Source of the DNA: an uncultured Mycoplasmataceae bacterium
GTDB lineage: Bacteria; Bacillota_I; Bacilli_A; Mycoplasmatales; Mycoplasmoidaceae
DNA: 64,000 nt
Assembly (NCBI GenBank): GCA_949282725.1
Contig: CASDPP010000001.1
Location: 1 to 64,000 of the forward strand
Direction of reading: 5' to 3'
Part shown: positions 1 through 64,000 of the stretch, one piece after another
Layout: the number at the start of each line of letters is the position of its first letter
How positions within the stretch are numbered: the stretch's first letter is position 1
The notes under the pieces: generated by a model
Told to the model about the DNA's origin: nothing
Databases searched by the model: none
What the model saw: only the letters and a program-made list of their open reading frames with translations
Position numbers and translations under genes: made by a program

Positions 1-773
1 GTAATACAGCATATTCATCAGCTACAAATTTGGGACCCAATGCAAAAGTATTAATATCAGGCACAGATGGTCTTTGAAAAGATGATTCGGTTACAGTTGG
101 TGGATTGGCATTAGGTGACATTGTTATACCAAATAGTATTATTTCAATAGCTCAAGAAGCTTTTGCTTCTACCAATATTACATCATTAGATTTATCACAG
201 GCAACAAATTTAACTACTATTGGTTTTGGTGCTTTTGATTATTGTATAAATCTATCAGGAAATTTAGTTATTCCATCTAATGTGACATTTATTGGTCATT
301 GTGCTTTTAGATTTGCAGGTATCACCTCACTAGATTTATCTAATGCAACAAGTTTAACCACCATCGGTGCTAATTCTTTTTCAGGATCAAAATTATCAGG
401 TGATTTAGTAATTCCATCTAGTGTAACAAGTATTGGAGAATGAGCTTTTTATGAAACAAAAATTACATCACTAGATCTATCACAAGCCACAAGTTTAACT
501 ACTATTGAAGGTTTTGTTTTTTATGATTGCTCAAACCTAACAGGAGATTTAATAATTCCATCCACTGTGACAAGCATCGGTTATGCCGCTTTTAATTATT
601 CTCCTATTGATAATTTATATTTTTTATCTGAAACACCACCTATGTTTGATTTATATTGACAACCAACAGTAACAGGTAAAGTATATGTTCCATCAGAAGC
701 AGCTAAAGAAACGTATCTAGCTGCACCAAGTTTTGGTTTTAATCAGGATCAAGTTGAAATAATTTATCTGTAA
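1..773 (+). CDS. BspA-like leucine-rich-repeat surface protein, 3' part (5' end outside window)
   Basis: The reading frame is open from the left edge (first full codon at base 3) to TAA at 771-773, with UGA read as Trp. The protein consists of BspA/TpLRR-type repeats built around ITSLDLSQATSLTTI and GDLVIPSSVTSIG, about 23 residues each and usually in pairs. It then has the conserved tail FLSETPP...VPSEAAKE..L.APSFGF.QDQ. Unlike its paralogues at 54-61 kb it stops right after this tail, without the Gly-rich membrane segment and Lys anchor, so the mature protein may be released. BspA-type LRRs are known for host-cell and matrix binding; that role here is inference. The first ~155 bases nearly match 57430-57580. 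Confidence 0.9.
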
Positions 774-814
774 AATTAAAACATAATAAATTAAATAAAG
801 AGTTAACGTATATA

Positions 815-849
815 GATTTGAATGAATCAAAATGATTTATCTTCAAATC
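815..849. terminator. Hairpin downstream of the LRR gene (weak terminator candidate)
   Basis: GATTTGAA at 815-822 pairs with TTCAAATC at 842-849, and the inner TGAATCA/TGATTTA extends the stem. There is no T-run directly after it, so it is a weak terminator candidate. It is the only structure I see between the LRR stop and the clpB promoter. Confidence 0.3.
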
Positions 850-985
850 CACAAATAGAAAATAATTAAGGAAAACAACTAAAATTATCACTTTTTTTAT
901 AGTTTTGTTTTGTTTAGAATTTTTCTTGATGAATAATATAAATCAACAAGTTAAAATTTTATAAAGTAATGATTAAATAAAAAAA

Positions 986-1056
986 ATAGCACTCTCTATT
1001 GACAAGTGCTAAAAAGTATGTATAATAATTCATGAGTACAATTTTAAGGAGGACTT
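986..1056 (+). promoter_or_regulatory. CIRCE heat-shock operator with clpB promoter and ribosome-binding site
   Basis: ATAGCACTC (986-994), a 9-nt spacer and AAGTGCTAA (1004-1012) match the CIRCE inverted repeat (TTAGCACTC-N9-GAGTGCTAA) bound by HrcA. It overlaps the -35 TTGACA (999-1004), with -10 TATAAT at 1021-1026 and a 16-nt spacer. HrcA binding would therefore block RNA polymerase. AAGGAGG at 1046-1052 is a strong Shine-Dalgarno placed 4 nt before the clpB ATG. CIRCE upstream of clpB is established in mycoplasmas. Confidence 0.95.
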
Positions 1057-3183
1057 ATGAATTTTGAATATAAAGAACCAGATAATCGTTCGGCATTAGA
1101 AAAATATTGTCGAAATATTACTTTAGATGCTAAAAACAATAAATTAGATCCAGTTATTGGTAGAGATGATGAAATTAGAAGAATCATTGAAATTTTATCT
1201 CGAAAAACTAAAAACAATCCAGTATTAATTGGTGAACCAGGAGTAGGTAAAACTGCTGTAGTAGAAGGATTTGCACAAAGAATTGTTAATAATGATGTTC
1301 CTGAATCTTTAATTAATAAACAAGTTTTAGAACTATCTCTTTCATCATTAATTGCTGGCGCTTCTTACCAAGGACAATTTGAAGAAAGAATTAATCAATT
1401 AGTTAATGAAATTAAAAATCGTGGAGATGTAATTTTATTTATAGATGAACTTCATCAATTAGTAGGAGCCGGTAGAACGGGTGGCGGTGCAATGGATGCT
1501 GCTAATATTTTTAAACCAATGATGGCTAGAGGAGAAATTAAAATTATTGGTGCTACTACTTTAAATGAATATCGCCAATATATTGAAAAAGATGCTGCTC
1601 TTGAAAGAAGATTACAAAAAATTATGATTAATGAACCTTCTAAACAAGAAGCGATCACTATTATGAGAGGTCTTAAAAAACGTTGAGAACTTTATCATAA
1701 AGTAAAAATACATGATTCGGCTTTAGTGGCTGCGGTAAATTTATCAGATCGATATATTTCTGATCGTTTTTTGCCTGATAAAGCAATTGATTTGATCGAC
1801 GAAGCAGCAGCTAAGGTAAAAACTGAAATGCATTCATTACCAACAGAACTAGATCAAATTAATCGTCAAATTATTCATATTGAAACAGAAAAGGCAGCAT
1901 TAATGAATGAAACAGATGCTAAATCTAAAGAAAGACTAGCAAAAGTTGAAGAAAAATTAAAACAATTAAAAATAGAACAAAAAAAACAAAAAGATTTATG
2001 ATCTTCACAAAAAGCTGAACTTGATAAAATCAATGATCTAAAAAAACAATTAGAAGATAATCAATTAAAAGTTGACCGTTTACAATCTGAAGGAGAATTT
2101 GAAAAAGCTTCAAAAATTTTATATGTAACTATTCCTTCATTGAAAAAAGATATTGAAAAATGTGAAAAGGAACAACAAGTTAAAAACAATAATTTAGTTC
2201 GTGATTCAGTTACAGCTAATGAAATCTCAGAAGTTATTTCAAAACAAACAAGGATTCCATTAGAAAAATTAATGGAAACAGAAAAAAATAAATTATTAAA
2301 CTTAAAAAAAGAATTAGAAAAAAGAGTTAAAGGTCAAGATGAAGCTATTACCCTTGTTACTAATGCAGTATTAAGAGGAAGAGCGGGAATTAATGATCCA
2401 TCTAAGCCAATAGGTTCGTTCTTATTTATGGGTCCTACAGGTGTAGGTAAAACTGAACTAGCAAAATCATTGGCTTATGCACTATTCGATAGTGAAAAAG
2501 CAATGATTAGATTTAATATGAGTGAGTTTATGGAAAAACACACTGTTTCTAAATTAATCGGTGCTCCTCCAGGATATGTAGGATATGAACAAGCAGGAAC
2601 ATTAACTGAAGCGGTTAGAAGAAAACCATATTCAGTAGTTTTGTTTGATGAAATTGAAAAAGCACACTTAGATGTTTTAAATATTTTGTTACAAATATTA
2701 GATGATGGTGAATTAATGGATTCTCAAGGAAGAAAAATTAATTTTAAAAACACTTTAATTGTTATGACTTCAAATATTGGTGCTAATGAAATATTAAATG
2801 ATAAAAAAGATTTAGCTCTTAAAGAATTAAAAGCAACATTTAAACCTGAATTTATTAATCGAATTGATGAAATAATTTTCTTTAATAAATTATCTGAATC
2901 AACTATTGAAAAGATCATTATTAAAATGTTAGATGATTTATCAAAACGTTTAAAGGAACAAGATTATGAAATTAGTTTTGATAATTCAGTAGTTAATAAA
3001 ATTAAAAAAGAAGGACACGATCCTTTATATGGCGCAAGACCAATTAGAAGATACATTCAAAAAAACGTTGAAAATTTTATCGCTAATGAAGTTATTAATA
3101 ATAGAATTATTAAAAATAAAAAATATTGTATTGAGTTTAAAACAAATAAATACTTTATTGGAGATAAAAAAATTAAAAATTAA
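1057..3183 (+). CDS. clpB: ATP-dependent disaggregase ClpB
   Basis: 708-residue Hsp100 chaperone that extracts polypeptides from aggregates together with DnaK. Two AAA+ modules are visible: Walker A1 GEPGVGKT at residues 59-66 with Walker B DELHQL, and Walker A2 GPTGVGKTE near residue 459 with the [11 protein letters not shown] pore loop. A Lys/Glu-rich coiled-coil middle domain (about 280-410) lies between them. The protein starts directly at the first AAA+ module and lacks the Clp N domain, as usual in mycoplasma ClpB. Two in-frame UGA codons (1684, 1999) are read as Trp. The start is fixed by the strong Shine-Dalgarno at 1046-1052. A CIRCE operator controls it, so it should be heat-induced through HrcA. 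Confidence 0.97.
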
Positions 3184-3236
3184 ATATTTTTTCCAAAACA
3201 TTTTTTTTGTATATACTAATAATATATTATTAGATT

Positions 3237-5090
3237 ATGCGTCTATTTTGAAAAAAGAAAGAGAAAAAAGAAAAATCTGGTAATTTCAAAGAATTTCTAG
3301 CAAAATTATCAAAAGGTCTAATGTTGCCAATTGCAATGTTACCAATTGCTGGTATTTTCGTTGGAATTGGTACTGCGATAACATCTACAGCACCAAGTGC
3401 AGATTCACTTCAAATGTTAATTGGAAATATCATTTCTAAACCAGGAAGTGTAATTTTTGATAACTTACCAGTCTTGTTTTGTATAGCTGTTGCTATTGCT
3501 TTTACTGGTGATGCTGGTGTAGCAGGACTAAGTGCCTTTGTTGGATGAATAGTATTTTGTGCATTACAAAGTGCGTTAATTATTAGTCATAAAAATGATG
3601 CAACAGGAGCTATTGCTTATAACTTCTTATTTTATAAATTTAGTTCTGATGAATTTAATTCAATTTTTGCAACAAACTTAGGTATTCAATCATTATCTAC
3701 TGGAGTATTTGGCGGAATTATTGTTGGTTTCATGATTTCAATTTTATATAACAAATATAAAAACATTCAATTACCAACAGTAATTGGTTTCTTCTCTGGA
3801 GTTAGATTTATTCCAATTATTACATTCCTTTCAACAATAATTTTAGGCTTATTATTTGCCTTAATTTGACCTGTTGTTGGAATGGGATTTTTCTATATGG
3901 GCCAAGGTTTATCTTCTGCACCTGCAGGCCTTAACTCTTTAGTATGAGGATTTTTTAATAGAGCATTAGTTCCGTTTGGTTTACACCACGTTATTAATAC
4001 TGCTGTTTGATTCTCTTCAATTGGTGGTACATTTGATTTAACTAAAGAAGCTGTTATTAAAGTAGATGGATTTTACTATACAGTAGGACAAGCTGATTGA
4101 ACATGAAACCAAGTATTACAATCAATTGGACAAGAACCTGGAACACAAGTATATGGAGATATTAATATTTATACTTTCTTAGAAAAATTGACAGGTAGAA
4201 ACTTTAGTCTTATTGCATTAGATGGTGGAACATTAACAAACTATACATTAAACATTGATTCTATCTTTCGTGGAACAGCATATACTAACAACGGATTAGT
4301 AACATGTAACCCAGGACAATATACATCAGGGGCATTTGTATTTATGATGTTAGCTTTACCTGCAGCAGCTTTAGCAATGTTAATGGCAGCTCCTAAAGGA
4401 GAAAATAGAAAAATAGCAAGTTCAATCGTTATTTCAGCAGGTCTAGTATCAATGTTAACAGGAGTTACTGAACCAATTGAATTTACATTCTTATTCTTAG
4501 CTCCATGATTATATTGAGGATTCCACTCAATAATGGGCGCAATTGCATTCATGATTCCTACAGCATTATCATGTTATATGCCTACAGGATGAGGATGTCA
4601 CGTATCATTCACATTTTCAGGTGGTTTAATTGACTTTATTATTTATGGTGTATTACAAGATGTAAAACACGCTGGTTCTAACTGTTGATATCTTTTAATC
4701 ATGGGTGGTGCATATGCAATCATTTATTACTTTGTATTCTATTGAGCAATTAAGAAATTTAACTTAGCAACACCAGGTAGAGCACCAGGAGCAAAATTAT
4801 TTACTAAAAAAGATTATTTAGCTAAAAAAGAAAAAGCTAAAGCTAATAGCGGAATTAGTGATTTAGCTAACGAAGTAATTAAAGCATACGGTGGAAAAGC
4901 AAATATTAAAAACGTAGATGCATGTATTACTAAACTACGTATTCAAGTTGCTGATCCTAAAAAAGTTAATAAAGCAAGATTGATGGAATTAGGTGCTAAA
5001 GGTGTAATGTATCCATCTAAACAATCTGTATATGCTGTATTTGGTACAGATGCTGATCGTATCAAAAATGAAATTAAATCAATTTTATAA
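3237..5090 (+). CDS. ptsG: PTS system glucose-type EIICB component
   Basis: 617-residue sugar permease of the glucose/glucosamine PTS family. It has a short Lys/Glu-rich N-terminus and then the EIIC membrane domain beginning GLMLPIAMLPIAGIF. The transport segments run to about residue 520, with the conserved GxTEPIEFTFLF motif. The C-terminal EIIB domain carries the phosphoryl-accepting Cys in NVDACITKLR (about Cys563). I chose the ATG at 3237 because the frame from there gives the usual basic EIIC start; the upstream sequence is AT-rich with a -10-like TATACT or TATATT. The EIIA function is supplied by the next gene 16 bases downstream, and EI follows, so this is a PTS operon. The exact sugar cannot be read from the sequence. 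Confidence 0.93.
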
Positions 5091-5106
5091 TTAAAGGAGG
5101 AAAAAT

Positions 5107-6828
5107 ATGAAAAACGTAAATAAATATGAAACATTTGTAATCAATAGTCCAGTTCAAGGTGAAATTGTTCCACTAACAAGAGTTAATGATCAAACATTTT
5201 CTAAAAAAATGATTGGTGATGGTTTTGCAGTAAAACCAACAGATAACAATTTTTATTCACCAATAGATGGAAGAATTATTCTAGCTGATCGTCATGCTAT
5301 TTGTATCGAATCAGCAAATGGAACACAAATTTTAATTCACATCGGTATTGATTCAATTAAATTACCACAAGAATTAAAAACATTTGTTCACTTTAAAAGA
5401 GTTGGTGATATCGTAAAAAAAGGAGATAAATTAATTTATGCTAATTTAGAAGACTTCCCTGCAAATAATTTAGATTCAATTACATCAGTTATTATCTTAA
5501 ATGAATCTATTAAAGGACATAAACTATCTATTAGAAACGAAGGTAAAGTTACTCACAATTCTGAAATTATCTCAATTGATTATGTTGAACAATATGTGGA
5601 TGATGAATTGTTGGCAAAAGATGAGTTTATTTTTTCTAGATCTAAATTAGTTAACGAATTAAAAGCAAAATTAAAATTAGATACTAAAAAAACAACAAAA
5701 CCTCAAAAAACAGTTAAAAAAGATATTAAAAAAATTAAAAAAGAAGTTAAACAAACAGTTAAAAAAGAAACTAAAAAAATAACTAAAAAAGAAACTAAAA
5801 AAACAGCTAAAAAACATTTACCAAAACCAGTTAAAAAACTTGTTAAAAAGGAAAATATTAAAAAAGTTCAAAAACAAAATATTTTTGAATTAAAAAAGGT
5901 AGATGGAATACAAATTCACTCTCCTGTAAATGGTGAAATTATTCAATTATCTAAAGTAAAAGATGAAACATTCTCACAAAAAATGATAGGAGATGGATTT
6001 GCTGTTAAACCATCTGATCAAATATTCTACGCTCCAATTGATGGAAAAATCATTTTAGTTAATAATCATGCTATAAGCATTGAAACAAAAGAAGGAATTC
6101 AAATATTAATTCATATTGGAATTGATACTGTAACCCTAGATCCTAATTTAAAAACATTTATTCACTATGTAAAAGTAGGTGATAGAGTAAAACAAGGTGA
6201 TAAATTAGTAAAAGCCGACTTAAATACAATTACAAAAAACAATTTATCAACAGTTACTCCGGTGATTATTTTAAAAGATTCTTTACCTAATCAAGAATCA
6301 ATCAAATTTATTGGATCAGGTAAAGTAAGTCCATCAACTTCAATACTTTTAATTGATGATAAAAAATTAACAAACACTAAACAAGAACAATTAAAAACAA
6401 AACCAGCAGAAATTAAAAAACCAGTTGAAAATAGAAAACAAAAAGTAGTTGAAACAAAACCAACAGAAATTAAAAAATCAACAGAATCTAAAAAAGAAAA
6501 ACCAGTTAAATTTACAGAAAAAGTTAAAAAATATTTTAAAAATTCATATTTAACATTTATCCAATTCTTTAATAAAAAAAATAAAAAACAAAAAGTAGTT
6601 GAAACAAAACCAACAGAAATTAAAAAACCAATAGAAACTAAAAAAGAAAAACCAGTTAAATTTAAAGAAAAAGTTAAAAAATATTTTAAAAATTCATATT
6701 TAACATTTATTCAATTCTGTAAAAAACACAAAATAGCATTATTAATTTGATATATCATATGAGTTGTAATTATTGTTGCAATTTTTGGAATTATTTATTC
6801 TGTTGATAACCCAAATTTACCAGCTTAA
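5107..6828 (+). CDS. Duplicated PTS EIIA(Glc)-type protein with Lys-rich linkers and C-terminal membrane anchor
   Basis: 573 residues holding two complete EIIA(Glc) domains, about 8-165 and 266-410. Each keeps both active-site histidines: His63/His78 and His321/His336, in HAI.IE and ILIHIGID, with the 15-residue spacing of E. coli His75/His90. The domains are joined by a Lys-rich linker (about 190-260, KKETKK-type units). Another Lys-rich stretch follows, made of two 50-residue near-copies, then one hydrophobic segment ending IIYSVDNPNLPA. A membrane-tethered tandem EIIA is unusual, since EIIA is normally soluble or fused once to EIICB. AAAGGAGG at 5094-5101 sets the start. Phosphate should pass from EI via HPr (not in this window) to either EIIA and on to the EIICB next door. 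Confidence 0.9.
6437..6720 (+). repeat. 150-bp tandem duplication inside the EIIA gene
   Basis: The segment beginning AAAAGTAGTTGAAACAAAAC at 6441 recurs at 6591 with few changes, so the period is 150 bp (50 codons, in frame). It encodes VVETKPTEIKK...KPVKF.EKVKKYFKNSYLTFIQF. Only the second copy runs into the membrane segment. In-frame repeats of this kind could vary the linker length. Confidence 0.85.
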
Positions 6829-6838
6829 TTATTAATAT

Positions 6839-8560
6839 ATGAGCAAATTAATTAAAGGCACTGCAGGTAGTGATGGTATCGCATTAGCAAAATCATATCT
6901 ATTAAAAAAACCCATATTTGATATTTATAAAAAAAAAATTAAAGATATATCAAAAGAATTAACATTAATTCAAAATGCTTTAGAAAAAACAACTCAACAA
7001 TTACAACACATTGTTGAAATTACAAAAAAGAAATTAGGAGAAGAAAAAGCAGAAATTTTTAATGCTCATATTCAACTTGCTAATGACCCTGAAATGATTA
7101 ATGAAATTAACGAATGCATTAAAAATGAAAAAGTTAATGCAACTTATGCTATTAATCAAATTTTTAATAAATATCATGATACTTTTGCTGCAATGGAAGA
7201 TAAATACTTTAAAGAAAGAGCATCAGATATTAATGATATTAAAGATCGTTTATTAAGTAATGTAACTAATATTCCTTTACCTGATGTTTTATCTATTAAT
7301 CAAGAAGTAATTTTAGTAGCTTATGATTTAACTCCATCAGAAACAGCTTTACTAGATAAAAAATATATTAAAGGATTTGTTACTGATATTGGTGGAAGAA
7401 CAAGCCATGCAGCTATTATGGCTAGAACTATGGAAATTCCAGCTGTATTAGGTTTAAAAAACATTACTACATCTGTTAATAATGGTACATTAATAGCAAT
7501 TGATGGATCTAGTGGTGTTGTTGAAATTGAACCTAAAAATATAAAAGAATGAGAAAACAAGATTACTAAATTTGCTAAAGATAAAGAATTAATTAAAAAA
7601 TATATTAACATCAAAACAAAAACTAAAGACAATAAAAAAGTTCTTATCGAAGCTAATATTGGTAATTCAAATGATGCTAAAAAAGCTCAAACATATGGTT
7701 GTGAAGGTGTAGGGTTATTTAGAACAGAATTTTTATACATGGATAATGATCATTGACCTACAGAAAAAGAACAGTTTGAAGCTTATAAAGAAGCTTTAAA
7801 AACATGCAAAAACCAAATGGTAGTAATTAGAACTTTGGATATTGGAGGAGATAAAAAATTATCTTATTTTGATTTCCCAGAAGAAATGAATCCATTTTTA
7901 GGATATCGTGCAATTCGATTGTGTTTAGATAAAGTAAATATTTTTAAAACACAAATTAGAGCCTTATTAAGAGCTTCAGCATATGGTCAATTAGGAATTA
8001 TGTTTCCAATGGTGGCTACCGTTAAAGAATTTTTAGCTGCTAAAAAAATAGTTGATGATATAGCTAAAGAACTTAAATCTAAAAAAGTTAAATTAGGAAA
8101 ATATGAAGTAGGAATGATGGTTGAAGTGCCTTCAACAGCAATACTAGCAGATGAATTTGCTAAATATTCTGATTTCTTTTCAATCGGTACAAATGATTTA
8201 GTTCAATATACTTTTGCTTGTGATCGTATGTCAAAAGATGTTTCATATTTATATCAACCTAATAACCCATCATTATTACGTCTTGTTAATTTAACAATTC
8301 AAGGTGGACATAAAAAGAAACGTTGAGTTGGAATGTGTGGTGAAATGGCAGGAGATATTTTATCAATCCCTATTTTATTAGGATTAGGATTAGATGCTTT
8401 TTCAATGAGTGCGACATCAATTCCTAAAGCTAGAATGATTATTAACAACCTTTCTCAAAAAGAATGTGCTACTTTAGCTAAAAAAGCATTAAGTTTAGAC
8501 ACAATGGAAGATGTTAACCAATTAGTAGAAAAATTTTTAAAAACAAAAAAATTAATCTAA
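6839..8560 (+). CDS. ptsI: PTS enzyme I (phosphoenolpyruvate-protein phosphotransferase)
   Basis: 573 residues, the normal length for EI. It takes phosphate from phosphoenolpyruvate and gives it to HPr. The phosphorylated histidine is His190 in [13 protein letters not shown]. The PEP-binding barrel follows, with [15 protein letters not shown], the DIGGDK loop, [16 protein letters not shown] and the conserved GMCGEMAGD cysteine motif. In-frame UGA codons are Trp. It starts 10 bases after the EIIA stop without a clear Shine-Dalgarno, so it is probably cotranscribed with the two upstream EII genes. Confidence 0.96.
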
Positions 8561-8563
8561 TTT

Positions 8564-9550
8564 ATGAAATTAGAATTTACAAAAAAGAATATTAACAATT
8601 GGATTAAATTAATGTTTCAAATATTAATCCCGTTGTTTTTATTTTGATTTATTGAATCAATTGTTTGATACCTAGGTGGAATTATCGGATGAGCAATACA
8701 TCCAACAAACTATTATTTTGAACCATTTACTATTGATCGATATATTCCTGTTATTTCTTGAATGTTAATTTTTTATGCTCCTGCTTCAGCTTTATGAATA
8801 TTAGGACCGGTTTTTATTTATTTAATAAAAGGACCTAAAAATTATTACAAATTTTTATCAGTTTCAATTGTAGTAATGTTTTTTACTCTTATCATTTTTA
8901 TAATTTACCCAACTTATTCATATAACTTAGCACAGTTAGGCAAAGAACAATTGTGAACAAATAAAGATCATTGAAATTTCTTTGATGAAAAAATGTATAA
9001 CTTATTATCAAACGGTCTTTATTATTCTGCGTTTCCCTCAAACCATGTTTCATGTACATGATTAGTTGTATTAGGATTTATTTTTTGTGTTAATGATTCA
9101 AAAACAAAAGAATTTAAACCACAAGTTAAAACAAAAAAACCAATTTATGAAATTGTTAAAATAATTTTTGTTATTTATGCATGTTTAGTAACGTTTTCTA
9201 CGTTTTTATTAAAACAACATTTTTTTGTTGATTGAATTGGATCTATCTTAATTACTTTTTCAGTATATTTTTTATTTGTTTACCAACCAGATGCAGATTT
9301 TTTATCTAAACCATTAACTAAATTCTTTAATTCTTTATATTTCGTTTCATCTTTTATTGATTCAGATTGAAAAATTTATGATGATAAAAATATTTATTCA
9401 TGAGCAAAAAAATCACGAAAAGTTATTGATACACATTTAATTAAAGAACGAAAATGAGTATTAGTTAAATATTTTCCTCATGTATTAACAATTGGTATTT
9501 GCATAGCTGGAATTATTATTCCTTTTAACTTAGCAGTTAATCATGCTTAA
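8564..9550 (+). CDS. PAP2-superfamily membrane phosphatase-like protein
   Basis: 328-residue multi-spanning membrane protein, complete only with several UGA codons as Trp. The PAP2 signature appears as FPSNHVSCTW in the middle and KQHFFVDWIGS about 60 residues later. These correspond to the P-S-x-H and H-x3-D catalytic motifs of lipid phosphatases and inositol-phosphotransferase relatives. The substrate cannot be told from sequence; an undecaprenyl- or phosphatidyl-phosphate is typical for the family. It follows ptsI by 3 bases, so it may share the PTS transcript, and its 3' end overlaps the convergent PHP gene by 14 bases. Confidence 0.75.
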
Positions 9551-10322
9551 TTTTTAGTTTAAAAACTAAATTTTTATCTAATTTTCATTTTTTAATTAAT
9601 TGATAAGCACGATCAAATAGTTCTTTGTTTAAAGTACTTATTTCATGAGCATCATTTTCAATGATGACTTTTGCTTTTGATTTAGCTACCATTAATCAAA
9701 AATTATCTGCCGGATATTGCATACTATTTTGTTTAATTGATAAACCATTTAAATTAAAACCTAAAGGCATATCATACTTAATTGATAAATCAATTATTTT
9801 TTTTGCTAATTTTTCACAAGATTTATCTCATTGTTTTGGATAGTATCGATAAATAATATCTGGATGAGCAAAACAAGAAAATAATTTTGATTCACAAGCC
9901 ATCTGAGCTTGTTCATAATATTTATCAAAATCGCATGTGTATTGATTTCAAACAACACTTTTAAAAGGATCACCAATATTATGATTACCAAAAATTAAAT
10001 AGTCAATATCTGGATTATCATAAAAGGCTTTATAAAAATCATAACGACATTGGTGATATTCACATTCTAGTCCAATTAAAACCTTAATTTGTTTTTTATA
10101 TTTTTGTTTAAGAATTTTCATTTCATTTAAATATTCTTCTAATGTATCAAAATTTAAACGAAATTTACGATGAACTCCTAATGGTGCATGTTCACTAAAG
10201 CCAATTAATTCATACCCTTCTTCAATTGCTTTTAAAATCATTTCCTCAGCAGTATTAAAAGCATGAAAACAATAAATAGTATGAGAATGATAATTAACAA
10301 GTTTATATGGTTTTGTATTCAT
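9537..10322 (-). CDS. PHP-domain phosphoesterase (histidinol-phosphatase-like)
   Basis: 261 residues of the PHP metal-dependent phosphatase family. Metal-ligand motifs visible are NYHSHT near the start, GFSEHA, the Glu/His motif in GLECEYH and FGNHNIGD. Family members closest in layout are annotated HisK-type histinol-phosphatases, but no histidine pathway is seen here, so the substrate is unknown. UGA codons are Trp. The gene seems to have its own promoter: TATAAT (minus strand 10336-10331) stands 8 nt before the ATG with no Shine-Dalgarno, which suggests a leaderless transcript. The 3' end overlaps the PAP2-like gene. Confidence 0.75.
9553..9575. terminator. Bidirectional terminator between converging genes
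   Basis: TTTAGTTT (9553-9560) and AAACTAAA (9563-9570) form a perfect 8-bp stem with a 2-nt loop, followed by TTTTT. It lies inside the last codons of the leftward PHP gene and 3 bases after the rightward PAP2 stop. Confidence 0.6.
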
Positions 10323-10357
10323 TATTAATTATTATAAAAAATAATAATTAAAACATG

Positions 10358-10861
10358 TTAATATTTATCTTTTTGTCTTTGGAAATTAATTTGGTTTTTC
10401 TTTAAATAACCATTTTTAATATCATCTAAACTATATCCTAACATTGTAGCAAAAGCTAAATAATTTTCATATCATTTTTTAATTTTAGCATTTGAATCAA
10501 AATGATTAATTTCATTAAATAGGTTTAATAAATATTTTGTAATTAAATCTTTATCATTTGTTTCTTTAAGTATTTTAAAATTAAATTCAGGTTTAATTTT
10601 TTTATAAATACATATTGATGTAATAAAATGAATTCCATCAATGTATTCTTCTAAAATAATATCTTTTGAACTAGGAGATTTTAAAGATCAAAATTTAAAT
10701 GAACGAATTTCATTAGCTAGTTCAGCTAATTCAACAATTAAAGCTAATTTAATTTTTTCATATACTTGAGAATAAGTTACTTTGTGATTAGATTGAATGT
10801 TTTTATCTAATGATTTTTGTAAATCAAAAATTTCTTTTAAATTAATACTATTTTGTTTCAT
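10358..10861 (-). CDS. dut: Dimeric (all-alpha) dUTP diphosphatase-like protein
   Basis: 167-residue all-alpha NTP pyrophosphatase-like protein. The helix motif VELAELANEIRSFKFW and the later EEYIDGIHF match the E-x2-E and E-x2-D metal sites of the dimeric dUTPase/MazG fold. It would hydrolyse dUTP to dUMP, keeping uracil out of DNA; a uracil-DNA glycosylase gene lies at 23.3 kb. The ATG at 10861 is chosen over an upstream TTG. Its start overlaps the preceding gene by 14 bases, and a TATAAT with a palindrome lies just upstream, inside that gene. Confidence 0.75.
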
Positions 10862-11450
10862 TAATAAAAATATTGTTAACAATATTGTTTATTATATCAT
10901 TAATATTTTCATTATTTGATAATTGAATAGCACTAACAGGAATGTGTAAAAATGATTTATTGATTGTTATTAATTGATTAGAGTTGTCTAGTTCATTAGT
11001 TTTATCAGTTAAATAAAAAATTTTGGTAATCTTATTATTTAAAAATGATTTTACATTATTAAGAAATTTAATTGAATTAATAATAGTTTTTTGATTTAAA
11101 TTATCATCAAAAACAAAATATAACTTGTAATTTAAATTATTAAAAATATTTCAATCAATAAATGCTATATTTGGCTGAATAAAAATATAAACCTTTTTAT
11201 AATATTCAGTAATTTTTAAAATATCATTAGTAATATTAGTAGGATTTTTTTTATTTAAAAAATAGTAGTGAATTGATTTTTTATCATAAAATAAAAGATC
11301 TTTAATATTAGCTTTCTTTTTTAATAATTTCTTATTAAAAGGATAAAAATTAATCACAGCAGTTGATTTAATATTTAAATTATTTTTTATAAGATAATCG
11401 ATCATTTTTTCGATTTTATCTTCACTAAAATTAATTAATATTTTATGCAT
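10848..11450 (-). CDS. Conserved-position hypothetical protein downstream of rsmG
   Basis: 200 residues, Asn/Lys/Ile-rich, with no motif I recognise. It starts 1 base after the rsmG stop and its end overlaps dut. In the Mycoplasma genitalium chromosome a protein of similar size follows gidA-gidB (mnmG-rsmG), so this may be the counterpart; that is recall of gene order, not a comparison. One UGA near residue 100 is Trp. It is part of the leftward mnmG-rsmG cluster. Confidence 0.7.
10869..10896 (-). promoter_or_regulatory. Internal promoter with 18-bp perfect palindrome before dut
   Basis: AATATTGTTAACAATATT at 10869-10886 is a perfect palindrome. It sits between a minus-strand TATAAT (10896-10891) and the dut ATG at 10861, so it covers the expected transcription start. 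It also forms the end of the upstream coding region. An operator is plausible but the regulator is unknown. Confidence 0.4.
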
Positions 11451-11451
11451 A

Positions 11452-12153
11452 TTATTTGTTTTTTATAATTTGTGATCAAGATCTAGGATATTTACGGTTT
11501 GTTTTTTTAATTTTTGTATAAATCAAAACATTGTGTGTGTAATTATTCTCACTAATAAAATGTTCATGTTTTAATTCTTTTAAACATAATTCTTTTAATA
11601 GATGATTAATATTTTTCATTTCATTTAGATAGTTTTTAGATTTAGGAATAACTAAAATTCCATTAACTTTTAAATATCCGACTGATATTTCTAAAATAGT
11701 TTTTACATCAGCTACTGCACGAGAAGTAACTAAATCAAAAGTTTCATATTCATCTTCTTTAATTTCTTCTGCTCTTTTGTTAATAATAGTTACATTGGTT
11801 AAATTTAACTGGTTTACTAGTTCATTTAAGAACTTAACTTTTTTATTATTTGATTCAATAATTGTTAAATGTAAATTAGGAAAAATAATTTTTAAAGCTA
11901 TTCCTGGTATTCCTGAACCTGATCCGATATCTAGTATAGTTTTAATGTTATTAAAATCTAAAGTTTTATAAGGAATGATTGAATCATATAAATATGACCC
12001 ATAAATTAATTCTGGTTTATCAAGTCTAGTTAAATTTAGTTCTTTGTTTTTTTGTGTTAAAAAATTTAAATATGAATCAAATAAATCAAAAGCTTTTTGA
12101 TTTATATTAGGATAATATTTTTTTACTAAATCTTGAAAAGTTTTTTTATCCAT
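11452..12153 (-). CDS. rsmG: 16S rRNA (guanine-N7) methyltransferase RsmG
   Basis: 233 residues. The SAM-binding motif LDIGSGSGIPGIALKI, then IIESNNKKVKFLNEL and FDLVTSRAVADV, are typical of RsmG/GidB, which methylates G527 (E. coli numbering) of 16S rRNA. One UGA close to the end is Trp and adds a short tail after KYPRS. It begins 2 bases after the mnmG stop, so the two are cotranscribed, as in many Firmicutes and mollicutes. Confidence 0.93.
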
Positions 12154-12155
12154 GG

Positions 12156-13997
12156 TTATTTATTATTATCAACATAATGTTTAATTATGACAATATCATT
12201 TAAGTTGATTCCACTAATTCTTTGTGCTTGTCCTAATGTTAGAGGCATTACTTTATTTAGTTTATCTCTCGCTTCTAATGATAAATTATCAATTTTAGAA
12301 AAATCTTTGATTGAAGAAATATCATAATCTTCATACTTGTTAATTCGGTTAATGTGTTTTTGTTGATTTTTAATATAACCATCAAACTTAACAATTATTT
12401 CAATTTTTTGAACTACTTCAGGACTTAATTTATTTAATTTAGTAGGTGAAATAATATCAGATAGTCTTACTTCAGGTCTTTTTAAATAAGAATATAAATT
12501 ATGTGGTAACCTTTTTTTATCACCAGTTAATTTTTTATTAATAGATAAAGAATTAGTTTTTAATCATTTAATTGTTTTATCAATGATCATTTTTTCTTTT
12601 TTATATGTTTGATAATGTGATTTAGGTACTAAACCAATTTTATAACCATAATCAATTAAACGATCTAGTGCATTATCATTTCTTAAAAACAAACGGTGTT
12701 CAGCACGACTTGTTAATAAACGATAAGGATCATTAACACCTTTAGTAACAATATCATCGATCATTACTCCAATATAAGATTCTGATCTTTTTAAAATTAA
12801 TGGTTTTTTATTTTTTAATGCTAATGAAGCATTAATACCAGCAATTAGTCCTTGAGCAGCTGCTTCTTCATAACCAGAAGTTCCATTTACTTGTCCAGCA
12901 AAATAAAGTCCTTTAATTTTTTTAGATTCTAATGAAGGTCACAATTGAACAGGATTAATTGCATCATATTCAATTGCATAAGCATATTTAATAAACTTAG
13001 CTTTTTCTAAACCTTTAATAGAATGAACTAATTGTTCTTGTACTTTAGCAGGTAAAGAACTTGATAATCCTTGTAGATAAACAGTATCAAGTTTTTTAGA
13101 TTCAGGTTCAATAAAGATTTGGTGTCTTGGTTTATTAGCAAATCTTACTATTTTATCTTCAATACTAGGACAATATCTTGGACCTATTCCTGAAATATTA
13201 CCTGAATACATTGCTGATTGCTTAATGTTTTTTAAAATAATATCATGAGTGTTTTGGTTTGTATAAGTGATATAACACACTTCTTGTTTATTTAAAGGAA
13301 TATATCTTTGGTTAAAATGACTAAAACAAAGTTTTTCTTTCGAACCTAATTCTTTTTCTAAAACATCATAGTTAACAGAATCTTTTTGAATTCTTGGAGG
13401 AGTTCCTGTTTTTAAACGAATAATTTCAAAACCTAAGTCTTTTAAGTTTTTAGATAAATTAGCTGATTGTTTTAAACCATCAGGACCTTCTGTTTTAGTA
13501 TTATTACCAATATGAATAGTAGAGTTCATATAAGTACCACTAGTAATAATTACTTTTTTAGTATTTAAAACACCTTTTGATGTTTTAACACCACAAATTT
13601 CATTATTTTTAGTTAATAGTTCTAAAGCAGTAGTTTCTATTAAAGAAAGATTTTTTTGTTTTTGAATTTCTTTAATAAAATATTCATGATATTTATTTTT
13701 ATCAATTTGTGCTCTTAAAGATCACACTCCTGGTCCTTTAGAAGTATTAAGCATTTTAATTTGTAGTAATGCATAATTAGTTGCTAATGCTTGCATACCT
13801 CCTAAAGCATCAATTTCTCTTGTGACAATCCCTTTAGCAGGACCACCAATTGATGGATTACAAGGTGTTAAAGCAACTGATTTTTTATTAATTGTTAAAA
13901 GAGCTGTTTTAAATCCAAGTTTAGATGTGCAAAAAGCAGCTTCTAAACCAGCATGACCAGCACCAATAATAATTACATCAAAATTATTTTTAGTCAT
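12156..13997 (-). CDS. mnmG: tRNA uridine-34 5-carboxymethylaminomethyl modification enzyme MnmG
   Basis: 613-residue FAD protein that works with MnmE on the wobble uridine of tRNAs. The N-terminus has the Rossmann FAD motif [14 protein letters not shown], followed by [13 protein letters not shown] and [11 protein letters not shown]. The middle has LKTGTPPR and the C-terminus has [17 protein letters not shown] codons are Trp. It heads the leftward cluster and is divergent from the YmdB-like gene across 40 bases of AT-rich sequence containing TATAAT boxes for both strands. Confidence 0.95.
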
Positions 13998-14037
13998 TAT
14001 TAAATACTTAATATATTATAATTTTATAATATATAAG

Positions 14038-14823
14038 ATGAAAATATTATTTATTGGTGATGTATTTGGAAACAAAGGAAGAACAGCCATTAAGCAAGAA
14101 CTAAAGAAATACAAAAAAGACGTAGATTTAGTAATTGCTAATGTTGAAAACTGTACTCATGGTAAGTCTATTTCATTACAACACTATGAAGAATTAATGA
14201 AATATGGTGTTGATTATTTTACATTTGGTAATCATACATGAGGTAATAGTGAATACAATTTAGTTTTAAATAAAAAGAATTGTATTCGTCCATTAAATAT
14301 TATTGAAAACCATCCAAAATCATTGATTGGTAAAGGAACAATTACTTTTACTTATAAAAAGAAAAAAATTAGAATCACTAATATTTTAGGTTCAACAGCT
14401 TTTTGTCATAATATCCAAACTAATCCATTTTTATCATTAAATGCATTGTTAGTTAATGATGATTCAGATATTCATATTGTTGATCTACATACTGAAACAA
14501 CAAGTGAAAAGAACGCATTCTTATTAAGTTTTGCAGGCAAAGTAAGTGCGATATTAGGAACACATACTCATGTTCAAACAGCAGATAACAAAATATTTAA
14601 ACATACTGCCTATATTACAGATGTAGGGATGACAGGAAGTTCTAGTGGAATTATTGGAGCAGAACCTGAAACTATTTTAGATATGTTTTGAGCTAGAACA
14701 GAAAGATTTAAACTAAAAACAGATAGTAGTGATTATCAGTTTAACGCAGTAATAGTAGAGTTTGATGATAAAACTAATAAACCTATAAGTATTGAAAGAG
14801 TGTTTAATTATGAGCGAAAATAA
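14038..14823 (+). CDS. YmdB-like metallophosphoesterase
   Basis: 261 residues. MKILFIGDVFGNKG at the start, ANVENCTHG, FGNHTWGN and LGTHTHVQTAD are the metal-binding motifs of the YmdB/TIGR00282 family of 2',3'-cyclic-nucleotide phosphodiesterases. In Bacillus the gene sits beside rny and affects development; the role in mollicutes is unknown. UGA codons are Trp. TATAAT (14025-14030) is 7 nt before the ATG and there is no Shine-Dalgarno, so the mRNA is probably leaderless. Confidence 0.88.
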
Positions 14824-14861
14824 AAAAATTAAAAAAACTCTATATAATTTTTAGTAAATTT

Positions 14862-16131
14862 ATGCAAACAGTTAAAAAAACTAATTTAAATTGAAACTTA
14901 AATGATGAAATTTTTCTCATAAAAAAGAAAGATCTGTTTTTTTAACATCTAATAAATATAAAACAATGACTCTTTCAGATAAAATTAAATGATCTAAAGA
15001 AAGAATTAAGGAATTTGTTTTGTATATTAAAAAAAATTGTGCTAAAGATACAATTCCAACATTAAGTTTTTCTGGCGGTAAAGACTCTTGTGTTATAAAA
15101 GATTTGGTAGAAAAAACATTTAAAGAATTAAAAATATCATATCAGTTTAATATCATTACATCTTTTGAAATATTTCATCCAGATACATTGAAATTTATCA
15201 ATGAAGAAAAGGAAAAATGATACAACAATCCAATTGTAAAAAACAATATTAAGAACAAACGGGGGGGGATTGACTTGTACTCCGACCAAAGAAAAACTTC
15301 TTAGATATTGTTAATGAAGATGGTTATCCTGTTATTTCTAAACAGATAGCTCAAAAACTACAACACATAAGAAATACTAAAAATCATACCAGATATATTA
15401 GAAGATGCTTGGGATTATCTGGTAAGCTTTTTGGTACTATTCCTTTAAAATATATTCATTTTCTTGATAAGAACTTGATTGATTACAACATTTCACATAA
15501 ATGTTGTGATTACATTAAAGGAAATGTTAAACATGATAAAAGTCCAAGTTTTGTAGGCACAACAATTGAAGAATCATTATTGAGAAAAAGTTCATGAATA
15601 ACTCATGGATGCAACATATATACATCAAAAAAGATTTTATGTAGACCTATTTCATTGTGAACTGAAGAAGATATATGACAATATATTAAAAAATATAAAA
15701 TTAGAGTTTCTGACATATATAACAAAGGATTTAGAAGATCTGGATGTATAAGTTGTATGTTTGGAATGTCACTAGAATCATTTATTAAATCTAGAAACCC
15801 AGAAAAAGATAATCGGTTTGAGTTATTATTTAAACAAAGTAGAAAGACATTTGAGAATATGGTTATGTCTGAAAGAATAGGATTATGAAAACCACTTACA
15901 GATATGTGAATAAAATTAGATATTGATCATAAAGAATATCAACAGAAATATAAGAAAAGACATAAACAATTAATTGATTGATACAAAAACTATGATAAGA
16001 ATATATTAAAAGTTTTAAATGAAATAGAAAGCAGAAACCCAAACGTTTGAACAAAAAATGAAAAACAACAAATTATTAACAAATATAAAAAAGCACAAAT
16101 AACAATTTTAAAAGGAGAAAAAGATGAGTAG
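14862..16131 (+). pseudogene. PP-loop ATP-pyrophosphatase (PAPS-reductase-like), frameshifted at a G8 run; phase-OFF candidate
   Basis: The pieces add up to a protein of about 400 residues. They contain the PP-loop SFSGGKDS, then IRPKK-type and DGYPVISK segments, a Cys-rich GCISCMFG motif and WTEEDIW. This matches phage-type or DndC-like PAPS-reductase-family proteins, which activate substrates with ATP for sulfur transfer. Reading from ATG 14966 is open until the G8 run at 15261-15268. One more G (or two fewer) would join it to the downstream frame, giving RGGDWLVLRPKKNFLDIV. A longer N-terminus from ATG 14862 also needs one extra A in the A6 run at 14921-14926. The stop overlaps the next gene by 8 bases. 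Either an assembly error or slipped-strand variation could explain this. Confidence 0.8.
15261..15268 (+). repeat. G8 homopolymer at the frameshift of the PP-loop gene
   Basis: Eight consecutive G in a genome with very low GC. It lies exactly where the frame changes from position class 2 to class 1. G9 or G6 would restore one continuous reading frame. Confidence 0.9.
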
Positions 16132-18085
16132 TATTAAAACAAAAATTTTACAAGGTAAAAGTAATTCAATAAATAATAAAAATGAATCATGAGAATTATT
16201 CAATATGAATATGATAATTCCATCATATCAACGCCCTTATTCGTGAGGTAAAAAAGAAATTGAACAATTACTAAAAGATTTACATCAATCTTTTTTTGAT
16301 CAAAAAAACGATGAATATTATTTAGGAAACATAATGCTTCAAGAAATGGAAAATTGTTCATCTTATGAAATAATAGATGGTCAACAAAGAACAACTACAT
16401 ATTTTTTAGTATTTATGTACCTTTTTATTGAAATATGTAATCAAACAAAAAAAGATACATCAGAAAGTTTAGGTAATAAAAAAAACACATACAAAGCATT
16501 GTTTGATAAGATAAGTAATGCAATTCAACATCAAGATCCAGATCGACAAATTTTTACGCAAATATATTTAAAACAAAAAGAGTGTTATCAATATGGGACT
16601 AACAATGATGAAATTATTACTGAATTAAAAACTGAGATAAAAAAAGAAAAAAAAGATCCACATGTAGATAGAAGATTTTGGCTAACACAAGCAAAAAAAT
16701 TTAGTGATGCATTTAAATATATAAACAAATTTTTTAAAAATCGAAAAATTGATTATTTAATAGAATTTATTGAGTCAATGATATATAAAACTATTTTTTT
16801 TGGCACAATAATTCCTAAAGATTATTCTGTACCTTCTCAAATTCTTTTTGAAAAAATAAACAATAGAGGATTAAAGTTAGATGCGTTTGATAAATTAAAA
16901 GCTTTTTTCATGCAAGATATTTTACAAAAAAACGATAGATCAGAAATAATTAAATTTAATGATAATTGAGGACATTTAATATCAAATACTGATAATGACA
17001 CTGTTCAATTTATAAAATATTTTTTTGACTTTCAAACAAAAAACAAAGACATTAAAAAAGATGATATTGACTCTATTTATTTGATAATTAAAGAAAAAGG
17101 TTGAACAATTAATGAAACATTTGAAAAAATTTTAAAAATATCAAGAATATTTAAAAAGAATTTAAAAGATGAAAAAAATAATGATATATTAGCATGTAGA
17201 CATTTATTTAATTGTTTCAACTATTTTAAATATGAAATCATTTATATTAATATTCTTTCAAAATTGGATGATAAAAACATAAGGTCAAATTATATTTCTA
17301 ATGAAGAAGTTGTTCAATTAATTAAACAAATTTTATTAAATGTTTTTAAATTTAATTTTTGCTATAAGTTTATATTAAATTTACCAACTCAAGAATTCAT
17401 AACAGATGTTATTACGCCATTGAATGAAAAAATTAATGATGTTTGAGATAATCGTATAACTGATGAAGATAATTTAAAGAAAATTAAAAAACATATATCT
17501 GAATCATTTAGTGATTACAGAAAAAGAAAATATGGGGATTTAACTAGAATAATTGAAAAAAATAATACTTTTTCTAGTGACGATTCATGATTATATTATG
17601 GAAAGAAAAACAACAACAAATATTTCTATTTATTAAAAATATTAATGGATTATGATGATTTAGATACAGTAAATTCAATAACGGCATTAAACAATATTTT
17701 TGGATTAGAAAAAAGTGAAATTGATCATATTGTTCCACAAACAAAACCTAGAATTATATTACATAAAGGGGAAGACCCAAAACCTCTTTATAGATGAGAA
17801 AAAAATGAAGATTATTATGAAATTAATGATGAAGTTTATAAAAAATATAAAAAAACATTCAAACAATTAGGCATAAAACAAAAAATAGGTAAACAAAAAT
17901 GAAATGAAAAAATAATTCAACCTTTTTATAATTTACGAATTTTAGCAGACAAAGACAATAAAAGTATTAGAAATACCATATCATTAGAATCATTTAAAAA
18001 ACAATTAGATGAAACATTTAATAAAACACAATATGAACATAAAGCACAAAAATCGTTAATAGATTTCATTAATTCTAATCATTAA
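16124..18085 (+). CDS. DUF262-DUF1524 (GmrSD/SspE-like) nuclease
   Basis: 653 residues, intact with UGA as Trp. The N-terminal DUF262 (ParB/Srx-like NTPase) has IPSYQRPYSWGKKEIEQLL and the hallmark DGQQRTTT near residue 85. The C-terminal DUF1524 nuclease has EIDHIVPQ and, about 70 residues later, NLRILADKDN, the H-x-x-P and N of the His-Me finger. This is the architecture of the type IV restriction enzyme GmrSD and of SspE, which responds to phosphorothioate DNA. AAAGGAG at 16112-16118 sets the start. It overlaps a PP-loop gene whose family includes DndC/SspD, so a sulfur-modification-linked defence role is a sensible inference. Its stop abuts the convergent fprA with no base between. Confidence 0.85.
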
Positions 18086-19258
18086 TTATTTCACAAACTC
18101 TCTAACAACTTCTTTAGCTTTATCTAAATCTTGTTTAGCAACATTAAAGTTTACTTTAATGTAATCTTTATTAACTGCTAATCCATATTTTTCACAAATA
18201 GTTTTAATTTGTTCAAACGCTTCACCACTTCAACCATATGAACCAAAAATTAATACTTTTTTACCTCTAGCATTAATAGCATCTATTGAAGTAATTAAAT
18301 TAGTTATTGGAGGTAATGCTGCTCGATTAATTGTTGGTGAACCTAATGCAATAAATTTAGCATTATTAAGTTTTTCTAACGCTTCAGCAAAACAAACTTC
18401 ATTTAAATTGATTAATTCGGGTTTAAACCCTAGTTTTTTTAATTCACTATAAACTTGATCAGCAATTTTTTTAGTATATCCATAAGAAGTTACATAAAAA
18501 ATTGGAACAATTTTATCATCATGTTTTTCATTAGATCATTTTAAATATAAATCTTTTGCTTTTTTAATAGATTTATTTAATATTGGTCCATGACTAGGAC
18601 AAACACATTTAACATCTAATTTATTAAGTTTATTTAAACCTTGAATAACAAATTTACTAAATGGTTTAAAAATACAATCATAATAGTATTTAAATGCTTC
18701 TTGATATTTTTCAGGATATTTAATTTCAGAGTCAAATAAATCTGGTTCACAATAGTGAGATCCTAAAAAATCACAAGTAAAAACAGTTTTATCCTCTTTT
18801 AAGTATGCAAACATACTATCAGGTCAATGTAAGAAAGGAGCTATAACAAATTTTAATGTTTTATTACCTAAACTTAATTCTTCATTATCTGATACTATTT
18901 TGATATTAAGATTTTTCTTAGTAATGTTTTTTAAAAAAACAGAACTAGTTTGCGTACAGTATATTTGAATATTAGGGTTTAGTTCAATTAAACCAGCTAA
19001 AGCACCAGTGTGATCTGGTTCACAATGATTAACTACCAAATAATCAATCTTTTTCGGATCAATAATTTGTTTAATGTTATTAATAAATGTAGAAAAGAAT
19101 CTTTCATGACATGCATCAATTAAAGCTACTTTATTAGAACCTTTAATTAAGTATGAATTATATGAAGTACCATATTCGGTCTTCATAATAATATCAAAGA
19201 TTCTCATTGCAGGGTTTAGGGCCCCAACTCAATAGATATCTTTTTTTATTTGATACAT
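18086..19258 (-). CDS. fprA: FprA-type flavodiiron protein (oxygen/NO reductase)
   Basis: 390 residues. The N-terminal metallo-beta-lactamase-like diiron domain has NHCEPDHTGAL (about residues 77-87) and CPSHGPI. The C-terminal flavodoxin domain starts IVPIFYVTSYGYTKKIADQV and has GSPTINRAALPPI. These proteins reduce O2 or NO with electrons from rubredoxin, protecting anaerobes. I extended the start to the ATG at 19258 because the family begins like YQIKKDIYWVGALNPAMR. Rubredoxin lies 5 bases upstream in the same operon. Confidence 0.93.
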
Positions 19259-19263
19259 AAAAA

Positions 19264-19422
19264 CTATTTCTTAGTGAAATCAGATTTTGCTACACCACAA
19301 AGTGGGCAAACAAAGTCAGCTGGTAAATCAGATCATTTAGTACCAGCTTTGATACCATTATCTGGATCACCTTTTTCTTCATCATAAATGTATCCACAAA
19401 CATTACATACGTATTTAGCCAT
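19264..19422 (-). CDS. Rubredoxin
   Basis: 52 residues with both iron-binding knuckles, [14 protein letters not shown] and [11 protein letters not shown], which is the full length of a one-domain rubredoxin. It carries single electrons to the FprA protein encoded directly downstream. AAAGGAG about 9 nt before the ATG sets the start. TATAAT on the minus strand (19456-19451) fits as the promoter of the rubredoxin-fprA operon. Confidence 0.96.
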
Positions 19423-19499
19423 ATTTTATTCTCCTTTATTTTATAATAATATTATATATTATTAACACCATTAATGGGTAATTAATAATCTTAAAATTT

Positions 19500-19573
19500 A
19501 GGAGTTTAGTTTAATGGTAAAACCAAAGTCTCCAAAACTTTTAATGTGGGTTCGATTCCTACAACTCCTGCCA
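19500..19573 (+). tRNA. tRNA-Trp(CCA)
   Basis: Complete cloverleaf of 74 nt. The acceptor AGGAGTT pairs with AACTCCT, discriminator G and CCA are encoded, and the D-stem is GTTT/AAAC. The anticodon stem AAAGT/ACTTT holds loop CTCCAAA, so with U33 the anticodon is CCA and it reads UGG. The T-stem GTGGG/CCTAC holds TTCGATT. Since UGA is the main Trp codon here, a UCA tRNA must be elsewhere. TATATT at 19455-19460 is a possible -10. Confidence 0.93.
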
Positions 19574-19590
19574 TGTAGAAATAAAATATT

Positions 19591-20349
19591 ATGAAAAACT
19601 TGCTTTTAATTATTGATCCACAAAATGACTTTGTGAATGAAAAAGGTGTAATGTATATTAAAGATGCACAAAAGGATATTAATAACATTAATAAATTTAT
19701 TAATGGAAATATTAATAAAATTGATGATATTATCATTACTCAAGATTCACATTATTCATTTCATGTTTCACATAAAAATTTTTGACAACCAGTCCCTAAA
19801 TTATTTTCAGAAATTAGTTATGAGCAAGTAAAAAGTCAAAAAATTAAACCAGTAGTCAATTCACAAACTAAACAAAAAGAATTATTAAATTATTTAAAGA
19901 AGTTAGAATCTTTAGATCAAAAACAAACAATTTGACCAGATCATTGTATATTAGGTTCATGAGGTTGAGCAATTGATGATAAGTTAGTTAAAGTTCTAAA
20001 TAAGTGATCAATTAATAATAACGGAAAGCAATATCAAATAGTTCAAAAAGGTTCTTATCCTTGAAAAGAAATGTATTCAGTATTTTCTTATGCTGATCAA
20101 TCATTAACAAAACAAGGAAAAGAATTAATGAACCAATTAAAGAAATATGATAAGATTTATGTCTGTGGTTTTGCTAAAGATTATTGTGTTGCTTCATCTG
20201 TTTTAGATTTAATTAATAATTCTTTTGCTAAAAAACTAATTTTCTTAGATTCTTGTATGGGTTTGATTGATAAAAACAATCCATTATTAAAAGTTTATGA
20301 TCAAGCAATCAAAAAAGGTTCAAAATATTACAAAAAAATGATTATTTAA
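19591..20349 (+). CDS. pncA: Nicotinamidase / isochorismatase-family hydrolase
   Basis: 252 residues. Asp9 in LLIIDPQNDF, the WPDHC motif and Cys199 in GFAKDYCVASS supply the Asp and Cys of the cysteine-hydrolase triad. Length and motifs fit nicotinamidase, which makes nicotinate for NAD salvage. UGA codons are Trp. It begins 17 bases after the tRNA 3' end with no Shine-Dalgarno, so it may be read from the tRNA promoter. Confidence 0.85.
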
Positions 20350-20415
20350 TCATACTAAAAAATAATTTTTTAAATTAAATGATTAAATTTAAAAAAAAGA
20401 ATTATTCATAGTTTG

Positions 20416-20976
20416 TTAGCATATGAGTTTTAATATTTTATCTTTAATTTGTTTTTGTTGATCTCTAAAATTTCATTGAAAATTCATTTTATTAAAATTA
20501 TTATCATAGTTTTTATCTTTAGATTGATAAAAACAATGTTTTAAATCAAATAAGATAGGTATAAAAACATCATATTTTTCATTAATATTATAATTATTTC
20601 CATTAGTAATTTCCTTATCATCGGTGCGTTTCTTTCCAATTACATAAATTAATCTTTCAGATTTAGATAATTTTGCTTGTCAATAAATAATTTTCTCAAA
20701 ATCTTGAAAATATTGTGCTAAATCTTCATATAAATTTCTATGTTGATTTATTATTACTTTTAACAATCTTTCTTCATTAATTCCATTTATAGTATGATTA
20801 TGCAAAGCAAAGGAATTACAATCATTTTTAACACGTTTTAAAACATTTACTAAACAATGATCGTCTTTGTAAAATAAATTATCAAAAAATTCTTTATATT
20901 TTTTACATGATAAATTATTAATTTTTTTTGTTAAATTAAAATAATGAAATTTTAAAAAGTTTAAATTTATTATCAT
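20416..20976 (-). CDS. Unrecognised protein paired with a Panacea antitoxin (candidate toxin)
   Basis: 186 residues with no family I recognise. It is rich in Lys, Asn and Tyr, has no predicted membrane segment and no obvious catalytic motif; His/Cys-containing stretches FALHNHTING and FDLKHCFYQS stand out. Two UGA are Trp. It starts 3 bases after the Panacea-domain gene, so they are almost certainly cotranscribed. Panacea (DUF4065/SocA-like) antitoxins neutralise many unrelated toxins encoded next to them, so a toxin role is inferred from position only. Confidence 0.6.
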
Positions 20977-20979
20977 TTT

Positions 20980-21420
20980 TTAATTTTCAAATTCTATAAA
21001 CGTTTTGTCTTCTTTTAAGAAGTTTTTGCACGGTTCATCAGAAGGTAGATTTCCTCTTGCGTTTTTTCAAGAAAGATTTTTGTGACTTTTAGCAATTAAT
21101 TGTGAAGCAGAATAATTATTATATTTTTCAAATCATTTACCATAATACTGATCTATTTCTTTTACTTGTTTACTATCTAGTATAAAAATATCTTTTTCTT
21201 CTGATTCAGTAAAAAATCTTTGCATTTCAAAAAAACTTTCTGAATTAACTGGTCCAAATATTCATGCTTGAAAGTTATTTTTTTCTTTAAAAAAACCAAA
21301 GTTTTTCTTTGCTTTTAATTCTTCAACACGGAAAAAGAAAAGGATTTTTTGAATTTTTGATGATAAATCAACCCCTTTTGTAAATAAATATTTAGCTAAT
21401 ATTATTGTATTTCTTTCCAT
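20980..21420 (-). CDS. Panacea (DUF4065/SocA-like) antitoxin
   Basis: 146 residues. The pattern of an early helix with IQKILFFF, then FQAWIFGPVNSE, spaced Tyr-rich helices, and SHKNLSWKNAR near the C-terminus is that of the Panacea antitoxin domain. GGAGGT lies 6 nt before the ATG at 21420, so this start is preferred to the in-frame ATG at 21453, which stands 5 nt after TATAAT (21464-21459). The next gene is the presumed toxin. Confidence 0.75.
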
Positions 21421-21565
21421 ATTTCTACCTCCGTTTTTTTTATATCTGTTCATTATTTATTATAGCAATTATTTTTATTTTTTAATTAGAGCAGACTAAA
21501 ATAAAATAACAAAATTATTAATAAATTAATCTACTTATTAAATATTAATATATAATATATATATT

Positions 21566-21751
21566 ATGGAAAACAAAGTTTTAACAAGTGAAGCTATTAG
21601 ATCGATGAGTGAATCTGAATGAAATGAATTCAGACAAAAATCATGAAATAGAAAAAAAGAATACTACAATAGAGAAATGCCAGACAACTATTTAGGTTCT
21701 AAAGAAAAATTTGCTGATTACATTGATCGAGCTAAAAGAAAAAGAAAATAA
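21566..21751 (+). CDS. Small charged hypothetical protein
   Basis: 61 residues, start MENKVLTSEAIRSM, strongly basic end RAKRKRK. It uses UGA twice as Trp (ESEWNEF, SWNRKK), which supports real translation. TATAAT (21551-21556) lies 9 nt before the ATG and a good terminator follows, so it is a monocistronic unit. Function unknown. Confidence 0.7.
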
Positions 21752-21776
21752 TATTCCTTAAGTGGAATATTTTTTT
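21751..21776 (+). terminator. Intrinsic terminator
   Basis: ATATTCC (21751-21757) and GGAATAT (21764-21770) form a 7-bp stem followed by TTTTTT. It overlaps the last base of the small upstream gene. Confidence 0.8.
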
Positions 21777-21806
21777 ACATATATATTAAATACATATAAT
21801 ATAAAT

Positions 21807-23267
21807 ATGAAAAAACTATTTAAATATTTATCATTACCTGCTTTAGCAATTTTCTTATCTCCAGGATTAGCAAGTTGTTCTAATATTTCTCAATGATTTT
21901 TACCAGTAGTTACGGGTGGTGCTAAATATGCTGATGGACCTTTTGATTCAACAGATAATTCTTTAGATTATGAAGGCAATGCATTTAGTTCATATTTACC
22001 ATATTCATATTTATATTCATACGATGCTAATGGTAATGTACCATATGCATATTGTGCTCCTAATAAAGTAGTAGCAAATCCTGAATCAACTTCAGCAGAA
22101 AAACCAACATTTGATCAATATGAATGACAATGAGTTCAATCTGGAGATGAAAAACTTAGTTTTTCATATAAATATACTCAAGAAGGTGAAGGAAATAAAT
22201 CTAGATACTTCATTGATTCAAGAAACTGAAACACAACATTAGCTTTATCTTCAGTTAATTCAATTAGTTACAATATTTCAAGTTTATTGGCAGAATTTCA
22301 ATTTTATCAATTACATATTGTAAATAATTACTTATCAAACCCTCAAGCTACTCAAGAAAAATTAAATAAGTTATATGGTGGAACTTTTGACTTTGGATCA
22401 AAAGGAGACGGAAGTTTTCAAGACTTTTTTGAATATAACTTCTCATTAGCAAATGTTTTATCTGGTTCTAAGTCACACATTAAGTTTGGACAACAATCAA
22501 GTGATTTTAAATTTTCTACTAATGTATACGGTCCTGCTTATTATATTAAACAAGAAAATAAAGATGCATTTGTTAATACTCAAACATTAAATCCATATGC
22601 TATTACAAAAACAGATGAAGAATCAGGTGAAGTAAGCATTACTTCATATCATCAAATACCAGTTTTATTAAACAATGTTAATTTAGCTTTTTCTTTCTAT
22701 GATCCTACTAACTCTAACTATGGAATAGAACAAGATAAATATTTAATTAATGATTTAAATAAAGTTAATGAAAGCATTAAAAATAGTTCTTCATGAAATA
22801 ATTTTGAAAAAATTACTGGAGCATCAAAAGCCGCTTCAACTCTTTCATGAAATATTCAAGCAGATAATAGTGCTAAACAAATATCTAATTTATCTATTAG
22901 ATTAGATGGTGAACCAACATTATCACAAGCAAATATTAAATCACAAATTACAAAAGGAAGTTTCTTTTGTTTAGCAAACTATTCTTATCAGGAATTAAAA
23001 AATGAAGATGGTGATGTTGTAGAAACATTTGCAATGCCTACAGGTATTAGTGGTGTTTATCCTTCATATTTTTTACAAGATGATGAAGTGTTTGTAGAAG
23101 ATGAAACACAATCAGGCAGATTTTTCTTAGACTCAACAGTATTAAACAAAAAATTTAGTGAATTAGTATCTAATTTAACAGCTAGAGATACTGACCCTAC
23201 AGTTTTAGCAGAATTTGCTACTAACATGTTTAATCCAACATTTGCAGGTATCTATAGCAAGATTTAA
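21807..23267 (+). CDS. Lipoprotein of unknown function
   Basis: 486 residues. The signal peptide ends in the lipobox LASC with Cys24, so the protein should be lipid-anchored on the outer face. The rest is Tyr/Ser/Asn-rich and shows no domain I know; several UGA are Trp. TATAAT (21795-21800) stands 6 nt before the ATG with no Shine-Dalgarno, a leaderless arrangement. Its stop is 1 base from the GTG start of ung. Confidence 0.85.
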
Positions 23268-23268
23268 T

Positions 23269-23931
23269 GTGAATATAAATTTTGTAAAAACTGATTGAAT
23301 AAATGTTTTAGAAAAGGAACAAAATAAAGATTATTGAAAACAATTAAATAATCTTGTTGATAAAGCTTATCAAGAATCTATTTGTTGACCTAAACAAGAT
23401 AAGATATTTGATTGTTTTAATTATTTTAATGTTAAAGATACAAAAGTAGTAATTATTGGTCAAGATCCTTATCATACTCCTAATGTTGCTAATGGACTAT
23501 GTTTTAGTACTTATCCTAATAATCAAATACCAGCATCTTTAAAAAACATTTTTAAAGAATTAGAATCAGATTTAGGAATAAAAAGAACCAATCCTGATTT
23601 ATCTAATTGGGCTAAACAAGGAGTGTTATTATTAAATAATACTTTAACCGTTACTCAACATCAAGCTAATTCACACGCTAAGTTTGGTTGAAACACTTTT
23701 ACAAATAATATCATTAAATATATTAATGATAATTTAGATCATGTAATATTTGTTTTATGAGGTAATTTTGCTAAAACAAAAAAAGAATTAATTACTAATA
23801 AAACTCATAGTATTATTTATTCAGCGCATCCTTCTCCATTAAGTTATCATAATGGCTTTAAAGGCTCTAGATCTTTTTCAAAGATTAATGAGATATTAAG
23901 AAAGAATGATAAAGAGATTATCAAGTGATAG
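23269..23931 (+). CDS. ung: Uracil-DNA glycosylase
   Basis: 220 residues. GQDPYH (residues 64-69, catalytic Asp66), LLLNNTLTV and the HPSPLS loop define family-1 UNG, which removes uracil from DNA. The first usable start is GTG at 23269; the ATG at 23267 is in another frame and hits UAA after two codons. It is probably cotranscribed with the lipoprotein gene. The UAG stop directly abuts the convergent nuclease gene. Confidence 0.93.
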
Positions 23932-25152
23932 TTAGTTCTTAGATTTCTTTTTATTACATTCAGGACAAAGAATTTGAATGTTTTCTTCTTCTGATTTACC
24001 ACCTTTTGTTCATGGAATGATATGGTCGAAATGTGCCTTATTTATTTTTTCTATTTTTTTGCCACATACCTTACAATGAACAACGCCATTATTGTTTAGC
24101 CTTTCTTTATTTCAAATTTTGCATTTGATTTCATCAGAAATTTGTCTTTTATTATCAACTAAAAAACAATTTAATTTTTCTTTTACGAAATCAATTCTTT
24201 TTCGAATATATTCTAACGAGTCATACTTAGTACCACCACCCATTTGATTTTTCTTTGCATATTCATTAAATTCGTTTGTAATAAAATTTTGAATTTCACT
24301 TTTATTTTTTAAAAAACTATTTTTTGATTTTAAATTTTCCCTGAAAAAAATGAATAAAGATTCAAAAATAACATTAAAATTTTTAACAGGTATTGAAGTA
24401 TTTTCAATTGTTTTTTTCATTAATGTAAGTGTTTCTAAATATTCACTTTTTATTTGTTCTATATTTTGTAATTCTTTTATAAAAGTTCTTTCTTGTAATT
24501 GTCTAACAGATGATTTTTCTCTTTTGTTAATATTTAAATCAATAGTAATTGCTCTTATCAACAAACCTTTTATAGAAAACCTTTTGTCATTTTTCTTTTG
24601 GTTAGACATTTCTTGAATACTGTTTGTATCTGATAGTTCTCTAATAAGTTCAGAATTTTTTTTGTCCATTTTAGACATCAATATTTCTGTTTTATTAAGT
24701 TGAATGGTGTTTTTATTTAATCTAACAAACAAGTTAATAATATTTTTTTCATCATTTTTACCCAAATCAGCAACATAAATACAAGAATTAGAAAATTTTT
24801 GTTTGATATCCTTAGATAAATCATCATATATTTTTCCATCTATTTTTTCAAATAGTTCCATTTCTTTTTCCGTATCAGAATCTTGCTGATCTTTTATATA
24901 TTTAAAAGGTCATTGTGAATTATAAAAAGAACAAATTGTACTTAATCTTTGTTTTCCATCAACAACTTCATTATTTGCTAAAATTGCAGGCGGAATGTAA
25001 TCCCCCTTAAGAATACTTTTAATTAGGTCATATTTTAATTTTTTTGATCAGATATCTGCATTTCTTTGATAATCAGTGTCTAATTTATATTCTTCATTTT
25101 TAATTTTTGAACAGATATCAGATATTTTTTCTTGTCTAATTTTATTTTTCAT
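23932..25152 (-). CDS. DUF262-HNH endonuclease-like protein
   Basis: 406 residues, intact with UGA as Trp. N-terminal DUF262: YQRNADIWSKKLKYDLIKSIL and VVDGKQRLSTI near residue 70. A long helical middle follows. The C-terminal HNH domain has CKVCGKK, AHFDHIIPWTKGG, ENIQILCPECNKKK, meaning two zinc CxxC pairs and the H-N-H nuclease core. The gene begins inside the end of the methyltransferase-like gene (11-base overlap), so the two are translationally linked. The layout resembles type IV or methyl-linked restriction; the exact target is unknown. Its stop touches that of ung. Confidence 0.85.
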
Positions 25153-25665
25153 AATTAATTTTTTTATATGTTTCTTTATTCATTACTCAACAGCACTGGA
25201 AAGATTTCTTTCCAGTTGGAGAAGAAAAAGTAACATTTTTTTGAATAAAATATATACCACATTTATTTAATGTATTTCCCATACTTTGTGAACAAATGGT
25301 TGAGCCATATAGTAAAACAAAATCTTTTTTAAAAGACATACACTTTTCAATTAAGATTCTTTTTTTAGAAAACGGAGGATTAGAAATAATAATGTCTCAT
25401 TTTTTTGGTTGATATTTATAAAAATCTTTTCCTTCTTTTATGTGTGAAAAAATAACCTTGTATCCTTTTTTTGTAAAGACTTTAACAAAATTACTTTCTT
25501 CTGTATCAAACGGGCATCAAATTATCTTATTTTTAGAAATTTTGATAATTTTTAATAATTCTTCAACAATGTGCTTTGGAGTATAAAATTCATCATTCTT
25601 TTTTTGAAATCCAAGAATGTTTCTTATATTGTAAGAGTTTTTACTCTCTCTCTCTCTCTCGCCAT
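25142..25665 (-). CDS. Adenine-methyltransferase-like protein, start out of frame through a (GA)8 repeat (phase-OFF candidate)
   Basis: The body encodes about 170 residues: NDEFYTPKHIVEELL, IIWCPFDTEESNF, then IIISNPPF, which is the NPPF catalytic motif of N6-adenine methyltransferases. It resembles small phage-type enzymes. The only ATG (25665), 17 nt after a TATAAT (25688-25683), is followed by (GA)8. In this register it reads 13 codons and stops at UAA. The body frame has no start codon between its upstream UAA (25678) and the domain. Seven or ten GA units would join the ATG to the body. The 3' end overlaps the DUF262-HNH gene by 11 bases. Confidence 0.8.
25644..25660 (-). repeat. (GA)8 dinucleotide repeat at the 5' end of the methyltransferase-like gene
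   Basis: Seventeen bases of alternating C and T on the plus strand (GA repeat on the coding strand), starting 2 nt after the ATG. Its length sets whether the ATG is in frame with the methyltransferase body. Confidence 0.95.
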
Positions 25666-25759
25666 TTGTTTCTTGTTAATTAATTATACTGCGAAATAGT
25701 TAAAACCACTTAACAAAAAACTTAACAACTAATAATTTATATATAATTATTACATAATT

Positions 25760-26056
25760 ATGAATTTCCGTAATATCATGCAACAAGCTCAAAAAATGCA
25801 AAAAGAGCTTCAAAACAAAATTAGTCAATTTGATGCAAAAGAATTTGAATACAACTATCAAAATTCTATTCAAATTAAAATTAAAGGTGATTTAACAATC
25901 ACTAGTATTAAAATAACTGATGTTTTAGTTGATCCAGAAGATAAAATGACTTTAGAACAAATGGTTCAAGAAGCAGTTAATGAAGCGGTAAGTAAAACAC
26001 AAGAAAAGAAAAACCAATTAACTAGTGCTTCATTACCATCAGGTTTTGGATTTTAA
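25760..26056 (+). CDS. YbaB/EbfC-family nucleoid-associated protein
   Basis: 98 residues, the normal family length. MNFRNIMQQAQKMQKELQ, then DPEDKMTLEQMV and a short C-terminal tail, are typical. The protein binds DNA as a dimer. As in most bacteria it precedes recR, here by 2 bases. TATAAT at 25742-25747 is 12 nt before the ATG. Confidence 0.92.
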   Translation: MNFRNIMQQAQKMQKELQNKISQFDAKEFEYNYQNSIQIKIKGDLTITSIKITDVLVDPEDKMTLEQMVQEAVNEAVSKTQEKKNQLTSASLPSGFGF

Positions 26057-26058
26057 TA

Positions 26059-26655
26059 ATGTACGATAAAGATTTTGAATTCTTAAAAGATGCTTTCAAA
26101 TCACTACCAGGAGTAGGTAATAAACAAGCCACTAATATGGCTTATTATGTTTTAAAACAATCAGATACATATGTTGATACATTTGTTGATCGATTAATTA
26201 AAGCAAAAAAGAATATTCATTTTTGTAAACAATGTAATAATTTCACATCACATGAATTATGTGATATTTGTTCTAATGAATCAAGAGATCAACATAAATT
26301 ATGTATTGTAAGTAACCCTGAAGATGTTGAAAAAATTGAATCAACTAATGAATATACTGGTATCTATTTTGTTTTAAATGATGAAATGGATGTTAGAAAA
26401 CAAAAAATTATTGATGAAAAACTAATTCAAAAGATTATTCAATTGATAAAATCTAAAAATATTACTGAAGTAATTTTAGCTACCAATTGAACAATTAATG
26501 GTGAAGCAACAGCTACATATATTAGAAACATATTAAAATCAACTTTAACTGTTGGAGTATATCGTTTAGCATTAGGACTACCAATAAATTCTGCTTTAGA
26601 ATACGCTGATAATTTAACGCTAAAGCACGCAATTAAGAATAAAGTTAAATATTAA
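26059..26655 (+). CDS. recR: Recombination mediator RecR
   Basis: 198 residues. The helix-hairpin-helix LPGVGNKQA is at the start, the zinc-binding C4 motif is CKQCNNFTSHELCDIC, and a Toprim domain follows (LCIVSNPEDV to the ALGLPINSALEYAD end). RecR helps load RecA at gaps. One UGA is Trp. Cotranscribed with ybaB. Confidence 0.95.
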
Positions 26656-26703
26656 TATAATATTTATGGTATATAATTTATTCGTTAAAGGTTTTAACAC
26701 TAT

Positions 26704-27843
26704 ATGAAAAGCTGAATAAAGAAATTAATTACAGTTATTTGCTGTTTAATACCTATCGCTTTCGTATTAACGTTTAGTTTTAATCAAAAAAACTCAACAA
26801 CCATATCATGTGTGGGTTCATCTGGTGTAAAACCTTTTATTGAAACTTTATCAACAGATTATTTAAAACAACATAAAGAAATTGATATTACTGTAGAAGC
26901 TGGTGGTTCGGGTGAAGGAATTAACCAAGTATCTAAAGGTTTTTGTCACATTGGAGACTCTTCAAAAGATCCTTATAGTGTTATTAAAGATAACGAATTA
27001 TGAAAAACTAATCGAATTAAAACAGTTACTGTTTCATGAGAAGCTATCTGTTTAGTGTATATTCCACCAATTACAGGTTTAACAGATGAACAATTAGATA
27101 CAATGTTAGATGTTAGTGATACTAATGTTTCAAAACTATATGCATCTTTTTCAGGATATAAGGGAACATTATTAACTTCAGCTCCTAAATTAGGAGATTT
27201 TATCTCTTCTAAAGCAACCTTTTTATCTGAACAACAAAGACAAACGCTAAATAATACTAATTTTGTTCCTTATGCTAGAACCGGAGGATCAACAACATCA
27301 GGTACAGCATATTCTTTTTTTAATGATTCTAAATTTACTGACCCTCATACTGGATTAAATCAAGATCAAATTAATGCATTTGAAACAGGAACCTATGGTT
27401 CAGAATGAGAAATTGTTCAAACTGATGAAGCAAATAGTAGAGCATGAGACATGTTTCAAAAAAATAACAAACCAGGTTCAGTAGTTTACTTATCGTCAGG
27501 TTTTGTAGAATCAAATATTGACTTAATAAGAAAATATCGTTATGGAATATTTTCATATAATGGTAACCCTTATTCAATAAATAATTTATCTAATGGATAT
27601 AACTGATGCCGTCCACTTAATTTAATGTTTTCATTAAATTCTTATATAGTTAGCCAAATATCAAGTTTTATTAACTATTTATTAAATGAAGTAAGTAAAG
27701 AACAATGAAATGCTATTGGTGGTGCGCCATTAACACAGCCACAAAAAGATTCAATGGGTCAATTAATAGAAAAATCGGATTTTGAATTAATTGAACAAGA
27801 TCAAAGACAATATTGTGGAGCAAATTACTATGCAGGACAATAA
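26704..27843 (+). CDS. pstS: Phosphate ABC transporter substrate-binding protein PstS
   Basis: 379 residues with an N-terminal membrane segment. The mature part opens with CVGSSGVKPF, and EAGGSGEGINQV and ARTGGSTTSGTAYSF correspond to the phosphate-binding loops of PstS. The Cys in TISC sits at the start of the first strand of the fold rather than after a typical lipobox, so an uncleaved anchor is likely. Several UGA are Trp. Its stop overlaps the fused permease gene by 14 bases, and pstB, a PQ-loop gene and phoU follow. Confidence 0.9.
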
Positions 27844-29806
27844 ACAATTAAAAATATTTAATAAAAAAAAGCGAGCAGATAAGATTTCTAAAACGTTATC
27901 TCTTACATTATCTTGACTTTTTTCACTTACTTTCTTTTGTTTAATTGTTTTTATCATTTATGCTTCAATTCCTGGTTTTAAAGCATATGGATTTAAAAAT
28001 ATTATTTTTACAAACATATTTGATTTAACACATAATCAAGCTTCAATTTGATTACCGTTTGCTATTACTATTATCGTTTCAGTATTAGCAATTTTATTTG
28101 CTGCGCCAATTGGAGTTAAAACTGCTTTTTTTATTAATTTCCGTTTACATAAAAAACTACGTAAACCAACAAGATTAATAGTAGAACTATTAGCTGATAT
28201 TCCTTCGGTTATTTTTGGTTTATTTGCAGCACAATCACTAGGAAGTTTTATTAAAGGAGTTTTTAATATTGATACAGCTTATAGTTTACTAACTGCTTCA
28301 TCAATGTTAATTTTTATGATTTTACCCACAATCATATCTTTAACATTATCTTCTTTAGCTAATGTAAACATGGATTTAATATCTTCTTCAATGGTTTTAG
28401 GAAATTCTAAAACTAAAACTATTTATAAAATTATTAAAAAAGAAATTAAATCAAGTATTATTGTTGCTATTATTATTGCCTTTTCAAGAGCGATTGGAGA
28501 AACAATGGCAATCTCGATGATTCTTCAATCACAAGGTTATAATACAACATTTGATACAGGACTTTTAGGTATTTTATGTTCAAACTTAAGAACATTAGGA
28601 GCATTAATATCAGCTAATATGTTTGCTGAAGGTGGCGGACCAGCATTACAAGGGTTATTATTTGCTTTTGGTGTTTGTTTATTCATCTTTGTTATGATTT
28701 TAAATATTATTGCTAACTGATTATCAAAACCAAAACAAAGAAAAAAAATTAAATGAGTTAATAGTTTTGAAAAAAAAGTATTTAATGTTATTTATTTTGT
28801 TCCATTACAATTAAAAATTTTATGAGAAAAATTAACTTATAAAGATTCATCAAAATCTAATTATGATTTATCATCATACATTAAAAAAAGAGTAAAAAAT
28901 AATAAGTTTATTAATGTATATTCATATTGAAAAATATTTTGAGAATATGTTTGTACCGCTATTACATTAATTTTTATTTTTTGAATTTTAATTAACATTT
29001 TAGGTTTAGGAGCAGTTGCAATAGGTAATAGCGCATATTCTACAATCTTTAGTTTTTCAAAAGATACTACAGGTCAAGCGTTCATTAATACATTATTAGT
29101 AATTGTAATAGCAATTGGTATTGGTTTACCAATGTCATTATTAATTGCTTTATATTTAAATGAATTTGCTAAATCTAAAAAAGTAAAAAGAACAATTTTA
29201 TTTTTTATTGATTCTTTAGGAGCTACACCATCAATTTTATTCGGGATGTTTGGTTTAATTTTCTTTATTCAAACATTAGGATGATCTTCTCAAGGTGTAG
29301 CAGGAAAATCATTAATTGCTGGTGCTATAACAATCTTAATTGTTATCTTACCAACATTTATAAGAACAATTCAACAAGCACTACAGTCAGTCCCTTATGA
29401 AATGAGAACTAATTCTTTAGCATTAGGAGCAGGTAAGTGAGAAACAATTAGAAAAATTATTTTACCTTGTGCAATGCAAGGAATTATCACTAGTGTTGTT
29501 TTATCAATTGGTAGAATTTTAGCAGAAACAGCACCATTATATTTAACTTCAGGTTTAGGTTCTTCTTCATCTATCTCATTATCAAGTGCCGGTCAAACAT
29601 TAACAACAAGAATTTATAACCAAATTTATACAAATGATATTACTAAAGCTTCATCAATTATGTATGAATGTGCCTTTGTAACAATGATATTAGTATTTAT
29701 AATCATTTTATTTGCTAATATAATTATTCCATGATACTTTAAGTTTAAGTATCAAAGACAAAATCAACGATTTAAACAATTCAAATTAAGAAATAAGAAA
29801 AAATAA
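27830..29806 (+). CDS. pstA: Fused phosphate ABC transporter permease PstC-PstA
   Basis: 658 residues. Two complete permease halves lie in one chain, each with about six membrane segments and an EAA-type loop. The first has [15 protein letters not shown] (about 225), the second [27 protein letters not shown] and [14 protein letters not shown]. They are joined by a basic linker of about 80 residues (310-390). Bacteria usually encode PstC and PstA separately; the fused form is known in mycoplasmas. Overlaps pstS and is followed 2 bases later by pstB. Confidence 0.92.
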
Positions 29807-29808
29807 TT

Positions 29809-30768
29809 ATGGCTAAGAAGAAAAAAATAAATTCAGTTGAGAAAGAACAAAAAGATTTATCTAAAGTAAATTTAGTTTTAAAAAAACCAAAATTAATTTC
29901 TTATTTAAATTATTTGTTTTTAACACCAAATCAAAAAAACATTTATAAAAAAATTCTTAAAGATCAAAAAATAAATCGGGAAACTAAAAAAGCTAATTTT
30001 GATAAGGATAATGTTTTTGAAGTTGTTAATTATAACTTTTGATACAATAATGGAGCAAAACAAGCTTTATATGATATTAATTTAAACATTAAAAGAAATA
30101 AAGTAACAGCATTAATTGGTCCTTCAGGTTGTGGTAAATCAACTTTTATTCGTTGTTTAAATTCTTTAAATGATCAGATTGAAAACGTAGTTTATAATGG
30201 AAATATTTATTTTGATGATGGAACTAACATTAAATCTGAATCATTATCGACTCTTGAATTAACAACAAGAGTTGGAATGGTATTTCAAAAACTAACACCT
30301 TTTTCAATGTCGATATATGATAATGTGGCTTATGGTCCGCGTTCACATGGAATTTATGATAAAAAGATTCTTGATAAAATAGTTGAACAATCATTAAAAG
30401 ATGCAGCTTTATGAGATGAAGTTAAAAATAATTTATTTGATTTAGGAACTTCATTATCAGGCGGACAACAACAAAGACTTTGTATTGCTCGAGCAGTAGC
30501 TTTAAAACCAGAAGTATTATTAATGGACGAACCTACAAGTGGTCTAGACCCAATTGCGACTTCTAAAATTGAAAATTTAATTGATAAATTAAAAAATAAG
30601 TTTACAATAATAATAGTAACTCACTCAATGGCACAAGCCCAAAGAATTAGTGATTTTACTGCTTTCTTTTATCAAGGTCATTTAATTGAAATTGATACTA
30701 CTAAAAAAATATTTACACAACCAAGAGATAAAAAAACTAGAGATTATATCTCAGGAAAGATTGGATAA
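29809..30768 (+). CDS. pstB: Phosphate ABC transporter ATPase PstB
   Basis: 319 residues with Walker [10 protein letters not shown] (about 104-112), signature LSGGQQQRL, Walker [12 protein letters not shown] and H-loop VTHSM. It has an N-terminal basic extension of about 70 residues absent from standard PstB (about 250 residues). It powers phosphate import through the fused permease. One UGA is Trp. Confidence 0.95.
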
Positions 30769-30770
30769 TT

Positions 30771-31163
30771 ATGTTATTAGCAAATATGTTTTCTTCACCT
30801 TTAAATATTCTTGCATTTGTCTGTGGTACTATTGGCGCCATATGCATTGCTTTATTTTCTTACCCAGCATTAATTCGGTTAATTAAAACAAAAGATTCAA
30901 CTAGTATCTCTATTACTATGTTTGCTATTTTATCAACTGGTTCATTCTTTTTTGTACTTAATGGAATTTTTGGAATGATTAATGATTCAGGTTCAGTTCC
31001 GTCATTAATTGGTGTAACAATAGCTAATACATTAAGTTTTATTAGTGCCATTAGTACACTAACTATAAAATTAATGAATATTTACAAAGCCAAAAAAAGA
31101 AACATTAGTGAAAAACAATGATGTGAATCATTAATTAAAAAAGGAGGAAAAAATGCCAAGTAA
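30771..31163 (+). CDS. PQ-loop / SemiSWEET-like small membrane protein
   Basis: 130 residues with three hydrophobic segments. FVCGTIGAICIALFSYPALIRLI, then KTKDSTSISITMF, is the first half of a PQ-loop repeat, the form found in SemiSWEET transporters. The frame continues through UGA (31119) to UAA at 31161, overlapping phoU by 11 bases. It sits inside the pst-phoU operon, where a sugar or amino-acid carrier is not expected, so its substrate is open. Confidence 0.7.
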
Positions 31164-31872
31164 TTACGAAATATTAAAAAATTCTGAAAATCAATCATTT
31201 AGTATGTTTTCTAACTATGTTCAACATGTTATTAAAACATGAAAAGAACTATTACAAACCATTGAAAACAAAACATACAAAGAAAAAACTGTTTATGATC
31301 GGTTTGTAAAATTAGAAAATCGTTCTAATAATTATGAAGCTGAAATATTAGATGAATGTATTTGAATTATTTCAAAAAATCAACCAGTAGCTAATCACTT
31401 ACGTTTTATTATTGCTATTTTAAACTCTATTATTGATCTTGAAAGAATGGCAGATTATGCAATGAGTATGATTAAGTATTTCTATACTAGTGAAGACAAG
31501 CTTTCAGAAAAAGTTGAAAACCTTACTGTTACAATTTTAAAAGAATCTATTCAAGCCATTGAAAAAATTTTAAATAATGTTTTATCAAAATATGCAATGG
31601 AATCATACAAAGAAGGTGTAAAAATTCAAACACAATTTAATAAAAAATATAAAGAACATTTAATTGAATTGTCAAAAATTTTGAGTAATCAAACAGCAAA
31701 ACAAATCGGTAATATGATGACAGGTAATATTATTAATATTAAATATATGGAAAGAAGTGTTGATCATGCTATCAATATCACTGAAAACTTTTTATTTATT
31801 AAAAATTCTGATTTCTTTTTATCTAATAAAAAAACAAAAATAAAAACAACTTCTACAAAAAAATCTAAATAA
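31153..31872 (+). CDS. phoU: PhoU-like phosphate transport regulator
   Basis: 239 residues, mainly helical with two related halves and the PhoU-type ILNSIIDLERMADYA and NIKYMERSVDHAINI (E/DxxxD metal-binding helices). A Lys/Thr/Ser-rich tail follows. AAAGGAGGA at 31140-31148 sets the start. It closes the pst operon and is expected to restrain Pst uptake; no PhoR/PhoB is in view. Confidence 0.88.
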
Positions 31873-31924
31873 ATGTATAATATCATTAACTTATTTCATA
31901 TTTATCAATAAATTTTTTTAAACT

Positions 31925-33613
31925 ATGAATAATAAAATTAATTTTTTCGCATTAGGTGGATTAGACCAAAAAGATAGTGCTTGCTATATATTAGAAATTG
32001 AAAATGACATTTTTGTTATTAATACTGGTATTTCTGTACCAATAACTCCTAGTTTGGGTGTTAATAAAATTGTCCCAGACTATGATTGATTAATTAATAA
32101 TAAATCAAGAATTAAAGGAATTTTTATTGGTTATCCAGAATTTAAATCTTTTGGTGGATTAGAATACCTATATCCATATATCTATGGAGTTCCTATTTAT
32201 ACAAATCAAATTGGAGCAGAAATCATTAATCATTTTAATGATGAACTAAATTCTAAATACAACAAACAAACTAAGTTAAATTTAAAGATTTTAAATCCTA
32301 ATACAAGTATTCGTTTTAATCAAGTTATTGTAACAAGTTTTAATACTACTTCATCAATTCCGATGAGTAATGGATTTATTTTTACATATCAAAATAGAAA
32401 TATTGTTTATATTGATAATTTTGTTGTTAGTTCTAACACAAATGAATTATTTAAAAATGATTTTTTATTATTAAATAAAAAGATTAATAATGAAAACTCT
32501 ATTTTAATTACAGGTGTTGGAAATGCAGGAAAAAATAAAGGATTTACTGTTCCAAATAATCAAGTTTACAATTATTTTCTTGATGTAATTTCTAATGCTC
32601 CAGGAAGAACAATTATTGCATGTAATGCAAATTCAATTAACAAAGCTTTTGCAGTTATTCAAGCAGCAATTAGTGCAAAAAAGCCAATTGTTATTTTTTC
32701 AAACTTTTTTGGATTAATCATCAAACATTTTTTCAAAAACAATTTAATTGATCGTTCTAATTTAATGACTATTAATCATGAGGAAGTAAATAATTCTAAA
32801 GATGCAATTATTTTAATTATTAGTGATTATCACCAAATGTTAGGAAGAATTCGTTTAATTATTTCTAATGAAGATAAATACATCACTTTTAATAATAAAG
32901 ATACATTTGTTTATGCAGATCAAACAGCTCCAGGGTATGAAAAAAATGAAGCTAGATTATTTGATGAACTTCACCACACAGAAATTTTAGATATTAAAAA
33001 AATTCCTAAAACTATTTTAGATACATTTGCATCAAATGAAGACCACCGATTCTTGGTAAATTTATTAAAACCTAAATATATCATTCCTGTTTCTGGTTTA
33101 TATATGTCTCAAGTAGAATATCAAAAAACTATTTCAGGTATTGGTTTTGATCCAAAAAACATATTATTATTAGAAAATGGTCAAAAAATAGAATTTGAAA
33201 ATAATGAATTAACTTCTAATAAAGAATTTATTAAACTAGTTCCAAAAATGGTAGGAACTTATGGAAATCATGAAACAAATCCTACAGAAGTTTTAGAAAG
33301 AGACACAATGAAAGAAAATGGTTGTGTAATAGTAGGATTATATTTTGATCAAAATGATCAATTAAAAAAATATAACTTTGATAATGTGGGAGTGTTTTCT
33401 ATTAATGACGACATAAAAAACACCTCAGCTCAATTAAATGAAGAAATTGTTAAAGTTATTCAAGAATATGTTAAAAAAGAAAAAGAACAAAAAACATTTA
33501 ATAAAAAAGAATTTAAAAACTTTATTAAAAAATTAATAATTAAAAATTATCGAAAAAAATTTGATAAAGAACCGATGGCAATTATTACAGTAATTGGTTT
33601 AAATAACTTTTAA
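31925..33613 (+). CDS. RNase J-like protein lacking the metal-binding motif
   Basis: 562 residues with the beta-lactamase / beta-CASP / C-terminal layout of RNase J. The start FFALGGLDQKDSACYILE and the beta-CASP region with SGLYMSQVEYQ are recognisable. The catalytic HxHxDH has become GYPEFKSFGG, and other metal ligands also seem lost. It is therefore probably a non-catalytic partner, comparable with RNase J2 beside J1, shaping RNA decay complexes. UGA codons are Trp. TATAAT is absent directly upstream; AT-rich spacer of 52 bases from phoU. Confidence 0.8.
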
Positions 33614-33616
33614 GAT

Positions 33617-35338
33617 ATGGATTATAAAAAATCTAAAATTAATTTATATTGTAGCCTTAGTTTTTTAATTTTTTTACTTGTTTGTTTAACAAGAATTCCT
33701 TTTGTTGGCACATATTTAGATGCTATTTTATTTGAATATATTTTTGGATATGTTAAATATGCTTGGTATGCTTTTTGAATTATTTTTGCTTTAATTTGAC
33801 TTATAAAACCAAGATGAATTAAAAAAATCATTTTTAGCAGATGATTCGTAGTTTTTTTATTTCTAGTATTTAGTTCATGTTTATTAACCTCACAAATTTC
33901 ATTACTTGTAACTGGTAGATATACAGGTGGTAATTTTAATAGTATTTTAAACGTATACCATGAACAGTTTTATGCTTATATGAATGGTAGCTGAAAATAT
34001 ATTAATCCAAATATTACTGGTGGAATTATTGGGGATTTTGTTGTTGCAGTTAGTGCTTCATTAGAATGAGTATTTACTATTTTAATTGCTTTAGTATTAT
34101 TGATTTCTTGTGTTGCTATTGCGTTTCCAAAAAGTCGTAAATTTATTAAAAGAATTTTTAGTTTTCGTTCTAAAAAAATATTTAGTTCTAAAAGAATGAT
34201 TAATATAACAAATGAACCTGCTTTATCAATTGATAATTTACCTGAAAATAGTGTTAATAATCAATATTTAATTAAGAATTTTAATCAAACAGCATGTGAA
34301 AATCTTAAAAAATATTTAAACCAAAATAGCATTTTATGTGATGTTTTAGAACCAATTAATACCCCTTGTTTATCACAAATAACAATCACTAAAATAGCTC
34401 GAGGTAAAACTAGTTTCTTTAGTAGTCATTTTCAGGAAATTAAGTCAATATTTAAAAATGTTGAAACATTTTATATGTATGAAAAAAATTCAGACATCAT
34501 TATTGAATATAAAAACTTGCAACCGTCAATTGTTTCTATTAAAAATGTTTTAGCTAAATCTAAACAAAAACATTTAAATAATTTTGGAGCTGTTGGAGAA
34601 ACATTTAATAATGTAGTTTTATTACATGATTTTAGTCAAAATCCTAATGTCTTAGTTACTGGAATAGAAGGTAGTGGAGCAATAGTTTTTGTTACATCTC
34701 TATTTTTATCTTATGTTTACAATAATAATCCAAAAAATTTATCACTTCTTTTATGTGGTAAAGATGAAAAAGCAATATTTTCTAATTTTGAAAAAACAAA
34801 ACACTTGCAAGCACCTCCAGCTTATACAATAACTGATATTGTTAAAAATATTTCATGACTTGAACAAGAATGTGAAACAAGAAAATCATTATTAGAATTA
34901 ACTAATACTGAAACTTATATTCAACATAATAAAGTTGTTAGTTCAGATTCGAAACTTAAAAAAATACTATTTGTTTTATTTGATGCTGAAAAAGTGTTTA
35001 ATGAAAACTATGAATCATTAAAAATTATTGAAAAATTAATCCACAATAATTGCCATAAATTAGGAGTAGAATTAATTATTCATTTTCAACATATTAGTGA
35101 AACACAATATTCTAAAATTAATAAAGGTATTAATATCCAATATGCATTTAAAACTAACGATTCTAATGAATCAAAAATCATTATGGGATCTGAAAGTTTA
35201 TTAAACTTATTTGGTAATGGAGATGGATATCAATTATCATATGCTAAAAAAACTAAAATTCGTTTCCAAACATGTTTTACTAACAAAGAAATAATTTCTG
35301 AAATAAACAAAATCATTGATAACTCATATTCTCATTAA
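33617..35338 (+). CDS. FtsK/SpoIIIE-like membrane protein with degenerate Walker A
   Basis: 573 residues. Four hydrophobic segments fill the first about 190 residues. The cytoplasmic part keeps the order of the FtsK motor: NVLVTGIEGSGA aligns with the Walker A loop GATGSGK, ILFVLFDAEKVF with Walker B, and MGSESLLNLFGNGDGYQLSY with the conserved C-terminal loop. The Walker Lys is replaced by Ala, so ATP use is doubtful. No gamma domain is seen. It starts 3 bases after the RNase J-like gene. It may be a structural relative kept for division or chromosome segregation; that role is inference. Confidence 0.7.
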
Positions 35339-35369
35339 TAAATACTTATTTTTTGTATAATTATTAATT

Positions 35370-35927
35370 ATGAGTAAGCTAATTTTAGACGTTACAATCG
35401 AAATCCCAAAAAACTCAAATGTTAAATATGAGTTTAATCGTAAAGATAATTCAATTCATGTAGATCGTATTTTATACGGTCCTAACTATTATCCACAAAA
35501 CTATGGATTTATTAAAAATAGTTTAGATTGAGACGGGGATGAACTAGATGTTTTAGTAATTGCAGATCAATCATTTATGCCTGGTACTGTAGTTCCTACA
35601 AGAATTATTGGAGCAATGGAAATGATTGATGCAGGGGAAACTGATACTAAACTAATTGGAGTAATTGATTGTGATAAAAGATATGATAACATTAATACAC
35701 TAAATGATTTATCAGAATTAAAAACAGCAGAAATTAAGGAATTTTTTGAAACTTATAAAAGATTACAAAACAAACATGTTACTGTTAAAGGTTTTAAAGA
35801 TGAAAAATGAGCTCAAGAAGTATACCGTGAATGTGTAGATTTAATGACTAAATACGGTACAATGGATAAAGATGAATTCATTGAAAAAATGAAAAAAGAA
35901 CATCCAGAAAAATACTCTATAGATTAA
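35370..35927 (+). CDS. ppa: Inorganic pyrophosphatase
   Basis: 185 residues of family [26 protein letters not shown] and [13 protein letters not shown] hold the metal-binding aspartates. It hydrolyses pyrophosphate. TATAAT (35356-35361) lies 8 nt before the ATG without a Shine-Dalgarno. The end overlaps the convergent rnhC by 11 bases. Confidence 0.95.
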
Positions 35928-36798
35928 GATCTTTAATTGTTTTAAAATTAAGTTTGCAATATTTTGAAAGGTTTTTTTTACCAATCATATTGCAAATTTT
36001 TTTTATTTCATTTAAGTTATATCCTTGCGGAATTTTGTAATTTAGTTTTTTAGATAAATTATCAATTTGTTTAATTCATTCATATCGTGCAATGATGCTA
36101 GCAGTTGCAACAGCATAATATTTAGATTCAGCTTTAATTTGGAATAAATCAATTTTTTTAATATTTTTGATATTCATTTTCATTAAGTAAGAATAATAAT
36201 TATTCTCATCAACAAACTGATCTATTACAGTAAAACTATTTTTTTCATTATTAAAATGACTTAAAGCTTCGTTGTGCATAATTGCTTTGATTGCATTTAG
36301 ATTTTTACATTTAGCATATCATTTATTGTATGTTTGGGCATCTCAATTGACAACAAAATATTTAATTTTTGCCTTTTTTAATTCATTAGCAATCTCAATG
36401 ATTTTTTTATCAGATATTTTTTTAGAATCAGTGATATTTAGTTTTTTTAATAATTCAATATCTTTAGGTTTGATTAAACAGGCACAAACACACACTCCGC
36501 CAAAAAACACTCCATTACCTACTTCATCTGAACCTATAGATATCATTTGGTATTGATTAAATCAATTAGTAGAAGTATTTTTTTTAGTAGTTAATTTATT
36601 AAAAAAGTCTTGTGCGTTTAGTCCCTGAACTAACAATTTATTAGTTTTAAAAATAGTGATAGTTCAATTACAATACTTTGCGAAAAAAATAATATTAGGA
36701 TTATTTTTAGGAATTTGAGATTGATATTTTTTTAAAAATGGAATGTATATTTGATTAACTTCAGCACTAGTTAATTGTTTTGATACTACATTACTCAT
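35917..36798 (-). CDS. rnhC: Ribonuclease HIII
   Basis: 293 residues. An N-terminal TBP-like substrate-binding domain (about 1-80) precedes the RNase H domain, which starts [16 protein letters not shown] with the catalytic Asp-Glu. [12 protein letters not shown] and [13 protein letters not shown] follow. It removes RNA from RNA-DNA hybrids. The ATG at 36798 lies 6 nt after a minus-strand TATAAT (36810-36805), again leaderless in form. It is divergent from the DivIVA-like gene across 33 bases. Confidence 0.92.
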
Positions 36799-36831
36799 AA
36801 ATATATTATAATTATAAAATAGATATTTTTT

Positions 36832-37179
36832 ATGTCTAATCGAATAGAATCTTTACAAAAAGAAATCTTAGAAAAAAAATTTAAAAAAAGAATTCATGCT
36901 GGATATGATCCGTTAGATGTGGATGAATTTTTTGATAAAGTAATTAGTTATTTGTCTGAGTTAAATAACCATGCTAATGATATCTTTAAACAATATAAAG
37001 ATGCTCAAGAGGAAATTCAAAATCTAAAACAAGAATTAGCTAAAAAAGAAGAATTTATTAAAGTACTAAACGAAGAAATTAATGATTATAAGAAAAATGG
37101 TTATACTTCAGTTAGAATTAATTCAAAACTTAATTCTTTAAAAGAAATGATTGAGAAATCAAATAATAAAAAAGACTAG
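36832..37179 (+). CDS. DivIVA/GpsB-domain protein
   Basis: 115 residues. The N-terminal lipid-binding motif FKKRIHAGYDPLDVDEFFDKV matches DivIVA/GpsB, followed by a coiled coil (about 40-90). It may guide cell division or polarity. -10 candidates are TATAAT (36807-36812), shared on opposite strands with rnhC, or TAAAAT (36815-36820). Confidence 0.85.
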   Translation: MSNRIESLQKEILEKKFKKRIHAGYDPLDVDEFFDKVISYLSELNNHANDIFKQYKDAQEEIQNLKQELAKKEEFIKVLNEEINDYKKNGYTSVRINSKLNSLKEMIEKSNNKKD

Positions 37180-37248
37180 TTGCTATAAAAAAATTATATA
37201 ATTTGTTTTTTTTTGTATAATATTAAATATTATCTAAAAGGAAAAATT

Positions 37249-38433
37249 ATGGCAAAAGCAAAATTCGATCGTACAAAACCACACGTTAATATTGGTACTA
37301 TTGGTCACATTGACCACGGTAAAACAACTTTAACAGCTGCCATTTGTACTTACTTAGCTAAACAAAACTTAGCACAGGCAAGAGACTATTCTTCTATTGA
37401 TAGTGCACCAGAAGAAAAAGCTCGTGGTATTACAATTAACACTGCACACGTTGAATACGAAACAAAAAATAGACACTATGCACACGTAGACTGTCCAGGA
37501 CACGCTGACTATGTTAAAAACATGATTACAGGTGCTGCTCAAATGGATGGTGGTATCTTAGTAGTTGCTGCTTCAGATGGGGCAATGCCACAAACAAGAG
37601 AACACATCTTATTAGCAAGACAAGTAGGAGTTCCTAGAATTGTTGTATTCATTAACAAATGTGATGTTGTTTCTGATCCAGAAATTCAAGAATTAGTTGA
37701 AATGGAAATTAGAGACTTATTAAATTCATACGGATTTGATGGAGACAACTCACCAGTAATTAAAGGTTCAGCTTTAATGGGATTACAAGGAAAACCTGAA
37801 TGAGAAGCTAAAATTCAAGAATTATTAGACGCAGTTGATAGCTGAATTCCAACTCCAACTCGTGAAACTGATAAACCATTCTTATTACCTATCGAAGATA
37901 TCTTTACAATTACAGGTCGTGGTACTGTAGTTACAGGTAGAGTAGAAAGAGGTCAAATCAACATGAACGACGAAGTTGAAATCGTAGGTTTAAGACCAAC
38001 TAAAAAATCAGTTGTTACAGGTATCGAAATGTTTAGAAAACAACTAGACTCAGCTATGGCTGGTGATAACGCTGGTATCTTATTAAGAGGTATTGACAAA
38101 ACTGATGTTGAAAGAGGACAAGTATTAGCTAAACCAGGTTCAATTACACCTCACAAAAAATTCAAAGCTCAAGTTTATGCTCTTAAAAAAGAAGAAGGTG
38201 GTCGTCACACTCCATTCTTTAATGGATACCGTCCACAATTCTACTTCAGAACAACTGACGTTACAGGAAGCATTAATTTAAAAGAAGGAGTAGAAATGGT
38301 AATGCCTGGAGATAATGCAGAAATTACTGTTGAATTAATTGCTCCAATTGCTCTTGAAAAAGGATCTAAGTTCTCAATCCGTGAAGGTGGTAGAACAGTA
38401 GGTGCTGGTAACGTAATCGAAGTTATTGAATAG
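37249..38433 (+). CDS. tuf: Elongation factor Tu
   Basis: 394 residues. [10 protein letters not shown] (G1), the switch [21 protein letters not shown] and SALMG are the GTPase boxes, with the two beta-barrel domains after them. Delivers aminoacyl-tRNA to the ribosome. AAAAGGA at 37236-37242 selects ATG 37249 rather than an in-frame upstream start. TATAAT at 37216-37221. Codon use is closer to the highly expressed type (more C-ending codons) than in its neighbours. Confidence 0.98.
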
Positions 38434-38452
38434 TTGCCTTTGTTAATTTATA

Positions 38453-38485
38453 AAAATATCTAGATTTTATCTAGGTATTTTTTTA
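38453..38485 (+). terminator. Intrinsic terminator after tuf
   Basis: ATATCTAGAT (38456-38465) pairs with ATCTAGGTAT (38469-38478) with one wobble, flanked by AAA and T-run TTTTTTT. Confidence 0.8.
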
Positions 38486-38509
38486 TTATATTTAAGTAAA
38501 TATATATAT

Positions 38510-38553
38510 AAATCATAAAAATATGAATATTTTTATGATTTTTGTGGTATAAT
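38510..38553 (+). promoter_or_regulatory. 15-bp perfect inverted repeat with extended -10 promoter
   Basis: AAATCATAAAAATAT (38510-38524) and ATATTTTTATGATTT (38527-38541) form a perfect 15-bp stem with loop GA. It covers the -35 region of TGG-TATAAT (extended -10, hexamer 38548-38553). The next gene has the same design. It could be an operator or a second tuf terminator. Confidence 0.6.
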
Positions 38554-38574
38554 ATTAATGAATAATATATAGTT

Positions 38575-40044
38575 ATGAACAAAATTAAAAAAATAATAAG
38601 TTTATTATCAATTATTCCTGGACAAGTAGCTATTAGTAGTTCAGTTCAATTAACTACAAATCAAAACGTAAATTCTACCATTTTAGGATTGAGTCCAACT
38701 TTTCAAATTGATTCAGGAGATTATTTGAAAAATAAAATTTCACCACAAAATTTAAATATTGATAATTATTACATTAAATTTGGAGATAATGAATGTGGAT
38801 CTTTTTTTAAAGAAGAAGAAAAACACTCGCTTGTTCTTAATAGAAATAACTATACATTAATTCCTTTCATACAAAATGAACAAGATTTTTCTCGTTATTT
38901 TCAATCTGCTCCTAAATTTTTTGATAATTATGTATATCTTTCAGATGTTTATCATTCTGATCTTTTAACAACAAATCAAGAGTTATTATTTGCAATTAAA
39001 GATAAAGACTCATTAGCTCATTTTAATTTTTTAAATTTTCAAGATATATCTCTTTGAACAAAATCAAATGTTTCATATACAAGTGTTGGTAAACTTTGTG
39101 ATTATGTTAACAATCCGATGATAGAATGAGCTATTCCAGGACAATATTTTAATTTTCCATCACAAACTAATTTCTCTTGAGATATTCCATTAATTCAAAA
39201 TGGTGAATATGCTGACTTTTTCAAGTTTCATGTAGAACTTTCTACAAATTTGCCAATTTTTAATCACACTTTAATTAAATATCTACCAAAAACAAAAACA
39301 ACACCAGCTCATTATGAATTAAATTTTGATAAAAAAATTGAATTAAATTATGAAATTTATTTGGATTACAAACCAGTTTTTGGTTATGAAAATAAAGAAG
39401 TAACCAATTTATCAACAACAAAATCATGATGAAATAGAAAATTAATTTCTACTTTTACTGATAATTTTAACATTTCAACCGTTTATGATAATACTAATGA
39501 AATTAATAACGATACTTTAGGAGTTGCAAACATTTCAACAATTTATTTAAAACAAAATTCTGAAAATTTAATAAAAAATAACTTTCAAGCAGAATTTTCA
39601 ATTGATAATATAGAAGCAAGAGATTTTTTAAATAATGTTATATCAAAAGAAGAATTAAATTCTTATATTAATGCTAATTCACAAAAACCAGCAGTTACAT
39701 TAAAGTATATTGGTTATAAAATGGTTGATCCAACTTTAGCTATAAAACAGGATTTAAGAAGTGAATGAAAAAACATTTCAGATTTAGAATTTGTTACTAG
39801 TTTTATTAAGCAAAATAATAACCATAAAACAGACTTTCAAGAAACTAAAGAAAATAAATCAAAAAAATGAAACTTTACATGTGATTGAGATTCACAGCGT
39901 GAATTTTATGTTAGAAACCCAATACTAGGCTTTGTTGGTTATCGCTTTGAAAATAAAACTAATGTTGAAATCTTTGAATTTCAATATGTGTATCGAGATA
40001 TTCAACAACACATATCAAATATAAATATTGTTTACAACGTATAG
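38575..40044 (+). CDS. Secreted hypothetical protein
   Basis: 489 residues, starting MNKIKKIISLLSIIPGQVAISSS, a signal-peptide-like leader similar in style to the LRR family. The rest is Asn/Phe/Tyr-rich without LRRs or any domain I recognise, and without a C-terminal membrane segment. UGA codons are Trp. It lies behind an inverted-repeat promoter of the same design as the next LRR gene, suggesting common control. Confidence 0.8.
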
Positions 40045-40059
40045 TCAATAAAATTATAA

Positions 40060-40100
40060 ATAAATATAAATTTATAAAATTTATATTTATATGGTATAAT
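40060..40100 (+). promoter_or_regulatory. 14-bp inverted repeat with extended -10 promoter
   Basis: TAAATATAAATTT (40061-40073) and AAATTTATATTTA (40077-40089), extended by one A-T pair, flank loop ATA. TGG-TATAAT (hexamer 40095-40100) follows. The centre of the repeat is about 20 nt before the -10, as in the neighbouring promoter at 38.5 kb (about 22 nt). Confidence 0.6.
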
Positions 40101-40108
40101 ATATGAGC

Positions 40109-43100
40109 ATGAATTTCAATTTTAAAAAAATCATTAATAAATTAAATAAAAAGACTTTAAGAAAATTTATTTCATCTTTAATGTTTTTTAATATTTTAGG
40201 TTTTAATACGTTATCTAATCAAAACACTGCAGGTTTTAATACTAAATTAGATTCTAATTTTAATTTAAAAAAAACATCACATCTTATTTATGAAGATTTT
40301 AATTTGTCTATAGATTCTAATCAAAGCAGTGGATTTGATGAATTTATTGCAAAGTCTGCAACTTTAACGAAAGAAAGTTTAGGAAAACATGATAATGTTT
40401 CAAAAACAACATTTTCAGTTCCAAAAGGAGTAACAAAAATTGATATGTGTGATGCCATGATAAGCGCTTATCACCATGGTAGTCTTTGACCAGAACACCA
40501 TTACTGATATAATTTCACTATCAATAATATCTGTCTTAAGAATGCAACAAGCTTGCTTGAACTATCAGATTGATGTTTTCTTGGTTTTTATGATGCATAT
40601 CACTCAGATGTTAAAGATAATGAACCAAATCCTTTTGGTTTAGAGTATACAAATAGATTTATTGATTCAGCATCTATTCCTTCATCGCTTCAAAGAATTG
40701 GAAAACATGTTTTTAGTTATTCAAATATTAGAAATTTAAATTGAGAAGATGCAGAAAATATTAATGTTATTGATGATTATGCTTTTGCTAACTGCAAAAA
40801 ATTATCTCAAGATGTTTTTATAAAAAGTGTTCATTTTGATTCAGTTAATGATTCGGCATTTAAAAATTCCTCAATAAAGTCATTTAATGCTCCCTTTCTT
40901 AGAAATATAGGAAATAACGCTTTTGAAGATTGTACAAATTTAAAAAAAGTGTTTTTGAGTAACATAAGAACAATAGGACAAAACGCTTTTGCAAATGACA
41001 ATAACATTGAATGAATTGTTTTTGGTGATAAAACCCCACCTAAATTTTCTAATGATTGATTAACTAATAATACAAAAGCTAAAATCATTGTACCTAAAGG
41101 ACAAAAACAAACATTTTTAAATACTAAAAACTTTAATATTCCAGAAGATAGAATATTTGAAACAGATTTTGAAAACTCTTTCTTCGTTGAAACAAAAACA
41201 TTTGGTGATGTATCTGTATATTTTGCTGAAGAACAACTTGACAAAAATTCTACTGGAGAAATATTGTTTATAGACGAAAATAATAATACCGGATCAATTT
41301 TAACTACTACAAACCAAGTTAAATGAATTTTTCAATATGCATTTGAAGATCTAAAATCTTTATCTAAAATTGATTTATCACAATCACAAAACATTTTCAT
41401 AAGTAAAGGAGCTTTTAAAAACGCTACAGATCCTAACAAAGAAGTTGATATAGTGTTTCCTGCAAAGTTAGGACCTATTATTTCTGAAAACGCTTTTGAA
41501 GGAGATGAAATTAATAACATATACTTTAATTCATTACCAAATAAATTTGAAAATAATTGAAATCCAAAATTTGTTAATACTATTTATGTTCCAAAAAATT
41601 CAGTAGACATATTTTCTAAAGTAGTTAATTTTGGATATGATATTTCAAAGATTCTTGTTGTTAATTCGATTTGAGCAGGAGATGTTCAAGTTCAATTAGA
41701 TGAAACAAAAACAAAAATTCTTTCATGATCTTATGGTGTAGGTGAGTTGGTTGTTCCTAAAAACATTATTGAAATTGCAGAAGGTGCGTTTGCTAATAAT
41801 AAATCTATTACTGGTATTGATTTTTCACAAGCAAAAAATTTAAAGAAAATTTCAGATTCAGCATTTTTTAATTGTAAGTTTGTAAATTCATCATTAATTT
41901 TACCAAGTTCATTAGAACAAATTTCACATTTAGCTTTTTCATATTTAAATGGTGTTAAATTTATTAGTTTTTCAAATGAAAATATATCTAACAAACTTTC
42001 TATTGATTCTTTAGCATTTTCTAATGCACAAGATTTAAAGATCTTTATTTTTCCAACAAATATTCAAAATGTTGATGAATCTGCTTTTAATAACGATAAA
42101 TTAGGTGCTATGTATTTTTTAGGGAAAAACGCCCCTACGTTTGCGAAAAATTGACAACCTGAAATTGATGTTAAGAATATTTTTGTTCCAAAAAATTCTA
42201 TAGATTCATTTAATAATTCGCCAAATTTTGGATTCGTTTTAAGTTATGATAATGAAAGAGATTGCGATTACATTTCTCTAGAAAAATGTGGAGATATAGA
42301 GGTTTTATTAGGAATAAAAAATAATCTTTATAACATTTTAAAATATGTCTCTGGTGAAGGAACATTAGTTATTCCTTCTTCAGTTGGAAGTATTGATGAT
42401 AATGCTTTTGAACATTCTTTTAGTATTAGTTCATTAAATTTAACAAAAGCTAAAAATTTAACTAGAATAGGAAACAGTGCGTTTGGATATTCAAATCTAT
42501 CTGGAAATATCACAATTCCATCTAGTGTAACTAGCATAGGAGATTATGCATTTGAAAATACTAATATAACATCTTTAAATTTATCTAATGCACAAAATTT
42601 AAGTATCATTGGAAATTCTGCATTTAGTGGATGCGATAATTTATCAGGAGAAATATACATTCCAAAAAACTTAACAAAAATAGGTTCATGAGCATTTAAG
42701 TTTAGCAAAAATATTAATACAATTAAGATAGATAAATCTAATAAAGCATTTTCTTTAGCTACTAACTTAGGTCCTAATGCTTATGTCTTAATTTCAGGAA
42801 CAGAAGGTGTTTGAAAAGATGATTCACATCTTGTAGGATATTTAGCTGCAGGAGAACTATCGATCCCTAATACTATAACAAAAATATCAGATTATGAATT
42901 TCAAGGAACAAGTGTTATCTCATTAGATTTATCTAATGCTTCAAATTTGAAATCAATTGGAGACTATGCATTTAATAATTGTGTAAATTTAAAATCTGAC
43001 ATTTTAATACCTGAATCTTTGGAAAGAATTGGAGATTATGCTTTTGCAGAAACAAAAAGTAGATTATCAACTTTAATTATTTCTTTAAACTTACATTCAG

Positions 43101-43450
43101 AACTTTCTTATATAGGTAATAGTGCTTTTGCGGACACAAATAATACAGAATCATCTAATGAATTAAAATTCATAACACAAAAAGAGCTATATGTTGGTAA
43201 AAAAGCATTTGCAAATGCAGGTATATTTAAAGACATTAGATTTGAAGTACAATCTTTAAAGTTATCAGAAGAATCATTTGCAAACACAACTGTTGATAAA
43301 GTTCATTTCATCACCGATAAAAAACCAGAATTTGGTAAAAAATGATATGGTCGCTTTAAAGGAATTGGTTTTAAATCAAAAGATGTTTTAATTGAGGCTT
43401 TAAACGATCCAAATTTTGGTTTTACAAAAGAATTTGTTTTTGTTGAATAA
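40109..43450 (+). CDS. Large BspA-like LRR protein without membrane anchor
   Basis: About 1,113 residues. Basic leader with a hydrophobic core (FKKIINKL...FISSLMFFNILGF), then three or more blocks of BspA-type LRRs (IPSSVGSIDDNAF, LNLTKAKNLTRIG). The blocks are separated by spacers carrying YFLGKNAPTF and PKNSIDSF-type tail motifs. It ends with NDPNFGFTKEFVFVE and, like the gene at 1-773, has no membrane segment. The -10 ends at 40100, so the ATG at 40103 would lie before the transcription start; the second ATG at 40109 is the better start. Many UGA are Trp. Adhesin or secreted binding protein is inferred. Confidence 0.85.
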
Positions 43451-43468
43451 TTCTTTAAATAAAAAAAA

Positions 43469-43589
43469 TTGACAAAATAAAAATATTTTGTTATTATTAA
43501 TAAAAATATAGTCAGCATGTGGAAGTAATTTAAAAATTACGCTATACCACGTAGAGAACTAAAAATATATTGAAAGGAGAAAGTTACTT
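43469..43589 (+). promoter_or_regulatory. rplK-rplA promoter and structured leader
   Basis: TTGACA (43469-43474), 17-nt spacer, TATTAT (43492-43497). The about 85-nt leader can fold: ATGTGG/CCACGT outer stem with GTAATTT/AAATTAC inside. In other bacteria ribosomal protein L1 represses this operon by binding its mRNA; whether this fold is that site is inference. AAAGGAG at 43573-43579 precedes the GTG start. Confidence 0.55.
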
Positions 43590-44048
43590 GTGGCTGCAAA
43601 AAAAGAAATAAAACGAATTGCTAAAATTCAATTGATCGGAGGTCAAGCTAAACCTGGACCTGCTCTTGCATCAATTGGAATTAATATGGCTGAATTTACT
43701 AAACAATTCAATGATCAAACAAAATCTCGTAATGGAGAAGTTGTTCCATGTATTATTACTGCTTATAGTGATAAATCATTTACATTCATTACTAAAACAT
43801 CACCAGCAAGTGTAATGTTAAAAAAGATTGCAAAAGTAAATAAAGGTGGTAAAAACCAATTAACAGATACTGTTGCAACAATTACTAAAGAACAAGCTTT
43901 AGAAGTTGCTAAATATAAAATGCCAGATTTAAATGCATATGATGAAGAAATGGCATTAAGAATGATTGCTGGTACAGCAAAACAAATGGGTATTAAAATC
44001 AAGGATGTTGATTTAACACCTAAAAAAACAGCAAAGGAAGGTAAATAA
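43590..44048 (+). CDS. rplK: 50S ribosomal protein L11
   Basis: 152 residues. IKLQLIGG-type start ([17 protein letters not shown]), [12 protein letters not shown] and a C-terminal RNA-binding domain with [11 protein letters not shown]. Part of the GTPase-associated centre of the ribosome. It starts with GTG 11 nt after AAAGGAG, one of few non-ATG starts here. First gene of the L11-L1 operon. Confidence 0.97.
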
Positions 44049-44050
44049 TT

Positions 44051-44728
44051 ATGGCAAGTAGTAAAAGATTTAAAAAACTAGTTGCACTAGTAGATAAAAA
44101 GAAAGTTTATTCATTAAAAGAAGCAGTAGATTTAGCTAAACAAACATCTAATACTAAATTTGATTCATCAATAGATATTGCTATTAAATTAAATTTAGAT
44201 ACTACAAAAGCTGAACAACAATTAAGAGGAACTATTGCTTTGCCTCACTACTTTGGTAAAACTACTAAAGTTTTAGTAATAGCTGATAACATTACTTCTG
44301 AAGAAGCAAAAGCAGCAGGGGCTGATTTCTTTGGGACAACAAATATGATTGCCGAAATCAAAAATGGATGATTAGATTTTGGTTTAATCATTACAACACC
44401 AAAATTCATGCCTGAATTAAGTAAATTAGGTAAAATCTTAGGTCCAAAGGGTTTAATGCCTAACCCTAAATTAGGAACAGTTACTAACGATGTCATTAAA
44501 AGTATTAAAGAATTTAAAAAAGGTAAATCAACATACCGTACAGATACTTATGGTAACATTCATATGATTGTTGGCAAAGCCTCAGCTAGTGCTGATAAAA
44601 TTATTGAAAACATCACAACATTAGTTGATTTTATTCTTTCTAAAAGACCATCAACAGTGAAAGGTGAATATATTCAAAAAATGTATTTATCATCTTCAAT
44701 GGGACCAGCAATTAAATTTACTATCTAA
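44051..44728 (+). CDS. rplA: 50S ribosomal protein L1
   Basis: 225 residues. Typical segments are SSIDIAIKLNLD, LRGTIALPH, LGPKGLMPNPKLGTV and the C-terminal YLSSSMGPA. Binds the L1 stalk of 23S rRNA and often its own mRNA. One UGA is Trp. It begins 2 bases after rplK. Confidence 0.97.
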
Positions 44729-44753
44729 AATTTAAACAAAATACATTTAAAAA

Positions 44754-44783
44754 AACAACTTTCATTAAGATAAGTTGTTTTTT
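44754..44783 (+). terminator. Intrinsic terminator of the rplK-rplA operon
   Basis: AACAACTT (44754-44761) pairs with AAGTTGTT (44772-44779), followed by a T-run. Confidence 0.85.
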
Positions 44784-44817
44784 ATTTTATAATATATATA
44801 ATTATTAAAAATAAGTT

Positions 44818-45699
44818 ATGACAAAATCAGAATTAATTAAAAAATTAAGAGACATGACACAAGCAGGTGTGATGGATGCTAAAAAAGCTTTAGATGAAAA
44901 CCAAGATAATTTAGACAAAGCTATTCAATGATTAAAAGAAAGAGGAATTGCTAAAGCTGCTAAAAAAGCTGGAGCAATTGCAGCTGACGGAATAGTTGAT
45001 ATTGTTATTCACGGTAATTATGCAGCAATGTTTGAAATTAATTCACAAACAGACTTTGTTGCTAAAAACGAACATTTCAATAATTTAGTAAGTCAAATCA
45101 AACTTAAAATAAGTGAATTTAAACCAACATCAGTAGATGAAGTTTATAAAATTAAACTTGATAACGGTTCAACAGTAGAAGAAGAAATGAAACAATTAAT
45201 TGCTAAAATAGGTGAAAACATTGTTTTAAGAAGATTAGTTGTTGTGGAAAAGAAAGACAACGAATCATTTGCTTCTTATCGTCACTCAAACAGTAAAATC
45301 GGGGTGTTATTACTTTTATCAACTAACAATGTGGATGCTGAAGTAGGAAAAAATATCGCAATGCATGCAGCTGCTATGAATCCAAGATTCTTAAATAAAA
45401 CTCAAGTTAATTCTGAATGATTAGAAAACGAAAAGAAAGCTTTAAGAGCACAAACAATTAAAGAAGGAAAACCAGCTGATAGAATTGAAGCAATTGTTAA
45501 TGGTAGAGTAAATAAAGTACTTGCTGAAAACTGTTTATGTGAACAAACTTATGTTAAAGATCCAAGTAAAACAGTTGCTCAATACGCAAAACAACATAAT
45601 TGTGACATTTTAACTTATATTCGTTTTGAAGTAGGTGAAGGAATTGAAAAGAAAGAAGTAAATTTTGCTGAAGAAGTAGCTGCTCAAATGAATTCATAA
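44818..45699 (+). CDS. tsf: Elongation factor Ts
   Basis: 293 residues. LRDMTQAGVMDAKKAL near the start and INSQTDFVAKNEHF are the EF-Tu-contacting motifs; IAMHAAAMNPRFL follows. Nucleotide exchange factor for EF-Tu. Heads tsf-pyrH-frr-uppS-cdsA-dxr; rpsB, usually just upstream, is absent here. Confidence 0.97.
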
Positions 45700-45702
45700 T
45701 TT

Positions 45703-46407
45703 ATGGCAATAAAGAAAAATATTATTTTAAAAATAAGTGGTGCATCTTTAAAAGGAGAAGATGGGATCATATCTTCGAAAAAAATTGATGATTTAGCAAA
45801 CCAAATAAAACAAATTTCTAAAAAATATAATATTGGGATCATTGTTGGTGGCGGAAATATTTGAAGAGGCAATTCTTCAGATAGAAAACTATATAATCGT
45901 GTAGCAAGTGACTATATGGGAATGTTAGGAACAATTATTAACTCAGTTGCTTTAAAAGAAATTTTATTAAAAAAGAATGTTCCTACTCGTTTATATTCAT
46001 TACTAGATGTGCCTAAAGTAGCTGATGTTTATAAAATAAACAAAGTAAATCAAAAACTAGCGAAAAACTATGTTTGTATCTTTGCAGCAGGAACAGGTAA
46101 TCCGTTTGTTTCAACTGATACAGCTGCTGCTATGAGAGCTTGTGAAATTAATGCTAATTTAATTTTAATGGCAAAAGATGGAGTTGATGGAGTATATGAT
46201 AAAGATCCAAAAAAATTCCCTAATGCAAAAAGATTCAGTTCTTTATCTTATGAACAAGTAGTTGAAAAAAACCTTAAGGTAATGGATGAAACTGCAATTA
46301 GCATCTGTAAAGAATATAAAATTCAATTATTAGTATTTAATAATAGTCGTCCTAATGCAATTGTTAAAGCATTAGCAAAAACTATCCCAACAACAATTAT
46401 TAAATAA
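45703..46407 (+). CDS. pyrH: UMP kinase
   Basis: 234 residues. LKISGASLKG, GGGNIWRG, ADYMGM-type segment (SDYMGMLGT) and DGVDGVYDKDP are UMP-kinase motifs. It converts UMP to UDP for nucleic acids. One UGA is Trp. It starts 3 bases after tsf. Confidence 0.96.
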
Positions 46408-46427
46408 TTGTTATAATAATTTTGATT

Positions 46428-46979
46428 ATGGAATGAAATAATTTAAAAGAAGAGTTTGAATTAGGATGTATTGAACCGATTGATTGAATGAATAATCAAT
46501 ATTCAAAAATTCGTTCAGGAAGAGTTAGCTTATCTATATTAGATAATGTTAAAGTAGAAGCGTATGGTGAATTAATGAACTTAAACCAAGTAGCTAATAT
46601 GCAAATAGTTGATGCAAGACAGATTATGGTTAAACCATATGATAATTCACAAATCAAAGATATTGCTTTAGGAATTTCTAAAGCTAACATTGGTGTTAAT
46701 CCTCAAGTTAATGCTGATAATATTCGTTTGATCTTCCCACCTCTATCAGAAGAAAACCGAAAAGAAAATGTTAAAAAAGCAAAAGAAATTCTAGAAGAAA
46801 CAAAAGAAAGAATTAGAGATGTTAGAAGACATGTTCAATCAATGTATAAAAAATTAGACTCAGTATCAGAAGACTTAATTAAATATTTTGATGATGAACT
46901 AGATAAAATTACCAAATTATATAATTCTAAAGTTGAAGAAATATTTAATAAAAAATCAGAAGAATTATTAAAAATTTAA
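46428..46979 (+). CDS. frr: Ribosome recycling factor
   Basis: 183 residues. IRSGRVS early, IRLIFPPLSEENRKENVKKAK and RDVRRHV are conserved RRF segments. The ATG at 46428 gives a start, MEWNNLKEEFE, typical of the family and uses UGA as Trp twice. TATAAT (46412-46417) is 10 nt upstream, giving a possible extra promoter. Confidence 0.95.
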
Positions 46980-46985
46980 TTTTTT

Positions 46986-47645
46986 ATGGCTAATTTACAC
47001 GTTGCCATTATTCTTGATGGTAATGGCAGATGAGCAAAACAGCAAAATAAACCAAGAACTTTTGGACACAATCGTGGATCAAAAGCACTTATTGAACTTG
47101 TCCAAAAATGAGCAAAAAATAATTGTAATGTTAATCATTTATCTCTTTTTTGTTTTAGTACAGAAAATAGTTCAAGACCAAAACAAGAAGTAAAATTTTT
47201 ACATGAATTATTTTTTAAAACAATTACAAATAAAAAAGTTATTGATTTTTTAATTAAAAATAAAATTAGATTTAATTGAATTGGTTTTAAAAATAATATA
47301 AACGTTCAAACATTAAAAGCTATTAAAGATTTAGAACAAAGAACTAATAAATTTAAACTAAATTTAAATATCTTTTTCAATTATGGCGGTATTCAAGATA
47401 TTAATCAAGCAGCAAAACAAAAAAATTTTTCTAAATCTTTATTAACAAGTAAATTACCTGATATTGATTTATTAATAAGAACTAGTGGTGAAAAAAGAAT
47501 TAGTAATTTTGCATTGATGTTATTAAGTTATTCTGAATTATTATTTGAAGATAAATTCTGACCAGATTATACGTATCAAGATTTTAAAAAAAATATTGCT
47601 GAATTTAAGCTAAGAAAAAGAAGATTCGGAAAAAAAATTAATTAA
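46986..47645 (+). CDS. uppS: Isoprenyl (undecaprenyl) diphosphate synthase
   Basis: 219 residues. IILDGNGRWAKQ holds the catalytic Asp, HNRGSKAL follows, and DLLIRTSGEKRISNF matches the conserved C-terminal motif. Makes long-chain isoprenyl diphosphate. A wall-less cell has no peptidoglycan use for it, so the product probably serves glycolipid or glycan carriers. Confidence 0.93.
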
Positions 47646-47675
47646 TTTTTTTTGTATAATTAAATTATTAGTTTT

Positions 47676-48710
47676 ATGAAAAAACGAAAAACTGAAAAAA
47701 TGAATAAATTTGAAAAAAGACTTAAAACATCTTGTTTCATTGTTCTTTATACTTTTGTAGTTTTAATCTTGGGTATGTTAGCATCTTATAAAAACCCGTG
47801 ATTTGATTTCAAAAATGATATTTACAAATTTGTTTTTTCAGTTTTATTTGCATTAAGTTATTTATGATTAGTTTTTTTATGTTTAAAAGAACTTAATAAA
47901 GCGTTTTTTTCAAAATATAATCAAAATTTATTTTTAATTCAATCACTATTTTTTTATTGTGTTGTTATATTAAACATTTGTTTAGTATTAGCAATTTTAT
48001 ACACTAATACAAATAATTTAATTTTGATATTTTGAATTTTAAATATATCATTATTTGTCATTAATTTAATATTTGACTTTGTTTTTATTTATAAAAACAA
48101 AAATTCTAATTTTTCTCATAAATCAAAAACACTAAAATATTTTTTATATCTTTTTACAAAAAATATGATTTGTTATTTTTTTGTTTGATTTTTTTATATT
48201 ACAATTATTAAATTCTGGTTAAGTACATTATTGTTAATAATGATTACTTTTTCAATGGATTCTTTTGCATATGTTGGTGGGATCGCATGTGGTAAACACA
48301 AAATGAGCCCAGTTATTTCTCCTAAAAAAACTTGAGAAGGATTTGCAATTGGTTTGGTTTTATCAGTTGGTATTTTATTAGCTTTATTATTTTTATATAA
48401 AATCAACGAACAAATATTTATTAGTTTTTTTGGTAGATATGAAATTAAAAATATTAATTTAAATTCTTTAATTTATATTGATATTGCCATTTTATTTGTA
48501 TTATGTATTGTAGATGTATATGGAGATTTATATTTTAGTTTAGTAAAAAGAATAGTTAAAATTAAAGATTATTCCAATATGTTAGGAGAACACGGAGGAA
48601 TTTTAGATCGAATTGATGCTATGATCTTTATTTTTAATTCATATGGAATGATATGTTTAATTACCTCAATTTGTAATGATTACACGACAAATCTATTATT
48701 TGGTTTTTAA
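47676..48710 (+). CDS. cdsA: Phosphatidate cytidylyltransferase
   Basis: 344 residues, multi-spanning. FGKHKMSPVISPKKTWEG-like and GEHGGILDRIDAM are the CdsA signature. It makes CDP-diacylglycerol for phospholipids. TATAAT (47655-47660) lies 15 nt before the ATG. Only 1 base separates it from dxr. Confidence 0.94.
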
Positions 48711-48711
48711 A

Positions 48712-49767
48712 ATGAAAGTATTATTATTAGGAGCTACAGGTTCTATTGGTAAACAGACACTTAAAGTTATTGAAAAACAAAAACACCAATTAATTGGTGT
48801 TAGTTTCTTTAATAACCAATTAGATGGTAATAAAATCATTAAAAAATTTAAACCTAAATACTATTGATCAAATAAAATTAAAAACGTTTCTTCTATTACT
48901 GAATTAATTAAAAAATCTAATGCTGATATTGTTGTCAATGCAATTAGTGGTTTTGCAGGAATTGAACCTACAATTAATGCAATTAAAAATAAGAATGACA
49001 TTGCTTTAGCAAATAAAGAATCATTAGTAGCTGCTGGACATTTAATTCAAAAACTATTAAAAACTAATAAGGTTAATATTTATCCGGTAGATTCAGAACA
49101 TAGTGCTATTTATTTGGCTCAAAAAAATAAAAAAATAAATAAAATTTATTTAACAGCATCGGGTGGGGCAGTATATAACAAAGACTTAAAAAACGTTAAA
49201 TATGAACAATTAGTAAAACATCCTAAATGAAATATGGGAGAAAAAATAACATTTGAAAGTTCTTTATTAATAAATAAGGCATTTGAAATTATTGAAGCTT
49301 ATTGATTATTTAATACTTCCAAAATTATTCCGTTATATCATCCGCAAGCTATTGTTCATTCCATGGTTGAATGTACTGACTCAACAATTTATGCAATTAT
49401 GTCTAATCCATCAATGATTTTACCAATTCAATTAGCTTTAAATAAATATCAACACTTAAATAATAATTTAGTTAAACCATTAGATTTTAAAAATCTTACA
49501 ATTTCTTTCAACTACATTGATCAAAATAAATATTTACCAATCAAATGAGCATTTAGTGCTATTAAAAAAAATAAAACTACTTATGGAGCACTAATGGTTG
49601 TTTTATCAGAATTAATTTGGAAACAAGTTAAAAATAAAAAAATTATGGTTAAAGATGTTTATCATATTTTTAATAAATATCTATCTAATAAAAAATATAT
49701 TTATTCATACAATTCATATTCAGATTTAACATTATTAAAGAAAAATATTGAAAAAGATTTCAACTAA
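48712..49767 (+). CDS. dxr: 1-deoxy-D-xylulose 5-phosphate reductoisomerase
   Basis: 351 residues. LLLGATGSIGKQTL is the NADPH-binding loop, ANKESLVAAG and YPVDSEHSAIY are catalytic and metal segments, and LTASGGA follows. This is the committed step of the MEP route to isoprenoids. Most mycoplasmas lack isoprenoid synthesis; together with uppS it suggests that this one makes its own precursors. Confidence 0.94.
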
Positions 49768-49830
49768 TTTGCTTAATAATTTTATTAGTATTATTTAATA
49801 AAAATATTTTTATATTATAATAAATAAACC

Positions 49831-51579
49831 ATGTTAAAGATACTTAAACTCATTAAGGGAAAAATATTGATGTATGTATTACTTTCAATACTTTTCACAG
49901 GTTGTAGTGCAATTTGTGTTATTTTTCAACCTAACATTTTGCAAAAAATTACTGAAAGTTTATCTAAAATTGCAATAGGCAAGGATGATTGAAATGCTTT
50001 TAGAGATTGATTATTAATTTTAATTGGTTTATCTTTTGGAGCATTAGTTATTGGCGTTTTAGGAACTTTATTTGGAACAATATCATCTTTATTAATTACT
50101 CAACAAATTAGAAGTAATATTTATAAATCAATTTTAAGTTTCTCTTTTTCAGACATTGACGAATTAACTCCTTCATCAATTATTACCAGAATGACTAATG
50201 ATACTCAAAAAATTCAAATGAGTACCCAAATGTTTTTCACATTCTTTATTAGATCACCAATTACTTTTATCGGAGGAATTATTAATGGTTTTTTACTTTC
50301 TGATTGATATTTTGGTGTAATTGTTTTAGCCATTTCATTTATAATGGGTGTTGTGGTAGTAATTGTTGCTTTTAAAGCTTTTAAATATTTTGATAAAGCA
50401 CAAACAAGTTTAGATAACACTAATCGAGTTATTAGAGAAAATATTTTAGGAATGCGTGTAGTTAAATCTTTTTTATTGAGTGACATCCAAGAAAAAAGAT
50501 ATAAAAAAGAAAACAAATGATATCGTTTTTATAACATTAAGGCACAATTATTTTTATTACCAATCATGACCATTATTCCTATTTTTATTCAAATAGCTAT
50601 GGTAACTATTGTTTATGTTGCTGGAGGTTTTTCTCATTGATCTAATCCTGATTCCACATTCATTCAAGATATTTTTGCATATATGCAATTGTTAATGCAA
50701 ATTTTAGGTTCGTTCTTAATGGGTATTATGGTTGTAGTATTTATTTTTAGATCGTTAGCTTCCATTAAAAGAGTTAATCAAGTAATGGATAAAATACCTT
50801 CGATTATTGAAACTAAAAATCCTAAGCCAGTAAATGATTACACAATAACATTTAAAAATGTAGATTTTAAAGCTTCAAAAAATGCTAAAGAAAAAATATT
50901 AAGTAATATTAATTTAACAATTAAACCGGGTCAATTTATTGGAATCATCGGAGGTACTGGTAGCGGAAAAACAGCCCTAATAAATTTAATTCCTAGATTA
51001 TATGATGTTAATGCAGGAGAAGTATCAATTGGTGGTGTAAATGTTAAAGATATTTCATCAAAAGACTTACATGAATTAATTGCTGTAGTACCTCAAGAAT
51101 CTTTCTTATTCCAAGGAAATTTAAAAGAAAACATGTTATTTGGTGATCAAAAAGCAAGTGATGAAGATATTATTAAAGCGCTAAAAACATCATGTGCTTG
51201 AGATTTTGTTAAAGAATATAAAGAACAATTAAAAACACCAGTAGATCAAAGAGGAAGAAATTTCTCAGGTGGTCAAAAACAAAGATTATGCATCGCTCGA
51301 GCATTAATAAAAAAATCAAAAATTACTATTTTTGATAATTCAACAAGTGCATTAGATTTATTAACTGAATCAAAAGTTCAAAAAAATATTCGTTCTAACA
51401 AAAATAATACAATTATTGTTGTTTCGCAAAGAGTGTCATCTATTAAAAATGCAGATGTAATTTTTCTAGTAGATGAAGGAAAAATAATTGGTACTGGTAC
51501 GCATGAACAATTATTAAAAAATTCTGTGTATAAAAAAATTGTTGATTCTCAATTAGGAATAGGAGGAATAGATGGCTAG
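49831..51579 (+). CDS. ABC exporter half-transporter with degenerate ATPase site
   Basis: 582 residues: six-helix exporter membrane domain (1-310) then ATPase domain. Walker A GGTGSGKT (374-381) and signature NFSGGQKQR are intact. However the Walker B Glu is Asn503 (FDNSTSALD) and the switch His is Gln (VVSQRVSS). Pairing with the overlapping next gene gives a heterodimeric exporter with one degenerate site, as in LmrCD/TM287-288 types. Cargo (lipid, peptide or drug) unknown. TATAAT (49816-49821) is 9 nt before the ATG. Confidence 0.92.
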
Positions 51580-53404
51580 AGGGATAGCAAATGTCGGAAA
51601 AGCAAAAGTAAAAGATTTTAAAAAAGCTTTTAAATTTTTGTTTGATAATTTTAAGCAATTTAAAACATCAATTATTATTTCATCAATTTTAGCTATTATT
51701 TCTGGTTTATCAGTAGCAATTGCGATTTATTTATATGGGTTAATATTTAATGCTTATTTTGATTCTACTAATCCGCCAGAATGAAAAAGCGATACTGTAT
51801 TTTTATGATTTACGATTACAGTGATGGGTCTTTTAACAACATATATTATTAATAATTTGTTTAACTGATTAAGTAATTTTTTATTCATTAAACTCTCAGA
51901 AAAAGGATGTTACAATATTCGAAACAATATATTTAGAAAAATTCAAAGGATTCCAATTAAATATTTTGATCAAACACCATCGGGCGAAATCATGTCTAGA
52001 GTAGCTAACGATGTAGATAATATTTCAATCTTTTTTACTCAATATATTGCAAACATTATTTATTATTTATCATGTATTTTTTCATTGTTAATTACAATGT
52101 TTTTATTTAATTGAGCATTAAGCTTAATTACAATGATTATTTATCCATTATTAACTACTGTAACGTCACAAATAGTTAAACGTATTAGACCATATTTCAT
52201 TAAGCAACAAAAAACTTTAGGTTCTGTAAATGCTTTTATTGAAGAATATGTATCAGGAACAAAAATTATTTCATTATTTAAAATGGAAGAAAAATCATTA
52301 GAGAAATTTGAAAAAGTTAATAAAGAATTAACAAAGCAATCAATTGTTGGTAACGCATTCAGTAACGTTTTAATGCCAATTGGTATTTTCTTTAATAATA
52401 TTTCTTTTGTGATATTAACAGGTATGGGTATGAGTTTTGTAATTCTAGGATGAATTAAAACATCTTGGGGAGTAGTTAATTTTAATGTTATGGCCTTGTT
52501 AATGATGTATACATTATTTTCTAATAGTTTAACAAATCCAATTAACCAACTAATTCAATCTATTGGGCAAATGGTTTTAACATTTGCTTCATGTGAAAGA
52601 ATCTTTGAAATATTCTTACAAGAAGAAGAGAAAGATAATGAAGATGCAATTGACTTAAAAGATTCACATTATAAAATAGAAGCCCGAAATCTATCATTTG
52701 GTTATGATCCAAATAAATTAATTCTTAAAAATATTTCTTTTGAAGCAAACCCTGGTACTATTACTGCTTTAGTAGGACCAACAGGAGCAGGTAAAACAAC
52801 AATTACAAACCTTATTACTAAATTTTATCCTGTTACTAAAGGAAATTTATATATTGATGATATTCCTTTTGATAAAGTAAGAACTGAATGGTTACGTAAA
52901 AACATTACTATTGTTTTACAAGATACTTTCTTATTTTCAACAAGCATTAAAGAAAATATTCGATATGGTAATTTGCAAGCAACTGATGAAGAAATTTATC
53001 AAGCAGCTAAATTAACCAATGCAGATCAATTTATTAAATTATTACCAAACGGATATGATACTATTTTGAAAGATAATGGGGAAGATTTATCTCAAGGGCA
53101 AAGACAATTATTAGCATTAGCTAGAGCATTTTTATCAAAAGCTAAAATTATTATTCTTGATGAAGCTACTTCTTCAATTGATACTAAGACAGAATTATTA
53201 ATTAAAAATGCTATGGAAAAATTAATTATAAATAAAACAGCATTTATTATTGCTCACCGTTTATCAACAATAGAAAATGCTAATAATATTTTAGTAATTA
53301 AAGATGGTCAAATTATTGAATCAGGAACACATAAAAAGTTAATTGCTAAAAAAGGTTTTTATTATCAATTGCATAATTCGCAATTCAAGGGTGAAGAAAT
53401 ATAA
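51572..53404 (+). CDS. ABC exporter half-transporter with canonical ATPase site
   Basis: 610 residues, same layout as its partner. The ATPase domain has Walker A GPTGAGKTT (about 402-410), signature LSQGQRQL, Walker B IIILDEATSSID with Glu, and H-loop IAHRLST, so this is the hydrolysing half. GGAGG at 51561-51565 precedes the ATG, which overlaps the upstream gene by 8 bases, ensuring equal production of both halves. Confidence 0.94.
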
Positions 53405-53438
53405 TAATTATTTAACTATTAAACGTTAGAAATATAGC

Positions 53439-53468
53439 GAGTAAAAAAGGATTTACTCCCTTTTTTTT
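53439..53468 (+). terminator. Intrinsic terminator of the ABC exporter operon
   Basis: GAGTAAA (53439-53445) pairs with TTTACTC (53452-53458), followed by CC and eight T. It leads directly into the poly-T promoter of the first LRR gene. Confidence 0.7.
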
Positions 53469-53478
53469 ACTACCCCCC

Positions 53479-53511
53479 TTGCGTTTTTTTTTTTTTTTTT
53501 TTTGTTAAAAT
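53479..53511 (+). promoter_or_regulatory. Poly-T promoter of LRR gene A (T20, 21-nt spacer)
   Basis: CCCCCCTTGCG, then T20 (53484-53503), then GTTAAAAT. Taking TTGCGT (53479-53484) as -35 and TAAAAT (53506-53511) as -10, the spacer is 21 nt, 4 more than in the sister promoters. This copy would be weak or silent. Confidence 0.6.
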
Positions 53512-53531
53512 AAGTCATATAAAAATTAAAT

Positions 53532-54749
53532 ATGAAAAAAATCAAAACAATCAATAAATTATTAAGTTCATTAACATTATTAAGTCCTTTATCAGATATT
53601 GGATTTAATAATCAATATCAAAACACACAAAAAATTATTACTGAAAATAGTAATAATTCATTAAATAACTATGTTGCAAATCAAACTAATACAGAAAGAA
53701 CAATGGGAGATGTTACTGTTACTGTTAAAGGGACAGTAATTACAGGATATGTTTCAGGAACAGGGAGCTTAGTAATAGATTCCGATATTACTGAAATAGC
53801 AGATGGATTTATGATTAATTTAGGTGGAGATTTTTTTGTTGATTTTTCTCACGCAATCAAACTAACAACTATAGGTGCATCTTTTTCGTCGTGTTACAAA
53901 ATGACTTTATCTCCTCTTCCTCAAAGTCTTACTACTATATCGGGCGGATTTAATGGTATAAGTTCTGCAAATATAGATTTATCACAAGCAATCAATTTAA
54001 CCACAATTTCAGATAGATCTTTATCTTTTGCTGATGAAAGTCATAAGCAAAACATTTTTACATTTCCAGCAAATATTTCTAAAATAAAAAAAAGTTATTT
54101 TCCCGTTGAAGGTGTTCCAACCACAAAGCCTAACATTCAAGATATGTTTTTTTTATCTCCAACATTAATCTTTTATGATTGAAAACCATATAATGATCAA
54201 GTAAGTTATCCATTTGTAACAGGAATGTTTTATGTTTATCCTGGAACAAAAGAAAAAGTAACTCAAGATCCAGGATTCCAATACGATTCTTCTAGAGTTC
54301 AAGAATGATCATTCAATTCATCATCTTCTTCTATAAACGGATCATTTGATGCCATTAATATTAAAACTACTGATGTAGGAAATATTGAAAGTCAATATCA
54401 AGTTTCAGGAGGATTAAGTGTTGAAGGGTTAGCTAATTGTTTTGCATATGAATTAGTACCTACAGGATCAACACAAACCATTCCTAATGGATTATATTTT
54501 TATGACAAAAAAATATATTGGGATAATGTTCCTGAAGGACAATACGAATTTAAAATAAAAGCTCATTTAGATGAATCAAATTTAATTTTATCAGATCAAA
54601 CAATAACAATTAATGTTACAGGTGATACACCAATTCCGCCTGAACCAACTCCTGAAAAATCTTATATTCCATTAATTTTAGGACTGGCAATCGGATTGGG
54701 GGGTTCCGGTTATTTTAGCTATCGCATTTATTATTTGATGTGTTATTAA
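53532..54749 (+). CDS. BspA-like LRR surface protein A, anchor frameshifted at a G6 run
   Basis: 405 residues in the given frame. Family leader MKKIKTINKLLSSLTLLSPL, about three degenerate LRRs, the FFLSPT.IFYDW tail region, then a second domain of about 120 residues (NIESQYQVSGGLSVEGL to EGQYEFKIKAHLDES) like bacterial Ig/He_PIG folds. It ends with PPEPTPEKSYIPLILGLAIG. At G6 (54698-54703) the frame slips compared with paralogues and stops at 54747. With G5 it would read VPVILAIAFIIW plus KKKKTTVKI and stop at 54775-54777. The membrane anchor is therefore altered in this copy. Confidence 0.85.
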
Positions 54750-54783
54750 AAAGAAAAAAACAACCGTTAAAATATAGTTAAAA

Positions 54784-54845
54784 AAATAGGGTTTTTCCCT
54801 ATTTTTTTACTACCCCTTGCTTTTTTTTTTTTTTTTGGTTAAAAT
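54784..54845 (+). promoter_or_regulatory. Terminator plus poly-T promoter of LRR gene B (T16, 17-nt spacer)
   Basis: AAATAGGG/CCCTATTT hairpin (54784-54804) with a T-run ends gene A. ACTACCCCTTGC follows, then T16 (54821-54836) and GGTTAAAAT. TTGCTT (54817-54822) and TAAAAT (54840-54845) are 17 nt apart, the optimal distance, so this copy is likely ON. Confidence 0.65.
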
Positions 54846-54868
54846 ATTTATATAAATTAAATAAAATT

Positions 54869-56038
54869 ATGAAAAAAATCAAAACAATTAACAAATTATT
54901 AAGTTCATTAACATTATTAAGTCCATTAACTAGTGTTGGATTTAATAATCAATATCAAAATACACAAATAGTTATTACTGAAAGTAGTAATAATTCATTA
55001 ATTAACTATGTTGCAAATCAAACCAATGAACAAAAACAAATGGGAGATATAACTGTTACTGTTGAAGGAACAACAATTACTGGATTTGTATCTTCATCAG
55101 GTGAAGGTAAATTAATAGTAGACTCTGATATTACTAAAATTGGTAGTAATGCTTTTGCAAATTGCACAGATATTACCTCATTAGATTTATCACAAGCCAC
55201 AAGTTTAACTACTATTGGAGATTATGCTTTTAATTATTGCTATAATTTAACAGGAGATTTAGTGATTCCATCTAGTGTTACAAGTATAGGTGATTCTGCT
55301 TTTTCTCATACTAGATTTACCTCATTAGATTTATCTAATGCTACAAGTTTAACGACTATTGAACAATGTGCTTTTGAAGATTGTGAAAATCTAACAGGAG
55401 ATTTAATGATTCCATCTAGTGTAACAAATATTGGTGAAACAGCTTTTGGTAATTGTTATAATATAAACTCATTAGATTTATCACAAGCCACAAGTTTAAA
55501 AGATATAGGTCAAGGGTCTTTTGAAATTTGCGTAAATTTAACAGGAAATTTAGTGATTCCATCTAGTGTAACAAATATAGGTAGTAGTGCTTTTTTCCAA
55601 ACAAGAATTACCTCATTAGATTTATCAAATGCCACAAGTTTAACAACGATCAATTATAATTCTTTTGAAACTTGCACAAATTTAACAGGAGATTTAGTAA
55701 TTCCAAGTAGTGTAACACTTATTGGAAGTTATGCTTTTTCTGGAGATGTTTTTGATAATTTATATTTCTTATCTGAAACACCACCAACATTTGATAGTAT
55801 TTGACAACCTACAGTAACAGGCAAAGTCTATGTTCCATCAGAAGCAGCGAAACAAGCATATTTAGATGCACCAAACTTTGGTTTCACTGAAGACCAAATA
55901 GAAATTGTTTTACCACCAGAATCAAAATCTAACACAGGATTAATTTTAGGTTTAGTATTTGGTTTAGGCATTCCAATATTAGCAACTGTTGGATTTGGAA
56001 TTTGATATTTTACTAAAAAGAAAAAAAACAACAGTTAA
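54869..56038 (+). CDS. BspA-like LRR surface protein B
   Basis: 389 residues: leader MKKIKTINKLLSSLTLLSPL, then about nine LRRs in pairs (SLDLSQATSLTTIGDYAF / LTGDLVIPSSVTSIG), tail FLSETPPTF...VPSEAAKQAYLDAPNFGF. A single membrane segment GLILGLVFGLGIPILATVG...IWYF follows, then KKKKNNS. The end differs from paralogues (KKKKTTVKI) because of one extra A in an A-run (A8 at 56021-56028). LRRs should face outside, with the Lys-rich tail in the cytoplasm. Possible adhesin. Confidence 0.92.
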
Positions 56039-56060
56039 AATATAATTTCAATTAAACAAA

Positions 56061-56090
56061 AAACTACTGAAGAGATTCAGTAGTTTTTAT
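56061..56090. terminator. Strong bidirectional terminator
   Basis: AAACTACTGAA (56061-56071) and TTCAGTAGTTT (56076-56086) form a perfect 11-bp stem with loop GAGA and A/T runs on both sides. It serves LRR gene B and the convergent rubrerythrin gene. Confidence 0.9.
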
Positions 56091-56107
56091 TTTTTAAATT
56101 AATTTAA

Positions 56108-56659
56108 TTAATAATTAATTTTGTGAACTTGGTAATATGATTTTGGATGATTACACACTGGACATTTTTCAGGTGCTTTAGTAGAAGAACTAATAATATT
56201 ACCACAATTTAAACAAATTCAAGTTTCTTTTTTAGGTTTAGAGAAAACTTTTTTAGTTTTAACATTTTTTAAAAGATCATTGTATCTTTTTTCATGTTGT
56301 TTTTCAATTTCAGCTACACCTGCAAATTTTTTAGCTATTTCATCAAATCCTTCTTTTTTAGCTTCAGCTGCCATTCTTTTATACATGCTTGTTCATTCAT
56401 ATTTTTCGCCTGAAGCAGCATCTAATAAGTTTTTATCTGTTTTAGGAATTGACCCACCATGTAAATATTTAAATCATAATTTAGCATGTTCCTTTTCATT
56501 ATTTGCTGTTTCTTCGAAAATTTTTTGAATTTGTACATATCCATCTTTTTTAGCTTGTGAAGCATAGTATGAATATTTATTTCTAGCCATTGATTCGCCG
56601 GCAAAAGCTTCTAATAAATTTTTTTCAGTTTTTGATCCTTTTAATCTTTTGAAATCCAT
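56108..56659 (-). CDS. rbr: Rubrerythrin
   Basis: 183 residues. The diiron four-helix domain has AFAGESMARNKYSYYA, ETANNEKEHAK and AEIEKQHEKRY. The C-terminal rubredoxin-like domain has CLNCGNI and CPVCNHPKSYY. It reduces hydrogen peroxide with electrons from rubredoxin or the like, an anaerobe's peroxide defence. TATAAT (minus strand 56681-56676) lies about 16 nt before the ATG. It sits alone and reversed within the LRR cluster. Confidence 0.95.
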
Positions 56660-56894
56660 AATAACTTATATAATGTTATTATACAATGTAATAAATATTT
56701 TGTATCTAATAATACTCTTAGTAATTTTATAAAATAGCATTTTAATTTAAAATAGAATCATTCTTGAAAGTAAATGCACAATTAACTAAATTATAAAAAG
56801 TAGAAATAATTTTTATACTAAAAAGCGATAGCTAAAATACATTAAATAAAATATACATTAAATAAAATTATATAATATTTATATATATTAAATT
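56660..56894 (+). promoter_or_regulatory. Intergenic region with TATAAT promoter of LRR gene C
   Basis: 235 bases without a gene. They hold the rubrerythrin promoter on the left and TATAAT (56871-56876) for gene C on the right, 18 nt before the ATG. A direct repeat ATACATTAAATAAAAT occurs twice near 56837-56870. Gene C lacks the poly-T cassette of its paralogues. Confidence 0.6.
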
Positions 56895-58580
56895 ATGAAT
56901 AGAATCAAAACAATTAATAAATTATTAAGCTCTTTAACATTATTAAGTCCTTTAGCAGGTATTGGATTTAACAATCAATATCAAAACACACAAAATGTTA
57001 TTACAGAAAATAGTAAAGTATTAAATAATTATTTTTCATCAAATGCTCAAGAAAAAATGGGTGATATCTATGTTAATTTAGATGATACAGGAAAAATCAT
57101 TCAATCTTATGCGTCAGGAACAGGATCATTAATTATTGCTAATTATATTACGCAAATAGCAGATAATGCTTTTAAATCTTGTACAAACCTAACAGGAGAT
57201 TTAGTAATTCCATCTAGTGTAACAAGTATTGGACAACAAGCTTTTTGGACTACAAACATTACCTCATTAGATTTATCTAATGCCACAAGTTTAACAACTA
57301 TTGGAGATTATGCTTTTCGAAATTGCTCAAACATAACAGGAGATTTAGTAATTCCATCTAGTTTGACAAGTATTGGTGATGATGCTTTTTGTAATACAAA
57401 ACTTATTTCATTTAATGTTGATCAAAATAACACAGCATATTCATCAGCTACAAATTTGGGACCCAATGCAAAAGTATTAATATCAGGAACAGAAGGTATT
57501 TGAAAAGATGATTCGGTTACAGTTGCTGGATTGGCATTAGGTGACATTGTTATACCAAATACTATTACTTCAATAGCTCAAAAAGCTTTTGAATATACAA
57601 ATATCACCTCATTAGATTTATCTCAAGCTACAAGTTTAATCACTATCAAAGGAGATGGCTCGGGAGGAGAATCTGGCGCTTTTGCTGATTGCAAAGGTTT
57701 AACAGGAAATTTAGTAATTCCATCAAGTTTAACAACTATAGGACAATATGCTTTTTATGATACAAAAATTACATCACTAGATTTATCTCAAGCCACAAGC
57801 TTAACAGATATTTCTGGTCGTGCATTTTCAAAAACAAGTATTACTTCACTAGACTTATTACAAGCCACAAGCTTAACTACTATCGGACAACAAGTTTTTG
57901 ACCAGTGTTCAAGCCTAACAGGAAATTTAGTAATTCCATCTAGTGTAACAAGTATAGAGAATTATGCTTTTGCTGAAACAAAAATTACTTCATTAGATTT
58001 ATCTCAAGCAACAAATTTAATTGAATTAGCAGAAAGTACTTTTAAAAATTGCACAAATCTATCAGGAAATATAGTGATTCCATCTAGTGTGACAAGTATC
58101 AGTTATTCAACTTTTGCTTATACAAATATTAGCTCATTAGATTTATCTCAAGCAACAAGTTTAACTATCATTGCAAATTATGCTTTTGAACATTGTTCAA
58201 ATCTATCAGGAAATATAGTGATTCCATCTAGTGTGACAAGTATTGGTAATCAAGCTTTTGCTAATGTTACTTTAGATAATCTATATTTTTTATCAGAAAC
58301 ACAACCGTCGTTCGGTGTAGATTGACAACCAACAGTAACAGGTAAAATATATGTTCCAACAGAACAAGCAAAACAAAAGTATGCAACAGCACAAAACTTT
58401 AGTTTTGGTGAAGATCAAATAGAAATTGGTTTACCACCTGAACCAACTCCAAAAAAATCTAAAAATTGACTACCACTAATTCTAGGCTTATTAATTGGTA
58501 TAGGAATTCCAGTTATCTTAGCAATAGCATTTATTATTTGATATTTAACTAAAAAGAAAAAAACAACAGTTAAAATATAG
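56895..58580 (+). CDS. BspA-like LRR surface protein C
   Basis: 561 residues: leader MNRIKTINKLLSSLTLLSPL, two LRR blocks split by the spacer AYSSATNLGPNAKVLISGTEG, about twelve LRRs in all, tail FLSETQPSF...VPTEQAKQKYATAQNFSF. A membrane segment follows (LPLILGLLIGIGIPVILAIA) with KKKKTTVKI. The spacer region is nearly identical to the start of this window. Several UGA are Trp. It is the only cluster member with an ordinary TATAAT promoter, so it may be expressed steadily. Confidence 0.93.
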
Positions 58581-58585
58581 TAGAT

Positions 58586-58648
58586 AAAATAGGGTTGTAT
58601 CCCTATTTTTTACTACCCCTTGCTTTTTTTTTTTTTTTTGGTTAAAAT
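58586..58648 (+). promoter_or_regulatory. Terminator plus poly-T promoter of LRR gene D (T16, 17-nt spacer)
   Basis: AAAATAGGG/CCCTATTTT hairpin (58586-58609), ACTACCCCTTGC, T16 (58624-58639), GGTTAAAAT. TTGCTT (58620-58625) and TAAAAT (58643-58648) are 17 nt apart, as for gene B. Confidence 0.65.
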
Positions 58649-58669
58649 ATTTATGTAAATCAAAAGAAT

Positions 58670-59686
58670 ATGAAAAAAATCAAAACAATCAATAAATTAT
58701 TAAGTTCATTAACATTATTAAGTCCTTTATCAGGTATTGGATTTAATAATCAGTACCAAAACACACAAAAAGTTATCAATGAAAACAACAATAATTCATT
58801 AAATAATTATGTTATATCAAACATTGAACCGGTACAAATGGGAGATATTTGAGTGACTGTAGATAATTCAGACCCTGCAATTATTACTGGTTATTCATCT
58901 GGAACAGGAAAATTAGAAGTTGCTTCAAATATTACTGAAATAGGTGAAAATGCATTTGAAGAAAATCAAAACATCACCTCATTAGATTTATCTAATGCTA
59001 CAAGTTTAACTACTATTGGATATGGTGCTTTTAATAGTTGTAAAAAATTATCAGGTGATTTAGTGTTTCTTAAAAATATAAAAAAAATAGATTCCTATTC
59101 TTTTGTATCTGATGAACCACGTAACATGAATGTATATTTTTTTTCAGAAACACCACCAACATTTGGTGACTTTTGAAATCAATCATTAGCATTAAATAGT
59201 ATAGTATATGTTCCAACAGAAGGGGCAAAAGAAAAATATAAAGCTCAGCCTGGTTTTTATCATTTAACTGTTAAGTTACCTGGAGTTTTAGGTGATATAG
59301 AAATAAATGCAAATGAAAAAAGTTCAGGTTCAAAAAAATATACAATAAATTCAGAAGAAATATTTACACCGTCAACATGAGAAATAGAAATGACAGAGGG
59401 GAAGGAAAAACCAGATTGACTGTCAATTGATAATCAAGGATCATTATATTGAACAGATCAATGTGTTGAAGGAACATATAAATTCAAAATTAAATCAACA
59501 GATGATTTGTCAAAAAGTATTTATTCTTATCCGCTAAAATTAGTTATAAACCCGCTAATAAAACCAAAATCAAATACAGGATTAATTTTAGGTCTAGTAT
59601 TTAGTTTAGGTATTCCAATTATTTTAGTAGCAGGATTTGGAATTTGATATCTAACTAAAAAGAAAAAAACAACTGTTAAAATATAG
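58670..59686 (+). CDS. BspA-like LRR surface protein D (short)
   Basis: 338 residues: family leader, only two or three LRRs (SLDLSNATSLTTIGYGAF), tail FFSETPPTFGDF...VPTEGAKEKYKAQPGFYHL. An Ig/He_PIG-like domain follows (EIFTPSTWEIEM to EGTYKFKIKSTDD), then the membrane segment NTGLILGLVFSLGIPIILVAG with KKKKTTVKI. UGA at 58850 and elsewhere is Trp. With gene A it forms a sub-type carrying an extra domain. Confidence 0.9.
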
Positions 59687-59692
59687 TGAATG

Positions 59693-59741
59693 AAATAGGG
59701 TTAAAACCCTATTTTTATTACCCATTATTTTTTTGTTAAAA
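59693..59741 (+). promoter_or_regulatory. Terminator plus degenerate promoter cassette of LRR gene E (T7)
   Basis: AAATAGGGTT/AACCCTATTT hairpin (59693-59714) then ATTACCCATTA, a T-run of only 7 (59728-59734) and GTTAAAAT. The TTGC element is missing, so the cassette is recognisable but degenerate. Confidence 0.5.
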
Positions 59742-59763
59742 TATCTATATAAATATTAAAATT

Positions 59764-61227
59764 ATGAAAAAAATTAAAATAATTAACAAATTATTAAGTT
59801 CATTAACTTTATTAAGTTCATTAATTGGTATAGTATTTAATAATCAATACCAAAACACACAAAAAGTTATTACTGAAAATAATACTATATTAAATAACTA
59901 CTTTTTTAATCAAACCAACGAAGAACAAAGAACAATGGGAGATATAACTGTTACAGTTGATGAAACAACAATTACAGGAATTGTATCTTCATCAGGTAAA
60001 GGTAAATTAATAGTAGATTCTGACATTACTAAAATTGCTGATAATGCTTTTGCAAATTCCACAGATATTACCTCGCTAGATTTATCCAACACTACAAGTT
60101 TAACTACTATTGGGGATAATGCTTTTTTATCTTGCAAAAACCTAACAGGAAATTTAGTAATTTCATCTAATATAAATACTATTGGTATTGGTGCTTTTAA
60201 TAGCACAAACATCACCTCACTAGATTTATCAAAAGCTTATTCATTGATAAAAATTAGAAATGATGCTTTTTGTAGTTGTAAAAACCTAACAGGAGAATTA
60301 AATATACAAAACAATATTACAACAATAGAAGAACAAGCGTTTGCATACACTTCAATTAATTCCCTAAATCTAATTAATGCAACATTTTTAGAAGCAATAT
60401 TATCAAATGCATTTATGAACTGTTCAAATCTAACAGGAAATTTAGTAATTCCATCTAATGTTATAACTATTGGAACTAGTGCTTTTCAAAATACAAACAT
60501 CACCTCACTAGATTTATCTCAAGCTACAAATTTAACTATTATTGAAAGAGATGCTTTTTGTTCTTGTTCAAATTTATCAGGTAATTTAACAATTCCATCT
60601 AATGTAACAAATATTGGTCTTGGAGCTTTTCAAAATACAAACATCACCTCACTAGACTTATCTAATGCTAAAAGTTTAGTTGTTATAGGAGAAACAGCCT
60701 TTTCGTCTTGTACAAAACTATCAGGAGAACTAGTAATTCCAAAAAATGTTAAAATTATTAATGATAAAGCATTTTATAACACTTCAATTACTTATTTAGA
60801 TTTATCTAGAGCTAAAGCATTAACAACATTAGGATTTAATGTTTTTTCTAATTGTCCAAACTTATCAGGTGATCTAGTGATTCCAAGCAATATAGATGAC
60901 ATATCTCAAGAAGTTTTTGCACATGGTTCTAATTTCAATAATATATTTTTTTTATCTGAAACGCCACCCACATTTGGTGCATCTTGACAACCAACAGTAA
61001 CAGGTAAAATCTATGTCCCATCAGAAGCAGCTAAAGAAGCATATGCAATAGCACCAAATTTTAGTTTCAGCAAAGATCAAATAGAAATTAGCTTACCACC
61101 AGAATCAAAATCAAATACAGGATTAATTTTAGGTTTAGTATTTGGTTTAGGTGTTCCTGTTATTTTAGGTATAGTGTTTGGAATTTGATACTTATTTAAA
61201 AAGAAAAAAACAACAATTAAAATTTAG
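59764..61227 (+). CDS. BspA-like LRR surface protein E
   Basis: 487 residues: leader MKKIKIINKLLSSLTLLSSL, about fourteen LRRs in pairs, tail FLSETPPTFGAS...VPSEAAKEAYAIAPNFSF. Membrane segment NTGLILGLVFGLGVPVILGIV follows, with KKKKTTIKI. UGA is Trp. Repeat units such as ACAAACATCACCTCACTAGA recur here and in paralogues at DNA level, so recombination among copies is likely. Confidence 0.93.
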
Positions 61228-61384
61228 TTAAATATGGTTTATATTTCATATTTTTCATATTTCTTTACCAAAAAACAAAAATTTGTATACAAAATAAATT
61301 AAAATCTTTAATAAATTATTAAGTTTATTCAAATTTTATTAATTTAATTAGTAGAGATTTTATTTTTAAATAAATTAATATTTG

Positions 61385-61430
61385 TATAATAGTGTTATGT
61401 AACATTAAATAATTTTTATATTTAATATTA
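61385..61430 (+). promoter_or_regulatory. pflA promoter with hairpin in the 5' leader
   Basis: TATAAT at 61385-61390. About 10 nt later, TAACATTAAATA (61400-61411) pairs with TATTTAATATTA (61419-61430) with one wobble. The ATG is at 61442, so unlike most promoters here there is an about 45-nt leader. I see nothing else certain in 61228-61441. Confidence 0.45.
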
Positions 61431-61441
61431 CTTAATTTTTC

Positions 61442-62179
61442 ATGGAAAAAGCATTACAATTTAAAATAGAATCATTTGGAGCAGTAGATGGGCCGGGGAT
61501 TAGATTAGTTATTTTTTTACAAGGATGTCCGCTACGTTGTATTTATTGTCATAATCCAGAATCACAAAGTTTTACTAATAAAGATGCAAAACAAATTACC
61601 ACTAAAGAAGTAATTGATTTATATGAAAAACATAAAACATTTTATGAAAATGGAGGTGGAATTACTTTATCAGGTGGAGAACCGTTAATTCATTTAGATT
61701 TTTGTCTTGAATTAGCAAAAATATGTTATGAGAAAAAAATTAATTTAGCACTAGATACTTCAGGTGCAACATTTAACAAGTTAAGTGAACCTAAATATTT
61801 AGAAATTACAAAATACCATCCATTATGAATTGTTGATATTAAACATATAAACCCTAAAAAACATGAAATGATATCTAAATCTAAACAACAGAATGAAATT
61901 AAATTAATTGAATTTTTAGAAAAAAATAAACAAAAATATTGAGTTCGTCAAGTATATTTACCTAACTACACCGATGATAAAAAAGATTTAGAAGACTTAG
62001 GCAAATTTCTTAAAAACAAAAAATATATGAGTCGATTTGAACTATTACCATATCATGAATTTGGTTTAGAAAAATATGAAACATTAGGTCGCAAATATCC
62101 ATTAAAAAACAAAACTCATGTCCCAACAAAAGAAGAGCTAAAATCAGCAATGCAGATTATTAATAAATACATGAAATAA
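61442..62179 (+). CDS. pflA: Pyruvate formate-lyase activating enzyme
   Basis: 245-residue radical-SAM protein. DGPGIRLVIFLQGCPLRC carries the cluster motif C-x3-C-x2-C (Cys29, 33, 36), followed by HNPES, ITLSGGEPL and LDTSGAT. It makes the glycyl radical on pyruvate formate-lyase, an oxygen-sensitive step of anaerobic pyruvate use. The lyase itself is not in this window. Two UGA are Trp. The next gene starts 1 base after the stop. Confidence 0.93.
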
Positions 62180-62180
62180 C

Positions 62181-64000
62181 ATGAAAAAAATATTTAAAAA
62201 AATTTCAACTTTATTAATAGGTTTTATTTTTTCAATTTGTTTTATTCCTTTTCTTAGTAGTTGTAAATCGACTAAGCAATATGCAGATATTATTTGCTTA
62301 AATGATTTTCATGGTTGATTAGAACAATCATCATCTGGTACTAATCCAAACAGAGCACCCACAATTGATGCTTTAATGTCTAAATATTTGGAAATTCAAA
62401 CAGAAGATACATCTTTAAATGCTAAAACTAATACAACATATTTTATCTTAAATGGTGATAATGCTCAAGGAACAGCAATTAGTAATTTATCAAACCCAAA
62501 AGGATATGCAACTTATCAATTATTAAAAGAATTTAGTCCACAATTTTCATCTGTTGGGAATCATGAATTTGATTGGGGACAAGATTATCTAGATTCATCA
62601 AAACAACAAGAATATATTCATGATACTTTTCAAGAAATGGGCGGGTTAGAATCTTTTTTAGCTTGTAATATTTTTAATGAAAATACAGATCAAATAGTAG
62701 ATTGAGTTAAACCATATTCTATTGTTAATATCAACAATATTAAAGTTGGTTTTGTAGGATATACAACATCTGAAACAGAAGAAACATCTTCCAAAATTAA
62801 TTTAGAAGGTTTAAAGTTTTATGATGGTACTAAACAAGATGGTCAACAAATTGTTCAAGATGCAATTGATTCATGTCGAAACGATGCAGATGTGGTAATT
62901 CTTTTGGCTCATGAAGGAGCTACAAAATTATCTACAGGAGAAATTGATCATGATTCATCCATCTTTAAATTAATCAATAATCTATCTGGCATTGATGCTT
63001 GCTTAAGTGCTCATACACATTTAAGTTATGTTGAAAATGCTTTAGATAAAGATAACAAAAACGTTTTAGTTGGTCAAGCAGGAAAATATGGTAATGAATT
63101 TCTACAAACAAAAATTTATCATGAAAAAAATCAATATTCAATTAAGATGAATGTTATCAATAATAACATAAATTATTCATTTAATCAGTTCCCTAATTGT
63201 CATAACCAAAAATTAAAAAATATTGATCAACAATATCAACAATTACAAAAAAACTTAGAACCTATTTTGCAGCAAACAAGAGGAAATTTTATCACAGATA
63301 AAGATTCTATCTATTACAATCAATCTTTAGATTGTATTACAATCCCTTATAAATCTGATTTAGAATATTTTCAAGATGCTCAGTTTTCTATTTCCGGTTC
63401 ATTAATGAATGAGTCTTTAGGATATGTCTTATCAAAATCAATATTAGATAAAATAGATATTTTTCCTGAATTATCTTCCATTAAAACACAAGTCACAGAC
63501 CCTAGTTTTAATGGTGTTGATATTGCAATGACTAATGATGGAGGAATTAGATCACAATTAAATGCAACAAAGAAAAATAGTGATTTTAATTTTGGAGTAA
63601 CAACAAGTAATTTATATGAAACAAGCCCTTTTGATAATACTACAGTTATTTGCAAAGTAAAAATTAAAGATATTAATGATTACTTTAATCAATATCGATT
63701 AGCTAATTCAGCAGATCCTTTTTGAAGTGATAAATATTTATTAGGATATCCAAACGGATCAACAGTGAGAACATCTAATCAAATTAAAATATTAGATAAA
63801 CAAACACATAGTCCAGTGGATGAAAATACTGATGTCTTTTTAGCTCTTAATCAATTTTTCTTTTTAGGTGGTGATAATTCTCGTTGAAACATTGCAGCCC
63901 AAGATAACCACTGAGAAATATCTTGCTTTACTGGACAAAATGATAAATGAGATATTTTTGCTGATGCTAGAAGTACGTTTATACAATACCTTTATGTTTT
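62181..64000 (+). CDS. 5'-nucleotidase / metallophosphoesterase lipoprotein (3' truncated by window end)
   Basis: At least 606 residues. The signal peptide ends in lipobox LSSC (Cys28). The metallophosphoesterase domain has CLNDFHGW, NGDNAQG, VGNHEFDWG, LLAHEG and SAHTHLSY. The C-terminal 5'-nucleotidase domain has MTNDGGIRSQL and a Phe-rich FFFLGGD segment. It would release nucleosides and phosphate outside the cell, useful to an organism that must import nucleosides and has a Pst system. UGA codons are Trp. Confidence 0.9.

Follow-up and report, generated by a model that had tools for sequence, protein, structure and literature searches.

In a classical Type II restriction-modification (R-M) system, loss of the methylase alone should kill the cell, and phase variation is unusual for Type II systems with a separate restriction gene. 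Switching by AG repeats is known from a Type III mod gene of Mycoplasma mycoides (PMC3498834), and for the uncultured Ca. Mycoplasma girerdii the available part of the description reports dinucleotide tracts in R-M and BspA-like genes, with length variants in the reads (PMC5476646). A different switch, an experimentally proven phase-variable attenuator, was described at pil1 of Streptococcus gallolyticus, where a leader stop 39–49 bp before the terminator gives low transcription and one located 4 bp before it or inside it gives high transcription (PMC3894217). Here we analyze a locus of an uncultured Mycoplasmataceae bacterium, located in a stretch of 64,000 nucleotides (contig CASDPP010000001.1, from its first position; hereafter the window), in which a repeat sits at the beginning of a methylase gene (M) followed by a nuclease gene (R). 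The first-pass annotation had described a phase-variable methylase adjoining a DUF262-HNH nuclease, and on every point that the sequence can test it was right.

The methylase gene and its repeat

We have used genetic code 4 (TGA as tryptophan) for all coordinates and counts, since Ung, PstS, RecR and other genes are open only under this code; ORF calls made with code 11 are misleading for this organism and were dropped. The features of the locus are collected in Table 1.

Table 1. Features of the methylase-nuclease locus in the window (genetic code 4).
Feature	Position	Strand	Basis or remark
R, DUF262-HNH nuclease, 406 aa, intact	23932..25152	-	GmrSD_N 1.4e-16, HNH 1.3e-14
HNH domain of R (CxxC, FDH, CxxC)	23938..24075	-	Pfam, motif
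DUF262/GmrSD_N (ParB-like NTPase) domain of R, DGKQR motif	24670..25125	-	Pfam, motif
11-nt overlap, M stop / R start	25142..25152	-	sequence
M body frame, EcoRI-family N6-adenine methylase	25142..25675	-	~173 aa once in frame
13-codon ORF, product of the 8-unit (OFF) state	25625..25666	-	frame arithmetic
(GA)8.5 tract	25644..25660	-	codons 2-8 of M; candidate phase-variation element
M start codon ATG	25664..25666	-	sole ATG/GTG/TTG able to enter the catalytic part
TATAAT, putative -10 element	25683..25688	-	16 nt 5' of M ATG; sequence

Reading the minus strand, the ATG of M is followed by GC and then by (GA)8G. In the 8-unit state, as sequenced, the translation is MARERERVKTLTI and then a stop, and we computed that tract lengths of 4, 7, 10 or 13 units give a methylase of 171–177 aa with its NPPF motif (25381–25370), all other lengths giving products of 6–17 codons. 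The arithmetic thus reproduces the stop after 13 codons and the full enzyme at 7 or 10 units that had been proposed before, and extends the latter to 4 and 13. The body frame is open for more than 160 codons; it contains no GTG or TTG and just three ATG codons (106, 125 and 158), all of them past NPPF, so that the earlier claims of a single usable ATG ahead of (GA)8 and of no alternative start in the body frame hold as well. The M of two relatives starts with ATG (MQNQKYSIANILGFQKKNDEFYT, MPNNYAYSVSNILG...) at the position that the repeat occupies in the window, indicating that the ATG ahead of the repeat is the natural start of the gene. The repeat therefore sets the reading frame of M, as in SSR phase-variable genes. 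Inspection of the sequence found no strong -35 element to accompany the TATAAT, whose position implies, if it is functional, a very short 5' UTR.

As for the protein, M matched Pfam EcoRI_methylase (PF13651; 1.9e-10, 41.1 bits over a gathering cut-off of 26.4) and phrog_799, a family of phage DNA methyltransferases (1.5e-28). Its structural model (pLDDT 65) has the class I SAM MTase fold, with Foldseek matches that include M.TaqI (7.5e-4); a sequence search of the PDB gave no match. The NPPF motif is invariant in the M of three species, and the homologue in G035, an uncultured Mycoplasmatota MAG, has 68% amino acid identity, with 40, 26 and 67 differences at codon positions 1, 2 and 3. In phage and plasmid collections relatives of M were found in Thermus and Campylobacter phages, the phage genes often being annotated as sugar-phosphate nucleotidyltransferase. 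No mod or res domains of Type III systems were found by profile searches in M or R. These matches place M, as a predicted small adenine methylase, in the EcoRI family.

The nuclease and the repeats of the genome

The nuclease gene is intact and overlaps the end of M, exactly as first annotated. Its N-terminal domain scored 61.7 bits against PF03235 (cut-off 33.2), so that R shares the DUF262 domain of GmrSD; the C-terminal DUF1524 domain that characterizes GmrSD as Type IV was not found in R, which has an HNH domain (PF01844) instead. Neither are there SspABCD genes beside R, its neighbours being Ung, M and YbaB. The best PADLOC match was NsnA, about which we found no paper, the matches in phage and plasmid collections were only distant DUF262 or HNH proteins, and a single-sequence AlphaFold model was uninformative (pLDDT 36). 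No Shine-Dalgarno sequence precedes R, but only 12% of the genes of this genome have one, which makes its absence uninformative for translational coupling to M, and R may well be translated independently. Sequences resembling promoters are no more frequent within M than expected by chance, and so speak neither for nor against a private promoter of R.

We have surveyed the complete genome (593,293 bp, 6 contigs) for other repeats. The tract of M is the only dinucleotide tract longer than 5.5 units, the next longest having exactly 5.5, and its AG/CT run of 17 nt compares with a maximum of 10 nt in 20 order-5 Markov genomes, indicating that it is beyond chance. The only G or C runs of at least 7 are a G8 at 15261 and a C7 and a C8 in hsdM and hsdS. 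In this genome, long dinucleotide or G/C repeats are all found within DNA-modification or related defence genes, and in this assembly four out of four modification-type genes are out of frame.

The G8 (15261–15268) breaks a PAPS-reductase-like ORF (DndC/SspD/BrxP-like) in the region 14951–18085 (plus strand) of the window, and an intact 653-aa GmrSD/DUF262 protein (16124–18085) overlaps this ORF by 8 nt. This is a second modification-plus-DUF262 pair in the window, again with the modification gene out of frame; in genome G001 a related gene has (CT)8.5 in its leader (L061). The C7 and C8 split hsdM (80705) and hsdS (79190) of a Type I R-M system (contig C3, 75551–81337, minus strand) with an intact hsdR. 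There are also T/A runs of 15–23 at positions 53484, 54821 and 58624 of the window and at about 13 further sites of the genome, with none of 12–14. Those inspected lie 30–50 bp before BspA-like LRR lipoprotein genes, between TTGCG-like and TATAAT elements, and probably represent promoter-spacer phase variation of surface proteins. A SocA/Panacea-like antitoxin gene (20983–21453, minus strand) followed by an ORF (20416–20976, minus strand) is a candidate toxin-antitoxin pair.

The pair and its repeats in related genomes

Comparison with related genomes had been suggested as a check, and in them the same pair is present and repeats recur 5' of M. G035 and the Mycoplasmataceae MAG Tb.RUG.208 (G034) carry the pair at unrelated chromosomal sites, suggesting that it moves as a cassette. 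A larger EcoRI-family M with a DUF262-HNH partner was found in G025, G007 and at a second locus of G035, and further EcoRI-family M genes precede EcoRI-like, PD-(D/E)XK-looking or other predicted nucleases (the types other than DUF262-HNH were judged by eye from the sequence). M comes first in every pair, and the start of R lies between -22 and +8 nt relative to the M stop; the two form one operon in at least nine loci, and the Q-R, DGxQR and F..N motifs of DUF262 are kept in all six partners. When the search was extended to the whole class, three more genera (G427, G151 and G343) proved to have the pair; in these M overlaps R, and a T16 or A16 directly precedes M. G415 has a larger version, in which (TC)8 lies before M. 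We regard the pair of the window as putatively Type II-like, with a pairing conserved across several genera. In two of the loci from other mycoplasma genera (L226, position 952, and L228, position 945) the T16 is the U-tract of a strong terminator-like hairpin before the M-R operon, and its length may tune termination.

Among the EcoRI-family M genes of the genus, 15 of 19 have a dinucleotide tract of at least 6.5 units, either inside the gene or no more than 260 nt upstream. Of the 17 tracts of this length in 334 kb, 15 lie within that zone, which makes up 5.6% of the DNA (binomial P ~2e-17, for loci that were chosen for M and a zone set only after an initial inspection). In eight of the 15 tract-bearing loci the tract precedes M, and thus both genes. 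The M of G007, G014, G031 and Mesomycoplasma hyorhinis lacks such a dinucleotide tract. The repeats themselves differ (GA, AT, CA, CT, T) although located at the same place; it is their position that is conserved and not their sequence. G033 shows the same state as the window, M out of frame and R intact (here with a PD-(D/E)XK-looking partner), so genomes with M off and R intact do exist. At another locus, L039 of G002 (11313–12603), M of an EcoRI-like R-M system loses its frame at (AT)10.5 and R contains an in-frame stop, as one would predict were cells unable to tolerate an active R in the absence of M.

We found two placements of the repeat. In the first it lies inside M, as in the window, G002, G021, G024, G032, G033 and, as a C10 tract, G029. 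In the second it lies 65–110 nt before M, within a short leader ORF whose start follows closely on a TATAAT-like element; downstream, ahead of the gene, there is a strong hairpin with its run of T. One of the three leader frames reaches the hairpin and the others stop 19–41 nt before it; at G035 C12 the best frame falls 7 nt short of it. Such modules are also located ahead of lipoprotein genes and of unrelated methylases, and the order leader ORF with repeat, terminator and gene was found at 28 loci of the relatives. A terminator lies between repeat and gene in 24 of the 35 repeats with a gene 60–145 nt downstream, versus 13 of 220 control genes. An open ATG is present within 45 nt before the repeat in 26 of 28 modules (shuffles: mean 9.7, maximum 17), and one or two frames reach the hairpin in 27 of 28 (0 of 400 shuffles as extreme). 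Actually, 0 to 3 open leader frames are common by chance, and we have relied on the combined pattern instead; several of the lipoprotein modules are probably related copies, which makes the effective number smaller. The apparent failure of the pattern at L012 was a junction artefact. One leader of G026 and one of G035 (before an unrelated methylase) share 36 nt 3' of the repeat.

The window locus has no hairpin and its repeat is in M itself, and so it is not a pil1-type attenuator. We would give even chances to a broader scheme, in which the genus shares exchangeable repeat-gated leader-peptide attenuators for restriction operons and lipoproteins and the window would be a variant with the promoter-ATG-repeat head fused to M, M acting as its own leader to gate the DUF262-HNH nuclease. 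In three loci (L050 8890–8934, L183 7420–7463 and L180 4915–4957) GGAGG precedes the leader hairpin and the ATG of M follows directly after the T-run; alternatively, the hairpin could bring the GGAGG sequence near the start codon. GHKL-ATPase genes (identified by eye; L068, L069 and L082) carry AG repeats 63–135 nt upstream, towards the 3' end of the ORF ahead of them, and would be another phase-variable system.

Probable switching of the operon and comparison with known systems

We think it probable that the locus is a self-contained Type II-like restriction-modification operon that moves horizontally and is phase-variable, slippage of (GA)n switching both of its genes together. Slipped-strand mispairing in codons 2–8 would decide whether the ribosome reads the M frame (3k+1 units, ON) or misses it (8 units, OFF), and that M is switched in this way is very likely. 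When ON, M would methylate the DNA and R would cut DNA lacking the mark. In the OFF state the ribosomes would stop 470 nt before the start of R, which would be poorly made. We infer this co-silencing from the distance at which translation ends, from G033 and from the second repeat placement, which would switch the same kind of operon as a unit. Switching the whole operon would avoid self-cutting, and the population would come to contain both defended and undefended cells, and both methylated and unmethylated genomes. Two ways out of the lethality of losing the methylase had been offered at first, and the relatives, with M first and the repeat upstream of both genes, favour joint silencing; a modification-dependent nuclease is less favoured but could act as well.

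This second way is the main rival, and we regard it as possible but rather doubtful. Here M alone would be switched and R always made, harmless until its DUF262 domain senses host modification as in SspE, so that cells with M off would lose defence and be safe with no need of coupling. SspE does require host modification and is not toxic without it (PMC9646914). The DUF262 motifs kept in all six partners fit this, and so does the second DUF262 nuclease of the window, intact behind a modification-type gene broken by G8. However, the C-terminus of R is a plain HNH and not DUF1524, there are no phosphorothioation genes at the locus, and the same repeat placement is found with PD-(D/E)XK-looking or EcoRI-like partners, indicating that switching can do without a nuclease licensed by modification.

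Much less probable is a Type IV logic, in which R would attack foreign DNA that is methylated and the silencing of M would spare the host. The DUF262 proteins GmrSD and BrxU cut modified DNA (PMC10952713), but the single operon of M and R recurs in at least nine loci, cells with M on would be expected to cut themselves, and R lacks DUF1524; we have rejected this reading as unlikely. About as improbable is a productive 8-unit form, made through a frameshift within the GA run or through starts at ATA/ATT: translation table 4 permits such starts and both codons precede the conserved region in frame, but the relatives use ATG at the homologous place and neither a slippery heptamer nor a start signal was seen at the locus. 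The least likely is a decaying pseudogene with an accidental tract, rejected because, although M is out of frame in the one available genome, its sole defect is at the tract, its body frame is open and conserved with codon-position bias, and independent repeats of other sequence sit at the same place in relatives.

Type III restriction requires Mod, and no such dependence is known for the R of the window. Unlike Type III mod phasevarions, M is a stand-alone EcoRI-family methylase of ~170 aa and its partner is DUF262-HNH, not Res. It resembles M.MmyCI of M. mycoides in the AG/GA repeat early in a mollicute adenine methylase gene, in the proposed slipped-strand switch and in being out of frame in the sequenced clone (PMC3498834). 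It also resembles the contingency loci of Ca. M. girerdii, another uncultured mycoplasma with a dinucleotide tract in an R-M gene; the systems in the available part of that description are Type I and III, with no DUF262 pair among them (PMC5476646). With EcoRI-type Type II systems the locus shares Pfam EcoRI_methylase, and the partners in G002 and G029 resemble EcoRI by eye, but in the window the partner is DUF262-HNH and the operon would be phase-variable. R has, like GmrSD, BrxU and SspE, an N-terminal DUF262 with DGxQR and then a His-Me finger nuclease; it differs in its 406 aa, in having HNH (PF01844) and not DUF1524, and in being paired with a methylase. The leaders of the relatives, for their part, are like pil1 in the SSR within a leader ORF, the terminator hairpin and leader stops of two kinds, one well ahead of the hairpin and the other at/in it (PMC3894217). 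They differ from it in their dinucleotide units, in belonging to mollicutes, in preceding R-M and lipoprotein genes and in their many loci per genus; in the open-access literature we found no report of a pil1-type switch for mollicutes or restriction genes.

AG-repeat phase-variable methylases in mollicutes and dinucleotide contingency loci in an uncultured mycoplasma were thus already known (PMC3498834, PMC5476646). New, as far as the open-access literature goes, would be the operon of an EcoRI-family M and a DUF262-HNH nuclease as a phase-variable unit, which adds a DUF262 nuclease paired with a methylase, and the leader attenuators of the relatives, which point to a leader-peptide attenuation switch used genus-wide. 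A hypervariable repeat is repeatedly placed where both genes can go down together, and this makes it directly testable by what means phase variation is possible in a Type II-like system.
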